64,000 nucleotides of DNA, taken from Halobacterium sp. CBA1132. Its GTDB lineage: Archaea > Halobacteriota > Halobacteria > Halobacteriales > Halobacteriaceae. Under the pieces are notes generated by a model. That model did no database searches, was not told where the DNA came from, and worked only from the letters and a program-made list of their open reading frames with translations. The stretch is from contig NZ_BCMZ01000003.1 of the NCBI RefSeq assembly GCF_001485535.1, positions 1 through 64,000 on the forward strand. Direction: 5' to 3'. How positions within the stretch are numbered: the stretch's first letter is position 1; every line of letters begins with the position of its first letter. This document shows positions 1 to 64,000 of this stretch, in pieces. The position numbers and the translations under genes were made by a program.

Positions 1-1
1 A

Positions 2-589
2 GACCCTCTCGGTGTACTGCGACGTGCACGCTCGCAGATCGATGCTGCGCTCTTTGCACAGCACTGTCGAACGGACGACGAGTCACCCCGCGGTGATGGG
101 TCGTGTGTCCTCCAGTGGACTCCACGTGATACGCCACCACAACGGCTCGTTCTGGAGCCCAACGGCGACGGCGACAGCTGGACGCGGCGTGAAATCGAGT
201 GGACCGGCGCCGGCTGGCGCACCTGTCGTCGCGACACTATTCATGGTGTTTCGATCAGCGCCCCCGCGGAACCACGCTACCCAAATCCCGTCGATCCCCC
301 AACACTTGATACGCAGCTTGCGTGGATTCGCGGTACCTGGACGAACCCGGACCCAGACGTCCTCGTTTTCGATACAGCCGGGACGACTGAACAGGGAGTC
401 CTCGTGGCTGTCGAGGACGAACTTCGGTACCGCGAGCAGGATAGCCACCAGTGGTACACCGTCACTAACGAGGCGGAGCTCTCCCATCACCTCCAGCAAC
501 AGGGCCAGCCGACCGTCCAGCCACTCTCGGAGACGGCACTGACGCGCTACCACTTCACCCCGAGTCCGCTCACCGATGACGACGGATGA
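2..589 (+). CDS. Hypothetical protein, 5' end outside window
   Basis: The reading frame is open from the left edge and ends at a TGA at 587-589, giving at least 195 residues. It is acidic and has no motif I recognise; a stretch around residues 110-140 (LAWIRGTW, LVFDTAG) looks like a folded beta-rich core. The last 14 bases overlap the start of the next gene, so the two are probably translationally coupled. The partner is a restriction-nuclease-like protein, which makes a role in the same DNA-processing or defence unit plausible. This is inferred from position only; the start lies outside the window. Confidence 0.7.
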   Translation, partial: DPLGVLRRARSQIDAALFAQHCRTDDESPRGDGSCVLQWTPRDTPPQRLVLEPNGDGDSWTRREIEWTGAGWRTCRRDTIHGVSISAPAEPRYPNPVDPPTLDTQLAWIRGTWTNPDPDVLVFDTAGTTEQGVLVAVEDELRYREQDSHQWYTVTNEAELSHHLQQQGQPTVQPLSETALTRYHFTPSPLTDDDG

Positions 590-1619
590 GCTCCCGGATG
601 GGTATGCCGACCACCTCTGCTCGCTGACGGAGACAATCGAGGCACTCCGTGGAACGCTCAAAGCCGACCATACGTTGTCGACCGACCAGCGACTGTTCGC
701 CCGACGACTGCTGTACATGGCGAACGAGCCGATTATGGAGGGCGTCCGTCTGCTCCTCGAGCCAGACGAAGATGATGACTCGGCGGATGACCAGCCCGCT
801 GGTTCGACGGTTGCGTACCCGGAGGCAGTCACGCACATCGAACAGCAGCTGTCGTGGCTACTTCGATCACTCCGGGCTGCACAGCCGGCACCCCACCACT
901 ACGACGAAGCACCCACTGAGAAGCTCACAACAGCCCTAGAGTACGCGACAGCGCTGCGGGACATCTTTCCAGGGGTCCCGGAGGAAAGTCCGGTGCTCGC
1001 CGACCTGGAGGGTGTCAGTCTCGATGAGGTCGACCCGCACGTTGGTGGTCGTGGTGAGAGTGATGGGCGGTGGCTCGAGTACCAACTCCAGCGAGCACTC
1101 GAACGCTGGGGATACGGAGCGAGGAGACGCCAACACCTCTTCAGTCTCGAGGTCGACGTCGTCGCCACACGACGGGAGAAACAACAGGAGCCCAGCGACT
1201 GGATCGTCGGGCAGTGCAAAGACTGGACGGACGACCCTATTACGCCGGTGGCGTTGTTCCGGCTGTGTACGGTGGCGTTTGCCTGCCGCGCGATGCCAGT
1301 GCTCTGCCACACGACTGAACTGACGCCTCGAACGGAGAAACTCGCGCGGGAACTCGAAGTACGAGTACTCACACTCAAAGACCTGGAGCGCGCGGAATTG
1401 CCTGCGCCGCAGGTTGCTCGGCCCATATTAGAACTCGATGAATGGCGGCTAGAGTACCGGGCTCGAGATGATCGGGGATCGCTCCCGTTGATGTTCCGCA
1501 GCGAGCCCGGCAAACGGTTCAGCTATGTCCCCGGATTTGATCCGGTCGGAGAGGACGCCGACTACGAACCGATCGAGGACGACACCGACGATGATACGCA
1601 TCCTGCTGCCGGCCATTAG
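576..1619 (+). CDS. Restriction endonuclease-like protein (Mrr_cat type)
   Basis: The 347-residue protein has a helical N-terminal region (about 1-150) and a nuclease-like region at about 165-275. The latter contains GRWLEYQLQRAL, a glycine turn (ERWGYGARRR), EVDVVATR and VGQCKDW. This order (helix, D in a beta strand, then QxK) matches the PD-(D/E)xK core of Mrr_cat nucleases, here in the QxK variant. Mrr-like proteins cut DNA, often modified DNA. The ATG lies inside the end of the upstream gene. No methyltransferase is visible, so it is either a modification-dependent nuclease or part of a larger unit cut by the window edge. Catalytic activity is not proven. Confidence 0.75.
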   Translation: MTTDELPDGYADHLCSLTETIEALRGTLKADHTLSTDQRLFARRLLYMANEPIMEGVRLLLEPDEDDDSADDQPAGSTVAYPEAVTHIEQQLSWLLRSLRAAQPAPHHYDEAPTEKLTTALEYATALRDIFPGVPEESPVLADLEGVSLDEVDPHVGGRGESDGRWLEYQLQRALERWGYGARRRQHLFSLEVDVVATRREKQQEPSDWIVGQCKDWTDDPITPVALFRLCTVAFACRAMPVLCHTTELTPRTEKLARELEVRVLTLKDLERAELPAPQVARPILELDEWRLEYRARDDRGSLPLMFRSEPGKRFSYVPGFDPVGEDADYEPIEDDTDDDTHPAAGH

Positions 1620-1878
1620 CCCCACAGTCGGAGAGGAATCGTCTCTCTCCGGGTAGAATCAGGATTCTGATCAAGGGGGGCTGCCATGTCCAGAGAATCG
1701 CCTCGTTGTCGGCGTATCGGCGTTCGCGGTTGTTTGGGGTCTTCAACAAGTTGTAGTTGATTGCGAACGTTATGGATGCCACTTGGGATTCTCTGCACCG
1801 AGACGCGTCCAGAGACCATTCGAGAAAAACAGCTCGCCGAAAACGGTAATGTCGTTTAGTCCCTACAGAGTACTGTAG

Positions 1879-2334
1879 ATGCCAGTCCCCGTCGACGAGC
1901 TCATCGACGATGAGCCTTTCCCGGTCACACCGGACACCAGCGAGTACGAAGCCCTCAGTTTTCTCGTCAGGCATCACAACTACGGATTTTCGCCACGCGA
2001 AATTGCAGATCGGACTGACATCAACGAGTCCAGCCTAGCGAAGACGATGACTCGCCTCAACGAGAAAGACCTTGTCGAGCGTGCTGACGGAGTCTACTAC
2101 GTTGACCCAGGTCGGGTTGAGACAATCAAGGCACGTCTCACGTCGGTTGACGCCGCTGTGAGACTCTTCGAGGCGGCACCTGACGACGACGCCTACGCAG
2201 AAGACGGCTGGGAAGAACACGTCCCAACTATCGATCCGACGGAGGGTGCCGACCCTAGGGAACGTACGTCTCGTAAATCAGGTGAGGAACGGGCAGACGT
2301 TATTCTTGAGGAACTCGAACACACAGAGCAATAA
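1879..2334 (+). CDS. MarR/TrmB-like winged-helix regulator
   Basis: The 151-residue acidic protein has a winged helix at about 20-80: EYEALSFLVRHHNYGFSPRE, then a recognition helix with NESSLAKTMTRLNEKDLVER and a wing ending in YYVDPGR. This is the layout of MarR/TrmB-type DNA-binding domains of haloarchaea. The C-terminal 60 residues are acidic and disordered. It stands alone after a 259-bp gap (1620-1878) in which I see no gene. Target unknown. Confidence 0.75.
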   Translation: MPVPVDELIDDEPFPVTPDTSEYEALSFLVRHHNYGFSPREIADRTDINESSLAKTMTRLNEKDLVERADGVYYVDPGRVETIKARLTSVDAAVRLFEAAPDDDAYAEDGWEEHVPTIDPTEGADPRERTSRKSGEERADVILEELEHTEQ

Positions 2335-2515
2335 CTTCATCCAGCGGTTTACCAGGCTACGATCATCGTCGACAGAGTATCGTGAATGCCGGGACTGCGG
2401 ATCCCGTATTGCGGAAGACATCGAGGACTGCCCAGAGTGTGGCTCCCAAGAAATCGCCGTTTACAGCTTTGAGTGGATGCTGGAGTTACTGTCGGTATCC
2501 GGGTTGGTTCGTTGA
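2246..2515 (+). CDS. Zinc-ribbon protein, possibly without its own start
   Basis: From about 2335 this frame encodes FIQRFTRLRSSSTEYRECRD followed by CGSRIAEDIEDCPECGS. Its two CxxC knuckles match a common small haloarchaeal zinc-ribbon protein. Homologs usually begin just before the FIQRF part, but no start codon is there. The nearest ATG (2246) lies inside the upstream regulator gene in another frame. It may be read by coupling from that gene or be a relic that lost its start; the last 20 residues also look foreign. Confidence 0.45.
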   Translation: MPTLGNVRLVNQVRNGQTLFLRNSNTQSNNFIQRFTRLRSSSTEYRECRDCGSRIAEDIEDCPECGSQEIAVYSFEWMLELLSVSGLVR

Positions 2516-2675
2516 ACCGGTCGAAGACGCTGGGGTCACTGCTTGCGTGCTTCTTCAGGGTTGTCAATAGCAGCAGTAACTCCGGTATCGTAGCCACACG
2601 TTGATTTGGATGGGAGTGAGCACGATACGGTGGTAACCAACGACTTACCCTTTTGGGGATGAACGGAGACATACG

Positions 2676-3110
2676 ATGACGGACTCAGACGATGGCCATC
2701 ATCGCCACGCGGACGGTGACCAAGACGTCTCGGCCATCCCCTGTGATGCCTGCCGGGCCGCCCTCAAACCGGATGGTGACCAATCGGTTTCGGTTCTTCT
2801 CTTGGACCAACTTACGGTTCCGCTGGCAGGCTGTGACGACCACCTCGAGGAATTCACGTCGATCTGTGGGTTAACCACGGAAGATACGGCTGATCTGCTG
2901 GAGCATCGCCCTGCCGGGGGTATTCGGTGTCCTGGCTGTCGGGTTGCACCGCAGCCAGTCCAATCGATGATTCCTCTGAGAGATGGAGCGGTTGCAGTGA
3001 TGGCGTGTGCAGAACACCAAACGGAGATCATGAATCGGTTTCAGGTGGGGCTCGAAACGTACCACGACCTGACCACTGATTTCGGCACCGCCACAACCAC
3101 ACTCCAGTAA
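2676..3110 (+). CDS. Conserved haloarchaeal protein with CxxC motifs
   Basis: The 144-residue protein has two similar halves, each with a CxxC pair and a downstream C..H: IPCDACRAAL ... LAGCDDHLEEF and IRCPGCRVAP ... MACAEHQTEI. The spacing suggests two small metal-binding modules, probably zinc, made by duplication. No catalytic motif is visible. It is flanked by non-coding stretches on both sides, including 3111-3386 where I see nothing. Function unknown; the frame is well supported by composition and motif symmetry. Confidence 0.65.
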   Translation: MTDSDDGHHRHADGDQDVSAIPCDACRAALKPDGDQSVSVLLLDQLTVPLAGCDDHLEEFTSICGLTTEDTADLLEHRPAGGIRCPGCRVAPQPVQSMIPLRDGAVAVMACAEHQTEIMNRFQVGLETYHDLTTDFGTATTTLQ

Positions 3111-3386
3111 GCCATTTTGGTACATAACTAGGACTGGGATCGCCGTTTTCATGTTCGTGAGCCTGTACTTGCTCGTGTCTGGCGGATGGCCCTCGCTGGC
3201 GACGGCTTCTGACGAAAATGCGGCGAGTTAACCAACAGCCGAAAGAGGAGAGGCAGTTGTTGGTTAAGCAGTGAGAGTACACCAACGAATCGAACCGGCT
3301 GTTGACCATTCGACCTGTTGGGACCCAATTAGTCTGAGACTCTCGCCACTGGAACAGCCGCTAAGTAGGTGTGGGTATTGACAGAG

Positions 3387-3788
3387 TCACTCCGAAAATG
3401 CGGATTCCAAGGGTGTGCGGTCGAGGCCGACAGTGTCGTAATCCTGCTCGGTCGAAAGAACGCGCTCCTCGCCAGTTGTGACGAGTCCGGCATGAAGTGC
3501 ATCGAATGGTGTGAGTTCGTACTCATCGAGGAACGCTGCGGCCGCCAGAACCGCGTCTTCGTGTTCTTTCGGCACGATTGGAACTAGTTCGAGCAGGTTA
3601 GTGATCGCCCGCGGCGCGTCGATCTCATACTCGGCAGTGTCACGGTCGTAGAACAACACCAGCACCTCGGCATATGCGAGTATCGATGTGTGAATGTCAT
3701 CGCGCTCGTTGAGAGCGCGGATTGCGGCCTCCTGAAGCCAGTCATCATCCTTTAGCAACGCTGTGAGAAAGTCAGTTTCGACGTACAC
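3387..3788 (-). CDS. vapC: PIN-domain ribonuclease toxin of a VapBC pair
   Basis: The 133-residue protein is a full PIN domain. It has the acidic residue near the N-terminus (MYVETDFLTALLKDDDWLQE), the central acidic residue (ILAYAEVLVLF) and the late acidic cluster (TPFDALHAGL), which together form the Mg-dependent RNase site. It starts 3 bp after the stop of the antitoxin gene, so the two form an operon on the minus strand. VapC toxins cleave RNA, typically tRNA or rRNA, when released from VapB. The target here cannot be read from sequence. Confidence 0.88.
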   Translation of the reverse strand: MYVETDFLTALLKDDDWLQEAAIRALNERDDIHTSILAYAEVLVLFYDRDTAEYEIDAPRAITNLLELVPIVPKEHEDAVLAAAAFLDEYELTPFDALHAGLVTTGEERVLSTEQDYDTVGLDRTPLESAFSE

Positions 3789-3791
3789 AGG

Positions 3792-4058
3792 TCACTCCTC
3801 ACCGGCCTGTGTCCGGGCTTCTGCTTCCTCTCGAACCTCTCGAGAGATTGCCTCACGTGCGTCTGTTTTCAGATCGGCGGCGTCCGTCTCTCCGAACGCA
3901 TCGCCAACGGCAGCTCGGAGCCCTGCTATCGGGTCCTCGTCGACAGGGAAGAGGGCGACATGACTCGGGAGTTCGACGATACGGTACTGGTTACCAAACC
4001 GCTCTCGGACATCTTTTGGGAGGTAAATCCGCCCTCGTTCGTCCGTCGATTTTGACAT
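3792..4058 (-). CDS. vapB: AbrB/SpoVT-type antitoxin of a VapBC pair
   Basis: The 88-residue protein opens with a swapped-hairpin AbrB motif, DERGRIYLPKDVRERFGNQY, typical of VapB/MazE antitoxins. The rest is an acidic helical tail (about 45-88) that would bind and block VapC. It is the first gene of the two-gene minus-strand operon. Antitoxins of this type usually repress their own promoter, which would lie just upstream of 4058. The pair probably stabilises the replicon. Confidence 0.87.
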   Translation of the reverse strand: MSKSTDERGRIYLPKDVRERFGNQYRIVELPSHVALFPVDEDPIAGLRAAVGDAFGETDAADLKTDAREAISREVREEAEARTQAGEE

Positions 4059-4331
4059 GGTGTACTAGCTTATTGGACGGGAAGATTCAAAACGTTTCCC
4101 GTGATTATAATAACTTTCACGTCTTCTTTCCCGTCTCAACCTGCACCGACCTTTCTTTTTGCCGACTACTTGTCCCGTACTGAGCGATCCGTGAGTCCCC
4201 TATATTTAGCAAGCCATTCCGGTCTCCATCAGAGGAGTTCAACAGAGCCGGACAATTTTCAACCGCCCGAATATCGCACACGAGTACCGTCAACCCTTAG
4301 TATTACATCTCGTGGACACATAGCCCGCATT

Positions 4332-4802
4332 GTGCCCTCCAGACGTGAACTGATTGCGGGTGTAGCTGGCATCGTGAGCGTGACCGCTGGCTGTCTCAGT
4401 AGCGAGGAAGGTATTGCTCGGTGTTCCAGTCAAGGAGTGGGTAGCGGCTCGCAACACCTCCGTGAGATCGCCCCAATACGTGGTGGTGAACAAATCGCTC
4501 TCGGGATACTGGTCTCTGAACAGGCCGTTTCCGATGAACGGTATCACACAGTCAGGATACGAGATAGTGACGACTTCCTCGTTGCTTCGATTCCACTCAT
4601 GAGTAATCGTGGGATGAGCAGTCTTGATCCCGAAGACTACTCCATATTCGGCTCCAGTAGCGGCGAACTATACGCGGTACCGTTGGGTCAGCCCCCAGTT
4701 CATGATGAGTTCACGGCCTCGTTGATTAGTTCGGAGGACGAGCAAATTGCAACCGCGAGTCTCCGGTTTAATTGCTACGCCGAGGACGGAACGCTACCGT
4801 AG
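4332..4802 (+). CDS. Secreted lipoprotein with Tat-like signal
   Basis: I place the start at the GTG at 4332 because it yields a proper signal: MPSRRELIAGVAGIVSVTAG followed by CLSS. It has a twin-arginine pair and a lipobox (TAGC), so the protein would be exported folded by Tat and anchored by a lipid on Cys21. The mature part (about 136 residues) has no recognised domain. An upstream ATG in the same frame at 4101 would bury the signal and is less likely. It stands alone between VapBC and a dehydrogenase relic. Confidence 0.7.
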   Translation: MPSRRELIAGVAGIVSVTAGCLSSEEGIARCSSQGVGSGSQHLREIAPIRGGEQIALGILVSEQAVSDERYHTVRIRDSDDFLVASIPLMSNRGMSSLDPEDYSIFGSSSGELYAVPLGQPPVHDEFTASLISSEDEQIATASLRFNCYAEDGTLP

Positions 4803-5057
4803 CTGAGACGGATAGTTCGCAAAGAGGGGGTTCCGTGCTGTATACACCCTCTATATTTCGTACTCGGCCAGTATTGTATTGATACGGTTCTCGTTACAAC
4901 TACAGCAGTCTCAGACGGTATTAGTTGTAGTGAACCACAGGCGACTACACATAGATGACGTCAACCACTAGCTTCTGATAGTACGACTTGGTGCTGTACT
5001 TATCGATTTAGGGCAAACGATGAGTCCGTCCTCAAGTGCAGCTATCTGTGGACGTGA

Positions 5058-5830
5058 TTACTGCGCGAGGTAGCCTCCGTCAACGCCGAGCGCCTCCCGG
5101 GTGACAAAGGAGGCATCATCGTCGCACAGCCAGAGAACCGCGCTCGCAACCTCCTCTGGCGTTCCAAGTCGGTTCATCACGTGCCGACTCGCAATCTCCT
5201 CGCGAAGTTCAGAGCCTTCCTCCATGCCACCCCCACGGAGGAGCGGCGTATCGATGAAACCCGGACAGACAGCGTTCCCCGCACGCCCGTCTCACCGTTC
5301 TCCAGCGCCGCCGTCTTCGTCAATCCGAGAACGCCGTGTTTCGCCGCGACATAGCCCGACGAGGTCTCAAAGCCAACCTGCCCGAGAACCGAGGAGTTGT
5401 TGACGACCACACCCCCCGAGTCCTGCTCTTTCATCTGAGAAATCTCTGCCTGCAGACACTTGAAGACGCCAACGAGATTCACGTCAATGACCCCTTCCCA
5501 TGTCTCCGCGTCGTACTCCTCAACAGTAGCGCTATCGCCGCCGATACCTGCGTTGTTGAACGCGTAGTCGAGGCGGCCGAACTCCTCAACCGCTGCCTCA
5601 ACCATCGATTGCGTCTCCTCGGAGTCGGTGACGTCTGCCTCGACGAACAGCACGTCACCGCCTGATTTCTCGATGTCGGCAACGGTGGTCTCGCCGCCCT
5701 CAACGTCGATATCCGTAACAACCACGTTTGCTCCGTCCGCGGCAAACTTCAGTGCCGTTTCTCGTCCAATACCGGAGCCACCGCCTGTGACAAGTGCGAC
5801 CGAATTATCAGACACCATACCAAGTAACAT
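5058..5830 (-). pseudogene. Short-chain dehydrogenase/reductase, frameshifted
   Basis: The first 180 residues are a good SDR. They have the NAD(P) motif TGGGSGIG, the NNAG motif, a serine in VVNNSSVLG and the catalytic pair YVAAK. After LENGETGVR the frame is lost near 5280. One base is missing, and the correct continuation (NAVCPGFIDTP, then a normal SDR tail ending VDGGYLAQ) is found in another frame down to the TAA at 5058-5060. The intact paralog at 46522-47277 shows the expected full sequence. It is either a young pseudogene or a sequencing error. Confidence 0.8.
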
Positions 5831-5882
5831 GTCGGCTACCGTGAAAAAGAAAGGGCGGTCCTGTACGCCCTATCGTGACAGG

Positions 5883-6443
5883 TTACTCAAGGAGGCCGAG
5901 TTCGGTGAGCCGATCGTGAACGTGGCTCAGTGCTTGCTCGGCATCCTCTGTCTGGGTTCCACCTGTGATGACAAGTTTACCACTACCGAACAGGAGAACA
6001 ACGACATCTGGGTCGTCAAGCCGGTAGACGAGCCCGGGGAACTGCTCAGGTTCGTACTCGATTTGCTCTAAGCCCAGCCCAATCGCGATTGCGTTCAAGT
6101 TCAACGATTGCTCTAGGTTGGCGCTGGAAACGACATTCTGGACGTCAATTGGTGGATTGCTGGCGACGTCGATACCGAGCGCGCGAAGATCCTCGAAGAC
6201 GATGTTGAGGGCGTTGTGGACATCGTCGATGCTTTGGGCGCCGGTGCAGACGACTTTCCCCGACGCGAAGATGAGCGTGGCTGATTTGGGGGTATCAAGT
6301 CGGTAGACGACACCAGGGAAATCGTCGGGATTGTACTCGGCGCCGGAGAGATCAGTTGCGAGTTGGTCGAGTGCCAGTTCTTGGCCAATATCACTGGAGG
6401 CAACAACGTTCTCGATTCGAATTGTCTCAGCGAGAGTGCTCAT
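5883..6443 (-). CDS. tbp: TATA-box-binding protein
   Basis: The 186-residue protein is a complete archaeal TBP made of two related repeats (about 8-92 and 98-183). Each has the FPG(V/L)VYRL segment and a second strand (TLIFASGKVV, VLLFGSGKLV) carrying the phenylalanines that kink TATA DNA. It binds promoters and recruits TFB and RNA polymerase. Haloarchaea usually carry several TBPs, some on plasmids, so this may serve a subset of promoters. It is transcribed alone. The second repeat is clearly related to the half-TBP at 21726-22211. Confidence 0.95.
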   Translation of the reverse strand: MSTLAETIRIENVVASSDIGQELALDQLATDLSGAEYNPDDFPGVVYRLDTPKSATLIFASGKVVCTGAQSIDDVHNALNIVFEDLRALGIDVASNPPIDVQNVVSSANLEQSLNLNAIAIGLGLEQIEYEPEQFPGLVYRLDDPDVVVLLFGSGKLVITGGTQTEDAEQALSHVHDRLTELGLLE

Positions 6444-6645
6444 ACTGTCTTCTCAACCCACTAGCCACTTAAAAAATGGCGAGAAGACGGACGTGATACA
6501 CAACTGCAAACTCCGAGTAGTGCTGAGACAATAGCTGTCGCAGACTCCCTCCACAAGAGCAAGCCATACAAAGATCGACGCAGCCTGGTTTCCGGTTTAG
6601 AACTCACCGAGTACGCACTTATCAGTAGTTGAGAGTACGGCTTCT

Positions 6646-6698
6646 TTATTCAGAGCAGCAAGTGAAACAACCCCTACGTACAGGGTACGCAGCGAACG
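6646..6698. repeat. Short dispersed repeat, possible IS end
   Basis: The segment beginning TTATTCAG and containing GTGAAACA and CTACGT recurs at 11684-11723 with about three quarters of positions alike. Both copies sit in gene-free DNA and may be ends of a lost insertion sequence. The rest of the gap between the tbp gene and the DUF1931 gene (6444-6925) shows no gene that I can support. Confidence 0.35.
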
Positions 6699-6925
6699 GT
6701 CGTTCCTGACCTACGCGGGGCAGACTCTGTCCTCCTCGCTGTCATAGGTAGACGCACTCCTCTTCTTATTCTACGGCCTCTGGTAGACCTGTACATCTAC
6801 TCAGCGGATGTTTTAGCGACGAAAGAATCGAACTAATTGTTTAGTAGAGCCAGTTCGCTCTCAGTCGCATCAACTGGTCTCGATCTACTCTGTTGAGTAG
6901 TGAGAATCGCCTAGACAAACGGTGT

Positions 6926-7093
6926 CTACAGATCGCGGGGCTGGACGGTCTTTCGATCGTTGGCTTCGGCACGCTCGGCGGCGTCTTCGAGAAGTTCCGC
7001 GACTTCCTCGTTGAGCGCGTCGTAGGAGTCCGCAGCGACGTTGTTCTCGGACAGTTCTTCTTTCACGGCCGCTTTGACGATTAGGTCAGCCAT
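6926..7093 (-). CDS. DUF1931-type histone-fold protein
   Basis: The 55-residue protein (MADLIVKAAVKEEL ... DRKTVQPRDL) fits the small archaeal DUF1931 family, which resembles a single histone fold. I use the ATG at 7093 because it gives the family's usual start; an upstream ATG at 7114 adds an unrelated heptapeptide. Family members are thought to be DNA-associated, but their function is not settled. It is transcribed alone. Confidence 0.8.
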   Translation of the reverse strand: MADLIVKAAVKEELSENNVAADSYDALNEEVAELLEDAAERAEANDRKTVQPRDL

Positions 7094-7195
7094 TCCATCG
7101 CTGGCTTCTCCCACCCGCCGTATAAAGGTTAAACAGTCTCAGGCGGGGCGTCCAAGCAGTGATTGTGGCCGCTGACTACCTGCTCGCTGTCGCGC

Positions 7196-7290
7196 TCACT
7201 CTTCGCCGATGACGTCGGGGAGGCCCCAGTAGAGCTGTGCGATGTCTTCTGCGACGCGCTCGCGGACGTCGAAGCCGCGGCTAGCGACCC
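7196..7290 (-). pseudogene. C-terminal relic of a winged-helix regulator
   Basis: On the minus strand this stretch reads VRERVAEDIAQLYWGLPDVI and a stop. It matches the tail of the intact winged-helix protein at 10419-10775 (DVTEDIAQLHWDLIGVI). The DNA-binding part is missing. It abuts a universal-stress-protein relic on the opposite strand, so two broken genes have been joined here. Confidence 0.55.
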
Positions 7291-7498
7291 TTGTGTCGAC
7301 GTCGTGATTGCTCTCCGTCACAGCGAGCCGGCGGAGACCATCGTTGAGTACGCCGACGACAACGAAATCAACGTACGCGTATTCGGAGCGAAGCACCACC
7401 TGGAGGCGTACCGAGCGCTCCTTGGAAGCATCACTGGCCGCGTAATTCGGCTGACCGATCGTCCCGCTATTGTCGTCCAGGCTGAGGCCGACGAGTAG
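7285..7498 (+). pseudogene. C-terminal half of a UspA-like protein
   Basis: This frame reads RHSEPAETIVEYADDNEINV, then a degenerate nucleotide loop and LLGSITGRVIRLTDRPAIVV. The order matches the second half of universal stress proteins (normally GxxGxxxxxLLGSVTxxVxRxxxxPVLVV). The first half is absent and the glycine-rich ATP loop is altered (GAKHHLEAY), so this is a relic. Confidence 0.6.
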
Positions 7499-7570
7499 CC
7501 CTGTAAGACGGTGAGTGCGGCCGCTACGGGCGTGTCGTCAGAGGAAAAGATCCGCGAGGGGGAGCCGCGT

Positions 7571-8029
7571 TTAGTTGTCAGCCGCGATTGTGACTTCTTC
7601 CTGCGTGACGACGGTTCGCGAGCCGCCACTGCCAACGGCGGTGACAGTCACCGTTACGGTGTGTTCGTCGCCATCGGTGGTGTCATCGACGAGCTTGGCT
7701 GTATCTCCAACTTGTTGAAGCTCGATATTGGTGACATCAGTATTTTCCCCGTCCCAACTAACCTCTGCGGTATCTGACACGGACACGTTCAGGTGGTCCG
7801 CGTTGCCTTCGCTAATCCACGTAACGCTGGCATTACCGTCGTTGGTTTGACTGATGTCCGCACCAGCCTGGACGTTCTCGCTCACTGAGTCGCCGAAGCC
7901 GAGTACGAAGCTGGCGATGACGGCGGCGAGAATGACGGTGATAGCGACCATAAGTATCACGCCGATAACTGGTGAGACCCCACGGTCATCCATATCTAGG
8001 TCGGGAATGTCGAAGCTAATTTTTTTCAT
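7571..8029 (-). CDS. Type IV pilin-like protein (archaeal pilin N-terminal domain)
   Basis: The 152-residue protein has the archaeal class III prepilin signature. A short basic/acidic leader is followed by [20 protein letters not shown] and a hydrophobic helix (about residues 17-45). The prepilin peptidase PibD is expected to cut after the glycine of DRG. The C-terminal domain is Thr/Val-rich beta structure, exposed on the pilus. Pilins mediate adhesion and biofilm formation. No assembly ATPase or membrane platform gene lies nearby, so it would use machinery encoded elsewhere. Confidence 0.88.
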
Positions 8030-8204
8030 GAGTTATGTGTTGCACGAGACCGATGGACATACGAGGTCCCCCCATGTATTGTGGTCTGAGGGTGGTCCCC
8101 CTCGTTTTCCACACGGTGCGTGCTTAGCAAGTAGTATCGGACAAGGGTACTTAAGTCACATGGCGATTACATAGACCATAGACCTGTCTGCCCCCAATTC
8201 GTCT

Positions 8205-9011
8205 ATGCCCACCACTCCGCTGCCAACACCGGAAGCCTTCGCTCGAACCTACTATACGCCCAGCTACGAGGACCCATTCAACGCAGTCCAAGACTACCAG
8301 CGGTATCTCGAACTCGCGAGTAAAAACCCAGACCTCGGGAGTTACGTGCTCGCGTCGCGTCTTGATCTTCCTCGAGGTCGTGTTCGCCCGTGGACCAACG
8401 GCGCCCGCCCTGATGTCGTCCGAGGCATACAGACCGCCGAAGCCGCGGGCTGGCTCTCGAACACCGACCCGACACCCGAACGAGAGCGCGCACTTGTCGG
8501 ACTTGTCGCGTGGGTACTCTCCAGCGGCAGCCTCTCACTCGCCCGTGACGACGGGGCACACCTCTCCTTCGTCCTCGACGATGATCGCCAAGCGGAGTTT
8601 GCCGCAATCGCGGCCGACGCGAACCTCAACTACACGCTCGTCCATGAAACGGACACCGAGCGCGCCACGGAAGCTCGCCCCAGCGAGGCGGGGTCTGTAC
8701 TCGCGCGTGTCCTCCACGCGATGGGCGTCCCCTCCGGGGGAAAGTCCACCAATCGGCCGACTGCGCTCCCCACATTCGTCCGCGATCTCGACGCTGCTGC
8801 CAGGGCGGCGTTTGCTCGCGTGTACGTCAGGAATCGTGCCGTTGGATTCACCGACAAGGATACACGCATCATCCAAGAGGAACGCTCGGATTCGTATCTC
8901 GAAGACGTAGCCGTCCTGCTTCGGTCTGTCACCGGCGAGGCCGTCACGCGTGGGGAGAACAAGATTACGGTGAGCGCAGCGGCTGCCCGTGAACTACTGG
9001 ATTCGACCTGA
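8205..9011 (+). CDS. Haloarchaeal protein with HTH and possible LAGLIDADG-like fold
   Basis: The 268-residue protein has an N-terminal helix-turn-helix-like part at about 40-85 (YVLASRLDLPRGRVRPW, then VVRGIQTAEAAGWL). The following region resembles a degenerate homing-endonuclease fold: VGLVAWVLSSGSLSLA, RVLHAMGVPSGGKST, LPTFV, and AAFARVYVRNRAV. The same combination of HTH and catalytically dead LAGLIDADG domain is known from the bacterial regulator WhiA. The acidic catalytic residues are not obvious, so a DNA-binding regulatory role is more likely than cutting. The fold assignment is inference from pattern only. Confidence 0.6.
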   Translation: MPTTPLPTPEAFARTYYTPSYEDPFNAVQDYQRYLELASKNPDLGSYVLASRLDLPRGRVRPWTNGARPDVVRGIQTAEAAGWLSNTDPTPERERALVGLVAWVLSSGSLSLARDDGAHLSFVLDDDRQAEFAAIAADANLNYTLVHETDTERATEARPSEAGSVLARVLHAMGVPSGGKSTNRPTALPTFVRDLDAAARAAFARVYVRNRAVGFTDKDTRIIQEERSDSYLEDVAVLLRSVTGEAVTRGENKITVSAAAARELLDST

Positions 9012-9103
9012 ATCCCGGCGACCGGCTACTAGCCCTCGTAGCAGGCTCCAGCCGGTAGCTCCCAAAGCCACCCGATAAACGTCTCACCGTCTTTTTGCGT
9101 TCG

Positions 9104-9385
9104 TTATGTGGATGCTGTCGATTCGGGTTCGTTGCCACGTGGCAGGCCGAACTCGACTTCCAGCCGCACCGTATCGTAGGGGACGTAGGGCTTTTTCGCA
9201 CGGCCATCCTCCTCGAAATAGATGATTTCGTAGTCGGCCAACAGATGGAGGTCATCGTGGACGTCGTGGACGTCCCGGTTGTGGCAGTCGGCCAGCGCGC
9301 GAATACTCTCCGGTGGGTCCTCCATGACGGTTTCGAGCAGTTCCATCCAGTAGTCAGCCTCGTGAATGCGCCTGCAGACTATCAC
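9104..9385 (-). CDS. HVO_A0114-like winged-helix protein, N-terminally short
   Basis: The 93 residues contain the family's winged helix: MELLETVMEDPPESIRALAD, then HNRDVHDVHDDLHLLADY and the signature end FEEDGRAKKPYVPYDTVRLE. Relatives in this window (10815-11231, 24437-24934, 59258-59707) have 45-65 further residues at the N-terminus, which are missing here. The only start is a GTG directly after the stop of the neighbouring gene. It may therefore be a truncated regulator or antitoxin. A 60-bp near-identical piece occurs at 16470-16580. Confidence 0.65.
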   Translation of the reverse strand: MIVCRRIHEADYWMELLETVMEDPPESIRALADCHNRDVHDVHDDLHLLADYEIIYFEEDGRAKKPYVPYDTVRLEVEFGLPRGNEPESTAST

Positions 9386-9574
9386 TTACGTGATATTCCT
9401 TAGTACGCCATATGCCATGTAGAGAATAGTTAGCGGTATGAGGACAAATAATGCTATTTTGATTGGAGGGACTGCCATAAGGAACCCATAGATCGACACT
9501 AAAGCGGTGATAACTGCGGCTGCTAGTATCTCTTTTTTCCCGATTTTTAGATGGTCTGAACTGGCTTGTGACAT
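9386..9574 (-). CDS. Small membrane protein, two TM helices
   Basis: The 62-residue protein has a polar start with several lysines and two hydrophobic helices (about 17-35 and 39-58). It ends one base before the GTG of the next minus-strand gene. Upstream, it is divergent from the low-GC secreted protein at 9694-10356 across a 119-bp AT-rich spacer. A tiny membrane protein next to a secreted protein is the layout of immunity/bacteriocin pairs, but nothing in the sequence proves it. Confidence 0.55.
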   Translation of the reverse strand: MSQASSDHLKIGKKEILAAAVITALVSIYGFLMAVPPIKIALFVLIPLTILYMAYGVLRNIT

Positions 9575-9693
9575 AGATTAACCTTCAACAGCCCAATACT
9601 TATTTCTTTTTGCTAGTTTCAAATTATACATTTTTTATCTATTTTACTTTGAGATATATTTTTATAACACCGATATGATATTGCAATCGTCCT

Positions 9694-10356
9694 ATGAAGG
9701 ACAACGAAACACACTCACGTCGAAAAGTAATAAAAGGAGTTAGCGGTGCAATTCCGGTTATCGGTCTAATTGGTACCTCTGGACTTGCAAGTGCACAACC
9801 CAGTAGCGATCTTAATGAAGACGAACCCGAGGAAGTCTGGGAGTATATCGAGTGGTTCGATGGACTTCCCGAGAAAAAGCAGAAGAAAGAATGGGACAAC
9901 CTTTCTGACCCGGATAAAAAGGTATACAAGAAGGCACTTTCTCCAGGGAAAATTCTCACTGAGGTAAATGAAAAAACACCACAGGTGTCGATTCAATCAG
10001 AGTATGACACTGAGGAGATCACCCACACAGTTACGATTAAGGGTGGACTCAATTTTGTCAAACTTGCTAACTTCAATCATCATGTTGCATGGGACTATAA
10101 TGGATCAGAAGTCAAGAACGTAAATCACAACGCTACGGCGAAAATCCTCAAAAATAATATTTCATTTTGGAATTATGTTGGTGTTGACCAAAAAAGCGAA
10201 CAAGATCAAGCTGATTGGACGGACGCCTTTATGTCCGGGAACTTTGAGTTCCGATTTACAAAATATGGCGTCCTTAACAAGGCGACTGCTTACTCAGAAG
10301 TTCGTGTGAAGGAGGATGGGAGTTGGTCTCCTGAGCGCGACGAGGTCAGTATTTAG
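9694..10356 (+). CDS. Tat-secreted protein of unknown function, AT-rich
   Basis: The 220-residue protein begins with a Tat signal: SRRKVIKG, a hydrophobic core, and a likely cut after GLASA (about residue 31). The mature part is rich in Lys, Asn and aromatic residues (FVKLANFNHHVAWDYNG, ISFWNYVGVD), unlike the acidic proteins around it. Its codons are strikingly AT-rich, which suggests recent transfer from another source. No family is recognised. It is divergent from a two-helix membrane protein. It could be a secreted toxin or halocin-like protein, stated as a guess only. Confidence 0.75.
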   Translation: MKDNETHSRRKVIKGVSGAIPVIGLIGTSGLASAQPSSDLNEDEPEEVWEYIEWFDGLPEKKQKKEWDNLSDPDKKVYKKALSPGKILTEVNEKTPQVSIQSEYDTEEITHTVTIKGGLNFVKLANFNHHVAWDYNGSEVKNVNHNATAKILKNNISFWNYVGVDQKSEQDQADWTDAFMSGNFEFRFTKYGVLNKATAYSEVRVKEDGSWSPERDEVSI

Positions 10357-10418
10357 ACGATTAGTCAACTCATCTCCTGTCAGAAAGCGAGATAAGAATT
10401 GGTACATCTTCGGCATTT

Positions 10419-10775
10419 TTACTTCCTGTAGTTGGGAGATATAGTGTGGCAGTCCCCCCGCATAATAACGCCGATGAGGTCCCAGTGGAGCTGTGCGATG
10501 TCTTCTGTGACGTCGCTGTCCCGATTGATGTTGTACATCGGGCTGCCGCTGACCGTCCGGGTCTGTTCGATGACGCCGAGGGCTTCGAGGTCGTCGATGT
10601 GGTCGTAGACGGTGGTGCGGTGGAGGCCGGCGAGGTCAGCGATATCGGTGACGTTCAGGTCGACGTCGCTCTCGCTGAGCAGCGCCGCGATGATTTTGGT
10701 CTTGGCCGATTCTCCGAAGAGGTTTGTGAGTGCGTGGCCTTCAGCGTAGGTTTCGGTCTGTGTTTTCGGGGTCAT
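10419..10775 (-). CDS. Winged-helix transcriptional regulator
   Basis: The 118-residue protein has an ArsR/MarR-like winged helix. Its features are TNLFGESAKTKIIAALL, then NVTDIADLAGLHRTTVYDHI as the helix-turn-helix, and DDLEALGVIEQTRTVSGSPM as the wing. The tail EDIAQLHWDLIG is shared with the relic at 7196-7290. This is a common haloarchaeal single-domain regulator type. It ends close to the HVO_A0114/TumE module, also on the minus strand, and may act on it or stand alone. Confidence 0.8.
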   Translation of the reverse strand: MTPKTQTETYAEGHALTNLFGESAKTKIIAALLSESDVDLNVTDIADLAGLHRTTVYDHIDDLEALGVIEQTRTVSGSPMYNINRDSDVTEDIAQLHWDLIGVIMRGDCHTISPNYRK

Positions 10776-10814
10776 CTTCTCACCCTGGTATTATGCTTGG
10801 ACACGAGAGTCTGG

Positions 10815-11231
10815 TTACGCGCTGGCGGAGGCGCCGTCGGTGTCGACCCCGTCAAGAAGGGGGTAGTCGATATGCATTTCGATGCGGTCGAACGGGACGA
10901 CAGGCCGCATCGCGCCGCTTGGACCACCCGCTTGGAGTGTGAGGATGCCCAGTACTTCCAGTTGCTTCAGGTCCGCGTGGACGTCGGATACGTCGCGGTC
11001 AACGAGGCGGGCGGCCTCACGCATACTCTCGGGTGAGTGCTTGGCGATTGCTTGGATGAGTTCCAGGCGGAGTGGTGTGAGGCTGTTGATGAGGTCGTCG
11101 TAGCTCCCAAACTGCAGGGTTGCCTTGCCGTCTTGATTATCGAGATTGTCGGCCTCGGCATCCTGGACGAACTGGAGTGCGTCCTCGCGGAGCTGTTCTT
11201 GGTCGCCGACGGTGATATGGAGCGTGGTCAT
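10815..11231 (-). CDS. HVO_A0114-like DNA-binding protein, likely antitoxin
   Basis: The 138-residue protein has an N-terminal arm, then LQFGSYDDLINSLTPLRLEL and the winged helix RDVSDVHADLKQLEVLGILT, ending in PVVPFDRIEMHIDYP. These features match the other members in this window. I place the start at the ATG at 11231. It lies 32 bp downstream of a TumE-like gene on the same strand. In TumE/TumA-type pairs the DNA-binding partner is the antitoxin, so this is probably the antitoxin and autorepressor of that pair. Confidence 0.75.
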   Translation of the reverse strand: MTTLHITVGDQEQLREDALQFVQDAEADNLDNQDGKATLQFGSYDDLINSLTPLRLELIQAIAKHSPESMREAARLVDRDVSDVHADLKQLEVLGILTLQAGGPSGAMRPVVPFDRIEMHIDYPLLDGVDTDGASASA

Positions 11232-11263
11232 GGTTGGGGCGTGTGGGGGTGGGTTGTGGTCTG

Positions 11264-11581
11264 TTAGTACGGTCGGGGTGGGTCGCCGCCGACGGTGTCC
11301 CAGTACTGGTCTGCGCTTGCCCAGAACTCGACGAGCCGATCTTCCATTCCGGGGAATTCGATGTCGTCGACGTCGCCGGCTGCGGTGTGGTGCTCGTGAC
11401 CTTTGGTGTCCTCGTGGGAGTTGTCGTAGCGGACGAGCGTCAGGTCGTCGAGGGTGCCCAGGTGGAGCGTGTACTTCCAGCCTGAGGGGTACGTTTCGGT
11501 GGCGTCGGTCGGCCGGAGGACGACGTTTTCGACGAGGCCGGCTTCGACGTGCGTGTACTGGAAGAGCGGCTCTTGGGCCAT
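11264..11581 (-). CDS. TumE-like toxin (DUF6516 family)
   Basis: The 105-residue protein shows the family's marks: YPSGWKYTLHLGTL, then LVRYDNSHEDTKGHEHH, and IEFPGMEDRLVEFWASADQY at the end. The conserved RYDN...KGHE(H/L)H block is the most telling. TumE proteins are toxins of a small toxin-antitoxin family; their biochemical target is not readable here. The gene is first in a two-gene minus-strand unit with the HVO_A0114-like gene. A frameshifted homolog with the same neighbour lies at 58899-59236. Confidence 0.75.
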   Translation of the reverse strand: MAQEPLFQYTHVEAGLVENVVLRPTDATETYPSGWKYTLHLGTLDDLTLVRYDNSHEDTKGHEHHTAAGDVDDIEFPGMEDRLVEFWASADQYWDTVGGDPPRPY

Positions 11582-11683
11582 TCCGTATGTGTTGGAACAA
11601 CAGCCAACGCCATAAGTGTTGGGTGGGAAACCAACACCGGGTTGCTCTCCTCCACACGCTACGGTAAGTAACAGATAGGTTCG

Positions 11684-11723
11684 TTATTCAGCGTAGTAGG
11701 TGAAACAGCTGCTACGTGTAGCG
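11684..11723. repeat. Second copy of a short dispersed repeat
   Basis: This stretch (TTATTCAG ... GTGAAACA ... CTACGT) resembles 6646-6698. It lies just upstream of a membrane protein gene and may be the end of a lost insertion element. Confidence 0.35.
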
Positions 11724-11759
11724 AGAAGACTTACGTGGCAGACGCTTGGAATCTAATAT

Positions 11760-12095
11760 ATGATGACAGACACGAGAGTTTCTATCGCCCGTGGACTGTC
11801 TGTCATGGGTACGGTGGCGTTTCTCGGTGTGTTAGGCTACTATTTGGGCCAGCCGGGCTTCACGTGGACGCGACTGGCGTTGTTCGTGGTTCTCGGCGGA
11901 CTGGCAGTTGTAGGAACGGCTGGGGTATTCTATCAGCGGGAACTGATTGCGGTCGGCGGGGCCTGCGCCCTGCTCCTGATGGGGTTCTGGCAGGCCGCCC
12001 TCTGGATGTACATCTTCCCCGTTGTCGCTATCTTCGTTATTTCGGCTCTCCTCATCGCAACCGACGAGCAACGAAAGACTCCAGTCACGGGATAG
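11760..12095 (+). CDS. Four-helix membrane protein of unknown function
   Basis: The 111-residue protein has four hydrophobic helices, about 12-28, 38-56, 62-80 and 82-101, with short loops. No signal peptide, cysteine motif or known domain is visible. It starts with two ATG codons in a row, and either may be used. It is transcribed alone, and nothing around it suggests a role. Confidence 0.7.
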   Translation: MMTDTRVSIARGLSVMGTVAFLGVLGYYLGQPGFTWTRLALFVVLGGLAVVGTAGVFYQRELIAVGGACALLLMGFWQAALWMYIFPVVAIFVISALLIATDEQRKTPVTG

Positions 12096-12182
12096 AACTG
12101 ATTGAGTTTCTATCGCTCAACGCGCACTCTATGCTTATTGCATCAATCCTGAGTATTTCATTTAAACGAGACAGTACTGCTC

Positions 12183-12503
12183 CTATGCGGGCGGGTCAGC
12201 GTCGTCACCAAATCCACTTCCATATGATTCGAGGACTTCCGTAACGGTGACCTCGTAGGCATCGTACCACTCTGTCCACCGCCGTTTCGCCTCTTCATGC
12301 TCTGAATACGCGCCAAACATCTCAAGCGCGTCTAACGACCTCCAGTAGTACGCGACGAGAACCTCCTCACTCTCCGGAGCATGCCACGTCCGCTTCCCAA
12401 GATAGCCCTCCGTATCCTCAGCAGCCGCCTGTATCGCATCATTAAGCTCGTGAAACTCCTCGTCGTACTCCCCCGGGTCAAGACGAAACGTAACGAGATA
12501 CAT
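12183..12503 (-). CDS. Antibiotic-biosynthesis-monooxygenase-like (ABM) protein
   Basis: The 106-residue protein begins MYLVTFRLDPGEYDEEFHEL and carries LGKRTWHAPESEEVLVAYYW and FGAYSEHEEAKRRWTEWYDA. This is the ferredoxin-like ABM/DUF-type fold used by small quinone or heme-handling oxygenases and by stress proteins. I use the ATG at 12503 because it opens directly with the first beta strand. Substrate unknown. It is followed, on the other strand, by the fatty-acid module. Confidence 0.65.
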   Translation of the reverse strand: MYLVTFRLDPGEYDEEFHELNDAIQAAAEDTEGYLGKRTWHAPESEEVLVAYYWRSLDALEMFGAYSEHEEAKRRWTEWYDAYEVTVTEVLESYGSGFGDDADPPA

Positions 12504-12730
12504 CACTACGATGCTCCCCCTCCTGCAAGCAAGATGCTTTCTCTTCGAAAACAAACTTCACTCGGCTACGTCCCAATAACGCGCCAGAAGTAGTGGGGTA
12601 CGTGCCACCCGTAACGCCTGTTACCTCACCCGGTACGCCGCACTTTTCTACGGCTGCGACCCGAGGGTATCTATCCACTCCCGTATAACTCTGCAAAAAG
12701 ATTATGTATGTTAACTGAGGGCGAAGTTGT

Positions 12731-14272
12731 ATGCATCCAACGGTAGGTGATACCCTGGAACAGACTGTCAAACGACATCCGGACCGCGACGCCATCGTCT
12801 ACCCGCGGAAGGATCAGCAATGGACCTACGCAGAGTTCGACGAACGAGTCAATCGGCTCGCGAACGCGCTCGCCGGCCTGGGAGTCGAGAAGGGTGACCG
12901 CGTCGCGACAGTGCTGTACAACGGCTCGGAGATGGCGGTGGCCGTGTACGCGTGTGCGAAACTCGGCGCCGTCTTCACGCCACTCAACTACCGACTGTCT
13001 GCCGAGGAAGTCCGGTTCGCCGTCGACGACGCTGGAGCCCAGACACTGCTTTTCGAAGCCGAGACGCGCGACGCAGTCGAAGGCGCGAAACCCGACCTAT
13101 CCACCGTTGAGAACTACGTGTTCATCGACGATGAGACCCCTGACTACGCCAGTAATTTCTACGAATTGGTTGAGCGGGGGAGTCCACACACGCCCGCGAC
13201 CACCGTAGCGGAAGACGACGCCTACGCGTTCATCTACACGTCTGGGACGACGGGGCAACCGAAAGGCGTCGTCCACGAACACCGGGAGATGGTTGAGCAC
13301 AATTTGCTCTGCATCGCCGAACTGAACATCACTCGCCACGACGTTGGCCTCACCGTCCTCCCGATGTACCACTGCGCGGAACTCCACGCGATGCTGTTCA
13401 GTCGCATCGCCCGTGGTGCGACGAACGTAATCCACCACGAGTTCGACGCACCGAACGCGCTACGAGCCATCGAAAACCACGACGTGAGCCTGCTGTTCGC
13501 TGCACCGACCGTGTGGAACGCCCTCGCCCAAGGCGCCAAGGAAATAGACGCAGACACGTCGTCACTACGGGTCGGGCTCTACGGCGCCGCGCCGATGCCA
13601 GAACAGGTGCTCAAGGACTGCATGGAACAACTCTGCGAGGACTACGTGCAGGCGTATGGTATGACCGAAATGGGGCCCTGCGCAGTGTTCCAATCACCGG
13701 AAGACCAGCTCACCAAACAGGGGTGTGCGGGACTGCCAGCACTTAACCACGAGGTCCGTGTCGTCGAAGCGGACGCCGACCCCACCGAGGAAGTCGACCA
13801 GGGAGACATCGGTGAGATTCTCATCGCCGGCCCGACGACGATGCGAGAGTACTGGAACCGGCCCGAGGCCACCGCCCAGTCACTCCGCGAGGCCGACGGC
13901 ACGGAGTGGTACTACACGGGCGACCTCGGTTACCTTGACGACGACGGCTACCTCTGGGTGGTCGACCGGAAGGACGACATGATTATCTCTGGCGGCGAGA
14001 ACGTCTACCCGACCGAGGTCGAGGACGTCCTGTTCTCTCACCAGGCAGTGGAGGAAGCGGCCGTTATCGGCGAACCGGACGACGAGTGGGGCGAACGAGT
14101 CGTCGCCTACGTCGTCGGCGACGCCACCGCAGACGAACTCGACGACTACCTCCGCACGGGCGACGCGCTCGCTGACTTCAAGCGGCCCCGTGAGTACTAT
14201 TCCGTCGACGAACTCCCGAAAAATCCGAGCGGAAAGATCCAGAAGTTCAAGCTTCGGAACGACGAGTCGTAG
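12731..14272 (+). CDS. Acyl-CoA synthetase (AMP-forming fatty acid-CoA ligase)
   Basis: The 513-residue protein is a full-length adenylate-forming enzyme. Motifs include the P-loop YTSGTTGQPKG at 169-179, YGMTEMG in the middle, YTGDLGYLDDDGYLWVVDRK before the hinge, and the C-terminal lysine motif PKNPSGKIQK. It activates a carboxylic acid with ATP to the acyl-AMP and transfers it to CoA. With the enoyl-CoA hydratase and thiolase beside it, the likely pathway is beta-oxidation of fatty or related acids. The chain length cannot be predicted. Confidence 0.93.
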   Translation: MHPTVGDTLEQTVKRHPDRDAIVYPRKDQQWTYAEFDERVNRLANALAGLGVEKGDRVATVLYNGSEMAVAVYACAKLGAVFTPLNYRLSAEEVRFAVDDAGAQTLLFEAETRDAVEGAKPDLSTVENYVFIDDETPDYASNFYELVERGSPHTPATTVAEDDAYAFIYTSGTTGQPKGVVHEHREMVEHNLLCIAELNITRHDVGLTVLPMYHCAELHAMLFSRIARGATNVIHHEFDAPNALRAIENHDVSLLFAAPTVWNALAQGAKEIDADTSSLRVGLYGAAPMPEQVLKDCMEQLCEDYVQAYGMTEMGPCAVFQSPEDQLTKQGCAGLPALNHEVRVVEADADPTEEVDQGDIGEILIAGPTTMREYWNRPEATAQSLREADGTEWYYTGDLGYLDDDGYLWVVDRKDDMIISGGENVYPTEVEDVLFSHQAVEEAAVIGEPDDEWGERVVAYVVGDATADELDDYLRTGDALADFKRPREYYSVDELPKNPSGKIQKFKLRNDES

Positions 14273-14304
14273 CAACGACTCGCCTGAGTCTTCTCGTCTA
14301 CACC

Positions 14305-15099
14305 CTATCGACCGACGAAATCGGGGTCGTCGTCACCGTAGAACGCAGCGTGGCCGCTGGCGTAATCCTCCGTCCGGGTCACCTTCGCAATCGCGTCAGT
14401 CTCGGCGGCCAACTGTTCCTCGAGTCGGCGGTCGAACCCCTCGGTTACGAGTCGCTTCACGCGACCGAACGCCGCTGTAGGGCCGTCAGCGAGTCGAGAC
14501 GCCATCTCGGTCAGCCGCTCGTCGAAGTCGTCCACGGCGACGACTTCGGTGCCGATGCCGAGTTCCACCGCTCGCTCGGCCTCGATCGGTTCGTCGAGTA
14601 GCACAATCTCCTTCGCACGCCGGAGGCCGACTAGCCGCGGCAGGAAGTACGTCGAACCGCCGTCACCAGTGAGCCCCACGCGTGGATAGGCGAATTCGAA
14701 CCGCGCTGCGTCGCTAACAATCACGATGTCACCAGCGAGAGCGAGTCCGAACCCCGCGCCGGCGGCGCTCCCGTCGACGCCGACTACTACCGGCTTCTCG
14801 GCTCGGTGAAGGCGGAGAATCGTCTCGTGGAGCGTCGACGCAAGCTGCCGAATGATGGGTTCGTCCTGCGGGCTACCGTCGAATCGGCTGAGGTCGGCAC
14901 CGGCACAGAAGGCGTCACCTGCACCCCGGAGAACGATGCAGCGAACTCCATCGTCGTTGATGAGTTCTGTCACCACTTCGCGGAGTTCCTCGTTCATCGC
15001 GGGCGTCAGTGAATTCAAGTGTTCTGGTCGAGCGAGCGTCACGGTGGTCGTGTTTCCGTTGCTTTCGACTCGGATGTTGTCGTAGGTCGTCTCGGACAT
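14305..15099 (-). CDS. Enoyl-CoA hydratase/isomerase family protein
   Basis: The 264-residue protein is a crotonase-fold enzyme. It has the CoA-binding/oxyanion segments GAGDAFCAGADLSRF and GSAAGAGFGLALAGD, followed by FAYPRVGLTGDGGSTYFLPR. The glutamates of a true hydratase are not both clear: GLTGDGGSTYFLP has G/D where the second Glu often sits, so it may act as an isomerase or on another substrate. The start at 15099 gives the usual length. It faces the acyl-CoA synthetase tail-to-tail and diverges from the thiolase at 15254, which supports a shared pathway. Confidence 0.9.
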   Translation of the reverse strand: MSETTYDNIRVESNGNTTTVTLARPEHLNSLTPAMNEELREVVTELINDDGVRCIVLRGAGDAFCAGADLSRFDGSPQDEPIIRQLASTLHETILRLHRAEKPVVVGVDGSAAGAGFGLALAGDIVIVSDAARFEFAYPRVGLTGDGGSTYFLPRLVGLRRAKEIVLLDEPIEAERAVELGIGTEVVAVDDFDERLTEMASRLADGPTAAFGRVKRLVTEGFDRRLEEQLAAETDAIAKVTRTEDYASGHAAFYGDDDPDFVGR

Positions 15100-15253
15100 G
15101 GTTCGTCCTCCGACACGAGGCAGTCGCCGCCCATATATTCCGCCGTTAGACCGAAGCTGTCTCAGAATCGAATAGCCTCGTGACGCGTTCGAGGGAACGC
15201 GAACCTGTAGACCTTCCCAAACGTAAAGCACGGGTACTGCGAACCCGCTCTCA

Positions 15254-16435
15254 ATGCAGGACGCGTACGTAGTTGACGCGGTGCGGACGCCGCTCGGGAA
15301 GCGTAACGGGTCGTTCCGCGATACCCACCCGCAGGACCTCGCTGCGAAGCCGCTGCGCGAACTCGAAGCGCGCAACGGCTTCGACGGGAGCGAAACCGTT
15401 GAGGACGTCATCTATGGGTGCGTGACGCCGGTCGGCGAACAGGGCAGCAATATCGGGCGAATCGCGCCGATGGTTGCGGGCTGGGGTGACAGCGTGCCGG
15501 GCGTCCAGCTCAATCGGATGTGCGGATCCGGCCAGCAGGCCGCGAACTTCGCGGCCGGCCAAATCCGCGGCGGGATGCACGACGTGCTCGTGGCCGGCGG
15601 CGTCGAGCACATGACGCGGGTGCCGATGGCAAGTGACACGGCCTCCCCGGAGCACAGCTACGCCGATCCCGAAAACGTCACTGAGACGTACTTCGAGTAC
15701 TTCGATGAACTAACCACTCAGGGCGAGGGCGCCGAGCGCATCGCCGACCAGTGGGGGTTCGACCGCGCCGACGTGGACGAGATTGCGGTCGACTCCCAGA
15801 CGCGGTGGGGCGAGGCCGCCGAGGCCGGAAAGTACGACGACCAGGTCGTCTCCGTCGAGACAACGGTCGGCGGGGAGCCGGTGACCATCGAGCGCGACGA
15901 GCACCCGCGCCCGGAGACTGACGCCGAGACGCTGCGCGACCTGCCCCTTGTGTTCCGCGAGGAGGGCGAGGGCGTCGTCCACGCGGGCAACGCGTCGGGC
16001 ATCGTCGACGGCGCGTCGGCGCTTCTGGTCGCGTCGGAGTCTGCCTGCGAGACGCGTGGCTGGGATCCGATGGTCCGCATCGTCGATACGCACGTCGTCG
16101 GCGTGGACCCGAAGACGATGCTGACCGGGCCGATTCCGGCGACTCGCGAGATTCTCGATGACAACGACCTGTCCGTCGGGGACATCGACCGCTTCGAAGT
16201 GAATGAGGCGTTCGCGTCCGTCGTCCTCGCGTGGCTGGCCGAGACCGGCGCCGACTGGGAGCGGACGAACGTCTGGGGCGGCGCCATCGCGCACGGCCAC
16301 CCGCTCGGGGCGACCGGCAGCGTGCTGCTGGGGAAGCTCGCTGCCCAACTGGAAGACTGTCGCGGCCGGTACGGGCTTTGCACGATGTGTATCGGCTTCG
16401 GGCAGGGAATTGCCACGCTCGTCGAGCGCGTCTGA
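15254..16435 (+). CDS. Thiolase (acetyl-CoA C-acyltransferase)
   Basis: The 393-residue protein is a complete thiolase. It has the nucleophilic cysteine in QLNRMCGSGQQA (Cys90), the NEAFA motif, the histidine in AHGHPLGATGS and the second cysteine near the end in CTMCIGFGQG. Thiolases cleave 3-ketoacyl-CoA with CoA, the last step of beta-oxidation, or run in reverse. The start is the ATG at 15254, divergent from the enoyl-CoA hydratase across about 150 bp that must hold both promoters. No 3-hydroxyacyl-CoA dehydrogenase is present; an SDR relic at 5058-5830 or an SDR at 46522-47277 could serve. Confidence 0.93.
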   Translation: MQDAYVVDAVRTPLGKRNGSFRDTHPQDLAAKPLRELEARNGFDGSETVEDVIYGCVTPVGEQGSNIGRIAPMVAGWGDSVPGVQLNRMCGSGQQAANFAAGQIRGGMHDVLVAGGVEHMTRVPMASDTASPEHSYADPENVTETYFEYFDELTTQGEGAERIADQWGFDRADVDEIAVDSQTRWGEAAEAGKYDDQVVSVETTVGGEPVTIERDEHPRPETDAETLRDLPLVFREEGEGVVHAGNASGIVDGASALLVASESACETRGWDPMVRIVDTHVVGVDPKTMLTGPIPATREILDDNDLSVGDIDRFEVNEAFASVVLAWLAETGADWERTNVWGGAIAHGHPLGATGSVLLGKLAAQLEDCRGRYGLCTMCIGFGQGIATLVERV

Positions 16436-16469
16436 GTCGGAGTGGTGGGACCGCTGCCGGGAGGAGGTG

Positions 16470-16580
16470 GACGTCTCGGTCGAGGCAGTCGGCGAGCACG
16501 CGAATACTCTCCGGTGGGTCCTCCATGACGGTTTCGAGCAGTTCCATGCGGCGATCAGACAACAACTGGCGGATTTGCGT
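16470..16580 (-). pseudogene. Fragment of an HVO_A0114-like regulator
   Basis: On the minus strand it reads DRRMELLETVMEDPPESIRV and LADCLDRDVH, nearly identical at DNA level to the middle of the gene at 9104-9385 over about 60 bp. It then runs into the 3' end of the thiolase gene. The wing and the N-terminal arm are missing. It is a clear relic of this repeatedly copied family. Confidence 0.7.
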
Positions 16581-16621
16581 GCGGATGTCAACAACCGCGT
16601 TTCAGCGAAGACGACCCTGCG

Positions 16622-17764
16622 TCAACCTCGAAGCGCCTCAACAGGCGAATCATTAGCTGCTTTCCACGCGGGGTAGAGACCACTGAGTACACTCGCGCCA
16701 ATAGCGAACGCGAATCCATAGATGAGATATCGAGAGCTTTCCCACGCCAACACACTCATCGCGTCGCCAGTGAGCACACTAAACAGAAGAAAGCCAACAC
16801 CCAGGGAACCGAGTGCACCGACGAGCCCGCCAAGTACACCGAGGAATGCCGCTTCGGTGAGAATCATTCGGAGAACCTCGCCGCGTCGGATGCCAACCGC
16901 CCGAAGCACCCCAATCTCACCACGCCGTTCAACCGTACTCATTAACATCACATTCAGAATCGCGACGCTCGCGACGAACAACGAAATTGACCCAATCCCA
17001 AGAAGAGCTAACTCAAGAGTATTCATGAATGAGTTAATCCCATCTTGAATCTCGGCGTTTGTCCGAATACTCAGGGTTTCTTCCTCGTTTCGTCCGTACG
17101 TGTTGAAATGGGCGTCAAGCCGGTCACCGATTGTCGTTGCTGCGTCACCACCTGCAGCAACAACTGTGACTGCATCATAGTTGTCCTGATCGGACAGCGC
17201 TGACAACGGTAACACGAGCTGTCCGCCACCGAACCCAAAGCTGTTCTGGGATTCAATTAGGCCCCGAATTCGATAGAGCTGACCATCGTATTCAACTGGA
17301 TCGCCAAGTCCAAGTCCCAGTTCTTGGGCAGTACTGTTCGAGAGCAAGGCGCCAGTCCGCAACCGAACTGGGGCCTCTCCAGAAGACACGTCATACAGCT
17401 CGTTTGCCTCTGTCACTCCCGTCACGCTCACCCGGACGTCCTCCCCTCTCGAAGAAACATCGGTGTCATTTGTTTTCTGTTCGACGACCGCAGCATCGGT
17501 CACAAGGCCTTCAATCTCGTCAAGCTGTTCCTGCGTGACGCCGTCCTCGGGACTGTCATCGCCTGCCGTAATCGTCACCTCGTTCCCGATATCACCCAAT
17601 TGCGAGGTTGCCTGTTGATTGATTGCGACACCAGCCATGCCTAGCGACGCGATTGATACTACACCGATGACGATACCGAGTGCTGCGAGGGCCGTCCGAA
17701 CCCGGTTTCGGCCAAGATTGCGCCACGCCATCAGGGCGCTCGGAAACCGTGACAGCAGACTCAT
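16622..17764 (-). CDS. ABC transporter permease, FtsX/MacB type
   Basis: The 380-residue protein has the MacB/LolC layout. The first helix (about 22-45, RTALAALGIVIGVVSIASLG) is followed by a large extracellular domain (about 50-250), then three helices near 250-275, 300-325 and 340-365. The C-terminal end is PAWKAANDSPVEALRG. Such permeases do not pump through a pore but move or release envelope proteins, peptides or lipoproteins. It overlaps the ATPase gene by 4 bp (ATGA), so this is a tight operon with a surface-anchored protein gene first. Confidence 0.92.
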   Translation of the reverse strand: MSLLSRFPSALMAWRNLGRNRVRTALAALGIVIGVVSIASLGMAGVAINQQATSQLGDIGNEVTITAGDDSPEDGVTQEQLDEIEGLVTDAAVVEQKTNDTDVSSRGEDVRVSVTGVTEANELYDVSSGEAPVRLRTGALLSNSTAQELGLGLGDPVEYDGQLYRIRGLIESQNSFGFGGGQLVLPLSALSDQDNYDAVTVVAAGGDAATTIGDRLDAHFNTYGRNEEETLSIRTNAEIQDGINSFMNTLELALLGIGSISLFVASVAILNVMLMSTVERRGEIGVLRAVGIRRGEVLRMILTEAAFLGVLGGLVGALGSLGVGFLLFSVLTGDAMSVLAWESSRYLIYGFAFAIGASVLSGLYPAWKAANDSPVEALRG

Positions 17765-18426
17765 GACTGAATCACTCCATCAACGATACGAACAACTCGG
17801 TCTGCATACTGCTCTAGTTGCTCGTCGTGTGTGATCGCAACGATGGCGATATTTTCCTCGTCCTTGAGTCGCGTCATCTCGTCAAGAATCGTCCGGCCTG
17901 TCTCTTGGTCAAGGTTTCCAGTTGGCTCGTCAGCAAGTAGAATATCTGGCTGGTTGATGAGCGAGCGAGCAATTGCAACCCGTTGTTGCTGGCCGCCGGA
18001 AAGTTGCTTCGGCGTATGCTTGAGCCGATCACCAAGGCTAACCCGTTTCAACAACTCAACGGCGCGATCATGGCGGTCAACAGTAGTATCCCACATCGAT
18101 GGGAGTTCGACGTTCTCGACAGCGGTGAGCATCGGCAGCAGGTGGAACGATTGAAAGACGAAGCCCAGTTCTGCTCGTCGTTCTTCGGTGCGTTCGTCCT
18201 CAGTAAAGTCAGTCACATCTCGTCCATCGAGAAACACGGACCCATCCGTCGGTGAATCTAGTAAGCCGATCAGGTTGAGCATCGTGCTTTTTCCGGATCC
18301 AGATGGACCGACGACAGTAACCATCTCCCCGCGATCGGCGTGGAAGTTAACGCCTTTCAGGGCTTCAACTGTTTCAGCACCACTCTCATAGCGCTTGACG
18401 ACATCCTCCAGTTGAATGACACTCAT
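17761..18426 (-). CDS. ABC transporter ATP-binding protein, LolD/MacB type
   Basis: The 221-residue ATPase has Walker A VGPSGSGKST (about 38-47), the signature LSGGQQQRVAIARSL, Walker B ILLADEPTGNLD and the switch histidine AITHDEQ. The subfamily (MacB/LolD/FtsE) works with FtsX-type permeases, which is exactly its neighbour. It overlaps both neighbours by 4 bp (ATGA), meaning coupled translation. It would power the export or release step carried out at the cell surface. Confidence 0.95.
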   Translation of the reverse strand: MSVIQLEDVVKRYESGAETVEALKGVNFHADRGEMVTVVGPSGSGKSTMLNLIGLLDSPTDGSVFLDGRDVTDFTEDERTEERRAELGFVFQSFHLLPMLTAVENVELPSMWDTTVDRHDRAVELLKRVSLGDRLKHTPKQLSGGQQQRVAIARSLINQPDILLADEPTGNLDQETGRTILDEMTRLKDEENIAIVAITHDEQLEQYADRVVRIVDGVIQS

Positions 18427-19598
18427 TGGAAACGCCAGCGGTAGACAACTGCTGCCAGCCCGACGAGAATGAGCGCACCCGCCACGAGAATCGTTACTGG
18501 GGGGCCACCTGACGTATTGTTTTGTGAGGGCCGTGGGCGGTCAGCATTTCGATCGCTCCCTACGGTTTCGGTCACATCGACAGGAACGACCTCCGAGAAT
18601 TGTTCGCCATCAACGGAATAGTTGACTTGCACTGGGAGTCTGTCCACAGTTGATTCAGCAGTAATTGTTAATTCGAACGTCGCGAACTCGCTAGTTTCGA
18701 TGGAGCCGACGAAGTAGCCCCCGTTTGAAGACAATCCCTCAGTAGGGGCAACATCAACGAGTACGGAGTTTGCATCGCCACTACCGAGATTCGATGCATC
18801 ACCGCTTATCGTATACGTCGTTCCCTGGGCGGTGGTTTCTATCCCGGTTAGTGCCATATTAGCGGCTCTTTGTGGATTATATTGCAGAGTTGTAGCTGTC
18901 GATCGGGACTGCTGTTCGTCGGTCAGCAGATACTGTGCCCGAACCGTGACTTTTCCAGCGGAGATATCATCACCCTCGAAAGTAACGGTCTGTGCCTGGC
19001 TACCCGAGATGTTTGAGATAGGTGCACGATTGACAATTTCGCCATCAGTACGCACCTGAACTTCTCCGGATTCTACCTTCACAGTTCCATACTGTGTGAC
19101 TGTTGCTGCAATTCCCGTGGATCCGTTCACGGATTGGGCGGTAGCTGTGATTCCGACATCAGTCGCGCGCTCTTTAACCGTGATATAGACTGATTTCTGC
19201 ACGACGAAAACACTGCCATCCGGGTTTGTGCCGCGAGCTGTGACCACAATCTGGTGGGTTCCGGGGTCTTGGAAGGTGTTCGAAAGAGGGACTTCAATCG
19301 AATCACCAGCGCCGAGTCGCCCGAGGTTATCTGCCGTATTGAGTATCGCCCGGCTGCGAATGCTTACTTCTGTTAATTTTGCATTCCCGCCCGCCGTTTC
19401 GGAGTTAGTAATTGTGGGCGTAATAATTATTTCTGAATCAGTAGTCGGCTCGTTCGCGGACACTGAGATATTCCCGATTGTAACTGATGCGTCCGCGTTC
19501 GGTGTTGATTGGGCGGCTGTAATCGGAGCAATAGCCGAAACTGAGAGCAGTATAAGGGCCGTAACGAGAACCGGTATTCGCGGGATCGTCTTTGTCAT
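18423..19598 (-). CDS. Surface-anchored CARDB-like protein of the ABC operon
   Basis: The 391-residue protein has a Sec-type signal (about 1-29, ending ITAAQS) and repeated beta-sandwich domains of the CARDB/COG1361 type. It has many N-glycosylation sequons and a C-terminal helix (about 366-385) followed by a short basic tail (YRWRFQ). It is thus anchored with its bulk outside. As first gene of the operon with an FtsX-type permease and its ATPase, it may be the extracellular partner of that transporter. A paralog (MYVTISDVAVS start motif) lies at 28185-29402. Confidence 0.85.
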   Translation of the reverse strand: MTKTIPRIPVLVTALILLSVSAIAPITAAQSTPNADASVTIGNISVSANEPTTDSEIIITPTITNSETAGGNAKLTEVSIRSRAILNTADNLGRLGAGDSIEVPLSNTFQDPGTHQIVVTARGTNPDGSVFVVQKSVYITVKERATDVGITATAQSVNGSTGIAATVTQYGTVKVESGEVQVRTDGEIVNRAPISNISGSQAQTVTFEGDDISAGKVTVRAQYLLTDEQQSRSTATTLQYNPQRAANMALTGIETTAQGTTYTISGDASNLGSGDANSVLVDVAPTEGLSSNGGYFVGSIETSEFATFELTITAESTVDRLPVQVNYSVDGEQFSEVVPVDVTETVGSDRNADRPRPSQNNTSGGPPVTILVAGALILVGLAAVVYRWRFQ

Positions 19599-19698
19599 AA
19601 CTCTCCCGTACGCAGGTCGACATATCTCCGTGAGTGCAAATCTAACATACTCTCTTCAAACAGTTGAACACTGAAAGGCATTATCCAATATCGCTCGG

Positions 19699-20110
19699 CG
19701 GTGTTCAGATAAGGATTGAAAGGTGAGGCGGTGCGGTTTTCAGGTGTCTATGTCAGAAAACGCCCGCCTCGGCGGTTGTTTAGACGAGATTGACTTAGAG
19801 TTTGTTGAACGAGAAGCGACACCGAGATTGCTGATGAAGCTCAGTATTCAGCTGCATCTTGCTGGACTATCGCTTTCAAATACTATCTCTATACTTGAGA
19901 TATTCGGTGTCGAACGGGCACGGTCCACCGTTCACAACTGGGTACACAAGGCCGATCTACAGCCCGATTCTGGTCGAAGTCCGGATCACGTTGCGGTTGA
20001 CGAAACCGTGATCCGACTGAACGACGAGCAGTATTGGCTGTACGCTGCCGTCGATTCCGAAACGAACGAATTGCCCCATACAACGCTTGAACCGACAACA
20101 ACGAAGGTTC
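19699..20110 (+). mobile_element. Truncated IS6-like element (transposase fragment)
   Basis: A frame from 19723 reads GLSLSNTISILEIFGVERAR, STVHNWVHKADLQPD and HVAVDETVIRLNDEQYWLYA, the first third of an IS6-type transposase including the first catalytic Asp (DET). The rest of the catalytic core is missing. The frame runs into the end of the integrase gene. The segment starting GGTGTTCAGATAAG at 19699 may be the left terminal repeat. The element is dead. Confidence 0.75.
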
Positions 20111-20114
20111 TTGC

Positions 20115-21227
20115 TCACTCGTTTTCGTAGCGGACGTTCTCGATATCCTCTGCCAACTCCTCTGTATTCACTTCGCGATAGCTTTCGTGGGTCGTCTCGA
20201 TGGACTGGTGGCGTAGCACCTCTTGGGCAGCCGACGGCGTCTCCCGGTAGAGGGCGTCTCCGAGGGCCCGCCGGCCACCATGCGGCTTCAAGTATCCGCC
20301 GTCGACGTCGATATCAGCAGCATCGCACAGTCGTTTGAGGACGGTGCGCGCGCCCTCGGTCGTGAGGGATGGCGCCGCGATCTCCTCGTTGCGCAACACC
20401 ACATCGACGTCTTGCTTGTCCAGCAGCGCCTCGACCGCGTCGGGGTCCCGGCCGCGCTCGTCGATGAGTTCGCTGCGAACAGCGCGATACTTCGTGGCGG
20501 CGTCGGCGGTCGGGATGACCGGCCACGCCTCAGGCGACTCGACGAGTTGGTGATGGCGTTCGAGCTTCGCGATAGTCGGGCCGGGCATTGACACGAGTTC
20601 CCTGTTGCCGGACTTCCCGAGAACTTCCAGCACGCCGGCGTCCAGATCGACGTCCGTCCAGCGGACGCCGTTGCGGCGGTCGTCCCGGCTCACGCTGAGG
20701 ATTTCGGCGCCGCGAACGCCTGTATCCGCGAGTAAGTACACGAGCGTGCGTTCCCGGAAGGCTTTCTCAGCATCGGCGTCCTCGTGTTCGAGGGCGTCGT
20801 GGGCGCGGTCGTCGACGAACGAGAGAAGCTGGTCGCGAGCGTCGTCGTCCCAGTATTGTCTATCAGCGTTGCCGTTGTCGTTGGGGAGTTCTTCTTCGAC
20901 GCTGGCGGCCTCCATCGGGTTCGATGTGAGGCGTCTGTCGCGGACCCACCAGCCGAAGGTGGCGCGGGCAATCCCGTAGTAGGTATGCGCTGAGGACGCC
21001 GACAGCCCGCTCTCAGCGCCGTCTCTGAGGTACTGTGTCCAGCGTCGGCAGTCCGTGACGGTGACGTCTTCGAGCGCGTCGACGTCGCGTTCGTCCTCGA
21101 GGAAGTTCGCGAAGTTCCGGATGACCGTCTCGGTATTCTGTCGATATCGGGGTGTGAGCGCGTTGAGGCGGGCTTGGAGTGCGGTTTCGAGGCCATCAAC
21201 CCTAGGGATGGCGTCGTCGTCAGGCAT
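20115..21227 (-). CDS. Tyrosine recombinase / integrase
   Basis: The 370-residue protein has an N-terminal SAM-like core-binding domain (about 12-110) and a catalytic domain with all key residues: Arg172 (GVRGAEIL), His316 and Arg319 (KPHGGRRAL), His340 (LRHQSIETT) and Tyr350 (THESYREV). It joins or resolves DNA, for integration of a mobile element or resolution of plasmid dimers. The start at 21227 overlaps the upstream small gene by 8 bp, so both are in one operon. A perfect 13-bp inverted repeat lies upstream (21509-21540) and could be its binding site. Confidence 0.92.
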   Translation of the reverse strand: MPDDDAIPRVDGLETALQARLNALTPRYRQNTETVIRNFANFLEDERDVDALEDVTVTDCRRWTQYLRDGAESGLSASSAHTYYGIARATFGWWVRDRRLTSNPMEAASVEEELPNDNGNADRQYWDDDARDQLLSFVDDRAHDALEHEDADAEKAFRERTLVYLLADTGVRGAEILSVSRDDRRNGVRWTDVDLDAGVLEVLGKSGNRELVSMPGPTIAKLERHHQLVESPEAWPVIPTADAATKYRAVRSELIDERGRDPDAVEALLDKQDVDVVLRNEEIAAPSLTTEGARTVLKRLCDAADIDVDGGYLKPHGGRRALGDALYRETPSAAQEVLRHQSIETTHESYREVNTEELAEDIENVRYENE

Positions 21228-21471
21228 CGAAATCACGCCTCCAGCCGTCGAACCGTTCGGAATCGTGGAAACAGAAGGACGTCCATTGGGCGGGATGGCC
21301 ACCGCCAGCAGCGCGGCGAAGCTTCGCGAGCAGATGGAAGGAGGTGGCGTCGATCTCTTCGCCACAGCCGGCGCACTCGACTTCCGTCTCGCCGCTAGTG
21401 ACGGCGCGTTTGGCGATGGCGCCGAAGCGGAGGTGTTCCCCGGGGTCAGCGGGTTTCTGAGGGACGTCCAT
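21220..21471 (-). CDS. Small CxxC protein upstream of the integrase
   Basis: From the ATG at 21471 (MDVPQKPADPGEH) the protein has 83 residues with one CxxC (VECAGCGEEI) and a helical arm (FHLLAKLRRAAGG). Another start at 21528 would put the coding region inside the perfect palindrome at 21509-21540, so the later start seems better. It overlaps the integrase start by 8 bp. Small proteins in this position can be excisionases or regulators of the recombinase; no proof in the sequence. Confidence 0.6.
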   Translation of the reverse strand: MDVPQKPADPGEHLRFGAIAKRAVTSGETEVECAGCGEEIDATSFHLLAKLRRAAGGGHPAQWTSFCFHDSERFDGWRRDFDA

Positions 21472-21508
21472 GGTTCGTGCTTCGGTGAGGGCGGCCACCC
21501 ACTTAGTT

Positions 21509-21540
21509 TTGGTTTGTCTTACTGGCATAAGACAAACCAA
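21509..21540. promoter_or_regulatory. Perfect 13-bp inverted repeat, possible operator or recombination site
   Basis: TTGGTTTGTCTTA at 21509-21521 is followed by six bases and its exact reverse complement at 21528-21540. It sits upstream of the CxxC gene and integrase operon. It could be a repressor operator, an integrase arm or core site, or an RNA hairpin. Confidence 0.6.
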
Positions 21541-21725
21541 ATACTCAAGGGAGAAAACGCGCTCCCCACGCCCTGAAAACCTCGAAACCTCGGGAATAAC
21601 CCAACTTTAAACTATATGTCAATATACGAAACGCCGGGGCAATCTACAGCTGAATTTCCGCTCGGTGCCGGGTAACTCTTCCTGCAGGTCGCGATTCAGT
21701 TGCGAGAACCGGGTCCGAAATCCTA

Positions 21726-22211
21726 CTAAATGAACTCTGCTACTCTCCCGCTCTGCGTACTAACATCCGAAAATTCGCCTAATCCAAGCTCCTCAAGTTT
21801 CTCCGAGAGTTCATTAGTCACTCTGATACTTTCTTCTTCATCATCTGCTACGGCGAAGATAACCCTCGGAAAAATGATTATCGTCGCTTCCGACTCCCGA
21901 GGATAGTATATCGCCCCAGAGAACTTCTCCGGGTCGTATTCTATATCGTCTAAGCCAAGACCAATCGCAAGCGCATTCAGGTTTAGACGGTTGTCTGCCG
22001 GGAGAATACTGACGGCTTCCTCTTCAGAAAGCTCCGTTAGTACCGGAGGGAGCGTTAGTCCGTGATTCCACGCCTCAGGGTGGTCCTCAAGGTTGTCCGA
22101 TTTATCCAAATCAAGTGATGTACGTGTCCACCAATCGACGAAAACTGACTTGTCTACCTCGGCGTTTGGGAGTGACCGAACAAAATCAAATGCTGGTTGG
22201 GGATGACCCAT
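21726..22211 (-). CDS. TBP-like protein with only the second TBP repeat
   Basis: The 161-residue protein has an N-terminal domain (about 1-70, WWTRTSLDLDKSDNLEDH) that I do not recognise. It is followed by one clear copy of the C-terminal TBP repeat (about 75-150): NRLNLNALAIGLGLDDIEYD, EKFSGAIYYP, ATIIIFPRVIFAV and SEKLEELGLGE. This lines up with the second half of the TBP at 5883-6443. The DNA-kinking phenylalanines appear kept, while the SGK basic turn is lost. It is transcribed with the ParA locus downstream. It may be a regulator or DNA-binding partner of the partition genes. Confidence 0.75.
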   Translation of the reverse strand: MGHPQPAFDFVRSLPNAEVDKSVFVDWWTRTSLDLDKSDNLEDHPEAWNHGLTLPPVLTELSEEEAVSILPADNRLNLNALAIGLGLDDIEYDPEKFSGAIYYPRESEATIIIFPRVIFAVADDEEESIRVTNELSEKLEELGLGEFSDVSTQSGRVAEFI

Positions 22212-22235
22212 ACAAACGCTGTCTGGCGGATTCCC

Positions 22236-22628
22236 TTAATTCTCCACGTCGTCCGAGTCCAGGCCGCGAGCTTCCAGAATCAGCTCACCAACCCGCTCGG
22301 GATTCTCGATAGCCAGCCGGTACAGCGCATCGTGGATTTCACGCTTCTCGACGTTCTGGACGTCCTGACCGACGAGATACGGCTGTATCTCGGTCGTATC
22401 CGTCCGCTGGAACTCCTCGAGAATATCCTCGCGCGGGTACGTCGAATACGGCTGGACGTCCTCCGTCCCGAACTGTGGCTCCTCCCACGGATTCGACTCT
22501 TCCTCCTCTTCGTCTTCGGTCGCAGCGTCCTTCGACTGCGTCTGGGTCACGTCTTCGGCTGACTCCTGCTCGGCCGTCTCTTCGTCGTCTGCGTCCTCCG
22601 CGCTCTCGCCAAGGTCGAACCCACTCAT
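22236..22628 (-). CDS. Acidic ParA-partner protein (first par locus)
   Basis: The 130-residue protein has a very acidic, disordered first half (Glu/Asp/Ser-rich, about 1-50) and a conserved second half: QPYSTYPREDILEEFQRTDT, EIQPYLVGQDV, REIHDALYRLAIENPERVGE and LILEARGL. It overlaps parA by 4 bp (ATGA). Its counterpart at 43581-44057 shares the layout and the ending LxEYIKEARGI. No ParB helix-turn-helix or CTPase motif is visible, so this is a different kind of centromere or adaptor protein, inferred from position. Confidence 0.75.
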   Translation of the reverse strand: MSGFDLGESAEDADDEETAEQESAEDVTQTQSKDAATEDEEEEESNPWEEPQFGTEDVQPYSTYPREDILEEFQRTDTTEIQPYLVGQDVQNVEKREIHDALYRLAIENPERVGELILEARGLDSDDVEN

Positions 22629-23578
22629 GCCTGAATCCCTCCGTTTTCGACGATATCAGCAAGCGTCTCGAAATGCGCTAACTGGGGGTTCTCCGGGTTG
22701 TACGCTGTGAGCGGCTGGCGTTGTTCGTAGGCGTCTCCGAACTCGCTGGAGTGCCGAATCCCCGGCTTGAGATGGAGGTCGCCGCTGTCGATCTGGTCCC
22801 ACTGCTTGGGCGTGATGCGCGCGAACGACGGGATATGTTCATCGAGGACGTCCGCGACGTCGACGCCGTCGTGGAGCTCGGGCTGGCTGCCCGTCCAGTC
22901 GGCGCGACGGCCGGCTTCGAGGTAGGCGGCGAACGTCGGGTCGGTGTTCATCGACTCAAGCAGCGTCCGGTCTTTCGTCTGCTGGTCAATCCGGCGTTCG
23001 AGGTTGTTCGGGATGGCGGCCAGAATCTCGAAATCGAAGGCTTGGCGAATGTCCATCACGAGCTTCTTCGACGTCTCACGGAGGCCGTTCAACGCCTCTG
23101 GAGCCGGCATAAGCGGGAGAATCGCGTTCGGTGCGCCGACGACGGCGTTGTTCACGAGCTTGTTCCGCGAGCCGGGGACGTCGAAGAGAATGTAGTCGTA
23201 GTCGTCGCCCAGCAGCACGTCGACGAGTTCGTTTTTGAGTTTCATGTCGCTCGCGAAGACGTCGTCGCGGGCGAGGTCGTCGTTGACGCGTTCGAGGTTG
23301 AGCGCGGGGATGAAATCGAAGCCGTAGCCGGGGTGCTTGATGACGTCTTCGGGGTCGGCGTCGTGAAGGAGGACGTCTCCGAGGTCGGTTTTGGATTTGT
23401 CTTCGCGCGTGTAGTAGCCGAGGCCGGTGGAGAGATGGCCGGCGGGGTCGAGGTCCGCAACCAGGACGTCGTGGCCGCGGTTGCCGAGAACGCCGCCGAG
23501 GGTGTTCGCACAGATTGATTTGCCGAAGCCGCCTTTGAGCATGGCGAACGAGACCGCGCGTGGTGTTGGGCCGCTCAT
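22625..23578 (-). CDS. parA: ParA/Soj-type partition ATPase
   Basis: The 317-residue protein has a deviant Walker A (LKGGFGKSICANTLG, about 14-28), the switch VADLDPAGHLSTGLG and Walker B YDYILFDVPGSRNK. The tail is typical of haloarchaeal ParA. ParA proteins ride on nucleoid DNA and move plasmids or complexes. Its partner is the acidic protein that follows; AT-rich palindromes lie just upstream (23585-23710) where promoter and centromere are expected. A related gene with 9-bp repeats lies at 42686-43588. Confidence 0.92.
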   Translation of the reverse strand: MSGPTPRAVSFAMLKGGFGKSICANTLGGVLGNRGHDVLVADLDPAGHLSTGLGYYTREDKSKTDLGDVLLHDADPEDVIKHPGYGFDFIPALNLERVNDDLARDDVFASDMKLKNELVDVLLGDDYDYILFDVPGSRNKLVNNAVVGAPNAILPLMPAPEALNGLRETSKKLVMDIRQAFDFEILAAIPNNLERRIDQQTKDRTLLESMNTDPTFAAYLEAGRRADWTGSQPELHDGVDVADVLDEHIPSFARITPKQWDQIDSGDLHLKPGIRHSSEFGDAYEQRQPLTAYNPENPQLAHFETLADIVENGGIQA

Positions 23579-23584
23579 CGTAGT

Positions 23585-23710
23585 AATTTCTATAAATCAC
23601 GCCATCCTAAAACTTTGCTCGAATTCCACAAACTACGCAATTTCTATAATTTATAGGAATTATATGTGTAGGGTAACTAATCCAAATAATCTCTATAAAT
23701 TATAGAAATT
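23585..23710. repeat. AT-rich palindromic repeats upstream of parA, candidate centromere/operator
   Basis: Two 23-bp imperfect palindromes lie at 23639-23661 and 23688-23710, each with core CTATAAWTTATAG flanked by AATTT/AAATT-like arms. A half copy starts at 23585, right at the parA start. Starts are 54 and 49 bp apart. A further perfect palindrome (TGTGTAA, one base, TTACACA) is at 23728-23742. Repeats in this place commonly bind the partition adaptor and repress the operon. Confidence 0.65.
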
Positions 23711-23794
23711 TAGAGAGTTAGGTAATGTGTGTAAGTTACACAGTTTACGCGATGTTTGGGAATTGTGTACTGTGTGGAGGTCGCCTGCAGTATG

Positions 23795-23992
23795 ATTGCC
23801 GAATACTTTTACCGACCTAACGGTAAGAGGGGAATGCGAGAGGGCTGGTGAGTGTCGCTTTGTGCCACCACTGGGACACACCAGCTCCCTCGCTTCCTCA
23901 CACGCTGAGCGGCTGCTGTGGCGTCCGTAGTGGTGTCGCACGTAGCAACAACCAACATCTCTCCGGGACTGGTCGATGGGAACACTACGGGC
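23795..23992 (+). repeat. Repeat shared by both par loci, with an identical 82-nt core
   Basis: This segment is homologous to 44076-44272. Both begin GCCGAATACTTTTAC, diverge in the middle, and are identical at all 82 positions from 23911 to 23992 (44191-44272). The core can fold back: CCGTAGTG at 23925-23932 pairs exactly with CACTACGG at 23983-23990. Frames through it are not conserved between the copies, so it may be an RNA, a DNA site or a recombination tract. Confidence 0.65.
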
Positions 23993-23997
23993 GCTCA

Positions 23998-24420
23998 TCG
24001 CGACCTATCGCGAACGCCGACCAGCGACGACTACTCCTCGAGGCCGGCGCCGCTAGCTCGCGAGAGAACAAGCCGGTCGTGTGCGGCGCCGATCCGCAGC
24101 GGCGCGTCCTGCCACCCGAGCGCGTCGACGGCCGCCATCGGCACATAGAGCCGGAACTGCTCCATCTCGCGGCCCTCGCCACCAGACATGTGCGACTGCA
24201 CACGCCGGACGTGCGGGCCATCCTCCTTGACGGCGACGACTGCCGCGTGCTGGTCGTCCCCGACCACGACTGGACCAGTCTGCAGGAACAGTTCGACCTC
24301 GCGGATGACGTCCTGGACACGGTCCGCCTCGCACATACGCGGATGGCAGAAACGCTTGTTGTGGAGGCTGGCGCGAGCGGCTACCGGCGGTTCTCCCAAG
24401 AGTACAGCGCGTTTGTGTGA
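23998..24420 (+). CDS. Hypothetical protein preceding a HVO_A0114-like gene, probably 5'-truncated
   Basis: The frame is open from the end of the 82-nt repeat to a TGA at 24418-24420, about 140 residues. It includes HTPDVRAILLDGDDCRVLVV and FDLADDVLDTVRLAHTRMAE. I see no good start near its beginning: the first in-frame GTG is near 24078, so the 5' end may have been cut by the repeat. It sits where the TumE-like toxin sits in the other two HVO_A0114 modules, 16 bp before the regulator gene, but is not TumE-like. It could be a different toxin; that is inference. Confidence 0.5.
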   Translation, partial: SRPIANADQRRLLLEAGAASSRENKPVVCGADPQRRVLPPERVDGRHRHIEPELLHLAALATRHVRLHTPDVRAILLDGDDCRVLVVPDHDWTSLQEQFDLADDVLDTVRLAHTRMAETLVVEAGASGYRRFSQEYSAFV

Positions 24421-24436
24421 TCACTTTCCCAAGATA

Positions 24437-24934
24437 ATGAGTGACCGTACTGGCAACGGCTGGCCCGAGACGTACAGCGACCCCCGCGACCGCCCCCACC
24501 CCGACGTCCTCCACGTTACCATCGAGGACTTCGAGACGACGCACTCCACCGTCCAGGCAGCGGCCGACGCCGTCGCAAGCGACAACGACCAGCCCGCCGT
24601 CGTCTCCTTCGCATCCGTGGCCGAGCTTCGCGAGATTCTGACGGACCGCCGCCTCGAACTCCTCGACGTCCTTCTCTCGATGGACGGCGCTGCGGACAGC
24701 ATCTCCGCGCTCGCAACCACCCTGGAGCGCGACTACCACTCCGTCCACGATGACGTCACCAAGCTCGCGGACTACGGCCTCGTCTTCCTCGTGGAGGACG
24801 GGTCGGCAAAACGCCCCTACGTCCCCTACGACCGCATCCACTTGAACATCGAACTCGTCGGAGGCTCGTCTGGCGAAGAACCTGCGCTCATCGTGCTCAC
24901 GTTAGCACGTCGCGACACCCGACTGTGGCCGTAA
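24437..24934 (+). CDS. HVO_A0114-like winged-helix DNA-binding protein
   Basis: The 165-residue protein is the longest of the family here. It has a polar N-terminal arm (about 1-55), FASVAELREILTDRRLELLD, the winged helix LERDYHSVHDDVTKLADYGL and the wing VEDGSAKRPYVPYDRIHLNI. I use the ATG at 24437. The pattern matches the genes at 10815-11231 and 59258-59707, which pair with TumE-like toxins. Here the preceding gene is different, so either a new partner is used or the original was lost. Confidence 0.75.
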   Translation: MSDRTGNGWPETYSDPRDRPHPDVLHVTIEDFETTHSTVQAAADAVASDNDQPAVVSFASVAELREILTDRRLELLDVLLSMDGAADSISALATTLERDYHSVHDDVTKLADYGLVFLVEDGSAKRPYVPYDRIHLNIELVGGSSGEEPALIVLTLARRDTRLWP

Positions 24935-25569
24935 CAAGCACTGGAAGAGATTTCACGCTCGTGCCTGGGTTTCTACCGTTCTGCGACCAACGTGGTAGAA
25001 ACATATACTGGCGATAGACTGAGCGCGCCGAGGGCAATTAAGCTATTTGCGAGAGAGGCGTCAGTAAGGAGGGCTTTGTCGACTGTGATACGCCACGCAA
25101 GCTCTTCTTTCGTGTGGACAAAGATGTTTCAACCAACCAAGGATTTCTCTGTGACGAGATCCGGCCGTCGGTTGGTGGAGGTAATTAGGTCACTGAGGAC
25201 GATCTTGCGAAGACGTCCTAAGAGGTCTAATCAGTATTGTGATAGAATGCCATTGTGGACGGGCAGCGTGGGATGGTGTGCTGCCCGTTGTCTCCTTAAT
25301 GGCGGGTGTCGTTAGCCGCCGACAGACGAATGTGTGCGACGACACCGTTCATCGCGGCCAACGACACTGCAAACATTCTACGCGCATATCCTAAACGTAT
25401 CGATTGTGTCCTCCTCCTCTTCGCCGTAAACGGCGGGAGTTTCCACGGCACCGAATCACCGGATCAACCAACATCACTAACTCTGGTCACGAGGTGTCGG
25501 TTAAGCAGCTAGCCATCATAGTGTCTGGCCTGCCGGCTCGAAGCCTTCCTCTTGACTCAAAGAATTCGT
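24935..25569. other. Gene-free stretch with an IS-end-like hairpin
   Basis: I find no credible gene. An inverted repeat ACGGGCAGC / GCTGCCCGT near 25258-25287 could be a terminator. CGCCGTAAACGGCGGG near 25424 resembles the hairpin at 38362-38380 and is probably the end of a lost TnpB-type element. Confidence 0.4.
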
Positions 25570-26069
25570 CTAGCGACGAACCCGCGCCTGCCAAACCTGA
25601 CTACTCATGCTTGATTCGTTGTTATTACTCTCGTCAAAAGGCTCCACGAGGAATCTGGCAAGAATTAATTCCCCTAGAGGCTTACGCTGCTTCTCGTTCC
25701 GTTCAACGAGGTCGTACTCTTCGGCGTACTCCAGAATGACTTGCATAATATCCCATGATTTCCCAATCTGGTCGTCTTCGAAGTACCATTCAGCTTGGTC
25801 AGCAATCGCTTCAGAAACAGCTTCAGCATCGAGGAAATCCTCCGGCTCCTCGAACCCCATCCAACCCAATCTGCTCTAGCTAAATTCGCGGATAGGTCTC
25901 GCGTGATAACGTCGATTACTGCTAGCTGAAGATCCGCCGTAAAGTCAACCTCATACTGCTCTTCAGGCATCTCCTCTTTCAGATTCGGAAGCAATTGCTC
26001 AGCAATTTCTTGGTGTGGCGCTTCACCACGTCCCGCAAAGTCGTCCAGTACGGTGTAATCGTTCGTCAT
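25570..26069 (-). pseudogene. Hypothetical gene, frameshifted
   Basis: Two overlapping frames make sense only as one gene. The first (from 26069) reads MTNDYTVLDDFAG ... VDFTADLQLAVIDVITRDLS. The second continues from about 25870 with GFEEPEDFLDAEAVSEAIAD, QAEWYFEDDQ and ILEYAEEYDLVERNEKQRKP. The join is near 25868. Together they give an acidic helical protein of about 165 residues with no known domain. It could also be two genes, but the second lacks a natural start. Confidence 0.5.
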
Positions 26070-26100
26070 CGTTGAGAGGTTCTATTGAATTTTAAGTAAG

Positions 26101-26298
26101 TCATTCGTCGCCGTCACTGGTCTCGGTAGGGTCTGGCCGGTCCTCCCTATGGTGTTGAACTCGGTTGTCTGAGTGTCGGCTCGCCATCTCCCGGTTATCC
26201 CGCCCGCAATCTATGGGCCCTCCCGTCGACGGACTGCTGTTACCGTCGCCACCCAAGTCTTCAGTCCATGCCCTATCCTCCGTCGACAAGTCATTCAT
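26101..26298 (-). CDS. Short hydrophilic protein
   Basis: The 65-residue polar protein (MNDLSTEDRAW start) lacks any known motif and would be disordered. Its ATG overlaps the stop of the preceding gene by four bases (ATGA), which is the main reason to accept it. Function unknown. Confidence 0.35.
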   Translation of the reverse strand: MNDLSTEDRAWTEDLGGDGNSSPSTGGPIDCGRDNREMASRHSDNRVQHHREDRPDPTETSDGDE

Positions 26299-26693
26299 CC
26301 ACTCGTGGTCGATCTCGGGGCTACCAACATCCCCTGCGTCCCCCGAGGTGGTGTCGTGTCCGAGTTCGCGTAGTCGTCGAGGGAGGACCGGCCCGTCGAC
26401 GGCATCCCATCACCACTCGGCGTGAACTTCTTCCGGACTTTCCGACTCCACGCTCGCATCTGCTGTTCAACCCCACGGAGCCGCCCACTCACTCCCTGCA
26501 CGGCTGCGTCTTTCGCATCATTGCCCATCCCACGGACTGTTGACCCGCCCTTGCGTTTGTTCCGAATCGCACTCTGTGTGGCGCGCGCAGCCCCATCAAC
26601 AGGCTTCTTCGCCGCCAACCGGGCAGCACCGCCAACTTTCGCTGCGCGTTCTTGCTGGCCACGACGACGACCACGCGGCGGCCTGAAATCCAA
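26295..26693 (-). CDS. Basic low-complexity protein, possibly a C-terminal fragment
   Basis: The 132-residue frame is rich in Arg, Lys, Ala and Gly (RPPRGRRRGQQERAAKVGG, ARLAAKKPVDGAARATQSAI), very unlike the acidic genes around it. The frame stays open for about 120 bp upstream of the first ATG (with GGQGGEQQQGAG), so it may be the tail of a larger protein whose front part is lost. Basic tails of this kind occur in phage or conjugation proteins; no family is recognised. Confidence 0.4.
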   Translation of the reverse strand: MDFRPPRGRRRGQQERAAKVGGAARLAAKKPVDGAARATQSAIRNKRKGGSTVRGMGNDAKDAAVQGVSGRLRGVEQQMRAWSRKVRKKFTPSGDGMPSTGRSSLDDYANSDTTPPRGTQGMLVAPRSTTSG

Positions 26694-26803
26694 ATCCGGC
26701 TCATGCTTGTGCTTGTCTGCTGTCTCATTCCTCTTCGTTCCAGCGCCCTGCTGCTGCTGTTCGCCTCCTTGGCCGCCCGCAACAGCTGCCCCACGACTCC
26801 TGC

Positions 26804-27629
26804 GTGACGGCGTCTACCCAGTCCGCACCCCGCCACATTCCAGAGCGACCGAAGGGCCCGTTCGAGGATTTGATCAAGACGAACAGTTCGGGCGACGACG
26901 TCGTCTCGAGTCATGATCTGCTCGGTGATTTCACCAGCAACCTCGAACAGAAAATCACCTACGAGGCCCAAATGGAAGGCATGGATAAAAAGGACTACCC
27001 GCGATTCGAGCTCCTCCACGACCTCCTCTGGAAACAGGAAGATCTCCACAAGGAGTACGACGCTATCCTGACCGACCCTAACGCTCGGGCAGAAGACCTT
27101 CTCTACAACTCAATCTATGCCTTAGAACACTCGTCACACCCGTCAAACCTGCAGGCAAAGGGAACCTGAGTCTCGATGGCCTCGAACAGTTGGTCACTGG
27201 AATGGAGGAACGACTAGACATCTACGTCGGACTCTCCTGCGTGGTCCCAAGCAGCGTAGGGCAAACAAACGCACACCGGCAGTATCAGCAAAAGTTCGAG
27301 GATACAGCCGAGTTCGCGACGCCAGTCTCGATAGCCAACCGCGAGAGTATGATGGACAAGATGTGGGAGGCTCGTAGATCGGCGTTCAAAGTAGTCGAGG
27401 AGCGCTGGAAAACGCATGAGGTTGACGGTGAGATGTGTCTGAGCCAGGGCAGTGTCGCGTTCCTGACCGGGAAAGAGACACTCTGGAAGATCTCTGGACG
27501 CTGGCGTACTTTATCGCCACAGACACGTTCGATGCAGATATTCAAGAAGAGCTCACGCTGGATATCCAGAACCACGAGAATGTGACGTTACGCCCCGCGA
27601 TCGCCCAAGAGCTGGAGGTGACTAAGTGA
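26804..27629 (+). pseudogene. Hypothetical gene broken by two frameshifts
   Basis: The first frame (from the ATG at 26804) is acidic and helical: GPFEDLIKTNSSGDDVVSSH, FELLHDLLWKQEDLHKEYD. It breaks near 27130, where the next frame picks up TLVTPVKPAGKGNLSLDGLE and EERLDIYVGL. That frame breaks near 27480 and continues as DLWTLAYFIATDTFDADIQE to the TGA at 27629. Rejoined, it is about 275 residues with no known domain. It ends where the ParA-partner relic begins, so the two were probably an operon. Confidence 0.5.
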
Positions 27630-28092
27630 TGTGTGGAATGAAGCAAGGGTCTGGTGACCTCAATTTCGGTGACGAAGACGACTCGGATAACAGTCCAGAA
27701 TCCGAGTCTAGCGAGCAGCGCGAAGAGTCAGAACCAACAACTGCCGAAGTTGCGACCACCGAGGCAGTCGATAACTCGGAAGAAGATGATGCGGCCAGTT
27801 CGAGTACGTCGACGACCGAGTCCGGAACGAAGTCCAGCGGGAGTTCATCAAGGTATCCGTACTTTGTTCGCCGGAGTAACGTTGGAGACGAACGAGACAA
27901 CCATCTCGAGTTGTTCGCTCGCGACAAGGTTGTCTCTCAGAAATCGGAGTTCCGAAACCAGCTAGCATCAGAACTGGGGCCGATAACATCGCGAAGACAG
28001 ACGCCCGAGAGTACGCACTCCTCACGGCGTTCAACAACGTCGAAGACGTGGCTGAATTGATGCGGAAGAACGGATACGGCGAACTCGATTAG
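27626..28092 (+). pseudogene. Third acidic ParA-partner-like protein, frameshifted
   Basis: The first 110 residues have the acidic Ser/Glu/Thr-rich half and then SRYPYFVRRSNVGDERDN, ELFARDKVVSQKSEFRNQLA. Near 27985 the frame shifts; the continuation reads DNIAKTDAREYALLTAFNNV, EDVAELMRKNGYGELD and stops at 28090-28092. The layout (acidic arm, aromatic YPYFVRR start, helical end) matches the partners at 22236-22628 and 43581-44057. No ParA gene is attached here. It overlaps the end of the preceding pseudogene by 4 bp. Confidence 0.6.
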
Positions 28093-28184
28093 TTACTCCG
28101 CGATAAACTGTGGCTGAGGGGTTCGTGGTCTTACCCACACGTATTTCTAGACCCAGTGTTCACTGAGGAGCCATCAAAGTTTAG

Positions 28185-29402
28185 CTACTGGCTGCGATAC
28201 CGCTGGTACCCAACGACTGACCCACCACCCGCAATAAGTGCCAATGCGACTATTCCGATTGAGCCACCACTACTCTTAATCGGCGACATCGTAAGCGACT
28301 GTACGGCTCCATTGTTACGATCGTTCTCAGCTGATGCAGTTAGTGACGTTGTCTGGGTAACCTGCTTCGTTTCGCTGTGTAATCTATACGTCACTTTAAC
28401 TTGGTACTCTCCTTCTGGGACAGCACTAACCGGAACGGTAATAGTTCTCGTTGTTGACGGTGGAACCATGTCAATTGCCCGCGTCGGGAGGACGTTTTCG
28501 TTAATTGCTGCCATCACAGAGACGTCCTGAATCGGCGTGTTTCCAAGGTTTGTGACGTGGTACTGGAGTGTCTGTGACCCGTTATTTTCGACAATCGAAA
28601 CAGACGGGTTAACATCCTCATGGAGTGGGTTGACTTGCAGTTTTTTGTTCACCTCAACAGATTGACCGTTGTTATATTTGAGTGTTGCATGTAACGTTGT
28701 TTGAACCGAATCTTCAGGCTGGATATTAAATGTCATCGTCGTCATGTTTTTTGCGGCCAAGGACGGTCGAATCTTCGTTTTCGGTTCAATATTCTCTTGT
28801 TCGCTCGTCAGATTGAGTACAAGATCCGATATTGAATCACTATCCCCATTTGAGACCGTGACCGATACTAAGTTGTCCGCCTCTGCAACCATGTTGTTGG
28901 TGTTGATCTGAATTCTGGGAGAGACCACAGGTTCGGGCGAGGCAGGTTCTGAAACGGTAATGTAGACCGGTCGCTCGATTGAGCCGATCTGTTCAATTGT
29001 CCCATTATCGTCTTCTTTGATCCCGCGGACTCGCACTAGTAATCGTTTCTTACCAGCTGTATCAAACGTTGCAGCAAGTGGGACTTCGAGGGATTCACCA
29101 GATGCAATCGCACCAACATCGTCTACTTTCGATATCTCTCCATGGCCAGGCGCAATTAATTCGATTTCAGTAATCTGGAACCCACCAGCACGTTCACTCG
29201 AATAGTGGATTGTCGGGGTGACTGTTATCGAATCGGCGGTTGTTGGTGTCTCATTTGAGACGGCGACATCAGAAATCGTCACATACATCTCTGATTGTGT
29301 TGCTGCGACCGTTCCAGTACCACCAAGGAATGCGACGCTGAGGATTCCGACAAGCAAGATGCTTTGTTTTTTGGTTGTGCCAACTGAGAGTGTTCTCGAC
29401 AT
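28185..29402 (-). CDS. Surface-anchored CARDB-like protein
   Basis: The 405-residue protein has a signal peptide (about 14-35, ending TVAATQS) and CARDB-like beta domains with many NxS/T sites. A C-terminal membrane helix (about 378-397) precedes the short basic tail YQRYRSQ. It is a paralog of the operon protein at 18423-19598, beginning with the same domain (TISDVAVSNETPTTADSITV versus TIGNISVSANEPTTDSEIII). Its promoter is flanked by two TTTAGGnnnnCCTAAA palindromes. That points to a metal-dependent repressor, and hence perhaps a role in metal or nutrient capture. Confidence 0.85.
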   Translation of the reverse strand: MSRTLSVGTTKKQSILLVGILSVAFLGGTGTVAATQSEMYVTISDVAVSNETPTTADSITVTPTIHYSSERAGGFQITEIELIAPGHGEISKVDDVGAIASGESLEVPLAATFDTAGKKRLLVRVRGIKEDDNGTIEQIGSIERPVYITVSEPASPEPVVSPRIQINTNNMVAEADNLVSVTVSNGDSDSISDLVLNLTSEQENIEPKTKIRPSLAAKNMTTMTFNIQPEDSVQTTLHATLKYNNGQSVEVNKKLQVNPLHEDVNPSVSIVENNGSQTLQYHVTNLGNTPIQDVSVMAAINENVLPTRAIDMVPPSTTRTITVPVSAVPEGEYQVKVTYRLHSETKQVTQTTSLTASAENDRNNGAVQSLTMSPIKSSGGSIGIVALALIAGGGSVVGYQRYRSQ

Positions 29403-29406
29403 GCGT

Positions 29407-29457
29407 TTTAGGGTAGCCTAAACAATATTTAATGTTTCCTATTTAGGTTGGCCTAAA
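29407..29457 (-). promoter_or_regulatory. Two DtxR-like palindromes around a TATA box
   Basis: TTTAGG-GTAG-CCTAAA (29407-29422) and TTTAGG-TTGG-CCTAAA (29442-29457) lie 35 bp apart. Between them, on the minus strand, is CATTAAATATTG, about 28 bp upstream of the ATG at 29402, as expected for a leaderless haloarchaeal promoter. The half-site TTAGG...CCTAA resembles operators of DtxR/IdeR-type metal repressors. Binding there would block TBP. Confidence 0.7.
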
Positions 29458-29543
29458 ATGGGTGGTATGCTAGACAGTCAAGAAATAATACGAACCGAGA
29501 AGACACAAGCACGTGCTTGGGCGACGCCCACTCAGGAACTCGC

Positions 29544-30278
29544 CTACAACAGTAAGGACCGGAAAGCGGCTGCTAAAACCGCTGAACTGTCTGTTTCCGC
29601 AGTTACAAACGCTGTTTCGGCGGGTGTACTTTGACCAGAAGCAACCACGAACAGGACTGCACGATACCCGACGATGAGAATTTGAGTACAACGTGTCGAA
29701 AAACAGTCCGGAAGCTCAGTCGAGTTTGCCGGTAGTGACGGCGGAAACTGACTTGCCGTGTGTGGAGGCCCATAAAGCTGGACCGATTGACCAGACGCTG
29801 CTTGGTCCTCGAGAGTAGCGTAAAGCTCAGCAGACACCGATGAAGGTGACGAATTGAAGTACACAACTGGTCCAGCCAGTTCCTGGACTAACTCGATTGC
29901 CCGTGTTGATATCGCAGCGGTGTCACGGGTGCGCCAAATGTGATCCTCTGGATTAGTTTGCTCAGAGCTCACGTCGAGCGATTGAAGCCGCGAAACCACG
30001 CGCTGCTGTTGTTCTTCGAATTGTGTGCGCAAGATATCGCCGATTAATTCGGGACGCGCAGCGGAGAACTCTTTCGGGTTCGTGTCCTGGACGGCCACTA
30101 ACCCAGACTGCTCAAGTTCCTCAGTTGCACCGTACACTTGCGAACGTGGGACATCAGTTATAGTCGCAATATCGCTTGCCGTTGCAGAAGACACTTTCTG
30201 TAGCCCGAGAAGCGTCTCTGCGGCATATTTTGACAAGCCTAACTCTCGGAGTGCCGTAATAATTTCTTCCTCGGTCAT
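29544..30278 (-). CDS. TrmB-family transcriptional regulator
   Basis: The 244-residue protein has the TrmB N-terminal winged helix (about 1-75: LRELGLSKYAAETLLGLQKV, ATASDIATITDVPRSQVYGA), a coiled linker (RTQFEEQQQRVVSRLQSL) and a C-terminal effector-like domain. It reads toward the surface protein at 28185-29402, 141 bp away, and may regulate it or the surface genes on its other side. TrmB regulators often respond to sugars, but the C-terminal domain here is short and its ligand unknown. Confidence 0.85.
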   Translation of the reverse strand: MTEEEIITALRELGLSKYAAETLLGLQKVSSATASDIATITDVPRSQVYGATEELEQSGLVAVQDTNPKEFSAARPELIGDILRTQFEEQQQRVVSRLQSLDVSSEQTNPEDHIWRTRDTAAISTRAIELVQELAGPVVYFNSSPSSVSAELYATLEDQAASGQSVQLYGPPHTASQFPPSLPANSTELPDCFSTRCTQILIVGYRAVLFVVASGQSTPAETAFVTAETDSSAVLAAAFRSLLL

Positions 30279-30390
30279 CCTGATAGCTCAAATACGGTCC
30301 ATGTGGTGAAATATGTGACCGTTCAACTCAAGAACTAGCCCACCTATCGCGCTCTCAACGGCTCACACGCCACTGCCAATCCTACTTCGC

Positions 30391-30720
30391 TCACCCGGAC
30401 GGGTTGGCTCGTTGAGGAAGGGGCTTGTCCATGAACTCGGTCTCGAACCCATCAGAGTGGGCAGTCAATCTGCCACTTGGTGCCACAGTTCCAGACTTTA
30501 GGACAAGTTGGTGTTGCCCGTCCACCGGGACGACTGTTGACCTCGACGGACATACCGCATCCCGATGTTCTTTGCCGCATTGTAGTCCACGTTTGCTTCT
30601 GGTCCCACACTCAGCGCATCGTTTGGACGTGTATGCCGGCCCGACTTGCTTCACCGAGATACCTTCGGCTTTGTACTCTACTTGTTCCTCGCCCAAGTTG
30701 GAGAGAGGAGACGCACCAGT
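30391..30720 (-). pseudogene. C-terminal relic of a TnpB (IS200/IS605 type)
   Basis: The frame reads EYKAEGISVKQVGPAYTSKR, then CAECGTRSKRGLQCGKEHRD and VLKSGTVAPSGRLTAHSDGF. This is the end of the RuvC domain and the zinc ribbon of a TnpB nuclease, with the second cysteine pair and the last catalytic region damaged. The N-terminal two thirds are missing. Dead remnant. Confidence 0.75.
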
Positions 30721-30822
30721 AGACGTGCATGTGGCTGGTGAGACGTTGAACAGCGGGAGTTACCAGCCGATTACTGGCGACTGATTGCTGGGGTCCACAT
30801 CAAAGTCCCTCCTCAAGGACCG

Positions 30823-30905
30823 AGGCGCGTATGCTCCGAGGAGTAGTGTAGGGTAGTTTACAAGCGGTATAGGAGAATGCCTCGGGGCTTGACCCCGAGG
30901 CGATT
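30823..30905 (+). mobile_element. Right-end-like sequence of a TnpB element with hairpin
   Basis: CGCGTATGCTCCGAGG and TAGGGTAGTTTA resemble the ends at 33767 and 35166. The hairpin CCTCGGGG / CCCCGAGG (about 30881-30901) closes the stretch, right at the end of the next surface gene. It may serve as a terminator for that gene now. Confidence 0.45.
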
Positions 30906-32518
30906 CACGTAAGCCGAGTATAGACCATTCCACCACCCAATAAGAGGAGGACTCCAATCGCGAGCATCTCCAGATTCTCCACGATCGCGGATAGGATTCC
31001 TTTGTTTGAGGAGTCCCGGATTGGGGCTAATGGTGGGTTCTGTTCGATTGTTACTTGTGGGGTAGTCTGAGTCGTTGTTCCAGTCGAGGTCTCGATCGGT
31101 TCTGACTGAGCAACTTCGATGGTTTTTGTATGCTCTGTACCAGTTGTATCGACTGCTCTGACCTGTATTGTGGCTGGATAGATGTCCGTTGTTAGTGTTT
31201 CCGTAAATGAAACGTTCTCCGTAATACCACCACTGTATACAGAATTCAGGTCAAGCGTGTCGCCATCTGGACCAAGTGTTTCGACACGCACTCGCGTAAT
31301 TTGGCCGGCATCCACACGCCCCGCAACCTGAACCGTTTGTGGGCCGACCGATCCAGTTTGAGCTTCGTTAAATTGAATCTGTGGTGTGACCAGTTCCGTG
31401 TAATTAACAGAAACTTCTCGTGCTGTGGTTTCGCCGGCGTAATCTGTCGTAAGGAGGGTGATATTTCGTGTCCCATCAATAACGTCAATAGTTGGCGTAA
31501 CGGTTTTCGTAATTGCTTGCTTCATCGGATTCCGCTCGGCGTAGATGTACTGTTGACCGGAACCATTCTCAGGCCCAAGTCGGAATCCAACAGAGGTAAG
31601 CCCAACACGGTCACTTGCTTGAGCAGTAATCTTCACTGCTGACCGCGTTGCGACTGGTTTTCGCTCAGCGATCGTGATATTTGGCGCAGCGGTATCTGTC
31701 ACACGGATCTCCGTTTCATACGTTCGAATATGTCCAAACTCATCGCGCAACTCAACAGTGAGTGTGTTCACACCGCTACCGACATCTGGCTGAAATGGCC
31801 CCAGTCGAAGGTGCTGTGAAATCGTCTTATTGGCTAACTCAGTGATTTTAATCTGGCGTTTGGCTGTTTGTGGCCCACCATATTCGTAATTATATGTCCG
31901 CGTAATAAGGGCACTCTTGATGGCGGATTGGTCTTGGATATTCCCCGTTAGTCGAACACTTGACTGGTTCAGTGTGTACGACTCATTTAATTGTTCGTAC
32001 GTTCCATTTTCCCCAACAAATCCCGCTGAAATTGGGGACTCAAATGTCATCAACGGAGCCGCAGAATCTTCGATAACTGTCGCGGAATACGACATCGTAG
32101 AATCCGCTGTTCGCACAATAATCGACAGTTGATGCGAACCACTATCAAGGTTGAGCGTGGTCGTCTCTTGGAGCGTCGTCGCATTCGGGACATATGACTG
32201 GCTAGTTGTCCCATCAATACGGACGGAAACGACCTCAACCGTTGAATCGCTCGCCAGCTCAAGTGAGAGTGTCGGGTTGTTTGTTGTTGTAATTTCGCCG
32301 CCATCTGGCAGCACCGTCCCACTCACAGCAACCACAAGATTTGTCGTTGATTGGGCCTCATATCGGTTTTCAACGCCCGTAGCAGAGTTAGCAGGTGGCT
32401 CAATTGCAGTTCCGGCCGCAAGTCCACCAGCGAATAGTGGGAAAATACCCCCACCAATAACGAGGAAAACCGCGAGGACAATACGAATGCTACCCATCAC
32501 ACGCTCCATTAACCCCAA
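30905..32518 (-). CDS. Large surface protein with Ig-like domains
   Basis: The 537-residue protein has an N-terminal membrane/signal helix (about 9-35) and four or more Ig/cadherin-like beta domains with repeated phrases such as RLTGNIQDQSAIKSALI, VTDTAAPNITIAERKPV and VQVAGRVDAGQITRVRVETL. It also has many N-glycosylation sites, a Thr-rich linker (about 480-500) and a C-terminal helix (about 512-532). It is anchored with the domains outside. It begins 19 bp after a small HTH gene on the same strand, so both form an operon. Adhesin or S-layer-associated roles fit. Confidence 0.82.
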   Translation of the reverse strand: MGLMERVMGSIRIVLAVFLVIGGGIFPLFAGGLAAGTAIEPPANSATGVENRYEAQSTTNLVVAVSGTVLPDGGEITTTNNPTLSLELASDSTVEVVSVRIDGTTSQSYVPNATTLQETTTLNLDSGSHQLSIIVRTADSTMSYSATVIEDSAAPLMTFESPISAGFVGENGTYEQLNESYTLNQSSVRLTGNIQDQSAIKSALITRTYNYEYGGPQTAKRQIKITELANKTISQHLRLGPFQPDVGSGVNTLTVELRDEFGHIRTYETEIRVTDTAAPNITIAERKPVATRSAVKITAQASDRVGLTSVGFRLGPENGSGQQYIYAERNPMKQAITKTVTPTIDVIDGTRNITLLTTDYAGETTAREVSVNYTELVTPQIQFNEAQTGSVGPQTVQVAGRVDAGQITRVRVETLGPDGDTLDLNSVYSGGITENVSFTETLTTDIYPATIQVRAVDTTGTEHTKTIEVAQSEPIETSTGTTTQTTPQVTIEQNPPLAPIRDSSNKGILSAIVENLEMLAIGVLLLLGGGMVYTRLT

Positions 32519-32537
32519 TCAGTATGAAACTACGCAT

Positions 32538-32801
32538 TCACGTTGATGCACCGTTATTTCGAGAATCGGACCCAGTCTCGATATACCAAGTGATCCCATC
32601 AGAACCACCACCCCATCGATGGATGTGGACGGCCGTAGAGTCCGCTTCCAGTGTTGCCATAATCGTCCCAACCCGTTTAACTGAAATATCGAGTTCGTCA
32701 GCAATATGGCGGCTTTTCGTGAATGACGACCCATCGGTCGCACAGCGTTCCAAGTACGCAAGAATTTGTTCCTCAACGGAGCGCTGTTCATCTACGGGCA
32801 T
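32538..32801 (-). CDS. DUF7123-like winged-helix protein
   Basis: The 87-residue protein has EEQILAYLERCATDGSSFTK, SRHIADELDISVKRVGTIMA and a wing with WGGGSDGITWYIETG. It fits the small haloarchaeal DUF7123 winged-helix family. It is the first gene of a two-gene operon with a large surface protein and may regulate it. Its own DNA target is not visible. Confidence 0.75.
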   Translation of the reverse strand: MPVDEQRSVEEQILAYLERCATDGSSFTKSRHIADELDISVKRVGTIMATLEADSTAVHIHRWGGGSDGITWYIETGSDSRNNGAST

Positions 32802-33149
32802 GATAATAGGCGGTTAATTGCGAGCGCGTATCAACTTTGTAGTCTTCGAGTAGTCAGCTGATTCGCCGACGTGACGTACACACAAATCGGATAGTTTGCT
32901 TGAGCGGTCTTCAGAAAGTTGTTCAGCGGTTTTATGACAAGCCATCAATAATTTCTGGTCGCAAAGAGAACGACTAGCGAGGCGACCAACTCACATGGAA
33001 AGCACCGAGCGAGTACCCCGGTCCATCGACAGGCAATCAACACCGGACTGACCCGTGGGGAAAAGCGTGCCGCTAAAACCGGCAGAGGATGATTTGCCTC
33101 AACGTTTCACGGACTGAAACCATCTGTCAGTAACAGTCGCACTTAGCTG

Positions 33150-33373
33150 GTACTCTCCACGTGGGAAGCCGCGTCGTTCACGCTGCGGAGTCGGTCGTCA
33201 AGGGCGCGTTCGGATTTCGCTTTTGAAGTGACGTGGTAGTCGTTGTCGCCGTGCCAGCACTACTCGCTCGCGGTGTTGGCGCAGTGGTTGAATTGCTCGA
33301 CAGTCTCCAGAAGGGTGTTATCTGCTCCTTCGGGAGTGTCGAGTTTGATAACGGCGGTACGACGGTCTTTCAC
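33150..33373 (-). pseudogene. N-terminal relic of a TnpB
   Basis: From a GTG near 33373 the minus strand reads VKDRRTAVIKLDTPEGADNT and LLETVEQFNHCANTAS, the typical TnpB N-terminus, then a stop and further coding-like residues (DNDYHVTSKAKSERALDDRL). The nuclease part is missing. In the flanking DNA (32802-33149 and 33374-33766) I see no gene. Confidence 0.6.
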
Positions 33374-33766
33374 TATGTTTCACATATATGTCCAGTGTTA
33401 CATATATATTTGGGAGCCAGTCGTGCTATCGTAGCGTGGGTTGTGTCATTGAGTACCGGCCTCCTCCCGTCCTCAAAGGTCGGGACACCCGCCTCGTTCC
33501 GCCTGTGAACACGCCGGACCAGCGTGTAGATTTGAAGCAGACAGAGACGCAAACACGGCGCGAGACATCCGTTCTTGTGGTATTAAGAAGCGATTACGAG
33601 GGAGATGCTCCGAATCAACATCACCAGAACCGTGGGTTTCTGGCTGGTGAACCAATCGCAAAGCGATTCGTCAATGCCTGTAGAGACTACTCCCTGTGGA
33701 TACACCTGTATCTGCAAAGCGCGTCATCCAGATACAGCGCGGAAACCACGGATTTAGCCGTGGGAG

Positions 33767-33858
33767 GAGGAGCGTACGCTCCGTGCAACAATCCACCGAC
33801 AATAGCACGGCTGGCTCCCCAACGCGCTCTTAATATTTAAATAATACTAGATAGACAT
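33767..33858 (+). mobile_element. Left end of the TnpB element at 33859
   Basis: AGCGTACGCTCCGTGCAACA occurs here and, almost the same, at 60014 (GCGTACGCTCCGGGCAACA) with a hairpin core GCGTACGC. It precedes the tnpB start by about 90 bp, as expected for the subterminal hairpin end of an IS200/IS605-type element. Confidence 0.5.
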
Positions 33859-35105
33859 ATGAGGTGTGCGGTCGTTCGTAACATCCAAGTCAAGCTTGAC
33901 GTGCCAGAGGACGCACATAGCGTTCTTGATGAGACGTTCGAGCAGTTCCGTTACGCCGCTCAGTACGTAGCTGACACTGGATGGGGCGATGACCCAACCG
34001 AAATTGCCGACCAAGGCGACCTCAATGCCGCCACCTACGACGACGTGCGTGACGAAACCGACCTGCACTCCAACCACGACCAATCCGCACGGTCGCTCGC
34101 TGCGGAAGCACTCTCCAACTGCCAAGACAGACTCTTCGAAACTGGCGAAACAGCGAGCAAGCCCATGTTCCGTGGCACGGTCGTCGTGTACGGCATTCGC
34201 ACCATCACGTACAACGACAACCACTGTACACGCGCCACCGTTGACGGACGCGTTCGCGCCGAGTACGTCACACCCGAAGACGATGAGGGAACGCCCTTCA
34301 AGGAGTATTGGGGCAGTGACGAGTGGGAGCAGTGCGAGGCAACCCTACACAAGCGTGACGGCAACTACTACCCCCACATTGCCGTGGAAAAGAGCCGGAG
34401 ATGGATGCGTCAACAGTCGAGAACGGAGCGGTTCTCGGTGTTGACCTCAACGTAGACGGTTCCCTCGCCGTTACCAGCACGGGTCGGTTCCTCGGTAACG
34501 CCGACTATCTCAACCACAAGCGCGCCGAGTACGAACGACGACGAGGTAGCTTGCAACAGGCAGGCACACCTCACAATGAGAGCATCAGCGGACGGTTCGC
34601 GCGGTGGAGTAAGGGCTCCCTCCACCATGTTTCGAAAGCCATCGTGCGGGAAACCCGCCGGAACGACCGTTCTACGATCGCATTTGAGGACTTGGAGAAC
34701 ATCCGTGAGCGTATCTCGAACGCCTCGAAGTTCCAGCAATGGGCGTTTCGAACGATACAGGAGTACACTGAGTACAAGGCCGAAGAACACGGGATTCTCG
34801 TGGACACGGTGCAGCCAGCGTACACGAGTCAACGGTATAGCCACGGCGAGTGCGGCTTCACGCATAAAGACAACCGTGATGGTGTCGAGTTTGAGTGCCT
34901 GAAGTGCGGAAAGGAGCTCCACACGGATTACAACGCCGCTCAGAATATCAGGTGGCGTCTTGTCCAGTATTGGCTCAAGTCTGGTGCTGGACGGGCTAGC
35001 TGTCAGGTAGCCCTGAAGTCAGGGACAGTGAACGTGAACGGCGAGTATTCGTCTGCCGAGAGCATCGGCCAGAGTGGAAGTCCACTGACAATCCCACCCC
35101 TTTAG
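33859..35105 (+). pseudogene. tnpB: TnpB RNA-guided nuclease gene, frameshifted
   Basis: The N-terminal part (33859 to about 34400) has FEQFRYAAQYVADTGWGDDP and the helical TnpB core. An extra two bases near 34400 shift the frame; the rest (to 35105) holds the RuvC Asp GVDLNVDGS, the Glu region AFEDLENIRERI, the zinc ribbon and the last Asp HTDYNAAQNI. The ribbon is damaged: the first knuckle reads RYSHGECGF instead of a CxxC. TnpB proteins cut DNA using an RNA made from the element end. This copy should be inactive. Confidence 0.85.
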
Positions 35106-35175
35106 GGGTGGGTATCTGACTGAAGCAGGAAGCGTCACCCTCAAGCGTGAGCGATCAAGCGAGCGGTAGGGTAGT
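35094..35175 (+). mobile_element. Right end of the TnpB element, possible guide-RNA region
   Basis: The 3' end of tnpB runs into the hairpin CCCACCCC-TTTA-GGGGTGGG (35094-35113) and then GCGAGCGGTAGGGTAGTTCA at the edge. In TnpB elements the guide (omega) RNA is transcribed from this end, so a relic of it should lie here. TAGGGTAGTT is shared with 30849. Confidence 0.45.
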
Positions 35176-37140
35176 TCACTGGCGAGACTCATGAACGAGT
35201 ACAGCACTCATCGTCACAACGACTATGAGGAGTGTGGTAGCCGGTGTAAGGTTTGGAACGCCTCCACCAGATGACCCGGTCGGTGGTGCTGTAGTGGCTG
35301 ATGTCGACGCCCCTGTTGGTTCCTCTTGCGACGAGATTGTGGACTGGGTTGCGTTGGGTGTGAGTGTTGCGGTTGTTGAGGCAACGGAGTGCGAATCAAC
35401 CAGCAGCGAGAGTGCAACACGTTCACCAGCAGGAACACTGGAAAGATCAAGCGTCCCCGAGAAGGTTCCGTTGGCTGTAACCGTGGTGGGGGTTCGATAA
35501 ATGAATCCCGGCGAGCGGCTTTCGTTCACAGATGCCAGTTGCAGAGTCGCGTCTGTCCCGGGTGCTAAATTTGTCGTGCCATGAATCGTCACATTCCCCG
35601 TATGGGGCAACAGAAGCCCGGTGGCGGTTGAGTTCCTATCCGAGCTTTCGAAGCGAGCGCGTGGGGTGGTAATTGAAATGTTTGCCTCTGCAGTTGCGTA
35701 CTCACCGGGCGATAGGTAGGGGAACGCCGCTTGGGTCGGATCACCGCCGGCGCCACCAACGAAGCCACGGTAGTAGGTCTGAATGTGGCGGTCCTCGCGG
35801 TCAAACAGGAATGGTGTGTCAGCATCAGTGTTATACTGGAGTTCAGCCGAGAAGTCCTCGGCACCAGCGCCGGTTGGTTGGAGGTTATCGAATGCGCGTG
35901 TATCGATGACGACGTACAGCGTATCCGTCGTTGTATCGGCGTAGATTGTCGCTTCCGATGGGGTTGCCGTTGCGAAATTGACGACTTCAAGCGGAGAAGA
36001 CACGCCACCAGATGAGCCTGGGCCCTGAGTGACTGGTCCTGTTTCGGCAGTGATCGCGAACTCGACTCCTTCTCCAGTTCGCGCTTCGAGCTGGGCGAAG
36101 CTCTGTGGTGGTATCCCCGTAGTAAGGGAGTCGAATGATTCCTCAAGTGCAACAAGATGGCCGGAGAGTCCGGTTGCATTCACGGCAACAACTAGTCGGT
36201 CGGTTGTCGTGGTTGTTTCCCGGGCACTGAGCGCTGTTTGAAGGGCAGTAACGTTTTCGGCCGAGTTTGCCGTGGCTGCCGGAGCCGTATGAATTGCCAC
36301 GTCCTCAATTGCTGGCTGAGTTAAGCGAATGGTTGCACGGTCAACAACACGGTCTACCCTAGTGTGTTGTGCTGGTGCCGTGTCTGTCTCAGCGCTCTCA
36401 GGTGCGTCCTGTACGTGGAACGTGCCGGTAGCACTTGCAACGATCGGATACGTGCCAACATCAATAGGTCGGCGTAACTGGTCGGTGCCGCGTGCGGTAG
36501 CCGCTGAATCAATCAAGTCAAGCGCGGCAAGGTATTCTTCAAATCCGGCTAACTTTGTGCCGTCTTCGGCATAGAACGTTGGGCCATCCGTAGCTGTGTT
36601 GAGCCGGCCGTGAACGGCGCTTCGCACGGTATCTGTCTCACTGTGGTAGACCAGCTCAGATCGAAACGGACCAAGACTGGTGCTGGTTCCGACCGCGCGC
36701 GTGTTAATCGAGAACGTAACGTTCCCATCACCATCAGCATCAGTTACATGCAGAATATCGACAAACCCAGATGCGGCACTTCCTAGTTGTATGTACGTCG
36801 CCTCGGTCGTGGTTGTACTCGTGTTGGAAAGGTTCAGTGTGACCGTGACGAGGTCACCGGCTGCTTGAGTGTAGTTGTGCTGTGTCCAACCAGATGATTG
36901 TGCTGTTTCGGCTTGTAACAGTTGGTGACTATCTGGTGCCGGGTAGATCGCCGGAGCCGTCGACAGTGTGCTGTTCGTGGTCGCTGCAGGGAGGGTCTCG
37001 TTCGGAACCGTGTCTGCGGTCGGCGGGTCGTGGCCGACCATAGCTGTACTACCACCCATTGCGGGCGCACAGGCGGGTACAAACAGCAATACAATGAGAA
37101 TGCCCGTCCAGGGGATTCGGCTGGCTAGATTTGCGTTCAT
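35176..37140 (-). CDS. Large BGTF-like surface protein
   Basis: The 654-residue protein has a signal peptide (about 12-30) and long Thr/Ser-rich beta domains. These include DLVTVTLNLSNTSTTTTEAT with GNVTFSINTRAVGTS, typical of the haloarchaeal BGTF surface domain. Then comes a Thr/Ser/Pro linker (about 600-630) and a C-terminal helix (about 634-650, TTLLIVVVTMSAVLV). This resembles S-layer-like or adhesion proteins anchored by a C-terminal helix. It is read alone; the C2H2 gene upstream (37366) is on the same strand 225 bp away and may belong with it. Confidence 0.82.
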   Translation of the reverse strand: MNANLASRIPWTGILIVLLFVPACAPAMGGSTAMVGHDPPTADTVPNETLPAATTNSTLSTAPAIYPAPDSHQLLQAETAQSSGWTQHNYTQAAGDLVTVTLNLSNTSTTTTEATYIQLGSAASGFVDILHVTDADGDGNVTFSINTRAVGTSTSLGPFRSELVYHSETDTVRSAVHGRLNTATDGPTFYAEDGTKLAGFEEYLAALDLIDSAATARGTDQLRRPIDVGTYPIVASATGTFHVQDAPESAETDTAPAQHTRVDRVVDRATIRLTQPAIEDVAIHTAPAATANSAENVTALQTALSARETTTTTDRLVVAVNATGLSGHLVALEESFDSLTTGIPPQSFAQLEARTGEGVEFAITAETGPVTQGPGSSGGVSSPLEVVNFATATPSEATIYADTTTDTLYVVIDTRAFDNLQPTGAGAEDFSAELQYNTDADTPFLFDREDRHIQTYYRGFVGGAGGDPTQAAFPYLSPGEYATAEANISITTPRARFESSDRNSTATGLLLPHTGNVTIHGTTNLAPGTDATLQLASVNESRSPGFIYRTPTTVTANGTFSGTLDLSSVPAGERVALSLLVDSHSVASTTATLTPNATQSTISSQEEPTGASTSATTAPPTGSSGGGVPNLTPATTLLIVVVTMSAVLVHESRQ

Positions 37141-37365
37141 TGGGCACCTATCAAGTCCGGTCCCCCACTAGGATTCGGTTTGCGCTCGATAGCTGTGGGG
37201 AGGGTTTTCCTGCTGACGAGTTCACCAGTTGCATACACGGTCTCCGGAAAGTCGTCTATACGGGAGATCCAGGAGAGTAAATACTTTGGGCTATCATGCT
37301 GCCGTGTTCGGAGAAACTGGTAATAGCTAGTTCTTGTGTAACAGGACACAACGCTGTGGTTTCGC

Positions 37366-37701
37366 CTAATTTGATGGGGACGGGCTTGTCCGCTCAACGA
37401 GTGGCTGGACGTTATCGGGGAGTTGTCGTTCAAGTTCGGTTGGGTCGACTGTGCTTGTAATCGCTTCGAGGATCTGTTCGCGGCGACGAACAGCGGCTGC
37501 ATCCCCATCGTAGAAGCGAACGTACTCGGCGCGCGTGTGCTCGCTGAAGACGTGACTAATCGCGAAATACCCTTCCGGGACAGTCTTCCCACAAATTTCG
37601 CAGGTATGTGTATCATGGTCCGTTACCTGGTGGGTGAGTAGTGACTCGATGTTCTGGAACGTCCGGCCACAGCCCACAATCGCGCATTCCCACGAGGCCA
37701 T
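37366..37701 (-). CDS. C2H2-type zinc-finger protein
   Basis: From the ATG at 37701 the 111-residue protein has two finger-like units: CAIVGCGRTFQNIESLLTHQ with VTDHDTH, and CEICGKTVPEGYFAISHVFS with EHTRAEYVRF. Each has two Cys and two His in C2H2 spacing. An in-frame ATG at 37734 is possible but adds an unrelated segment. Such haloarchaeal proteins are presumed DNA- or protein-binding; the target is unknown. The 225 bp between it and the surface protein gene holds no gene. Confidence 0.75.
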   Translation of the reverse strand: MASWECAIVGCGRTFQNIESLLTHQVTDHDTHTCEICGKTVPEGYFAISHVFSEHTRAEYVRFYDGDAAAVRRREQILEAITSTVDPTELERQLPDNVQPLVERTSPSPSN

Positions 37702-37931
37702 ATCTTCGAGTAAGTGAATGCGGCAGATAAACATTCATCCCGGAGCCCCACCATGAGGAGTGCCAACATGTTTGACGGGCGGGAATGCCAGATTCCGGCT
37801 GTTTGAGACAAAGAATTTACTGTCTGATGGCGTTAGTTCCGAGCAACCCTACCCGAAGGGCGACTGTAAGGCCGATAGTCCCACACAGTAAAACCTGGTC
37901 AATGCAGACGTCTGGTCCGACTGAAACCGAT

Positions 37932-38130
37932 TCAGTCACCGAACCAAACCATGACCATGCCTTCGAGCCGGCCTGTGTCGGCGTCCCACACGCCCTCGCC
38001 CTCGAAACCGTCCTTGTCGTTGTAGCGCATGAGGCGCTGGTAGTTGACTTCGTTCCAGAGAGCAGCAGAAACGTCCAACAGATCCCTAGCAGTTGCTCTC
38101 CATTGCCGGAGAGCAGTCGCACAGCGAACG
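37932..38130 (-). pseudogene. N-terminal fragment of a TnpB
   Basis: The minus strand reads RDLLDVSAALWNEVNYQRLM, RYNDKDGFEGEGVWDAD, the helix-rich start of a TnpB (ALWNEVNY is typical). It ends after about 60 residues. A divergent ribbon-helix-helix-like gene at 38180 would have been its companion. Confidence 0.6.
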
Positions 38131-38179
38131 TGTTGGTACGCTTCACGACAACAGATTATTATACTTTTAGCCCTTTCGT

Positions 38180-38325
38180 TATGCTCCCCCAATATCGACA
38201 TTTCACACACGCTCGGTGGTCGAATCAAAGACTACGCAGAAGCGAGCGACTTGAATCTCTCGGAAACTTACACCGGGGTTTTAGATGCAGGTCTAAAATC
38301 GTTGGAGGCTCAAGACCAACAGTAA
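38180..38325 (+). pseudogene. Small ribbon-helix-helix-like gene, frameshifted in a C run
   Basis: The frame PNIDISHTLGGRIKDYAEAS, DLNLSETYTGVLDAGLKSLE looks like a small MetJ/Arc-type DNA-binding protein of about 47 residues. The ATG at 38180 leads into it only if one C is removed from the CTCCCCC run at about 38184. This is a homopolymer error or a real mutation. It lies divergent to a TnpB relic. Confidence 0.5.
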
Positions 38326-38543
38326 CACGACGCTTTCCTACCAGATCTTACGTGATCCACGCCCGCCGTAAACGGCGGGGACTCTCTCGCTGTTGAAGGG
38401 TCATCTGCTTGTTTGGTGTTGTTCTGCTGGCTGGTGCCTATGCCGGTGTTTGTTGTTGAGTTGTTATTGTGTGGGAATTGGCCGCCCCGGGTTTCGTGTT
38501 AATGCCCAACACACTTTTGCTGCTTGGAACACAACAATTAATC

Positions 38544-38804
38544 ATGTACAAACCACGGCCACCAAGATGGCTCCACACCAAATACGCGCGATCACTCGCT
38601 CCCGTAGACAGACTCCACGAATTAGTACGACTACTCGAATCACTATTCGAGGTGAGTGCAGGCATTGGCCTCCTCCTCTATCTCATCGGAGGACTCACCG
38701 GATCCACAGACTCCGCCACACTTGGCGTTATGATTGGCGTACTCGCGGTCGTTGGAAACCTCACAGTAACGTCAATCCGCCAGACAGCATTCCAAACCGG
38801 CTAA
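38544..38804 (+). CDS. Small membrane protein
   Basis: From the ATG at 38544 (MYKPRPPRWLHTKYARSL) the protein has 86 residues and two hydrophobic helices (about 38-52 and 59-76) with SAGIGLLLYLIGGLTGS between. A basic head, then helices, suggests inside-first topology. An earlier in-frame start adds a short hydrophobic stretch. Function unknown. The hairpin CCCGCCGT-AAA-CGGCGGG at 38362-38380 upstream is an element end or a terminator. Confidence 0.55.
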   Translation: MYKPRPPRWLHTKYARSLAPVDRLHELVRLLESLFEVSAGIGLLLYLIGGLTGSTDSATLGVMIGVLAVVGNLTVTSIRQTAFQTG

Positions 38805-38836
38805 TCCCGGATTCACTCTTCACGAAACCCAGAATG

Positions 38837-39046
38837 TCAAAGAAGCAGAGTGATAGTCCGGTGGGTGCCGACGCGGTCCTCAAGCTCGCGGCGGATCGCG
38901 TCCAACTCCTCAAGCCGCTCCCGGGAGTGGCCCGACGTCCGGACCTCCTCGACGAGCCGGTCGTACTCCGCAACCAGTTCGTCGACGTCCCCACTCAAAT
39001 CCACGCGCGTCGACGCTATCGACGTCGACGCTGATTCCTCGACCAT
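38837..39046 (-). CDS. Small coiled-coil protein
   Basis: The 69-residue acidic protein is mostly one heptad helix (VDELVAEYDRLVEEVRTSGH, SRERLEELDAIRRELED). Its ATG overlaps the stop of the upstream chimeric frame by one base, so it belongs to the same minus-strand operon. A nearly identical 75-bp piece lies at 52075-52160, which shows that this operon was present more than once. Function unknown. Confidence 0.6.
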   Translation of the reverse strand: MVEESASTSIASTRVDLSGDVDELVAEYDRLVEEVRTSGHSRERLEELDAIRRELEDRVGTHRTITLLL

Positions 39047-40488
39047 TAGAATACCCCCTTCTTCTCGAATTCCTTCGTCTGATTATAAATCCCGCGTGCA
39101 GTCATCACGGCCTGCACTTCCGACCAGTCCGTAGTCTGGACGCGAATCGTGTTCTCCCCAGCCGTAAACGCCCCCGCCGGCAGATTCACCGTCGCGTTCC
39201 CATACAAGCGTCCATTCCGGAGCTGTGAATCCGGAACCTCAACCGTCTGAGAGTCACCATCCGCGTTCGTAATCGTAACCGATGGCTGGTTGGTCACGAC
39301 GCGGCTGCCGTTGTACGTCGCGATAACTGAGACGTCGGGCTGAATACCGTCGACGGTTGGTGCTTGCACTCGCATCTCGTTCTGTCCGAGCGTCAGGGCG
39401 CTCGAATTCACGTCAACAGGCGCCGTCAACACACCACTCTCGTCAAACGCGCTCGGATACGCGTACTCCTCGCCATTCACGCTGACAGTGGCGGATTCCG
39501 CGGCCACTCGAATCGGGTACGCGACCTCGTATCCGATGCCGCCGCCAGCACTCTGTATTTCGAGTGTCGTCGCCGGCGACAGTGGCTCCTCGATAGCGAC
39601 CGTTGTCGCGTTCGCGAGCCGTCCGTTGTCCTCGTAGAGCGTCCGTCCATCCTCGGTCTGGATAGTCGGGGATTCAGTCACAGTCCGGGATTGCCACTCT
39701 AGGGTGGCGTCGAAGCGCGTCATCCGTTGGTCGCCGGCAACCGTGACCGTCGTCTCACCCGGCGGCACCTCCCCCGCTGGAATTGTCATCGTTCGCGTCC
39801 CTGTGAAGCCTCCAGCAAGGCTCGCAACCTCCTGACTGTTCTTCGTGATGGTGAGGAAGCCTTGTTCGCCGCGCTGTTGTTCGACAATCTTGGCGGCCTC
39901 CTTGTCCTTCGAAGAACTGTCGCGCTCCTCGAGTTCCCGAATACCGAGCCAGAAGAGGGGGTCCTTGAACCCCGTGACCGAACCACTCCGAAGGTCGGTG
40001 GCGACGTCTCCGACTGATTCGCCGTTCGGGCCGTTCTCCGTCCAGTCCTTCGGCGCCGGCTTGAAGATGACTTGGACGACAGCGAGTGAGTCGTCGAGGG
40101 TGAGCATTTCACCCATAATATCGCTGTACGGGTCGCCGTGTTGGAAGCCCTCGGCGTTGTGGTGGCGAATCGGGAGGAAGGTGTGGCGTTCTTCGGAGAG
40201 TCGGGCGGCGGCGACGTGGTCGGATGGGCGAAGTTCGGGGAACGCTACTCCGGTGGTTCGGGGTGTGACTTCGGAGTTGGTGTAGGTGTTGGTGGTGCGG
40301 CGTTGGAAGCGATCACTGGCGCGTTCGTTGGCGGCGTAGAGCCGAAACCGGAATTCGCCGCGGTCGAACCAGATTTCGAAGGCGTGGGCGGGGCTGGCGT
40401 TCTTGCCGTCGCGGATGCGGACGTCGTGGAGGGCTTGGAGGAGGTTGGCGCCCGCGTCGATGCCGTCGTTGTCTTGGTAGGGGTGCGG
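39046..40488 (-). pseudogene. Chimeric frame: conjugation-ATPase-like start fused to a surface-domain end
   Basis: The frame is open from the tnpB junction near 40488. Residues 1 to about 195 (HPYQDNDGIDAGANLLQALH, EIWFDRGEFRFRLYAANERA, LPIRHHNAEGFQHGDPYSDI, GFKDPLFWLGIRELEERDSS) look like the N-terminal part of haloarchaeal plasmid transfer ATPases. After EQGFLTI the text becomes a secreted-type beta-domain protein (FTGTRTMTIPAGEVPPGETT, VNLPAGAFTAGENTIRVQTT). The switch is abrupt, with no ATP-binding motifs. I read it as a deletion that fused two genes, then cut at the 5' end by a TnpB element. The first ATG inside is at 40116. Confidence 0.6.
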
Positions 40489-40489
40489 A

Positions 40490-41363
40490 TGTCGGAGAGG
40501 TCGCCCACTACAATCGTCCCAACTCCTTCGTCAACACACCGTTGGACGATGTGTTTGGAGAGCGTGTGGAAGTAGTGGGTACGCCGACGAGATTTCTTCT
40601 GGTTCAATCGCGTGGCCTGCTCGGAGTCCGAGTCGTCACAGCGAGCGATACGCTTGCTGAAGTAGTAGTCGTCCTCCTTCAGACAGTTGAGCGGGTACAG
40701 TTCGCTGTGGCCGTCTTCGTAGGCGAGTGCGGCGAAGTTGTTGATACCGAGGTCAACACCCATCGTTTTCTCACCGGGGGCTTCATCCACGTCGATTTCG
40801 ACTTTGCAGACGAAGTGTAGTTCCCACTCGTTACCCGTCCAGACTGCTCGAACTTGTTGGACGTTCTCCACGGTGGAGAGCTCAACGTCGGGGCGTGTCT
40901 GGTACTCGCAGAGGATGAAGTCCGACCAGTAGTCTTTGAGGTTCGACCCTTTCGAGAGTCGGACTCGCTCGTACTGGGTGTCGAGTTTGAACCCAGCGGC
41001 TTTGAACGTGACCGTGCTTCGTGGGTGTTCGTCGCCGTGTTTGCGGTACTTCGGCGGGTTCGCTCGTGTGTCTCCGTTTTGTCGTTTGCCGTACCAGCCG
41101 TTGAACGCCTCAGCGAGTTCTTGAAGGACTCGCTGACTTGACTGAGAATGCAGGTCATCGTAGCGTTCGTGGCTCTTGAGGTACGATGTGAGTTCGTTGT
41201 GATCGGGAATGTGACCGACTTCTGACCACACGCGGTCACAGACCCACCGTCCGACGTTCCAGAGTTTACTGGCAGCGAACCCGAGCGAATCAAGGTCGTC
41301 CTGCACCCGTGACTGGTTCCGAATGGACGCAGTATAGGTGCGAGTGACAACCTCTTTCGCCAT
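40490..41363 (-). pseudogene. tnpB: TnpB nuclease gene, 3'-truncated
   Basis: From the ATG at 41363 the protein has the N-terminal TnpB core (RTYTASIRNQSRVQDDLDSL, LWNVGRWVCDRVW, AFNGWYGKRQNGDTRANPPK). It also has the RuvC start (GVDLGINNFAALAYEDG) and the stretch IVQRCVDEGVGTIVVGDLSD. There the match ends near 40490 and foreign sequence follows. The zinc ribbon and the last catalytic Asp are missing, so it cannot cut. The partner gene is the chimeric frame at 39046-40488. Confidence 0.8.
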
Positions 41364-41533
41364 ATGTAAACTATGTAGGAAGTCTTACTTGAAGATATGA
41401 GTTCGATCGTAGAATATCCAGCCTGCCATCGACTCGTGGATTGTGTAGGAGTTGTCGGATTCATCCCCGCCCTTGGAGTTTCGCTTCAAGTATTCGGAAG
41501 AATAATGAACTCTGTCTGACAGGCCATAGATGT

Positions 41534-42076
41534 ATGTCGCGTGATGAATTAGATCAGCCATCGCTCACCCCAGAGGAGTTGGATTACACGCAACTCCCTG
41601 ACCAGACCATGTACAAGATACAGACAGAGAGCGACCAGAGTGGGGACGTTCGAGCGTATCCGCTTACGATTCGAACGAACGAGTTTCGGTTGTTGTACTT
41701 CGAACTTGACCCCACCGGCGGAATCGACTGGCATACACATACGCCGGGACTTGACGAAGTGAACCTCTGTCTCAGTGGGCACGCGAAATACACTTTAGAG
41801 CGTGCGGATGGGAGCTACCAGACGCTCGAAATCGGGCCGATGGAGTTCGTGTACCTGCCGGGCGGCGCGCGCCACAAAATCGAGGTCGTCGGTGACGAGG
41901 TTCACCGCTCGGTGTCGGCAGCCAAATTCGATACCGCTGCCCGCCTCGAAGCCGTGGAAAACGATGGTGAACCGGACGAAACCGAAGACAGTGGTTCCGC
42001 CTCGGGGGACGCACTCTGGGTCGACCGGAAGCGAGACGAGGTCGTCGAGAAAGATGACGATTTAGTCACCTCGTAA
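41534..42076 (+). CDS. Cupin-domain protein
   Basis: From the ATG at 41534 the 180-residue protein has a cupin beta barrel (about 45-135). Its motifs are GGIDWHTHTPGLDEVNLCLS with metal-binding His-x-His and a Glu, then YLPGGARHKIEVVGDEVHRS with the last His. The tail is acidic. Cupins of this kind bind a metal and may act as dioxygenases, isomerases or sensors; the substrate is unknown. It is read alone, next to the left end of the TnpB element. Confidence 0.8.
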   Translation: MSRDELDQPSLTPEELDYTQLPDQTMYKIQTESDQSGDVRAYPLTIRTNEFRLLYFELDPTGGIDWHTHTPGLDEVNLCLSGHAKYTLERADGSYQTLEIGPMEFVYLPGGARHKIEVVGDEVHRSVSAAKFDTAARLEAVENDGEPDETEDSGSASGDALWVDRKRDEVVEKDDDLVTS

Positions 42077-42159
42077 GTGGTACGTGGCCGGCCTATACAA
42101 GCCGGCCCAACGACGGGTGCACTAACGTCTGTCATCTCCGCTATTCGGCCGCTGGACTC

Positions 42160-42400
42160 TCGCTCGGTGTCGGGATGACCCTTCCTACAGGTCGCGATTC
42201 AGTCCGAGAAACGCGTCCGAGTTCGTGCCGAACAAAACCAAATGCTGATTGGGGATAGCCCATACAAACGCTGTCTGTCGGATTCCCTTAATTCTCCTCG
42301 TCGTTAGGGTCCAGGCCGCGGGCTTCCAGAATCAGCTCACCAACCCGTTCGGGATTCTCGACAGCCAGCCGGTACAGCGATCATGGATTTCACGCTTCTC
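42160..42400 (-). pseudogene. Duplicated remnant of the half-TBP/ParA-partner region
   Basis: This DNA matches the region 21660-22350: the segment with CAGGTCGCGATTCAG, then AAATGCTG and CCCATACAAACGCTGTCTG, then the end of the ParA-partner gene (minus strand, about 42292-42400). The half-TBP coding region in between is deleted here. It shows that this plasmid module existed twice. Confidence 0.7.
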
Positions 42401-42504
42401 AACCCGGTTCGATTAGGCGGCTCTCGACCGCCGCTCTTGTACCCTGGATTTCTTTTCCACCCCTCCATCTCCTCTATCTATCTTATCTTTCTCAAAGTAG
42501 TCAT

Positions 42505-42636
42505 CTACTCTACCTACTGTTTCTACTTTGCAGTAGATAGCTACTGTACTGTTGCCATTGGAATCTCTCTACTCTAACTACTCCTTCTGTTTCGGTTACT
42601 CTGACTACTCCATCTACTGCATCTACTTTGACTACT
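42505..42636. repeat. CTACT repeat array in 9-bp steps, candidate centromere
   Basis: The pentamer CTACT starts at 42505, 42514, 42523, 42541, 42569, 42578, 42605, 42614, 42623 and 42632 (a TTACT at 42596 fits). All differences within 42505-42541 and within 42569-42632 are multiples of 9; between the two blocks the phase slips by one base. At 42532 the step is filled by AGTAG, the inverse. It ends about 50 bp before the parA start. This looks like an iteron or centromere for a DNA-binding partner. Confidence 0.75.
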
Positions 42637-42685
42637 TTGGAAAAGCTAAAGGAGGTGTGTGGCAGCCTCTCAGGTGGCAACCAAT

Positions 42686-43588
42686 ATGGCACAACGCGAT
42701 ACCGACAAAACCCCGCGCGCAGTCTGCGTCGGCATCCTGAAAGGCGGCTTCGGGAAAACCACCACCGCGCTCAACCTCGCTCGCGAGCTCGCGCACCGCA
42801 ACGAACGCGCCCTCCTTGTCGACCTCGACGACAACGGCCACCTCACCCTCAACCTCGGCCATCGCGAAGCCTACCAAAGCGGCTCCGGGGACGGGGACGA
42901 AAACCACGCCGAAGCGGTCCTCGTCGATGAAGCCGACCCTCGCGACTATGTTGTCGACGTTGCTGGCGGCCTCGACCTCTTCCCCTCGCACGCACAACTC
43001 GAAGAGGTTGAATCAACGCTGAAGAGCGCCGTGCAGGGGTCTGCTCGTCTGAAACAGCATCTTGTCGAACCGCTGCTGGGTGATGAGTACGACTACATCG
43101 TGGTGGACTGTCCGGCGAATCGCGGGAAGCTCAACGACAACGCGATGTACGCGACCGGGAATCTCATCATCCCGCTACGGCCGGAACTCGGGTATGAGAC
43201 TGGCCTTGACAACACCGTCAACCGGCTCGTGAAGCCGGCGCGGCGGTACTTCGACCTCGATATCCTCGCGGTCGTGCCGTCCGACCTGCAGCGGCGTATC
43301 GACCAAGCCACGCTCGACCAAGAACTCCTCCGTGAAATCACGACACGGGAGGGTGTAGCGTCGAAAGTCCCGAGCTTCGCGTACATCTCCGAGGCCGACT
43401 GGGACGCTATCGCGAACGGTGAGTACGATGGTGGCCTGCCGGGGATTCGGCATCGTGACGCGATCAACAACTCGCTGCGGGACGCGAACGAGCCGCTGCG
43501 GGACTACGACCCCGACTGCGACCAACTGGAAGCGTACGATGAACTTGCTCGCATCGTCGAACGCGGTGAGGTGATTCGCGATGAGTGA
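42686..43588 (+). CDS. parA: ParA/Soj-type partition ATPase (second locus)
   Basis: The 300-residue protein has deviant Walker A (LKGGFGKTTTALNLAREL), LLVDLDDNGHLTLNLG and Walker B YDYIVVDCPANRGK. Its LxxRIDQATLDQELL region aligns with the first ParA (RRIDQQTKDRTLLES). I choose the ATG at 42686; GTG codons at 42659 and 42674 are in frame too. A strong ribosome site AAAGGAGGTG at 42648-42657 would fit the 42674 GTG better, so the true start is uncertain. The acidic partner gene overlaps its end by 8 bp. Confidence 0.9.
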   Translation: MAQRDTDKTPRAVCVGILKGGFGKTTTALNLARELAHRNERALLVDLDDNGHLTLNLGHREAYQSGSGDGDENHAEAVLVDEADPRDYVVDVAGGLDLFPSHAQLEEVESTLKSAVQGSARLKQHLVEPLLGDEYDYIVVDCPANRGKLNDNAMYATGNLIIPLRPELGYETGLDNTVNRLVKPARRYFDLDILAVVPSDLQRRIDQATLDQELLREITTREGVASKVPSFAYISEADWDAIANGEYDGGLPGIRHRDAINNSLRDANEPLRDYDPDCDQLEAYDELARIVERGEVIRDE

Positions 43589-44057
43589 CGAATCGAACCC
43601 GTTTGACGACCTCAACGAGAGTATCGAGGACCAGGACGCCGACGACTCTGCGGACAACGAATCAACGGCGGCGACATCCACGGCGTCGACATCGACGGCA
43701 GCGACCGACGACTCTAGTGATGATGGAACTGATGAACCGATGACGACGGGCGAACAGCTACCAGAAGATGGGAAGACGGCGGACCCGTATCTGACGAAAG
43801 CGTTCGAGTTCGGGGACGAGGCGACCCAGTTCCCGTTCTACGTCCGCGAGGACACGCTTGACGCGTGGGAGGTCGTCGACGACGTGGAGGTGACGCCCGC
43901 GCTCGTGCAGGACGGCGTGAAGGACGTCACGACCTCCGAGAAACACGATGCGATGCTGCAGATGGTGCTGGACCGGCCGGACTTGCTCGTGGAGTACATC
44001 AAGGAGGCACGCGGGATTCCGGACGCAGACACGAGCGACTTCCGCGACGAATCGTAG
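43581..44057 (+). CDS. Acidic ParA-partner protein (second par locus)
   Basis: The 158-residue protein has an acidic, Ser/Thr/Ala-rich disordered arm (about 1-60) and a conserved end: FPFYVREDTLDAWEVVDDVE, TPALVQDGVKDV, EKHDAMLQMVLDRPDLLVEY and IKEARGIPDADTSD. It matches the partner at 22236-22628 in layout and ending. It overlaps parA by 8 bases. It should be the DNA-binding or adaptor component acting on the 9-bp array upstream, by analogy with other partition loci. Confidence 0.75.
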   Translation: MSDESNPFDDLNESIEDQDADDSADNESTAATSTASTSTAATDDSSDDGTDEPMTTGEQLPEDGKTADPYLTKAFEFGDEATQFPFYVREDTLDAWEVVDDVEVTPALVQDGVKDVTTSEKHDAMLQMVLDRPDLLVEYIKEARGIPDADTSDFRDES

Positions 44058-44075
44058 GCGTCTCCGGAAGCCAGT

Positions 44076-44272
44076 TGCCGAATACTTTTACCCGACCGTC
44101 TGCAAGTGGGAGTGCGAGCGAGCTGGTGAGTGTCGCTTTGTGCCATAAATGGGATGCACACCCGCTCTCTCGCTTTCCTAAACGCTGAGTGGCTGCTGTG
44201 GCGTCCGTAGTGGTGTCGCACGTAGCAACAACCAACATCTCTCCGGGACTGGTCGATGGGAACACTACGGGC
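44076..44272 (+). repeat. Second copy of the par-associated repeat
   Basis: Homologous to 23795-23992; the last 82 nt (44191-44272) are identical. The stem halves are at 44205-44212 and 44263-44270. Here it lies after the partner gene, in the same orientation on the plus strand although the par genes are reversed. Confidence 0.65.
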
Positions 44273-44426
44273 ACGCCTTATGCGTTCGTCGCGAGCTTGT
44301 AAACGCCACCTAGCGAGGGGTACCAGTAGTTGAAACTCGTTTCTTCAGTTAGACTGCTAGGTGTTCCAGATGCTAAGTACAGGTAATACACTATACGTTC
44401 ATCCGAGAAATTGCGAGTATATCGGC

Positions 44427-44651
44427 ATGGATAATCTGGAGTTGCCAGTAAGGTTTAGTATTTGGATGTTTGGTATTGAAATAATGGAACAAAGGAAGAT
44501 TGTATTTCGGCTAAACATTATCATCTGGCTATTACTTACCCTTATCACAATGCAGGTCTGGCCAGTTCTACGGACGGTTGAAGGGCTGCTCATTATTCTC
44601 TTCGTGGGCGGGTCTCTTGGCCTTTATTCGGCTATTCGCAAATTTGACTAA
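44427..44651 (+). CDS. Two-helix membrane protein
   Basis: From the ATG at 44427 the 74-residue protein has two hydrophobic helices (about 27-47 and 52-68) with LNIIIWLLLTLITMQVWPVL and GLLIILFVGGSLGLYSA. An earlier ATG at 44361 would add 22 polar residues. Its codons are AT-rich compared with neighbours. No known family; it stands alone. Confidence 0.5.
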   Translation: MDNLELPVRFSIWMFGIEIMEQRKIVFRLNIIIWLLLTLITMQVWPVLRTVEGLLIILFVGGSLGLYSAIRKFD

Positions 44652-44833
44652 ATGCACTCGTGAGACAGTAATCGTTCGATTCTCAGCCCTACTTACTGCC
44701 TATTTCAGGACTGAATCCAGTCTTCTCCGACACGCAGATTTGCTAAGTACAGGGGGCGTAATTCACTTAGAGGGCTTTCCAGAATCCATAGAGGACCATG
44801 CTAAGGCCGACTACGAAGATTCTGATGGTAACC

Positions 44834-44962
44834 TCACCCACGCCCCCCCCCCACAGGGTCCTTATACCATGAAATAGCGCCAGTACAAGCGCCATACCGA
44901 GGGATGAAGACGCGAGCGTATGCCTCGGTGACGTGTGCGCCACAGTTCTGGCACTCTGACAT
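44834..44962 (-). pseudogene. Small zinc-finger protein (DUF7563-like) broken at a C run
   Basis: The minus strand starts MSECQNCGAHVTEAYARVFI, as in small haloarchaeal DUF7563 proteins. After about 20 residues it loses the expected second CxxC and ends in GGGRG, where ten consecutive C (plus strand, about 44843-44852) are read as glycine codons. A frameshift earlier in the gene removed the normal end. Confidence 0.45.
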
Positions 44963-45053
44963 ACGAAAGACAGTAAATTAATCCAGGATAGGATTATCGG
45001 CTATCAGTTGTTGTAAATACGATTTCTTTGCTCCGCACGGTGGTCGGCGTGGA

Positions 45054-45203
45054 ATGGGAGAGGTACTGGTCCGGGCGTTCAGGTATACAGTCGCTGCTCG
45101 TTACTTGCATAACTCCGAGGAGATGGTTCGGGAGCGCTACTCGCATATTGAAGCTGGTGAACTCGGTAATGTCGCAACCAAAGCATTAGAACAGGTCGAT
45201 TGA
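45054..45203 (+). pseudogene. C-terminal relic of a tyrosine recombinase
   Basis: The frame reads YTVAARYLHNSEEMVRERYS and HIEAGELGNVATKALEQVD, the end of a phage-type integrase with the active-site Tyr (ERYSHIE). All other catalytic parts are missing. A short ORF follows, as after many haloarchaeal integrases. Confidence 0.65.
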
Positions 45204-45246
45204 CGCAAGCGTTTATACGGGAAGAGAACCGATACTCAGTTATCTG

Positions 45247-45351
45247 ATGAGTCTTGACCAGGCGGTTGTCGAAGCGCTTGCGACATACAATATGTCGCAC
45301 AGCGAAGACGCCGAGGAAACGGGCCGAACAGTCGCCACGCTTCAAGACTAG
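45247..45351 (+). CDS. Very short ORF after the integrase relic
   Basis: The 34-residue ORF (MSLDQAVVEALATYNMSHSE start) has a start and stop in good context and acidic composition. It looks like a small regulator or peptide of the lost element. I cannot assign a function. Confidence 0.35.
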   Translation: MSLDQAVVEALATYNMSHSEDAEETGRTVATLQD

Positions 45352-45360
45352 TAGAACCGC

Positions 45361-45561
45361 TCAGTCGAGATCCCGGATTTTATCCGCGAATTCTGCTTTC
45401 GAGAGGCCAGACGTGTCTTTTAGCTCCGGATAGCCGGCACGGTCGACAGCCCCCTCAACGAACGTTACCCAGAGATCCTCGTGCTTCTCCGCGTAGACAA
45501 TTTTCGCCTCACTTGGGTACATATCCAGCTCGTATTCAGTCAGGTCGATCACCTCGGACAT
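45361..45561 (-). CDS. Small hypothetical protein
   Basis: The 66-residue acidic protein (LTEYELDMYPSEAKIVYAEK, GYPELKDTSGLSKAEFADKI) looks like a compact helical protein with a real codon pattern. Its start lies right at the border of the RAMP-like relic, so its promoter may have been acquired by rearrangement. No known family. Confidence 0.45.
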   Translation of the reverse strand: MSEVIDLTEYELDMYPSEAKIVYAEKHEDLWVTFVEGAVDRAGYPELKDTSGLSKAEFADKIRDLD

Positions 45562-46386
45562 CCCTACTACGTCTCAGGGAACGCGATCTACCACGCGCTC
45601 GGGATGCAGATGGAGCACGACGTCCACCAGCACATCAACGCCAGCCACGGGATGTTCGTGCCCGGCCAGTTCGGGACGTTCCCCGAAGAGCACTCCCAGA
45701 GCGGCATCCGACCGTATCTCAGGAGCGGCCTCCCGGACGTCGAGTCCTACGACGACCTGTTCCTGATGCGGAATCCCGCCCACCGCTGGCTGCTCGATTC
45801 CCGGCCACAAGATGCGCTGAACACGCACGACATCCGGCCGCAGAGCGGGGCACCCGGCGCTGTCCCACGAGACGATCATGGGCAAGCCAGAGGGCGCTCG
45901 CAAGCAGCAACAGACGACGAAGTGGTACATCAACGCCTACCTGCACGCCGATGACCCCGACGCGCTCCCGCTAGGCGAGGACGTGCTGGAGGGCCTCCAG
46001 TTCGGGGGGCAAACGGAACTACGGCTACGGCGTCACCCGGCTGAAAGCCACGCAAGTTGTCGACCTCGATGACCTGGACTACTCCCGACTCGAGGACGGC
46101 GATGCCTTCTTCGTGGAGGTGATGACGCCGTTTGTGCTGGAGTCGGAGAACCCCAGCGCCGCTGATCAGGACGTCCCGTGGTGGTGGAAGGAGAGCCGAC
46201 GCGATCTCCGTGAACGCGAGGAGAAGATCCTCGAACAACGCGAGGTGTACAAGCTCCAGACCGTTGACCACGGACAGGTCGTGAAGTACGAGGGCGACCG
46301 CCCGGTCGAGACCGCGAAGAGCGGTATCCTCCGGGTCGGTAGTCACTCGAAGTACGGGTTCGGAGAGCTTCGAGTGACGCCGGTTG
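45558..46386 (+). pseudogene. RAMP-like gene, truncated and frameshifted
   Basis: Three frames join to one protein: HPYYVSGNAIYHALGMQMEH and SGIRPYLRSGLPDVESYDDL (to about 45850); HPALSHETIMGKPEGARKQQ and WYINAYLHADDPDALPLGED (to about 46005); then GKRNYGYGVTRLKATQVVDL, and near the end RVGSHSKYGFGELRVTPVE. The start motif PYYVSGNAI and the glycine-rich GGKRNYGYG and GSHSKYGFG are like RAMP folds of Cas5/Cas6/Cas7-type proteins. There is no CRISPR array or other cas gene in the window, and the 5' end is missing. Confidence 0.5.
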
Positions 46387-46521
46387 AACCCCGGTCGGAA
46401 AAGTATCAGAACTCAGAGGAAAACGAGGGTCACCGGGTGAGATACCTCAGGTGTGACGGGAGAATCGGCACGAAAAAATCACGCCGCAGGCTAAATAAAG
46501 AAATCGTATTTTCAATAACTT

Positions 46522-47277
46522 CTATTGGGCAAGCAACCCGCCATCGACGATTATCGGTTGACCCATTACATACGAAGCGTCCTCCGAACAGAGCCAAACA
46601 ACAGTGCTGGCTATCTCTTGGGGATCGCCGAGACGTCCTGCAGGAATACCTGCAGTGATGCGGTCCATCTCTTCTGCATTATCTTCGCCCGCTTGTTGGA
46701 CCATTGGCGTGTCGATGACGCCCGGACAGACAGCGTTGAAGCGGATTCCGTCTTCAGCATAATCAACCGTCGCCCGTCGGGTTAGTCCGATAACGCCGTG
46801 TTTACTGGCGGCGTAGTGTGCACTCCCGTTTGCGCTTACGCCGGCGACCGAGGACGTGTTAACGATGGCTCCACCACCGCGTTCGATCATTTCCGGGATC
46901 TCGGCTTTTAGGCACCGCCAGACCCCTTTCAAGTTGATGTCAATCATTCGGTCCCACTCCTCTTCGTCGTACTCGGCGAGACGGGTTCCCTCAGCTGCGA
47001 TCCCAGCGTTGTTGTGTGCGAAGTCTAATCCACCGTACTCATCGAGTGCGGTCTGTACCATCGCAGCGACATCGTCGGAGTCAGTAACATCTGTCCTGAT
47101 GAACGTCGCTTCACCGCTGTCAGCCTCGATTATCTCGGTTGTTTCTTGGCCGCCATCCTCGTCGACGTCGGCAACGACGACTTTCGCTCCGGCTTCGGCG
47201 AATCGAATTGATGACTGTCGGCCGATTCCTGATCCACCACCGGTGACGATTGCAACTCCGTCTTGAATTCCGTTCAT
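46522..47277 (-). CDS. Short-chain dehydrogenase/reductase
   Basis: The 251-residue SDR is intact. Features are TGGGSGIGRQSSIRF for NAD(P) binding, VADVDEDGG after the second strand (an acidic residue there favours NAD), NNAG, the catalytic Ser in VNTSSVAGV, Tyr and Lys in YAASK, and a normal end VDGGLLAQ. I use the ATG at 47277; one at 47292 is also possible. It is a paralog of the frameshifted gene at 5058-5830. It could oxidise 3-hydroxyacyl-type or other alcohols. Confidence 0.9.
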   Translation of the reverse strand: MNGIQDGVAIVTGGGSGIGRQSSIRFAEAGAKVVVADVDEDGGQETTEIIEADSGEATFIRTDVTDSDDVAAMVQTALDEYGGLDFAHNNAGIAAEGTRLAEYDEEEWDRMIDINLKGVWRCLKAEIPEMIERGGGAIVNTSSVAGVSANGSAHYAASKHGVIGLTRRATVDYAEDGIRFNAVCPGVIDTPMVQQAGEDNAEEMDRITAGIPAGRLGDPQEIASTVVWLCSEDASYVMGQPIIVDGGLLAQ

Positions 47278-47559
47278 ATTAGTGACTTCCACGCCGTTGA
47301 GCGCGGACTGTTAACTATTCACAAGTATCTGAGATATACTTATCGGAAACCTGGGTGGAAGCTGAATGACCATGCCAACAGAAACGGTGCCCCGACCATC
47401 GCCAAACAAACCGTGAACAAGTACGACCAACCACAGTCTAAGAAAGCAACTGCTAGCGCATCCTGAAATACAGATTACCGTCAGACGTGCTGAACTAACG
47501 TGCTACCAGGGTTTTAGCGGTCGTATTTCTAGCAGAGTACTTTCGAAATATTCCCGGAT

Positions 47560-49716
47560 TCAATCCCGGGCGGTGGTAATGTCGAACCGAGCCCCACCAT
47601 CTGACCGGTTTGTGGCTGTAATCTCCCAGCCATGCCGGTCAACAACTACCTTGACGATACTGAGTCCGAATCCGTTCCCCTCATTAGCAGTCGTATACCC
47701 TGCTTCGAACAACTCCGCCTGCTCATCGTTGGGGAATCCGTCTCCGTCATCAGCAACATAAAACCCCGTCTCGGTATCACCAATTGTTACCGACACGTCC
47801 GGTCCGCCGTGGTCGATTGCGTTCTGCAAGAGATTCGTGACAAGTTGCTGGAGTTGATCGCGGTCCGCGCAGACGGTTCGCTCTGTGTTAACCGTGAGTG
47901 TCGCGTCAGCCGTCGAAACCGTCTCCCAGCAGGTTCGTGCTATTGGTGCCAACGACACTGGTTCGAAATCCATCGCCTCCTCACCAACGTGTGCAAACGT
48001 CAGTAAATCCTCAATCATCACGTCCATCCGGTCTAATGCATCGTCTATCTTCTCGATATATTCGCTCTCGCAGTCCTCTCGTAGCAAGTCTACGTGACCG
48101 CTAGCGAGTTGTAACGGGTTCCGTAGGTCGTGACTCACCACGCTCGTAAATCGCTCTAATCGTTCGTTCTGTTGGACAAGCTCACGCTCGCGTCGCTTCT
48201 GCTCGCTAATATCGCGATCCATCGCCACAAACCGATCCTTCCCCTCCAAATTAAGGCGAATCAGATGGATTTCGATGGGGAATGTTGACCCGTCGCTCCG
48301 TTTGAGCTCTCCCTCAAATCGATGTGGGCGATTCGGTGGCATGGTCTCCCAGAACGACGACGCGCGCTCTTGGTCCGCAGTCGGATCGAGGTCCCAAACA
48401 GTTCGCCCAATAAGTTCCGCCTCAGTATACCCGAGTTCATCACATAACCGCTGATTTACATCCCGGATGACGCCGTTGATGTCGTGTACAGCGAACATAT
48501 CCGGTGAGTGCTCGAACAGCGCTTCTAGCCGTGCAGTCTGTGTCTGTAGCGTGCGCTTGTGCTGTTTCTCTTCCGTTATATTCTCTTGGAACCCGACGAA
48601 TAAATCGATTTCACCATTATCATCGAACAGCGGGGCAATACGGACCCGATTCCAGAACGCCGTCCCATCCTTCCGGTAATTCCGTAATTCGACCACTGCC
48701 GACGCCTCGTTCTCGATTGCAGCCCGGAGCTCTGCGACAGGCTCTTCAGCGGTCCCCTCTCCCTGAAGGAATCGACAATTTCGCCCGATAACCTCCTGTC
48801 GCTCGTAGCCGGTCAGCGCCGTAAATTCCTCGTTCGCGTAGACAATTGGATTATCTTTCTGCTGGGGGTCAGTCAACAGGATTCCAATCGGCGCTTCATC
48901 CAACGCTCGTTCTTTCATAGGCCGGTGTAGAGACTCGGTATCACTTTCTGGGGGTGTAATCGTACAGATTAATGATTCATCGTCCGTGTAGGAGACTGTG
49001 TGTTCGACGGTGATCTCTTCGCCATTCTTCCGAACAAATGATGTGGTCCCATGCCACCAACCGTGGCGTGCTTCCGGCAGCAAGACATCATACACGTGCT
49101 CAACGTCGTCGTCATGATAGAGCGTTTCCCAGTGCACCCCGAGAAGTTCCTCGCGGTCGTAGCCGAGCATATCTGCATACGCTGAGTTCACGTATTCGAT
49201 GTAGCCGTCTGCATCGAGAATACCAATGCCGTCTTGGGCGGTTTCGATAGCTTCGAGCCCGCGATTCATGTACTGTTCCGCGCGGAATCCTTCGACGGCG
49301 TTCTGAACCCGATTAGCGAGGACGCTGTACTGTTCTGTGCCGCCGGCTTTCTGGAGGTAGTCTGTAACACCTGCCGTAATTGCCTCACTGGCAATCTCCT
49401 CACTACCCTTCCCCGTGAAGAGAATAAACGGAAGGTCCGGATAGGTTTCACGTACTCGTTCTAAGACGTCTAATCCATCCAGTTCTGGCATGTTGTAGTC
49501 GCTCACAATACAATCTATCGACACCGCATCACCGCTGAGCATATCGAGTGCGTCTCGTGGATCTGTCTCGGAATGGACAGTGAAGTGTTCGCGTTCACGT
49601 TCGAGGAAGGTAGCTACGAGATCGCTGAAACTGGCGTCGTCGTCAATATGGAGGATATCGATAGGCCTCGACGTTGGACGCGCTCGTGTATTCGGAGGGC
49701 GTTCCCAATCGGACAT
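47560..49716 (-). CDS. Hybrid sensor histidine kinase (receiver, PAS repeats, kinase)
   Basis: The 718-residue protein begins with a receiver domain (about 17-135; acceptor Asp73 in VSDYNMPELDG). Three PAS domains follow (about 150-265, 275-395 and 400-520); the second has NCRFLQGEG and NYRKDGTAFWNR, like LOV/PAS cores but without the flavin Cys. The HisKA domain has the phospho-His at 529 (VVSHDLRNPL), and the ATPase domain has NLLQNAIDHG and DDGDGFP and GFGLSIVK. It has no membrane segments, so it senses cytoplasmic signals. No separate regulator is adjacent; the built-in receiver may be the output. Confidence 0.92.
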   Translation of the reverse strand: MSDWERPPNTRARPTSRPIDILHIDDDASFSDLVATFLEREREHFTVHSETDPRDALDMLSGDAVSIDCIVSDYNMPELDGLDVLERVRETYPDLPFILFTGKGSEEIASEAITAGVTDYLQKAGGTEQYSVLANRVQNAVEGFRAEQYMNRGLEAIETAQDGIGILDADGYIEYVNSAYADMLGYDREELLGVHWETLYHDDDVEHVYDVLLPEARHGWWHGTTSFVRKNGEEITVEHTVSYTDDESLICTITPPESDTESLHRPMKERALDEAPIGILLTDPQQKDNPIVYANEEFTALTGYERQEVIGRNCRFLQGEGTAEEPVAELRAAIENEASAVVELRNYRKDGTAFWNRVRIAPLFDDNGEIDLFVGFQENITEEKQHKRTLQTQTARLEALFEHSPDMFAVHDINGVIRDVNQRLCDELGYTEAELIGRTVWDLDPTADQERASSFWETMPPNRPHRFEGELKRSDGSTFPIEIHLIRLNLEGKDRFVAMDRDISEQKRRERELVQQNERLERFTSVVSHDLRNPLQLASGHVDLLREDCESEYIEKIDDALDRMDVMIEDLLTFAHVGEEAMDFEPVSLAPIARTCWETVSTADATLTVNTERTVCADRDQLQQLVTNLLQNAIDHGGPDVSVTIGDTETGFYVADDGDGFPNDEQAELFEAGYTTANEGNGFGLSIVKVVVDRHGWEITATNRSDGGARFDITTARD

Positions 49717-49987
49717 ACCGTTGCATTAGAGAGGTACATTATAGAACCTAAGGAGAAGACATAGACCTATAGATGCGGGACGAATCCATCAACTAGCCAT
49801 ACACCTACGGAGATGGGATTCGTTGAATACCCCACACAGACTAGTTTTAGCTGAAAGTAGGCGCTAAGCCCCCTTCCTCAGCGAGCGCCGACCGAACGGG
49901 AGGTGCGAGCAGGGAGGGGATACAGTGGTGCACAATTCGCAATCCACTTCGGTTAGTTTAAAAAACAGACTAGCCAATCAAACTGAT

Positions 49988-50263
49988 ATGTACGACTTGA
50001 CTGCCTTCCAGCGAGATATCCTCTACATCGCTGCTGGCTTCGACAAACCGCACGGCCTCGCCATCAAAGACGAACTTGAGGACCACTACGAATCCGAGGT
50101 CAACCACGGCCGCCTCTACCCCAACCTCAACAAACTCGTTGACAAGGGCCTGCTTGAGAAAGAGAAGAAAGACGGCCGAACAAACAGCTACACACTAACC
50201 GGCCGAGGCGAACGCGAAATCCAAGCCCAAGAAGAGTGGGAAGCCCAGTACATCGAAGACTAG
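49988..50263 (+). CDS. PadR-family transcriptional regulator
   Basis: The 91-residue protein has the PadR winged helix: LTAFQRDILYIAAGFDKPHG, LAIKDELEDHYESEVNHGRL, YPNLNKLVDKGLLEKEKKDG and the wing YTLTGRGEREI. Small haloarchaeal PadR proteins of this size often control nearby genes or plasmid functions. The start at 49988 gives the usual length. A shortened relic with similar upstream DNA (AGCCAATCAAACT) is at 55983-56154. Confidence 0.85.
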   Translation: MYDLTAFQRDILYIAAGFDKPHGLAIKDELEDHYESEVNHGRLYPNLNKLVDKGLLEKEKKDGRTNSYTLTGRGEREIQAQEEWEAQYIED

Positions 50264-50525
50264 CTACACCCGAACGAAACCATCCCGGCAGACCGTCAGT
50301 GAAGGAGGGTGGGCGGTCGGTGGGTGCTGGTGCGGGCCTCACGCTCGTGGCGAATTGTGTCCGGGTTCTCAAGGTAGTTCAGGAAGTGGCCGGGTGTTGG
50401 CGTCTCCTCGATGATTTGGTTGTGGTTCGCGTTCCAGTGAGTGTCGATACTTGTTGAGGGTGGTTGTGAGTTGAGTTCTAGGATTTGTTTGGATGGGCGT
50501 TGGGGGTGGTTTGAGGATGGTGGAA

Positions 50526-50542
50526 TACTTCGAAGGCGGTGG
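50526..50542 (+). other. ORB-like repeat upstream of orc1/cdc6
   Basis: TACTTCGAAGGCGGTGG here resembles the three repeats downstream of the gene (TACTTCGAAgACGGTGTG in consensus). It lies about 160 bp before the cdc6 start; the surrounding 436 bp (50264-50699) hold no other feature that I can support. Confidence 0.5.
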
Positions 50543-50699
50543 CATAGTTTTATAGAATCGGATGCAGCAATGAAGGATATGCGAAGTGAGGAGTCCATCC
50601 GCGTCGGCTACGCAACGGCCAACGAGGACGAACCAACGTGTAACACCACGAACCGCTCAAAGCACGCCGACCAACGTCTCGCGGTGGAGGCGTCGACAG

Positions 50700-51586
50700 A
50701 TGACTGAACCGGCTGACACTGACAACGACGACTCCGAATCCACGCAAGAAGCGGACAGCGAAGCCTCGTTATCTGTCCGTGAGATGGTTCAACAGGTCGG
50801 CAACCAGTCAGTGTTCAGGAATCGCAATCTGGTTGAACCGGACACCATCATCGACCGGGACCGAATCGTCGGTCGTGATGACCAACTGAAAGCAGTTGTC
50901 TCGAATCTCCGCCAGGTTCTGAACGGAAATCGCCCCCCGAATCTCCTGCTTTACGGTCCTGCAGGAACGGGTAAATCACTCATCTTTGATGCGGTCACCC
51001 GTCAAATCAAGGACCTCTCGAAAAACCAGGGGGCATAACTTTGGGACGCTCCGGATTAACTGCCAGAATCTCCGGAGTCTCGACGAAGCCGTCTACGCAC
51101 TGGTTCGAGAAGCAGCGGACGACCTCGGTGAAACCGTCGGCGTACCCCGGAATGGTGTCTCAACGAACGAGAAGTACGATCGACTGTATGATCTCTTGGA
51201 TAATGGGTACGGTTCGGTGGTCTTCGTGCTTGACGAGATTGACTTGTTGACGGGGCGGCGGTCATCAACATTTGACTGCTCCTTCGCGGGTGGCGTATGC
51301 GGTGTATCAGTATGTGGCGGATATACTTGATGCGAATGCGCGAACTCGGGAGACGTTCAATAACTATGTTCGGGAGATTGGGACGTACGGGCAGCTTAAT
51401 CACGAGCGGAAGAGTTTGGGTGGGAAGAGTGGTGGTGGGATGTATTTGAAGTATGAGTTTAAGCGTGATCCGGCGGAGATTACGGCACGGTTGAAACAGG
51501 ATAACCGGCTGCAGGAGTTGGGGGAGCGAGAGGAGGAGGTGAAGGAGGTGGTTCGGGCGCAGTGGCGGGAGTTCGTACAGGAGTAG
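50700..51586 (+). pseudogene. Orc1/Cdc6 replication initiator, broken
   Basis: The 5' part has an acidic head, then RDRIVGRDDQLKAVVSNLRQ and Walker A LLLYGPAGTGKSLIFDAVT. Near 51030 the frame shifts; the next part has the middle of the AAA+ domain with GYGSVVFVLDEIDLLTGRRS (Walker B DEID). After that a large piece is missing: only the end of the lid and the winged helix remain (DILDANARTRETFNNYVREI, HERKSLGGKSGGGMYLKYEF). A working protein is about 400 residues, so it cannot function as is. It probably once served the origin beside it. Confidence 0.85.
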
Positions 51587-51654
51587 CAGGCATTAGAGGA
51601 TTAGACACCGTTGTTGGTGTGTTTCTAGGAAAGTAGGGGTGGGAATAGGCGGAC

Positions 51655-52065
51655 CCCCACACCGTCTTCGAAGTATCTTTGCAACGTTGCGCAGGTGTGC
51701 GTGGGGCGGTTTGGGAGTTTTCGGTCTCCCGAACGTCAGCAAGACGAGATCCCCGAGAACAGCTGATGCGTGTCAGACACCGTCTTCGAAGTATAATTCC
51801 GGGCTAATAAGCCGAAAGAGAGGGTTTGGACAGAACTAAGAGAATAAAGAGCAAGGAAGTCATGAAACTACTTCCTTGCTGACTACCCATTACGGATTCT
51901 GTTACACCCACACCATATTAAATCACCCGTTTAATATATACGAAATAGAACACTCGCGCCTTAGCTATTCACTCCACTAACTACGGCACAATTCACCATT
52001 ACCGGCTCTCTCTCAAGATATTCCGCAACCACAGGACCCCAATGATACTTCGAAAAACGGTGTGG
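51655..52065. other. Candidate replication origin with ORB-like repeats
   Basis: Three long repeats of TACTTCGAA-(n)ACGGTGTG occur at 51655-51675 and 51776-51793 (minus orientation) and 52046-52065 (plus orientation, with one extra base). The outer G-rich ends point away from the AT-rich stretch 51795-52045, which is typical of the unwinding region. A fourth, weaker copy is at 50526-50542. The cdc6 gene beside it supports the call. Confidence 0.65.
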
Positions 52066-52074
52066 GTGTGCCCC

Positions 52075-52160
52075 TTCTTTCAAGCTCGCAGCGGATCGCG
52101 TCCAACTCCTCAAGCCGCTCCCGAGAATGCCCCGACGTCCGGACCTCCTCGACGAGCCGG
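52075..52160 (-). pseudogene. Fragment of a coiled-coil gene
   Basis: This DNA is almost identical to part of the gene at 38837-39046 (minus strand, SRERLEELDAIR region) but has no start or end. It is directly next to the last ORB-like repeat. Confidence 0.65.
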
Positions 52161-52839
52161 ACTCACCCAAAACGAAACCATATTATCAACGGTTATACCA
52201 ATAGTTCAGCCCTTGATAGTGGCTCGTCCTCAAAAACACAGGTGACGGCTGATACAACGCAACTTCGTGGGACTGCCCGGGCGACTATTATAGTCACTTA
52301 GAGCATTAACTAACTGTCCACAAGTCAAACTCAGCTCCGGGACGTGTGAACTTGGAACCAAGGATTAGGCCATGGAGCGTACGCCCTGTCCCCACTCTAG
52401 ACTCGTGTGTTTTCGCGCTGTGGACCCCTAGAACTTATATTGTGCCGGAATGAAGAGAAGCTATGACTGCGCGGTTCAGAGGACTCGCCCAGGGATTCGG
52501 CGTCTCTTCTTGACGTGTCGACTAGCCGCAGTGATAGTGGTTACACTCGTCGGGGTGAGACTGGTTGCTGGGTGTACTGACGACTACTGGGACACACAGC
52601 AAGTACGGTCTATTCGAACCGAACGTATACCGTGTTTAGTAGTAGTCGAAGCGAGGAAAGAGGCATCCTCATGGTGGCCTCGCTTCGTCTACCGTTGGAT
52701 GACAATAACGGATCCCTGTTCGGGGGTGGCGGTATGTGACAGACACTGTCTGGTGGTTTCTGTGTTAGCCCTCTTCCGCCATGTCATACTCTATCATGGA
52801 AGGTATTAAATCTATGGCATACCATTTGACAACTCTTCG
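52161..52839. other. Stretch without a convincing gene
   Basis: I see no reliable coding frame. GGAGCGTACGCC near 52375 resembles the ends of the TnpB-type elements. A frame at 52450-52809 has a weak signal-like start (IVVTLVGVRLVAGC) but a composition unlike a protein. Confidence 0.35.
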
Positions 52840-53492
52840 CGGCCCTCAGGTGAACTTAGTAGCCCAGATACAAACAACAATGGAGAGACACTCAATGTCG
52901 GTCTTGACGGGAACGACAACCTCAAGCAAAGCGACGAACTCACAGTTGTGTTCGAAGGCGCCCAAAACTCGGCAGCCACCGAGAGATACGACGTAACTCT
53001 CCATGTGGGCCCACAGGGCGCCGACGAGACGGACCCAGCGATGCCCTAGATTGAAAGCAAGACCACCTCAACACCGAAAATCAGCCAGTCAACAACAGAC
53101 ACCACGACATCAGAAACCACTTAGTCAACGACGAGTCCGGCTGATGGTGAACCACCCACGGAACCAGCTCCCCTACCGCGCAGGTAGTGACAACGACACA
53201 GACGCCAAATGATATCACGAAAGTCGGAATTGACCTCGATGACACCAGTCCCAACGCGACGGTTGATGAAAGCGTCGCCGACGACATCGGTGAGCTGAGT
53301 GGCTCCAATGATGGAACCACACTGAATATCGGCCCGGTTGGAACCCATTTCCTTCAGAACGGTGGCGAGGTAGTCGTCGCCTATGAGGATGTCCAAAATC
53401 CGCCAGCGGGACAGTATTCTATTTCCGTAGACGTGAATCGCTTCAGGGTCAAGCCTCAAGACAGTTCACTAACGAGTTGGTTTTTATAGACC
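52840..53492 (+). pseudogene. Cell-surface glycoprotein remnant
   Basis: Two related domain pieces are seen. The first is SSPDTNNNGETLNVGLDGND, SDELTVVFEGAQNSAATERY and ends at a stop after DETDPAMP. The second, in another frame from about 53187, is IDLDDTSPNATVDESVADDI, SGSNDGTTLNIGPVG and YEDVQNPPAGQYSISVDVN. Between them is a Thr/Ser-rich linker with stops. These are pieces of a repeat-containing haloarchaeal surface glycoprotein; no intact gene remains. Confidence 0.55.
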
Positions 53493-53512
53493 GGCCATGC
53501 AATAACGGATTA

Positions 53513-54274
53513 ATGGGATCGCCACGAGAACTCGTTACCGCCGCAAAGATCGATCTCACTCGGTTACTAGCCACTTGGCGAGGCCTTCTGTTCTCTCGCC
53601 AATCAGACGAATATGCCATCGACAACCACTGGCAACTCGGATCGAGCCGGGACCGACTTCTGTTTTGGTTTTGGAGCGCCGTTGGTATTGCTGGCCTCAG
53701 CGTTATCTATCCGATTGCTGCGCTCGGGTTCTGGATTCGATATGTGGGACGGCAAATTGACCGGCTCGTTGCAGGCGTTGGAATCCTGGTGATTATCGGA
53801 TTGATTGGCATCCTCTGGAGCGGATTGACTGCGCTTGCGTGGACAACTCTGTCTACCATCGGGTTTCGAGCAGTTCTTGCTGCAAGTATTGTCGCAACGA
53901 TCTCAGTCCGGCTCAGTTGGGCCTGTGCCCACTACAACTCACGTACGCTCACATTCGTTGCTGCATACCCGTTTGCCGTTGCCGCTATCTTTCTTCCACC
54001 GGTAACGGCAGCCCTCTTCTCACCAGCTATTGGCGAGGTAATTCTTCCGAACAGCGAGCTGTTCGCCGAATGGATTCTTACGAACTTGGTAGTAGGTAAT
54101 CTTAGCTCAATAATCCGCCAGCAATTCGAGCTTGCTGGATTCGCATTTGTCTGTCTCTGGTTCGGAATCGCGATTCCAATTGGTTGGCTGTTCGCGTTTC
54201 TTGTCACGCTCGCAGAAGCCATTCGCCCCAATTCACGAACAAATCAGTCGGTCCCGTATGAACCACGGCAGTAG
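53513..54274 (+). CDS. Polytopic membrane protein
   Basis: From the ATG at 53513 the 253-residue protein has hydrophobic helices at about 55-80, 88-110, 118-142, 150-170 and 210-235, with a short cytoplasmic head that carries several basic residues. Many small haloarchaeal membrane proteins of the DUF4013 type look like this (RDRLLFWFWSAVGIAGL, VRLSWACAHYNSRTLTFV), but I cannot confirm the family. It is read alone, facing the cdc6 relic. Confidence 0.65.
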   Translation: MGSPRELVTAAKIDLTRLLATWRGLLFSRQSDEYAIDNHWQLGSSRDRLLFWFWSAVGIAGLSVIYPIAALGFWIRYVGRQIDRLVAGVGILVIIGLIGILWSGLTALAWTTLSTIGFRAVLAASIVATISVRLSWACAHYNSRTLTFVAAYPFAVAAIFLPPVTAALFSPAIGEVILPNSELFAEWILTNLVVGNLSSIIRQQFELAGFAFVCLWFGIAIPIGWLFAFLVTLAEAIRPNSRTNQSVPYEPRQ

Positions 54275-54658
54275 ACCGGTTATCCAACCGGGTGACCAAC
54301 TGGGGTTGGGTCTTCCGAAAGTTATGGAAAATCTTTCGGAAGGTGGAGGTATACGTGGAGATAGGATCCGGATTAATGTGTGCAGTAACGATTGGGGAGT
54401 CCGTTCCTACAGTTGCTACCTCGAGTCGCTCACAGACGTGTCTCGCAACTAGTGTCTTCCCCGTCCCGGTTTCACCCTACTCCTGGACATTATCTGGGAT
54501 GCTATTTGTCCGCATTTTTCGGAGGTTCTTCGCCAAGAACGTAATGTGATTGTCTTGGCCGACAATTCGATTGGCGTCAGGAACGTTATCATCTCGAGAA
54601 ACCACGGTTTCTCAAAAATATCTGATTCGTCTTCCACATCCCCCTCATCGACATTCAA
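54275..54658 (-). pseudogene. Second Orc1/Cdc6 relic
   Basis: On the minus strand a short acidic head (MNVDEGDVEDESDIFEKPWF) is followed in a shifted frame by NRIVGQDNHITFLAKNLRKM, a stop (VQE-stop) and Walker A GETGTGKTLVARHVCERLEV. It then runs on to STFRKIFHNF. It is the first third of a Cdc6/Orc1 protein and is dead. It faces the membrane protein gene. Confidence 0.7.
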
Positions 54659-54763
54659 AATCTCGTCGACGGTTGTTTGCGTGGAATCGTTGTTTGGTAT
54701 AGACTGACAATCCCCTCATTCACATATAGGTTACCCGCCCTCGGTGTGATTGAGTTCTCCACC

Positions 54764-54815
54764 ATTCACACTCCGAGGTGTCCTGCTGACTCGGGGCACC
54801 CCCCAGAGTGTGAAT
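54764..54815. repeat. Inverted repeat near the second cdc6 relic
   Basis: ATTCACACTC (54764-54773) and its exact inverse GAGTGTGAAT (54806-54815) are 32 bases apart; another ATTCACA is near 54718. Repeats in front of an orc1/cdc6 gene can be ORB elements. The remaining DNA up to 55170 holds no clear gene, although a minus-strand frame with EYVAVDKERNPQERVALAHE is protein-like. Confidence 0.45.
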
Positions 54816-55170
54816 AAGATTGCCCGCGACGCCAACACGTGTTTTCCTCACTTCAGGTAACCATCTGTCATTTGATCGAGGTCCCGTTGTCGGCTCAACG
54901 TATGGGGTGACAAATGAGCCAATCGAAGGCTGTACTGGTATGTAAGATCCATCTCCCGTGTCTCAGCGAGTTCTCGTCGAATGTCCGCCGGTCCCATCCG
55001 AGTGGTGACAACACGCTCTCGACAACTCTGACCAGTTGTGTTTGTACGAGACGCCATAGGTCTCGATCTTCTCGTGGGCAAGAGCGACCCGCTCTTGTGG
55101 GTTCCTCTCCTTGTCGACGGCCACGTATTCGATATCTTGTCCAGGTGGATGGCAAGATCTCTCTATTCAC

Positions 55171-55581
55171 TCAGCTATCGGTGGCTTGGTAGAGGTAGAG
55201 AGCAGAGACGGACAAGATGACTTCTGCTGCTTTGGCCCAAACGGCGTTCCAGTTCAGGCTTCCCCGCATCTGGAACGCAGGTAGGAGTCCCTCAAACCCG
55301 CCATAAAAGAAGAAAGCAAGCAATGTGGTGATGGCGTATCCAGCTGCAACGAGGTAGAACTTTCGTCTCCAATATCGGGTGACGTATACAAGGATTCCAC
55401 CAAGGAAACCGAGTCCATTCAATATGAAGAGGAACCCTAACGTCTGACTGAACTCAATAAACCTTGGCCCGAGTCTCAGATGAATTACTGCAGTAATGAC
55501 CGCCGCGACAACGGCGATATACTCGGCTGGATGGGAGGGGATCCTCACGAGCGATGCTTTCTCTCCGGAATTAGTAGCCAT
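55171..55581 (-). CDS. Membrane protein (DUF7475-like)
   Basis: The 136-residue protein has four hydrophobic helices (about 21-38, 47-68, 75-95 and 112-130) with HPAEYIAVVAAVITAVIHLR and VAAGYAITTLLAFFFYGGFE. The layout fits a widespread small haloarchaeal membrane family. Function unknown. The start at 55581 has a polar head of about 18 residues. In the 400 bp that follow (55582-55982) I see no gene, only a short palindrome TTTAGT/ACTAAA near 55907. Confidence 0.7.
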   Translation of the reverse strand: MATNSGEKASLVRIPSHPAEYIAVVAAVITAVIHLRLGPRFIEFSQTLGFLFILNGLGFLGGILVYVTRYWRRKFYLVAAGYAITTLLAFFFYGGFEGLLPAFQMRGSLNWNAVWAKAAEVILSVSALYLYQATDS

Positions 55582-55982
55582 ACCTTCCTGTGCCTGTAAC
55601 TACAGTAAAGTGTTGGTGTAATTCTCGAAGATAGAGAACGACCAAACACCATGACTAAATAACCCCCACAAGTACAATAATTGGGATTTAAACACGCCCT
55701 TCAGGGGAGTTACTAGATCGGAACCCAGTAGAACAAGATAGGTATAGTCATTCACTGACTTTTCTGGGTCACAGACAAGTATCCGTCACAGATGGCGTAC
55801 CACATCGTGATTCACTAATCAGTTGCGGACGTTCCAAATCAAGCTAGTGCAGGGCCCAGGGGGGACAGCGGTCACTCATAACCGGATAAATCACCGTAGG
55901 AATGTTTTAGTCTTAACTAAACACGACCAAATTACAAGCTGCTTCGAATAATTTAAGAAATTTGGTAGCCAATCAAACTAAT

Positions 55983-56154
55983 ATGTACAATCTGCTCGGC
56001 TTCCAGCGAGACGTCCTTTACCCGAACCTTAACGAACTTGTCGAGAAGGGCTTGATTGAGAAAGGGCAGAACAAACGTCTACACGATTAGCAAGCGGGGA
56101 AAACGCGAGATCGAAGCCCGACAAGAATGGGAAGCCCAGTATGTCGACCTTTAA
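55983..56154 (+). pseudogene. PadR regulator with internal deletion
   Basis: The start MYNLLGFQRDVL and the end matching RGEREIQAQEEWEAQY correspond to the PadR gene at 49988-50263, but about 25 codons with the recognition helix are missing, and the second half is out of frame. The upstream DNA also matches. A remnant of a duplicated gene. Confidence 0.7.
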
Positions 56155-56173
56155 TTCAATTGACTAGTGTCGG

Positions 56174-56269
56174 CTAAGAGAGGATGGCTAGTATTCCGAG
56201 GCCCACAAGTACTGCACTTCCGAGGAGACCGATTATAAAAAGAATGGGGTAAAGGGGGTGATTAGTCAT
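56174..56269 (-). CDS. 31-residue hydrophobic peptide
   Basis: The minus strand encodes MTNHPLYPILFIIGLLGSAV and LVGLGILAILS, a single membrane helix. Its ATG overlaps the stop of the next small ORF (ATGACTAA), suggesting coupling. Small membrane peptides can be regulators or toxins; this is only a candidate. Confidence 0.4.
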   Translation of the reverse strand: MTNHPLYPILFIIGLLGSAVLVGLGILAILS

Positions 56270-56447
56270 TACTTATTACGCTGTTGTATGTCTGTTTTGG
56301 AGGTAGTAAGTGTTCACTTGTGTCTGCAGTGAGCAGTCCCCATAAGCATAGAAGTGATTGTATTATTGAGAGTGAAATACTCATCTTCGTTGGTTTGCCC
56401 AGTCCGAAGGTCAGTCGTGCAGCTCGTGGCTTGACAGACTGCTTCAT
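56262..56447 (-). CDS. Small membrane-associated protein
   Basis: From the ATG at 56447 the 61-residue protein has a basic head (MKQSVKPRAARLTFGLGKPT), one hydrophobic helix (SIIQSLLCLWGLL) and a polar tail. It precedes and overlaps the 31-residue peptide gene. No known family; kept because of the coupled arrangement. Confidence 0.35.
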   Translation of the reverse strand: MKQSVKPRAARLTFGLGKPTKMSISLSIIQSLLCLWGLLTADTSEHLLPPKQTYNSVISND

Positions 56448-56462
56448 GGTATCCTCACTCAC

Positions 56463-56950
56463 CCCTATACGTTGTCATCCTTTATCATTTGGGTGGTAAT
56501 ACATTAAATATTCCCTGCGTGATTCTCATGCATGCTGTCTTGGCAATTCTCCTAGCGTGACCGTCAGGTTCTCGCCGTGTAAGTCCCGATCAACTGGCGA
56601 CTCGATGGAGTCTACCCAGTCAGCCGGTGTATCCGAAAGCCTGCATTCCCGCAATTCCAGAACGAGTATTCGGAGAGGGGAGCCAATACGTTTATAATCT
56701 CCCGCAGCACAGGTTCAGATGTCGCTGGCCGATGGAAGCAGTATTGTCGTTGAGGGCGGCAATCATCACGGCTGACATACCGTAGCCAGCGACTCGCGGC
56801 GTTTCGCCACTCCTGCCTGTGGAAGTCGATACGACTATACTCTCGCACAAGAGCTGATGTTGCGAAGATGGTTCTATGATGCACAGGTTTCACTCCTAAC
56901 CATCCTGAAAGAAGTATCTGAGAGCTACTGAACTCGCCCTTCTGGGAAAC
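56463..56950. other. Stretch without a convincing gene
   Basis: No frame here looks like a protein; the only longer frame (56612-56893, minus) has a composition unlike the neighbours. The DNA probably belongs to the ends of the transposase relic that follows. Confidence 0.3.
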
Positions 56951-58336
56951 CTATCGGAATCCGTTCAGAACTCCGTAGAGAAACCGGCGTTCAGGACAAC
57001 GGCACCGCTCACGAGCGAGCAAGCCCAGAGAAAACGAGGGGGTAGTCCGGCGGATCGAGACCGTAACTCTTCTTGCGAACGTCAAAAACGAGTTCGCGGT
57101 AATCGCCGGTTCGTCGCCGACCTCGTCGTCCATCTCCAGTTGCACGAGGATGTCCACGAGCCGCCAGCAGTTGTACAGCACGCAGGCGAACGCGAAGTTG
57201 AAGTACCGGAACCGGTGGTCAGGGCTTTGCGTCTCCGCGAGGAACGTCTTCAGCTTCCGAAATGCGTTCTCGACGCCACAGCGACGCTTGTAGCGCGCTA
57301 TCAGCCGTCCAATCTGGTGTTTCATCTCTCGGTCGTCCTCGGGGTTGACGTCCACCCACGGGGAAATTCGTCTCGAAGGGCATGGTCGTCGCTTCGACCC
57401 TCGCCGGCTCCTCGATCTCCTCTTCTTCGGCAACCTCGTCGAGTAGGTTGCTCAGCGGCGAATCTCCGTTACGACCCTCTGACAGCGGAGTCGTGTCACC
57501 GACGCCCTCGAAGTCCTCAATGAGCTCCTGCCGAATCGTCACGTCCGTTCCGTCGTCGCCCTCTTCGCGTTCCCACTCGCGCTTCGGGAGGTAGACCGCC
57601 TTCCGCGTCGGCCTGTCGTCAAGCCGCTCCTGTTCGACTACGTCGAAGTCTCGGCCCTGACTGGCGAGCTTGGCAATCTGGTGTTCGTGGTCGCTGCTGG
57701 ACCGCACCACACCGGGATTGAGGTAGTGGACGTCGTGGTCGTTGAAGGTGTCTTTGACGCCGTCGTTGGCGAATTCGTGTCCATCAGCACGAGATTCAGC
57801 CCGGGGACGATGTCGGTGGCGTCCTCAAGGAGATTGTCTACGAGGTCTTCGTGCTTCCGGCCACGGGCGACCGGGATGGCGTCGAGGATGAGCGGGACGT
57901 CGTGGCCGACGAGCTTGATGACCGCCCACTGGAAGAACGGGATGTCTTCGCCTTTGTAGCCGAGTAGTCACGGTTCCTGACTTCGGCCGTTGCTGTCGCG
58001 GGTGACCTTGCCGCCTCACGGGCTTCCTTTCGTGATGTCGATGGCGGCCATCTGCTTGCGCCCCATCTTGTCCCTCGATTTCGCCCGAGCAACGAGCGTG
58101 CGGGCGGTTTCTTGGAGCAGAGTGTGGATGCGCTCAACGCCGAGCGTGCGCGTCCGAAGCCGGTGGGAGTCGCCTGAGGGCGTCCTTACTGCGGGTCGTG
58201 TCCTCGGCGAAGGACTGCGCGCCGTCGTTCGGGTGCATGTCGGTCCGCATCCCGAGGCACGCCTGCTGTTCCCAGAACGAGCCCTCCGGGATGGAGGCGT
58301 TGCTGGCGCGGTCCAGCCGGAAGCAGTCCTCGAAGA
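56951..58336 (-). pseudogene. DDE transposase, dead
   Basis: Pieced together from the minus strand: SIPEGSFWEQQACLGMRTDM, MGRKQMAAIDITKGSP with the first Asp, GHDVPLILDAIPVARGRKHE, LNLVLMD with the second Asp, YLNPGVVRSSSDHEHQIAKL, and RYKRRCGVENAFRKLKTFLA with the Glu, then FNFAFACVLYNCWRLVDILV. Two TGG codons have become TGA (near 57965 and 58015) and there are frameshifts near 57780 and 57360. The family is an IS4-like DDE type from haloarchaea; I cannot name it more precisely. Confidence 0.75.
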
Positions 58337-58348
58337 TGGCTTCGCGCC

Positions 58349-58837
58349 TACGAAGAAGGAGCTAGCAGCGAGGAAATCGAGAAGCGCCCGGAACGCCGCA
58401 CGTTCTCGGTTAACTCCAAGGACGATTACGAGCGAATCTCTAAAACAGTTCTCGGAGTAGCAAACACCTTCGTTGGTAGTTCGGTCCATGCAGGACGCGA
58501 GCTTGTTGTGTGTCCGGAGTGTGGGTACGAAGAATCAGTAAACGAGATGGTCTTCTCTAGTGGAGCCGCTCACCACTCCGATACAAGTAGTGAAGATTCT
58601 GAATCAGACCACGACGTGATGGCAGAAGAAGCGTGGACGCTACAGCAAGAACTTAATGAGAGCTCTTTGAGTCCCCACCGAATTCTCCGTGAAACACGGG
58701 CGGAGAAACGCTCGGAAGCAAATACGGTTACTGTTGGCGGCGGCGAGGACGTGTATGCTGCTGAGACTGCGCTCACTACCGTTCTAGGTGATTCACCCCG
58801 CGAATTATCTTCAACTATTCCGGATTATCTGTCGTAA
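58349..58837 (+). CDS. Hypothetical protein with zinc knuckle, 5' end lost
   Basis: The frame is open from the transposase relic and reads RRTFSVNSKDDYERISKTVL, GRELVVCPECGYEESVNEMV, then an acidic Ser-rich stretch and a helical end (AEEAWTLQQELNESS, ALTTVLGDSPRELSSTIPDY). A CxxC is visible; its second half is missing. No start codon is convincing, so the gene was probably cut by the transposon. It stops at 58835-58837. Confidence 0.5.
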   Translation, partial: YEEGASSEEIEKRPERRTFSVNSKDDYERISKTVLGVANTFVGSSVHAGRELVVCPECGYEESVNEMVFSSGAAHHSDTSSEDSESDHDVMAEEAWTLQQELNESSLSPHRILRETRAEKRSEANTVTVGGGEDVYAAETALTTVLGDSPRELSSTIPDYLS

Positions 58838-58898
58838 GAACCGGTGACGCTGCGTATTCAACTGTTCTCTGTGTTGGCCTGTGAACCAATAGGTGAGG

Positions 58899-59236
58899 AT
58901 GGGCTCACTGACGGACGACGACTTGGATGGCGTGAGCGAGGTGGAGAAGTATCCCAACGGGACGGTTGTCCGTGTGTTCTGCATGCGGACAGATCGAGAC
59001 GCGTACCCCTCCGGGTGGGCGTACAAGCTTCACTACGGCGCGACGGAACCGGATCCACCTCGCACGCTTGACGATGGGACGATTCGTCGATACGACAACT
59101 CCAACAAGGACACAAAAGGCCACGAACTACATGTCGCCACAGACCTGGCCCGGAGACCATCGAGTTCCCCGGGATGGTCGAACTCTGGGAGCGGTTCTGG
59201 AGCGAGATTCCGAAATCCGAGTTCGAGGTCAAGTGA
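58899..59236 (+). pseudogene. TumE-like toxin, frameshifted
   Basis: The first part matches the TumE-like gene at 11264-11581: YPSGWAYKLHYGATE and IRRYDNSNKDTKGHELHVA. Near 59140 the frame is lost by one base; the other frame continues GPETIEFPGMVELWERFWSE to a TGA at 59234-59236. The regulator that follows 22 bp later is intact, so the antitoxin may outlive its toxin, or the shift is an error. Confidence 0.75.
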
Positions 59237-59257
59237 GGCCATCACGAGGTGATACCC

Positions 59258-59707
59258 ATGAATGATACCACGCCGCCGCTGCACCCGATGGAGCGCGAAC
59301 AGCTTCGGGCCGAATCAACCCTCGTCGTAACCGTGAAGTCATCCAGTGAGTTCCACGACGACGTCTCCGTGGAGATCGAGGCACTCGATCAGGGCGATGC
59401 AGTGGATTCGACGCCAACGCTCTCGTTTACCAGCTACGACGATCTGATGGAGACGCTGACGCCGCGTGTTCTCGACCTCATCAAAGCCATCCGACAGGAA
59501 GAACCAGACAGTATCAACGAGGCTGCGAGGGTTGTTGACAGGGACGTGAAAAACGTCTACGAGGAACTCAGTCGGCTTGCCCAGCTGGGCATCATCTTCT
59601 TCGAGGAAGACGGTCAGAGTAAGCGCCCGGTCGTCTGGTTCGACGAACTCGTTATCAACCTCCCGTTCGATTCGGAGGCTGGCGATACGGCTACCGCTGC
59701 CCCGTGA
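59258..59707 (+). CDS. HVO_A0114-like DNA-binding protein, likely antitoxin
   Basis: The 149-residue protein has an N-terminal arm, then LSFTSYDDLMETLTPRVLDL, the winged helix DRDVKNVYEELSRLAQLGII and FFEEDGQSKRPVVWFDELVI. It is close to the protein at 10815-11231 and, like it, follows a TumE-like gene. It would bind the operon promoter and neutralise the toxin. I use the ATG at 59258. Confidence 0.75.
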   Translation: MNDTTPPLHPMEREQLRAESTLVVTVKSSSEFHDDVSVEIEALDQGDAVDSTPTLSFTSYDDLMETLTPRVLDLIKAIRQEEPDSINEAARVVDRDVKNVYEELSRLAQLGIIFFEEDGQSKRPVVWFDELVINLPFDSEAGDTATAAP

Positions 59708-59959
59708 AAATCACTAAGCTCTTTTCACTGTTCTGAGGGAAGCCGATATCCTACTCGTGAGCAGGGGTGCGTGCGACCAGTCAGGTAGGTGAGTCACCGC
59801 CGCTAGTGTGCATTATTCCCTACCTTCGGAACCCGTCACAAGAGCGTCTCGGGCTGGCGGAAGGCAGTGCTCGTGTGCACCGGCATCCGGAAGCTCTGTA
59901 ATACTATGTGTGTGTGTCCCCGTTCCCCTCACCAATACCATTCTATGGACAGATCACGG

Positions 59960-60110
59960 TCTGTCATCACACAGCGGTAACAGCGCGGAAGCCCACTCGT
60001 TTACGGTGAGAGGAAGCGCGTACGCTCCGGGCAACAATCCACACTACCGAGCCACACGGGAAGACCAAGAGGTCGCTGACAAACCTCGAGGCCTACGGAA
60101 ATCAAAAACT
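59960..60110 (+). mobile_element. Relic of a TnpB element end
   Basis: GGAAGCGCGTACGCTCCGGG and CAACAATCCACACTACCGAG match the left end at 33767 almost exactly. The rest of the stretch 59708-60264 has no gene. It shows a further lost element. Confidence 0.45.
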
Positions 60111-60264
60111 CCGTGATCGTGAGCGAGTTTGGCTCGCTTGAACGGCCCCTTGAGGGACAAGGCTTAGCGCTAACCTCAGTTAACTCCTGCCTGTTGTTTT
60201 TGATAGGAACGAGCGGAGATATTATCTTGCTGTATTCTCTGAATGGTTGTATGAGCACAACTGC

Positions 60265-60492
60265 ATGGGTCAAGAGATGATTAAAGCGCTCGAAGACCTT
60301 CCGCCGAGCGCGAAACTTGTCGCAAAGGTTCTTGAGTATCACGAGGGGCTTACTCAGAGCGAACTCGCCGAGAAAACACTTCTCCCAGACCGAACCGTCC
60401 GGTACGCACTCACCCGTCTTGAAGAGGAGGGTCTCGTGGAATCCCGGTATTTGCTCTCCGACGCCCGCAAGCAAGTGTACACGCTTGCCTAA
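60265..60492 (+). CDS. Small winged-helix regulator
   Basis: The 75-residue protein has LEDLPPSAKLVAKVLEYHEG, LTQSELAEKTLLPDRTVRYA and LTRLEEEGLVESRYLLSDAR, a minimal MarR/TrmB-type winged helix common in haloarchaea. I use the ATG at 60265; a TTG upstream is less likely. It is transcribed alone before the IS element. The following 258 bp have no gene. Confidence 0.8.
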   Translation: MGQEMIKALEDLPPSAKLVAKVLEYHEGLTQSELAEKTLLPDRTVRYALTRLEEEGLVESRYLLSDARKQVYTLA

Positions 60493-60742
60493 GACGATTG
60501 GCCCGCGAGGAATCCCTGCGAATAATTCGTGCAAGACACTCGAATTCGGTTAATGCTGTTTCCTCAAAGCGGGGGAAGAGGGTATTCAAACACGAATAGC
60601 CGACACTGCTTTGTCCGATATGGTGGTGAACGAGGCAATACGCGAAAATGGATCTACAAATAGATTAATCAACTATTTCTATCGCTGCTACTGTCATTGG
60701 CTAATGTAATTGATTCCGTATCCAGAACGCTTTGAGGACCAC

Positions 60743-61504
60743 GATAATGAGGCACTGTCTAGTTGAGTTAGTTTGAGAAGTGAGCAGGTCGTTGAGGTAA
60801 TCGACCAAGATGCTCGCAGACCTGCTCAGCGAGAGCTATGACGCGGATTTAGAAGAAACTTGGGAGAACGAGCGGACGGCGACGCCCGTCAGGGCGTTCG
60901 CCGTCCGCCTCCACCAAACCGGTTGTTCGCTCAGAGAAACAACAACGATTTTAGCTGAATTAGGCGTTAAACGTTCTCATGGAGCGGTTTGGAACTGGGT
61001 ACATCGGCTGGCTGACAGCGACTGCGACCCGCCTTCGGCGCAGCCCACGCGGGTCGCGGTTGAAGAGACTGCTGTCAAAATCAACGGTGAGTGGTCTTGG
61101 TTGTACGCTGCAATAGACATCGAGACAAAGTTGATTCTTGATGTTGCGTTGTTTGGGTCGCATGGCACCGATCCAGCAGCTGCGTTCCTCACTCGACTTG
61201 ACGAGAAACACGATCTCTCCGAGGCTGAGTTTCTCGTCGATCAATTCGGGTATCGGACTGCCCTTGCTCGATTAGGGTTGAGCGGTCGGGTCAACTATAC
61301 CGACCGAAACCTCATCGAAAAATGGTTTCACACGCTCAAAATGCGGATCGACCGCTTCCATAATTCGTGGGTGGGCAGTCGGTCGAGCGTTCACGAATGG
61401 CTTGAACAGTTCATGCATTACTACAACCGCCAAAGACCGCATCAAGCACTCGATGGAAAGACGCCGGTCGAGGAGGTGCTGAACTAGACAGTGCCGATAA
61501 TGAC
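60743..61504 (+). mobile_element. IS6-type insertion sequence with 8-bp target duplication
   Basis: The element spans 60751-61496 (746 bp) with perfect 14-bp terminal inverted repeats GGCACTGTCTAGTT. It is flanked on both sides by GATAATGA (60743-60750 and 61497-61504), an 8-bp target duplication as made by IS6-type elements. Only one gene, the transposase, lies inside. The clean ends mean a recent insertion. Confidence 0.92.
60810..61487 (+). CDS. IS6-like DDE transposase
   Basis: The 225-residue protein has a helix-turn-helix (SLRETTTILAELGVKRSHGA, VWNWVHRLAD) and the DDE core. The second Asp is in EAEFLVDQFGYRT and the Glu in DRNLIEKWFHTLKMRIDRFH. The first catalytic Asp, normally in VDET, is a Glu here (RVAVEETAVK, residue 85). 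So either Glu suffices or the copy was moved by another transposase and is now impaired. The C-terminal part is complete (HQALDGKTPVEEVL). Confidence 0.9.
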   Translation: MLADLLSESYDADLEETWENERTATPVRAFAVRLHQTGCSLRETTTILAELGVKRSHGAVWNWVHRLADSDCDPPSAQPTRVAVEETAVKINGEWSWLYAAIDIETKLILDVALFGSHGTDPAAAFLTRLDEKHDLSEAEFLVDQFGYRTALARLGLSGRVNYTDRNLIEKWFHTLKMRIDRFHNSWVGSRSSVHEWLEQFMHYYNRQRPHQALDGKTPVEEVLN

Positions 61505-61608
61505 GTCCTTTCGGGAGAACAACATTCCATCACTGAATCAAATATATTTCTCGGCAGGATCTTCGGGGGAAAGCAGATATTAACCGAAGCAACGAGATAA
61601 TATGCATA

Positions 61609-61997
61609 ATGGCGGAGTCAGACACTCCACAAAACGATGCACCATCCCTAGTTGGTCGCCTACTCTTCTCAAGTGGGTTGCTCACCTTAGCAATCCGTAA
61701 TCTAACAAACCTTGAGGGGCGAATTTCGTACGCTGACGCCAAGGGTGTTCCATATGCTGAACAGTTAGTTCCAGCAGCGAGCGGTCTGCTTCTTGGGGGA
61801 GTATCGGCGTTGGGACGTGGACCTTGCCACGATTGTCCGCTGGAAGTATAAGTGCGTTCTTCATCGGTGTAACCCCACTTATGCATGATTTCTGGGCTGT
61901 CGACGAAGACGCACGTGGCGAGGAAATTACGTCCTTCCTGCAGAACTTGGCTCTCCTTGGCGCTGCCATCGCGTTCTTCCGGCGAGCCAACCAGTGA
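61609..61997 (+). pseudogene. DoxX-family membrane protein, frameshifted
   Basis: The first frame (from the ATG at 61609) has SLVGRLLFSSGLLTLAIRNL and PYAEQLVPAASGLLLGG, the start of a DoxX protein. It breaks in a run of five G near 61798. The continuation in another frame is SIGVGTWTLPRLSAGSISAF, FIGVTPLMHDFWAVDEDARG and ITSFLQNLALLGAAIAFF, ending with TGA at 61995-61997. DoxX proteins are small membrane proteins linked to oxidative stress or quinones. Confidence 0.75.
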
Positions 61998-62350
61998 CAT
62001 CCTCCCCGTCGTGAACGACGCGGCTTCCCGTCCCGCAGGGTGGACTGTTTGCTGGTCTACGACACGGCCGGTTCTCTCAAGCGGACCGTCGCGCTCTCGC
62101 GGTTGAACCGGTGTGTCGATGACTGTGTTACGGAAAATCAAGAAGAAAGCCTCCCCCTTCAGGGCGGGAAGGATGCCAATCGTGTTCCTCGATGTACTCG
62201 TCAAGTCGCTCTCGATGACTCGGCTGAGGATGGGGCCGCTTTGACCGGGCCACAAGACAGCCACACCGATGCTGACACCAAGCAGACGACGCCTGGAACG
62301 GATGCATCTTGAAACCACAGGGTCGTTGCACTCGGCCTGAAATCCCGTGG
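61998..62350. mobile_element. Relic of TnpB-type element ends
   Basis: GACATCCTCCCCGTCGTGAA and CGGCTTCCCG, as well as CCTTCAGGGCGGGAAGGATG, resemble the terminal hairpins of haloarchaeal TnpB elements. The segment CCCTACTTCGCTCACTC near 62505 also occurs at 30382. No gene is visible between 61998 and 62505. Confidence 0.45.
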
Positions 62351-62505
62351 CGAGATTCCCACGTCTTTACGCGCAGGAGGAGGTCAAATGACTGCGTGTG
62401 CGCTGGTCGAGATGGTCGCGTTCGCCGCCGGTGACTTTTCCGGTCGCTCCCACGAGACGTGTCCAGTCATCCACTTCGTGCGTCAACTACCCCACCCTAC
62501 TTCGC

Positions 62506-63249
62506 TCACTCAGAGTTGAGTCCAGCCGCTTCGAGGGCTGCTTCCCAAGACCCGAATCGGAGGCGGTAGCGTTTGGCTGAATACGCGCCATGTGTATCTA
62601 CCTGGCCTGTTGAGGGGCGAGAGTCATCAATCTCGGCTGCAACGCGGCGTAATTCGGCTATTAGGTCTTCAGCCGGGATTTTATTCGCTGGCTGTGGTGT
62701 TCGTGGTTCTCGCGGTTCAAGTCCAGCCTGTTCGAGCGCGTTCGACCACGATCCAAACCGGTTTTTATACGTCCACGCGGAATACTCTCCTTCTGCATCC
62801 ATCTGAGAGGTCGATGGTGGCGGGTCTTCAACCTCGCGCGCAAGCCGTTGTAGTTCAGCAAGTAAGTCCTCAGTTGGGATTTTTTGCGGCGTCCGTTCTT
62901 CAAGGCCGGCCGCAGCAATTGCATCCGGCCACGATTCGAAGTGCTGGTAATAGGTATCCACGGAATAATGCCCCACCTCGTTCATCTGTGATGTCGACGG
63001 CGTTTCACCAAGCGATTCTGCGACCCGTCTGAGTTCAGCACGCAATTCCTCGCGAGAACTCGAGCTCGTGAAGTAGGGCTCTAATCCGGCTGTAGCTAGT
63101 GCATTTGCCCACGACCCAAAGCGCTCATAGTACGCGGAATCATGTTCGCCGCCAAGCTCACGATATTCGGTGGCTGTTGGAGAATGGCCAAGGGCGTCCG
63201 CAAGCACACGTAAATCCTCTAGTAATTCCTCATCGCTCCACGATGACAT
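62506..63249 (-). CDS. Protein of four homing-endonuclease-associated repeats
   Basis: The 247-residue protein consists of four repeats of about 55-60 residues: a helix ending in (A/V)L..(R/A)xx(L/A)G, PSTSQM(D/N) or PTATEYRE, then YYERFGSWANALATAGLEP, YYQHFESWPDAIAAAGLEER, TYKNRFGSWSNALEQAGLEP and YRLRFGSWEAALEAAGL. These are the repeats found beside HNH nucleases (HNH_repeat). No nuclease motif is present, so it is likely DNA-binding only. Length and composition are regular. Confidence 0.85.
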   Translation of the reverse strand: MSSWSDEELLEDLRVLADALGHSPTATEYRELGGEHDSAYYERFGSWANALATAGLEPYFTSSSSREELRAELRRVAESLGETPSTSQMNEVGHYSVDTYYQHFESWPDAIAAAGLEERTPQKIPTEDLLAELQRLAREVEDPPPSTSQMDAEGEYSAWTYKNRFGSWSNALEQAGLEPREPRTPQPANKIPAEDLIAELRRVAAEIDDSRPSTGQVDTHGAYSAKRYRLRFGSWEAALEAAGLNSE

Positions 63250-63518
63250 ACGTCGGTCTACGTCGCGTGCGTGTATGAATCTTGTAGTTCTTCGGAAGCC
63301 TTCCTAGAGGCTATGTCCATATATTTGTGTGTCGTTTGTTCACATTCCCTATTCGGGCTAGAGTAGGTGTCTCCCCGGTTCTCGCGTCGAACGACACACA
63401 AAGCATTTACCCAAGACCGCTGTAGTAGTGCTTGCCCCTACCTTGCCCCTCGCTTCGCTGAGGGCTCCACAGTACCCCTTTGGGGGACTCGGAAATCAGC
63501 GAGCAACTAACGCAACCT
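63250..63518 (+). promoter_or_regulatory. Leader of the surface glycoprotein gene
   Basis: No gene is seen. A promoter-like AGCATTTACCC is near 63400, and a hairpin CCCTCGC/GCTGAGGG-like structure near 63455 could lie in a long 5' leader, as known for some haloarchaeal S-layer genes. An AT-rich word further up (CATATATTTG, near 63328) is another possible promoter. Confidence 0.3.
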
Positions 63519-64000
63519 ATGACAAGCAAATCAGACAAGCTCCGCGCGGTCTTCCTGACTGCGCTGATGATCGGCAGCGTCTTCGCGGCCGGCATCGCGT
63601 TCACAGGAAGTGCTGCTGCGGCGTCTAACCCGACGGGCACCATCACGCCCGCTACGGTTGACGAAGATACATCGAATCTTCATAATGTAACGCTCACCGC
63701 TGATGGCATTAACACCAGCGGTAATGGTAACCAAAAATTCTCGCTTCGTCTCCCCAGTGCGTTGAACCTGTCCAGTACCCAGGTGACGAACTTCAACGTT
63801 AACCAGGGAAGCGTCAACTACCAGGGAGACAATAATGTTGACTCCACGAACAACATCATCAACGTCACCACAACTGACGATTCGGGAGCCAACAGTGAGA
63901 CGGTCAGCGTTTCCTTCGACATCACAAACGTCGCCACACCGTCGATCAATGGCGATGATCTGACTGCACAAGCTCAGTTCGGCGTTGACGTTGACGACAG
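63519..64000 (+). CDS. Cell-surface (S-layer-type) glycoprotein, 3' end outside window
   Basis: The 160 residues present start with a typical S-layer signal: MTSKSDKLRAVFLTALMIGS, VFAAGIAFTGSAAAA, cut expected after about residue 34. The mature part is Asn/Thr/Ser-rich with many N-glycosylation sites and beta-strand pattern (LHNVTLTADGINTSGNGNQK). This is how the major surface glycoprotein genes of haloarchaea begin. The gene runs past 64000, so its size and C-terminal anchor are unknown. The relic at 52840-53492 belongs to a related protein. Confidence 0.85.
   Translation, partial: MTSKSDKLRAVFLTALMIGSVFAAGIAFTGSAAAASNPTGTITPATVDEDTSNLHNVTLTADGINTSGNGNQKFSLRLPSALNLSSTQVTNFNVNQGSVNYQGDNNVDSTNNIINVTTTDDSGANSETVSVSFDITNVATPSINGDDLTAQAQFGVDVDD

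Follow-up and report, generated by a model that had tools for sequence, protein, structure and literature searches.

The δ/ω/parS (delta/omega/parS) system of plasmid pSM19035, a type Ib ParABS system of the Firmicutes, pairs a small ParA with a small partner, omega, whose dimers coat 7-bp repeats with one dimer on each repeat (PMC9499535). Full ParA activation there takes at least four contiguous repeats (PMC9499535). In the Sulfolobales, SegAB consists of a ParA relative and a downstream site-specific DNA-binding partner, with sites upstream of segA (PMC5120986, PMC12284271). SegB binds 13-bp palindromes, TCTAGASTCTAGA, at sites dispersed along the chromosome (PMC12284271). A third system, from the archaeal Sulfolobus plasmid pNOB8, is AspA-ParB-ParA, in which ParA is accompanied by a centromere-binding protein of the system's own; its three proteins include the adaptor ParB (PMC9178275). 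For the haloarchaeal plasmids pNRC100 and pNRC200, the available part of the published account calls the soj/ParA genes ParA-like partition genes only, with the centromere unmentioned there (PMC7439475). How a chromosome and several megaplasmids are segregated at once in halophilic archaea is an outstanding question (PMC5120986).

The window analyzed here, meaning the whole 64,000-nucleotide stretch of a Halobacterium sp. CBA1132 contig, contains a repeat array followed by a parA gene of the same family as those of pNRC100 and pNRC200 and by a gene encoding a small acidic protein. From sequence comparison, we consider it likely that this array acts in cis as the centromere of a partition cassette of the ParA type, with the acidic partner as its reader. 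Its position right next to the parA start makes it probable that the array serves the parA-partner operon as operator too. The elements of the locus are as follows.

42496 to 42545, plus strand: array block 1, six contiguous 9-bp slots reading AGTAG (inverted), CTACT, CTACT, CTACT (all forward), AGTAG (inverted) and CTACT (forward).
42532 to 42536, minus strand: inverted AGTAG copy whose direct neighbors share its exact register.
42569 to 42636, plus strand: array block 2, eight 9-bp slots starting at 42569, 42578, 42587, 42596, 42605, 42614, 42623 and 42632.
42659 to 43588, plus strand: ParA ATPase gene, 309 aa from a GTG start (ATG at 42686 is an alternative start).
43581 to 44057, plus strand: acidic partner, the proposed centromere-binding protein, 158 aa.

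The ParA protein matches Pfam AAA_31 (E=1.4e-29) with the domain beginning at residue 21, and it has no N-terminal HTH domain. Its gene overlaps that of the partner by 8 bp, and at related loci the partner lies at -50 to +0 bp relative to the stop of parA. An HTH-less ParA, a small downstream partner gene and a repeat array upstream of parA give the locus the organization of a type Ib-like ParABS system. It resembles pSM19035 in its small ParA and small partner and in its short, contiguous, non-palindromic repeats, which are located at promoters in direct and inverted copies that keep one register. Moreover, block 1 offers six contiguous slots where at least four are needed in pSM19035. In contrast, the unit is 9 bp with a CTACT core rather than the 7-bp WATCACW, and the partner, which is acidic and has a long linker, lacks a Pfam match and is not an omega homologue. 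The locus differs from SegAB in having a tandem 9-bp array in a single place in the genome, and from pNOB8 in having two genes.

A preliminary description of this DNA had reported ten copies of CTACT in two phased blocks, with eight or more in 9-bp steps. Listing of the positions (42505, 42514, 42523, 42541, 42569, 42578, 42605, 42614, 42623 and 42632) confirmed this, since nine of the ten copies have a neighbor at exactly 9 bp and two registers take in all ten. Each block keeps the 9-bp step, but the offset between the blocks is 28 bp (3x9+1) and the two are therefore out of phase by 1 bp, a slip that corrects the earlier account. That account also lacked the AGTAG sites at 42496 and 42532, a pair of copies in inverted orientation that keep the exact register of block 1. 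In block 2 all slots are forward, and the gaps are filled by a one-mismatch copy, TTACT at 42596, and by a degenerate slot at 42587. The whole array thus extends over 42496-42636 with about 6 + 8 slots. Tandem Repeats Finder returned a period of 9/27 for block 2. Within the window the string CTACTN4CTACT has six matches versus 0.03 expected, and six or more were obtained in none of 100 shuffles; the exact triple CTACTN4CTACTN4CTACT has no second site in the 3.01-Mb genome. When the proposed autocorrelation check was run, lag 9 came out on top for both the segment and the upstream region (0.54 versus a shuffle maximum of 0.42).

The inverted copies at 42532 and 42496 place a pseudo-dyad on the central A.T pair of the unit, and the inverted pair CAGTAGATrGCTACTG is also present in the orthologous loci of pNRC200 (L298) and, with one change, L002. 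The same relationship holds at the related loci described below. Exact CTAYT copies on the same strand form 272, 262, 200 and 136 pairs at 9, 18, 27 and 36 bp, respectively, with other distances mostly below 10, and copies on opposite strands are spaced 9n bp from center to center (119 pairs at 9 bp and 67 at 27 bp). Flipping thus keeps the unit in register, which argues for a reader whose axis of two-fold symmetry passes through the central A.T pair. These spacings suggest that every 9 bp takes up one dimer with two-fold symmetry. Note that in the CCTATTG (QKP) family, upstream of parA at loci L224, L207 and L189, opposite-strand copies are also found at 4-5 mod 9; by eye this register appears to reflect a pair of blocks that face each other, with a break in phase between them.

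As a refutation test of the centromere proposal, homologous parA loci were searched for the array. Relatives were gathered by protein only, which gave 154 non-identical upstream regions from haloarchaeal parA-partner loci, and 9-bp-phased arrays were found at nearly all of them, with a core specific to the family. The mean best-window match over the 154 loci was 0.504, 0.489 and 0.457 at lags 9, 18 and 27, with other lags giving 0.316-0.359, and the top lag was 9, 18 or 27 in 146 of the 154 regions. Only period 3 was seen in the controls, which were ParA coding sequences and the regions upstream of 30 other P-loop ATPase genes; the latter had no lag-9 excess. A de novo motif search in which no period was imposed found neighboring sites 9, 18 and 27 bp apart 519, 218 and 70 times versus 54, 22 and 27 times in coding controls. 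Lag autocorrelation alone was dropped as a genome-wide detector because coding regions score similarly, and exact-motif and homology-anchored tests were used in its place. Median values for 118 loci with CTAYY-type arrays are 12 sites and a length of about 200 bp. Periodicity is weak or absent at a minority of loci, such as L247, L165 and L249. H. salinarum pNRC200 carries an orthologous CTACT array, its parA matching that of the window at 87.8%, and the parA of pNRC100 has a CTATTC array. Across families the core varies while the step is constant, and the cores and the corresponding stretches of the partner protein are given below.

CTACT: partner strand TQFPFYVR
CTATTC: partner strand QRPFYAR
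CCTATTG: partner strand Q[RK]P[FL]YAR
AGGTAGCTA: partner strand VQAQIYPR
ATTCGTACG: partner strand LRRSIYAR

In the CTATTC family the array continues in frame into parA, where it encodes NS-repeat leader peptides within the first 35 parA codons (L131, L141, L145 and about 36 other loci of this family). Where the array enters parA the Asn codons are AAT at 157:24, versus 141:292 in the remaining parA sequence. This reversal of codon preference in the array-overlapped part of the gene indicates that selection acts on the DNA.

The partner gave no significant match to a Pfam, NCBIfam or PHROGs family, and 25 partner sequences likewise had no Pfam family. Its family is present in 201 of the 391 genomes of the class (56 of 86 genera); the 295 genomes of the phylum beyond the class gave a single weak partial match, and no relatives were found on the viral contigs searched. 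The protein has an N-terminal FDDL motif, a low-complexity acidic linker and a conserved C-terminal domain, and we propose that the N-terminal tail contacts ParA. These parts are encoded as follows.

43599 to 43616, plus strand: conserved N-terminal PFDDLx motif, with F8, D10 and L11 near-invariant in the alignment.
43779 to 44054, plus strand: C-terminal domain, residues 67-158 (AlphaFold2, mean pLDDT 87).
43821 to 43847, plus strand: proposed DNA-reading strand A81-T-Q83-F-P85-F-Y87-V-R89, picked out by its covariation with the array core.

AlphaFold2 predicts an extended strand followed by helices at residues 90-110, 118-131 and 133-144, and a second family member has the same predicted layout (pLDDT 89). 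This strand-helix-helix-helix order resembles RHH plus an extra helix, and on the model an RHH relationship is kept as a possibility. However, hhalign against 32 haloarchaeal RHH_1 domains gave a probability below 1%. Foldseek searches of PDB and BFVD returned no significant known fold. RHH membership is thus unsupported by profile or structure search, and the DNA-binding fold of the partner is putative.

The preliminary description had named the acidic ParA partner as the protein that binds the array, and covariation between protein and DNA backs this assignment. When each alignment column was used to predict core similarity, column 12 (Q83) was the best partner column in all 18 analysis settings, and it ranked first among the 297-331 columns of ParA and partner combined at three redundancy levels. 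Column 14 (P85) ranked 2, 12 and 9 at these levels. In an initial analysis of 71 columns, columns 12, 14 and 10 had ranked 1, 2 and 4, and the signal of column 10 was lost once ParA was included. Phased CTAYY sites are present at 100 of the 133 loci with Gln at column 12 and at none of the 13 loci with another residue. In these alignments the core and one stretch of the partner appear to co-vary. Gln makes up 91% of column 12, leaving a few lineages to carry its signal, the loci are not independent of each other and the fingerprint used for the motifs is a crude one; the covariation is therefore strong support for the partner as reader, short of proof. A comparison of cores between co-resident par loci had only 7 usable pairs.

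The same data bear on the alternative that not the partner but ParA, or else a host protein, is the reader of the array. With close relatives kept, ParA identity also correlates with the core and is a slightly better predictor than partner identity (0.60 versus 0.53). This effect was mostly gone once redundant loci were removed, the coefficients falling to 0.14 and 0.06 for ParA versus 0.50 and 0.41 for the partner, and the top covarying column is located in the partner strand. A shared host factor, for its part, would not yield different cores at the par loci of one genome. We therefore regard a reader other than the partner as very unlikely. The array could also be read as part of a plasmid origin, either as replication iterons or as recognition boxes for Orc1; iterons are likewise short phased repeats, and an orc1 gene is found upstream of the pNRC200 array. 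However, an Orc1/Cdc6 relative was present within 3 kb at just 5 of the 35 loci tested, whereas the periodicity accompanies pairs of parA and partner genes, and covariation links the core to the partner. As an initiator gene does not regularly accompany the array, this hardly credible assignment was rejected.

That the array is an operator only, through which the partner or ParA represses its own operon while the real centromere is elsewhere, would agree with its position immediately before parA and with its extension across the start codon in one large family, where a repressor would act. Yet about a dozen sites over a median of about 200 bp far exceed what simple repression needs, and the pSM19035 repeats double as centromere and promoter sites (PMC9499535), so a purely regulatory role seems unlikely. 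Block 2, a simple CT-rich tandem, could also be taken for a neutral low-complexity pyrimidine tract expanded by slippage. The inverted copies in register, the constant period with a changing core across genera and the codon reversal in parA all speak against slippage, which the comparative data largely refute and to which we give practically no credence.

The preferred reading, a centromere read by the acidic partner, leads us to infer binding, a dimer, a helical filament, autoregulation and segregation. Each 9-bp unit would be the docking site for one two-fold symmetric partner dimer, with the strand Q83-F-P85-F-Y87-V-R89 reading a core of about 5 bp, and such a dimer could occupy the unit in either orientation owing to its symmetry. 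On 10.5-bp DNA a 9-bp step would miss a complete turn by about 51 degrees, and adjacent dimers would wind slowly left-handed round the DNA. The clustered N-terminal tails, with their FDDL motif and acidic linker, would be offered to nucleoid-bound ParA, so that array and partner together would form the segrosome. The array-bound partner would probably also repress the parA-partner operon. Since core and strand residues seem to change together between lineages while the step is fixed, each replicon could have its own address. A tentative extension, to which we assign a rather low probability, is that haloarchaeal replicons share one cassette, including a copy on the Halobacterium main chromosome, in which the 9-bp unit is fixed and the core is re-addressed by strand positions 81, 83 and 85 of a non-RHH domain. 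If true, this would be a readable protein-DNA code for plasmid identity.

The locus provides a specific candidate centromere for many haloarchaeal replicons and a candidate centromere-binding protein with named residues, in a setting where H. salinarum (pNRC100 and pNRC200) is a tractable host. The constant step and changing core are a natural experiment on the co-evolution of a DNA-binding strand and its site. Such arrays are nowhere described in the literature searched, and as most subscription journals were outside that search their novelty is provisional.

The window contains another par locus, and a remnant of it lies beside the CTACT array.

22236 to 23578, minus strand: par locus 1, parA at 23578-22625 and partner at 22628-22236.
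42228 to 42403, minus strand: remnant of the 3' end of the par locus 1 partner gene plus its downstream flank, 91.5% identical to 22176-22352.

The CTACT array had been described as unlike the AT palindromes of par locus 1, a contrast that stands in part. The sequence upstream of par locus 1 (about 23581-23760) is indeed different, being AT-rich and palindromic, of the CTATAAATTATAG type, and the de novo motif finder gave no phased sites there. However, lag 9 is the top period in that region too, and the partner of par locus 1 and the acidic partner of the CTACT locus are members of one family. The remnant is an antisense stump located just upstream of the CTACT array. The two loci have common flanks (42228-42403 versus 22176-22352, and 44075-44272 versus 23796-23992 with 88.5% identity) that are in the same orientation at both, whereas the enclosed par genes are opposite in direction. 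The simplest reading of these sequences is that a region was duplicated and one par cassette was then replaced by another.

The family of these two loci is represented by a third par cassette on the main chromosome, a 2.59 Mb contig (G000:C1:1302577-1302801; L111, L250). Among the ORFs up to 20 kb from it, none stood out as an origin gene, and close relatives of this cassette are present in other genomes of the genus. The minus-strand ORF at 40245-41363 of the window, read by eye, resembles a transposon nuclease of the TnpB type; its C-terminal end is odd and of low complexity, and the ORF is perhaps frameshifted.

Follow-up and report, generated by a model that had tools for sequence, protein, structure and literature searches.

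Can a plasmid origin of replication still work when the initiator gene beside it is broken? The question is raised by a locus on contig C3 (NZ_BCMZ01000003.1; 120,973 bases), one of the four contigs that make up the 3.01-Mb genome of Halobacterium sp. CBA1132. At this locus, a broken orc1/cdc6 gene and an AT-rich core lie amid four ORB copies. The stretch of DNA analysed, here called the window, comprises the 64,000 bases of C3 1-64000. The size of C3 and the synteny that it shows with a plasmid of Halobacterium DL1 are the grounds for treating it as a 121-kb plasmid, and its circularity is putative, as no overlap was found between its ends. An earlier note on the window had described an archaeal origin that is either dead or served by an initiator from elsewhere. 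Of these two options, the first is favoured here: the locus is quite likely a decayed and silent Orc1/Cdc6 plasmid origin of the pNG500 family, with C3 replicated from another origin at 88.6-92.3 kb.

ORB repeats and the AT-rich core

The ORBs follow one another in the orientation order + - - + (Table 1). When the 19-mer ATACTTCGAAGACGGTGTG was searched ungapped with up to 3 mismatches, it matched three times in the window, while 100 dinucleotide shuffles of the window gave a mean of 0.00 matches and none reached 3. In the whole 3.01-Mb genome there are four matches, namely the three at the locus and one weak match at C3:68279, so the repeats are not scattered over unrelated places in the genome. 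The reversed 19-mer, used as a control, had 0 matches in the same 3.01 Mb. The earlier note's four ORB-like repeats, two in each orientation around an AT-rich stretch and the gene, thus hold up against both shuffles and reversed control. Its picture of four similar copies has to be amended in two respects. The fourth copy is one base longer and is therefore missed by the ungapped search (its own pattern matches nothing but itself), and of the three to five upstream ORBs of intact relatives the promoter-proximal one alone is retained. The three copies behind the gene end in CGGTGTGGGG (51658), CGGTGTCTGA (51776) and CGGTGTGGGTG (52045), each a short, broken G tract. The promoter-proximal ORB has counterparts in TTACTTCGAANNNGGTG sites that immediately precede the gene in pNG500, in Halobacterium sp. 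TGN-42-S1 and in a third genome (G011). It probably doubles as an autoregulatory operator, through which an initiator would repress its own gene.

The AT-rich core lies between inverted ORBs and is 56.4% AT compared to 43.7% for C3, which agrees with the earlier note. The enrichment is real but modest, as 1.6% of the 250-base windows of C3 are equally AT-rich. The core is 250 bases long in the window, 248 in four Haloarcula copies and 243 in TGN-42-S1. Despite these similar lengths, the sequence between the ORBs is otherwise poorly alignable across the relatives. What their cores have in common, by eye, is an ATTAAA...TTTAATAT inverted repeat, of which the window copy has a shorter loop.

Inverted ORB repeats in an intergenic region adjoining an orc1/cdc6 gene serve as the criterion for an origin in the available text of PMC3528665, and in the window they lie in the intergenic region directly beside such a gene. 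In an intact module of this kind, the initiator would bind the ORBs via its winged helix and AAA+ domain. Behind the gene, where two groups of ORBs face inward, it would melt the AT-rich core between them, and MCM would then be loaded there.

Table 1. Positions of replication features at the broken locus, elsewhere in the CBA1132 genome (prefixes C1 to C3) and on other haloarchaeal plasmids
Feature	Position	Strand	Remarks
Promoter-proximal ORB	50525-50543	+	ATACTTCGAAGGCGGTGGC; 3 mismatches to ATACTTCGAAGACGGTGTG; just upstream of TATA-like stretch 50548-50555
N-terminal gene fragment	50700-51038	+	112 aa; Walker A present; ends at frameshift; TIGR02928 below cut-off, as expected for a fragment
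Middle gene fragment	51022-51265	+	Second frame; Walker B present; 75% to P0002 residues 99-190
GGGGG run	51029-51033	+	pNG500 has 4 G; +1 frameshift
Deletion joint	51262-51275	+	About 160 codons lost; exact breakpoint uncertain by a few bases
Winged-helix gene fragment	51272-51586	+	Cdc6_C, 104 aa, third frame; PF09079 27.9 bits (cut-off 25.1)
ORB	51658-51676	-	Exact match to consensus ATACTTCGAAGACGGTGTG
ORB, inner left of core	51776-51794	-	1 mismatch to ATACTTCGAAGACGGTGTG
AT-rich core	51795-52044	.	250 bases between inner ORBs, 56% AT; presumed unwinding element
Inverted repeat in core	51915-51937		ATATTAAA/TTTAATAT
ORB, inner right of core	52045-52064	+	ATACTTCGAA-AAACGGTGTG; one extra base between TTCGAA and ACGG
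Second orc1/cdc6 remnant	54700-54330	-	First third (residues 1-124); frameshift at 54590; 3 kb from the locus
Type B DNA polymerase (polB) scraps	55145-54941	-
Intact Orc1/Cdc6 homologue	C3:89178-90491		59% to P0002
Intact Orc1/Cdc6 homologue	C2:174802		49% to P0002; has GAACACTTCGATAGAGGTGTGTG
Intact Orc1/Cdc6 homologue	C1:2521193		38% to P0002
Intact Orc1/Cdc6 homologue	C1:1439444		31% to P0002
Intact Orc1/Cdc6 homologue	C1:2398908		30% to P0002
Intact Orc1/Cdc6 homologue	C2:163104		27% to P0002
Orphan ORBs, pNRC200	325282, 325316		L120 5011, 5045
Orphan ORBs, pHS2	L124 5011, 5045
Orphan ORBs, pSTJ003	L122 5014, 5049
Orphan ORB, H. noricense plasmid	L123 5014

Decay of the initiator gene

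The orc1/cdc6 gene is split into three fragments, each in a different reading frame (50700-51038, about 51022-51265 and 51272-51586). Compared to the Orc1/Cdc6 protein of Haloarcula marismortui pNG500, which served as the reference (P0002), the N-terminal, middle and C-terminal fragments are 74%, 75% and 64% identical, respectively. As the earlier note had it, the gene is both frameshifted and partly deleted. The frameshift falls at the run of five G at 51029-51033, and residues about 190-349 of P0002 are missing. Walker A and Walker B are present, and the deletion takes out sensor 1, the lid with sensor 2 and the beginning of the winged helix. The recognition helix of the last fragment still has nearly the pNG500 sequence. 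What the locus lacks, compared to a complete origin, is thus an intact adjacent initiator: the frameshift and the deletion of about 160 codons leave the one encoded here dead.

The fragments also carry traces of relaxed selection. Synonymous sites are saturated (dS often could not be computed), and therefore dN/dS was set aside and only the codon positions were counted of changes unique to each of three sequences, those of the window, TGN-42-S1 and pNG500. The window has 39/22/51 unique changes at codon positions 1/2/3, with 41 amino-acid changes, compared to 23/11/70 with 17 in TGN-42-S1 and 16/12/61 with 15 in pNG500. It differs from each of the two relatives (Fisher p = 0.0016 in both cases), which do not differ from one another (p = 0.88). 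Relaxation is greatest in the winged-helix fragment, where 19/9/16 in the window compares with 9/3/25 and 4/6/25 in the intact relatives (Fisher p = 0.0009 against the two pooled), and the remaining two fragments together give p = 0.043. Read in this way, the codon positions indicate that the gene has been decaying for some time under relaxed selection.

A second dead initiator lies nearby. Its remnant and the polB scraps beside it (Table 1) have relatives in H. hubeiense pSTJ002 and Haloprofundus halobius, where an orc and a polB gene form a pair, and remnant ORBs of its own type are found at 54762 and 54800. With these remnants beside the dead origin, the region of 50.5-55.2 kb holds two abandoned replication modules.

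Two further genes or elements were observed in this part of the plasmid. A PadR-family regulator gene (window 49988-50260, +), similar to genes on many haloarchaeal plasmids, lies immediately upstream of the dead origin. An ISH7-like insertion sequence at about 56850-58000 of the window is 77-81% identical to copies on other haloarchaeal plasmids.

The pNG500-type family and the fate of its origins

The pNG500-type family is defined here by a common ORB and an orthologous gene, with closeness judged by percent identity. An intact gene flanked by the same ORB occurs in pNG500, pHsi204, Har. amylolytica and Halobacterium sp. TGN-42-S1, whose Orc1/Cdc6 is 84% identical to the pNG500 protein. In the layout of the family, the last of the upstream ORBs adjoins the promoter, and downstream of the gene there are two or three inverted ORBs, then the AT-rich core and one direct ORB. 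Har. vallismortis has the same downstream ORB set and an intact gene. The window has the same ORB word, ATACTTCGAAGACGGTGTG, and inner ORBs separated by a core in the range of about 245-250 bases. Its fragments are 64-75% identical to P0002, compared to about 60% or less for nearly all of the other plasmid homologues listed. These ORBs and this geometry, common to the intact relatives, identify the locus as a genuine origin module belonging to a rare family of plasmids rather than a chance cluster, in keeping with the earlier note's archaeal origin beside a broken orc1/cdc6. Across the collection of genome contigs, the pattern of the ORB pair was found at 3 loci, each with a matching gene. Among viral contigs, neither the pair nor the exact 19-mer had a match (0 in each case), and therefore no virus in the searched collection carries a pNG500-type ORB pair.

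ORBs with at most 1 mismatch occur in 9 of the 392 genomes of the order. An intact family gene adjoins the ORB in five of them, namely TGN-42-S1 (G006), the pNG500 genome (G200), G091, G177 and G217. In G217, the origin at C3 9971-11895 has a duplicate at C3 104923-106845 with a frameshift in the second copy. The spacing of this second set points to contig ends that overlap and contain errors. It was therefore left out of the count of origins, and the doubling is probably due to such overlapping ends, with errors that were not corrected. In the other four genomes, the gene is broken (G000, the genome studied here) or absent (G002, G005 and G273). In a tenth genome (G011), the gene survives only as its first half, interrupted by stop codons, and its promoter ORB falls below the threshold of at most 1 mismatch.

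The genomes without the gene differ from one another. Contig 27 of G273, apparently a Haloarcula, has a pNG500 backbone with flanks that are 93-94% identical, and it is without the pNG500-type gene. In its place, at 10277-13100 (L088), is an orc1/cdc6 that is 44% identical to P0002 and has its own TTTCATTTCGAAAACGGGG sites, and two pNG500-type ORBs are left at the breakpoint of the swap. The pNG500-type module of G273 has thus given way to another initiator, which sets it apart from the window. On H. hubeiense pSTJ003 (G002) and H. salinarum pNRC200 and pHS2, an orphan tandem pair of exact 19-mers, about 35 bases apart, lies behind a MarR-like gene. A plasmid of H. noricense (G005) carries a single orphan ORB unit, and G002 has an additional single ORB at C4:76073. 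No cognate initiator was found for the orphan ORBs, and those genomes have initiators that, where examined, use different repeats. Between pNRC200 and pSTJ003, 0 of 48 bases differ within the two ORB units, whereas 21 of 128 flanking bases (Fisher p = 0.0012) and 34 of 342 bases of the adjacent gene (p = 0.013) do. The flank comparison was restricted to 128 bases, since a longer flank (131 of 186) ran into unalignable sequence. The conservation of the orphan units may reflect constraint or the homogenisation of a tandem repeat.

A second origin on C3 and the state of the broken one

As the earlier note had proposed, the whole genome was searched for an intact Orc1/Cdc6 sharing the binding helix, and six intact homologues of P0002 were found (Table 1). 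The best of these, at 59%, has different ORBs and a different recognition helix, and no intact Orc1/Cdc6 of the pNG500 type was found in the 3.01 Mb. The 59% homologue lies at 89-90 kb of C3, and its gene is flanked by ORBs of its own (TTACACTTCGATGACGGGGGG and variants). Together with a 325-base core of 54% AT that these ORBs surround, it forms a complete origin at C3 88.6-92.3 kb, whose sites are located at the resident gene. Synteny with the Halobacterium DL1 plasmid spans C3 89-113 kb. The intact gene, the paired ORBs and this synteny all suggest that the origin at 88.6-92.3 kb probably replicates C3. GC skew over the entire 121 kb wanders, with no clear turning point at either origin.

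Some caution is called for, since a TnpB-type gene (IS200/IS605-like; C3:91061-92287, L015 11061-12287) is inserted within the upstream ORB array of this presumably active origin. The interrupted region of the array spans about 100 bases in DL1 compared to 1.4 kb on C3.

The AAA+ sensor part and the reading frame of the window initiator have been lost and the genome holds no substitute of the same specificity, which argues that the window origin is silent. Silence is not proven, because three ORBs and the core geometry are in good shape and because a trans-acting Cdc6 can drive origins in H. hispanica (PMC3936714, in the text available). In that text, a Cdc6 protein can act in trans and cis location is not required for origin activity, so the broken origin might still be driven by the resident 59%-identical Orc1/Cdc6 or by the initiator of another plasmid. 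The ORB cores of the two C3 origins are partly common (ATACTTCGAAGACGGTGTG compared to TACACTTCGATGACGGGGGG), and cross-recognition is possible for this reason. However, the recognition helix and wing differ between the pNG500 type (TRETFNNYVRE..GGKQGGGMYL) and the resident C3 type (TRETYVKYVKE..RGGGMYM), and the inner right ORB has gained a base. The broken-type ORB is also confined to this locus in 3 Mb, bar the one weak match, with the resident ORBs at the resident gene. Moreover, each tested origin of H. hispanica depended on its co-located cdc6 and was recognised specifically by its own Cdc6 (PMC3936714, same text). Recognition of the window ORBs by the resident protein is thus possible but unlikely, and we consider continued activity in trans, by whichever initiator, unlikely as well.

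A distinctly unlikely alternative would give the orphan ORBs, both the cluster in the window and the pair on pNRC200, pSTJ003 and relatives, a selected role as incompatibility decoys that soak up the initiator of incoming pNG500-type plasmids. The support for this reading consists of a published precedent for titration in H. hispanica (PMC3936714, in the text available) and of the orphan pairs that persist on pNRC200/pHS2 and pSTJ003, with no difference inside the units between pNRC200 and pSTJ003. However, one of the four window ORBs already carries an indel, and the distal upstream array has been lost. Conversion could have homogenised the tandem copies, and one species pair makes a thin test. 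The nearly unchanged recognition helix, together with a 104-aa open frame that starts from TTG, could instead mean that the winged-helix fragment at 51272-51586 survives as a small DNA-binding protein repressing or marking the ORBs. This fragment shows the strongest relaxation of all and the start of its winged helix is deleted, and such a protein, rejected by the codon-position test, is highly improbable. Finally, the +1 frameshift falls in a run of five G, a typical error site, and the frameshift in the contig-end copy of G217 looks like an error of this kind. Nevertheless, a 0.48-kb internal deletion with a divergent joint sequence is no base-calling error, and the relaxed pattern extends over the fragments, so that a gene intact in the cell and broken only by sequencing or assembly is barely conceivable.

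The reading of the locus as a decayed and silent origin is therefore retained. A redundant origin would have been abandoned, with the 121-kb plasmid running from the origin at C3:88.6-92.3 kb. Comparable fates in relatives are the gene remnant of G011, the swapped initiator of G273 and the orphan ORBs of G002 and G005. The window would then present a plasmid origin caught midway through loss: the initiator is dead, the ORBs can still be recognised, and the replicon seems to have passed to a second origin. Intact origins, gene remnant, swapped initiator and orphan ORBs form a graded series in which the change of origins, and the persistence of ORBs beyond their initiator, can be followed. Should orphan ORBs prove to exclude plasmids, a dead origin would have acquired a new use. 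A literature search found no paper on the window locus and none on orphan ORBs as decoys.

Among known systems, the closest are pNG500 (WP_049938488.1), which carries two predicted orc/cdc6 origins (PMC3528665, in the text available), and pHsi204. The window shares with them the ORB word, the promoter-proximal ORB, the paired inverted ORBs after the gene, a core of about 248 bases and the single opposing ORB, in addition to the 64-75% identity of its fragments. Unlike in these plasmids, the window initiator is broken, the distal upstream ORBs are missing, one inner ORB has an added base and the 5′ leader is about 110 bases longer. Contig 5 of TGN-42-S1 has the common layout, with 5 upstream and 4 downstream ORBs, but its gene is intact and its ORB has CGGGGTG in place of CGGTGTG. 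According to the available text of PMC4441112, haloarchaeal origins in variable regions are continually created and destroyed, and the window locus therefore adds another case of a known phenomenon. In that text, oriC3-cdc6D of H. hispanica is likewise an acquired origin inactivated in a variable region, among several gains and losses. There, however, a transposase disrupts the origin, whereas in the window it is the initiator that suffered a deletion and a frameshift, and the ORBs remain.
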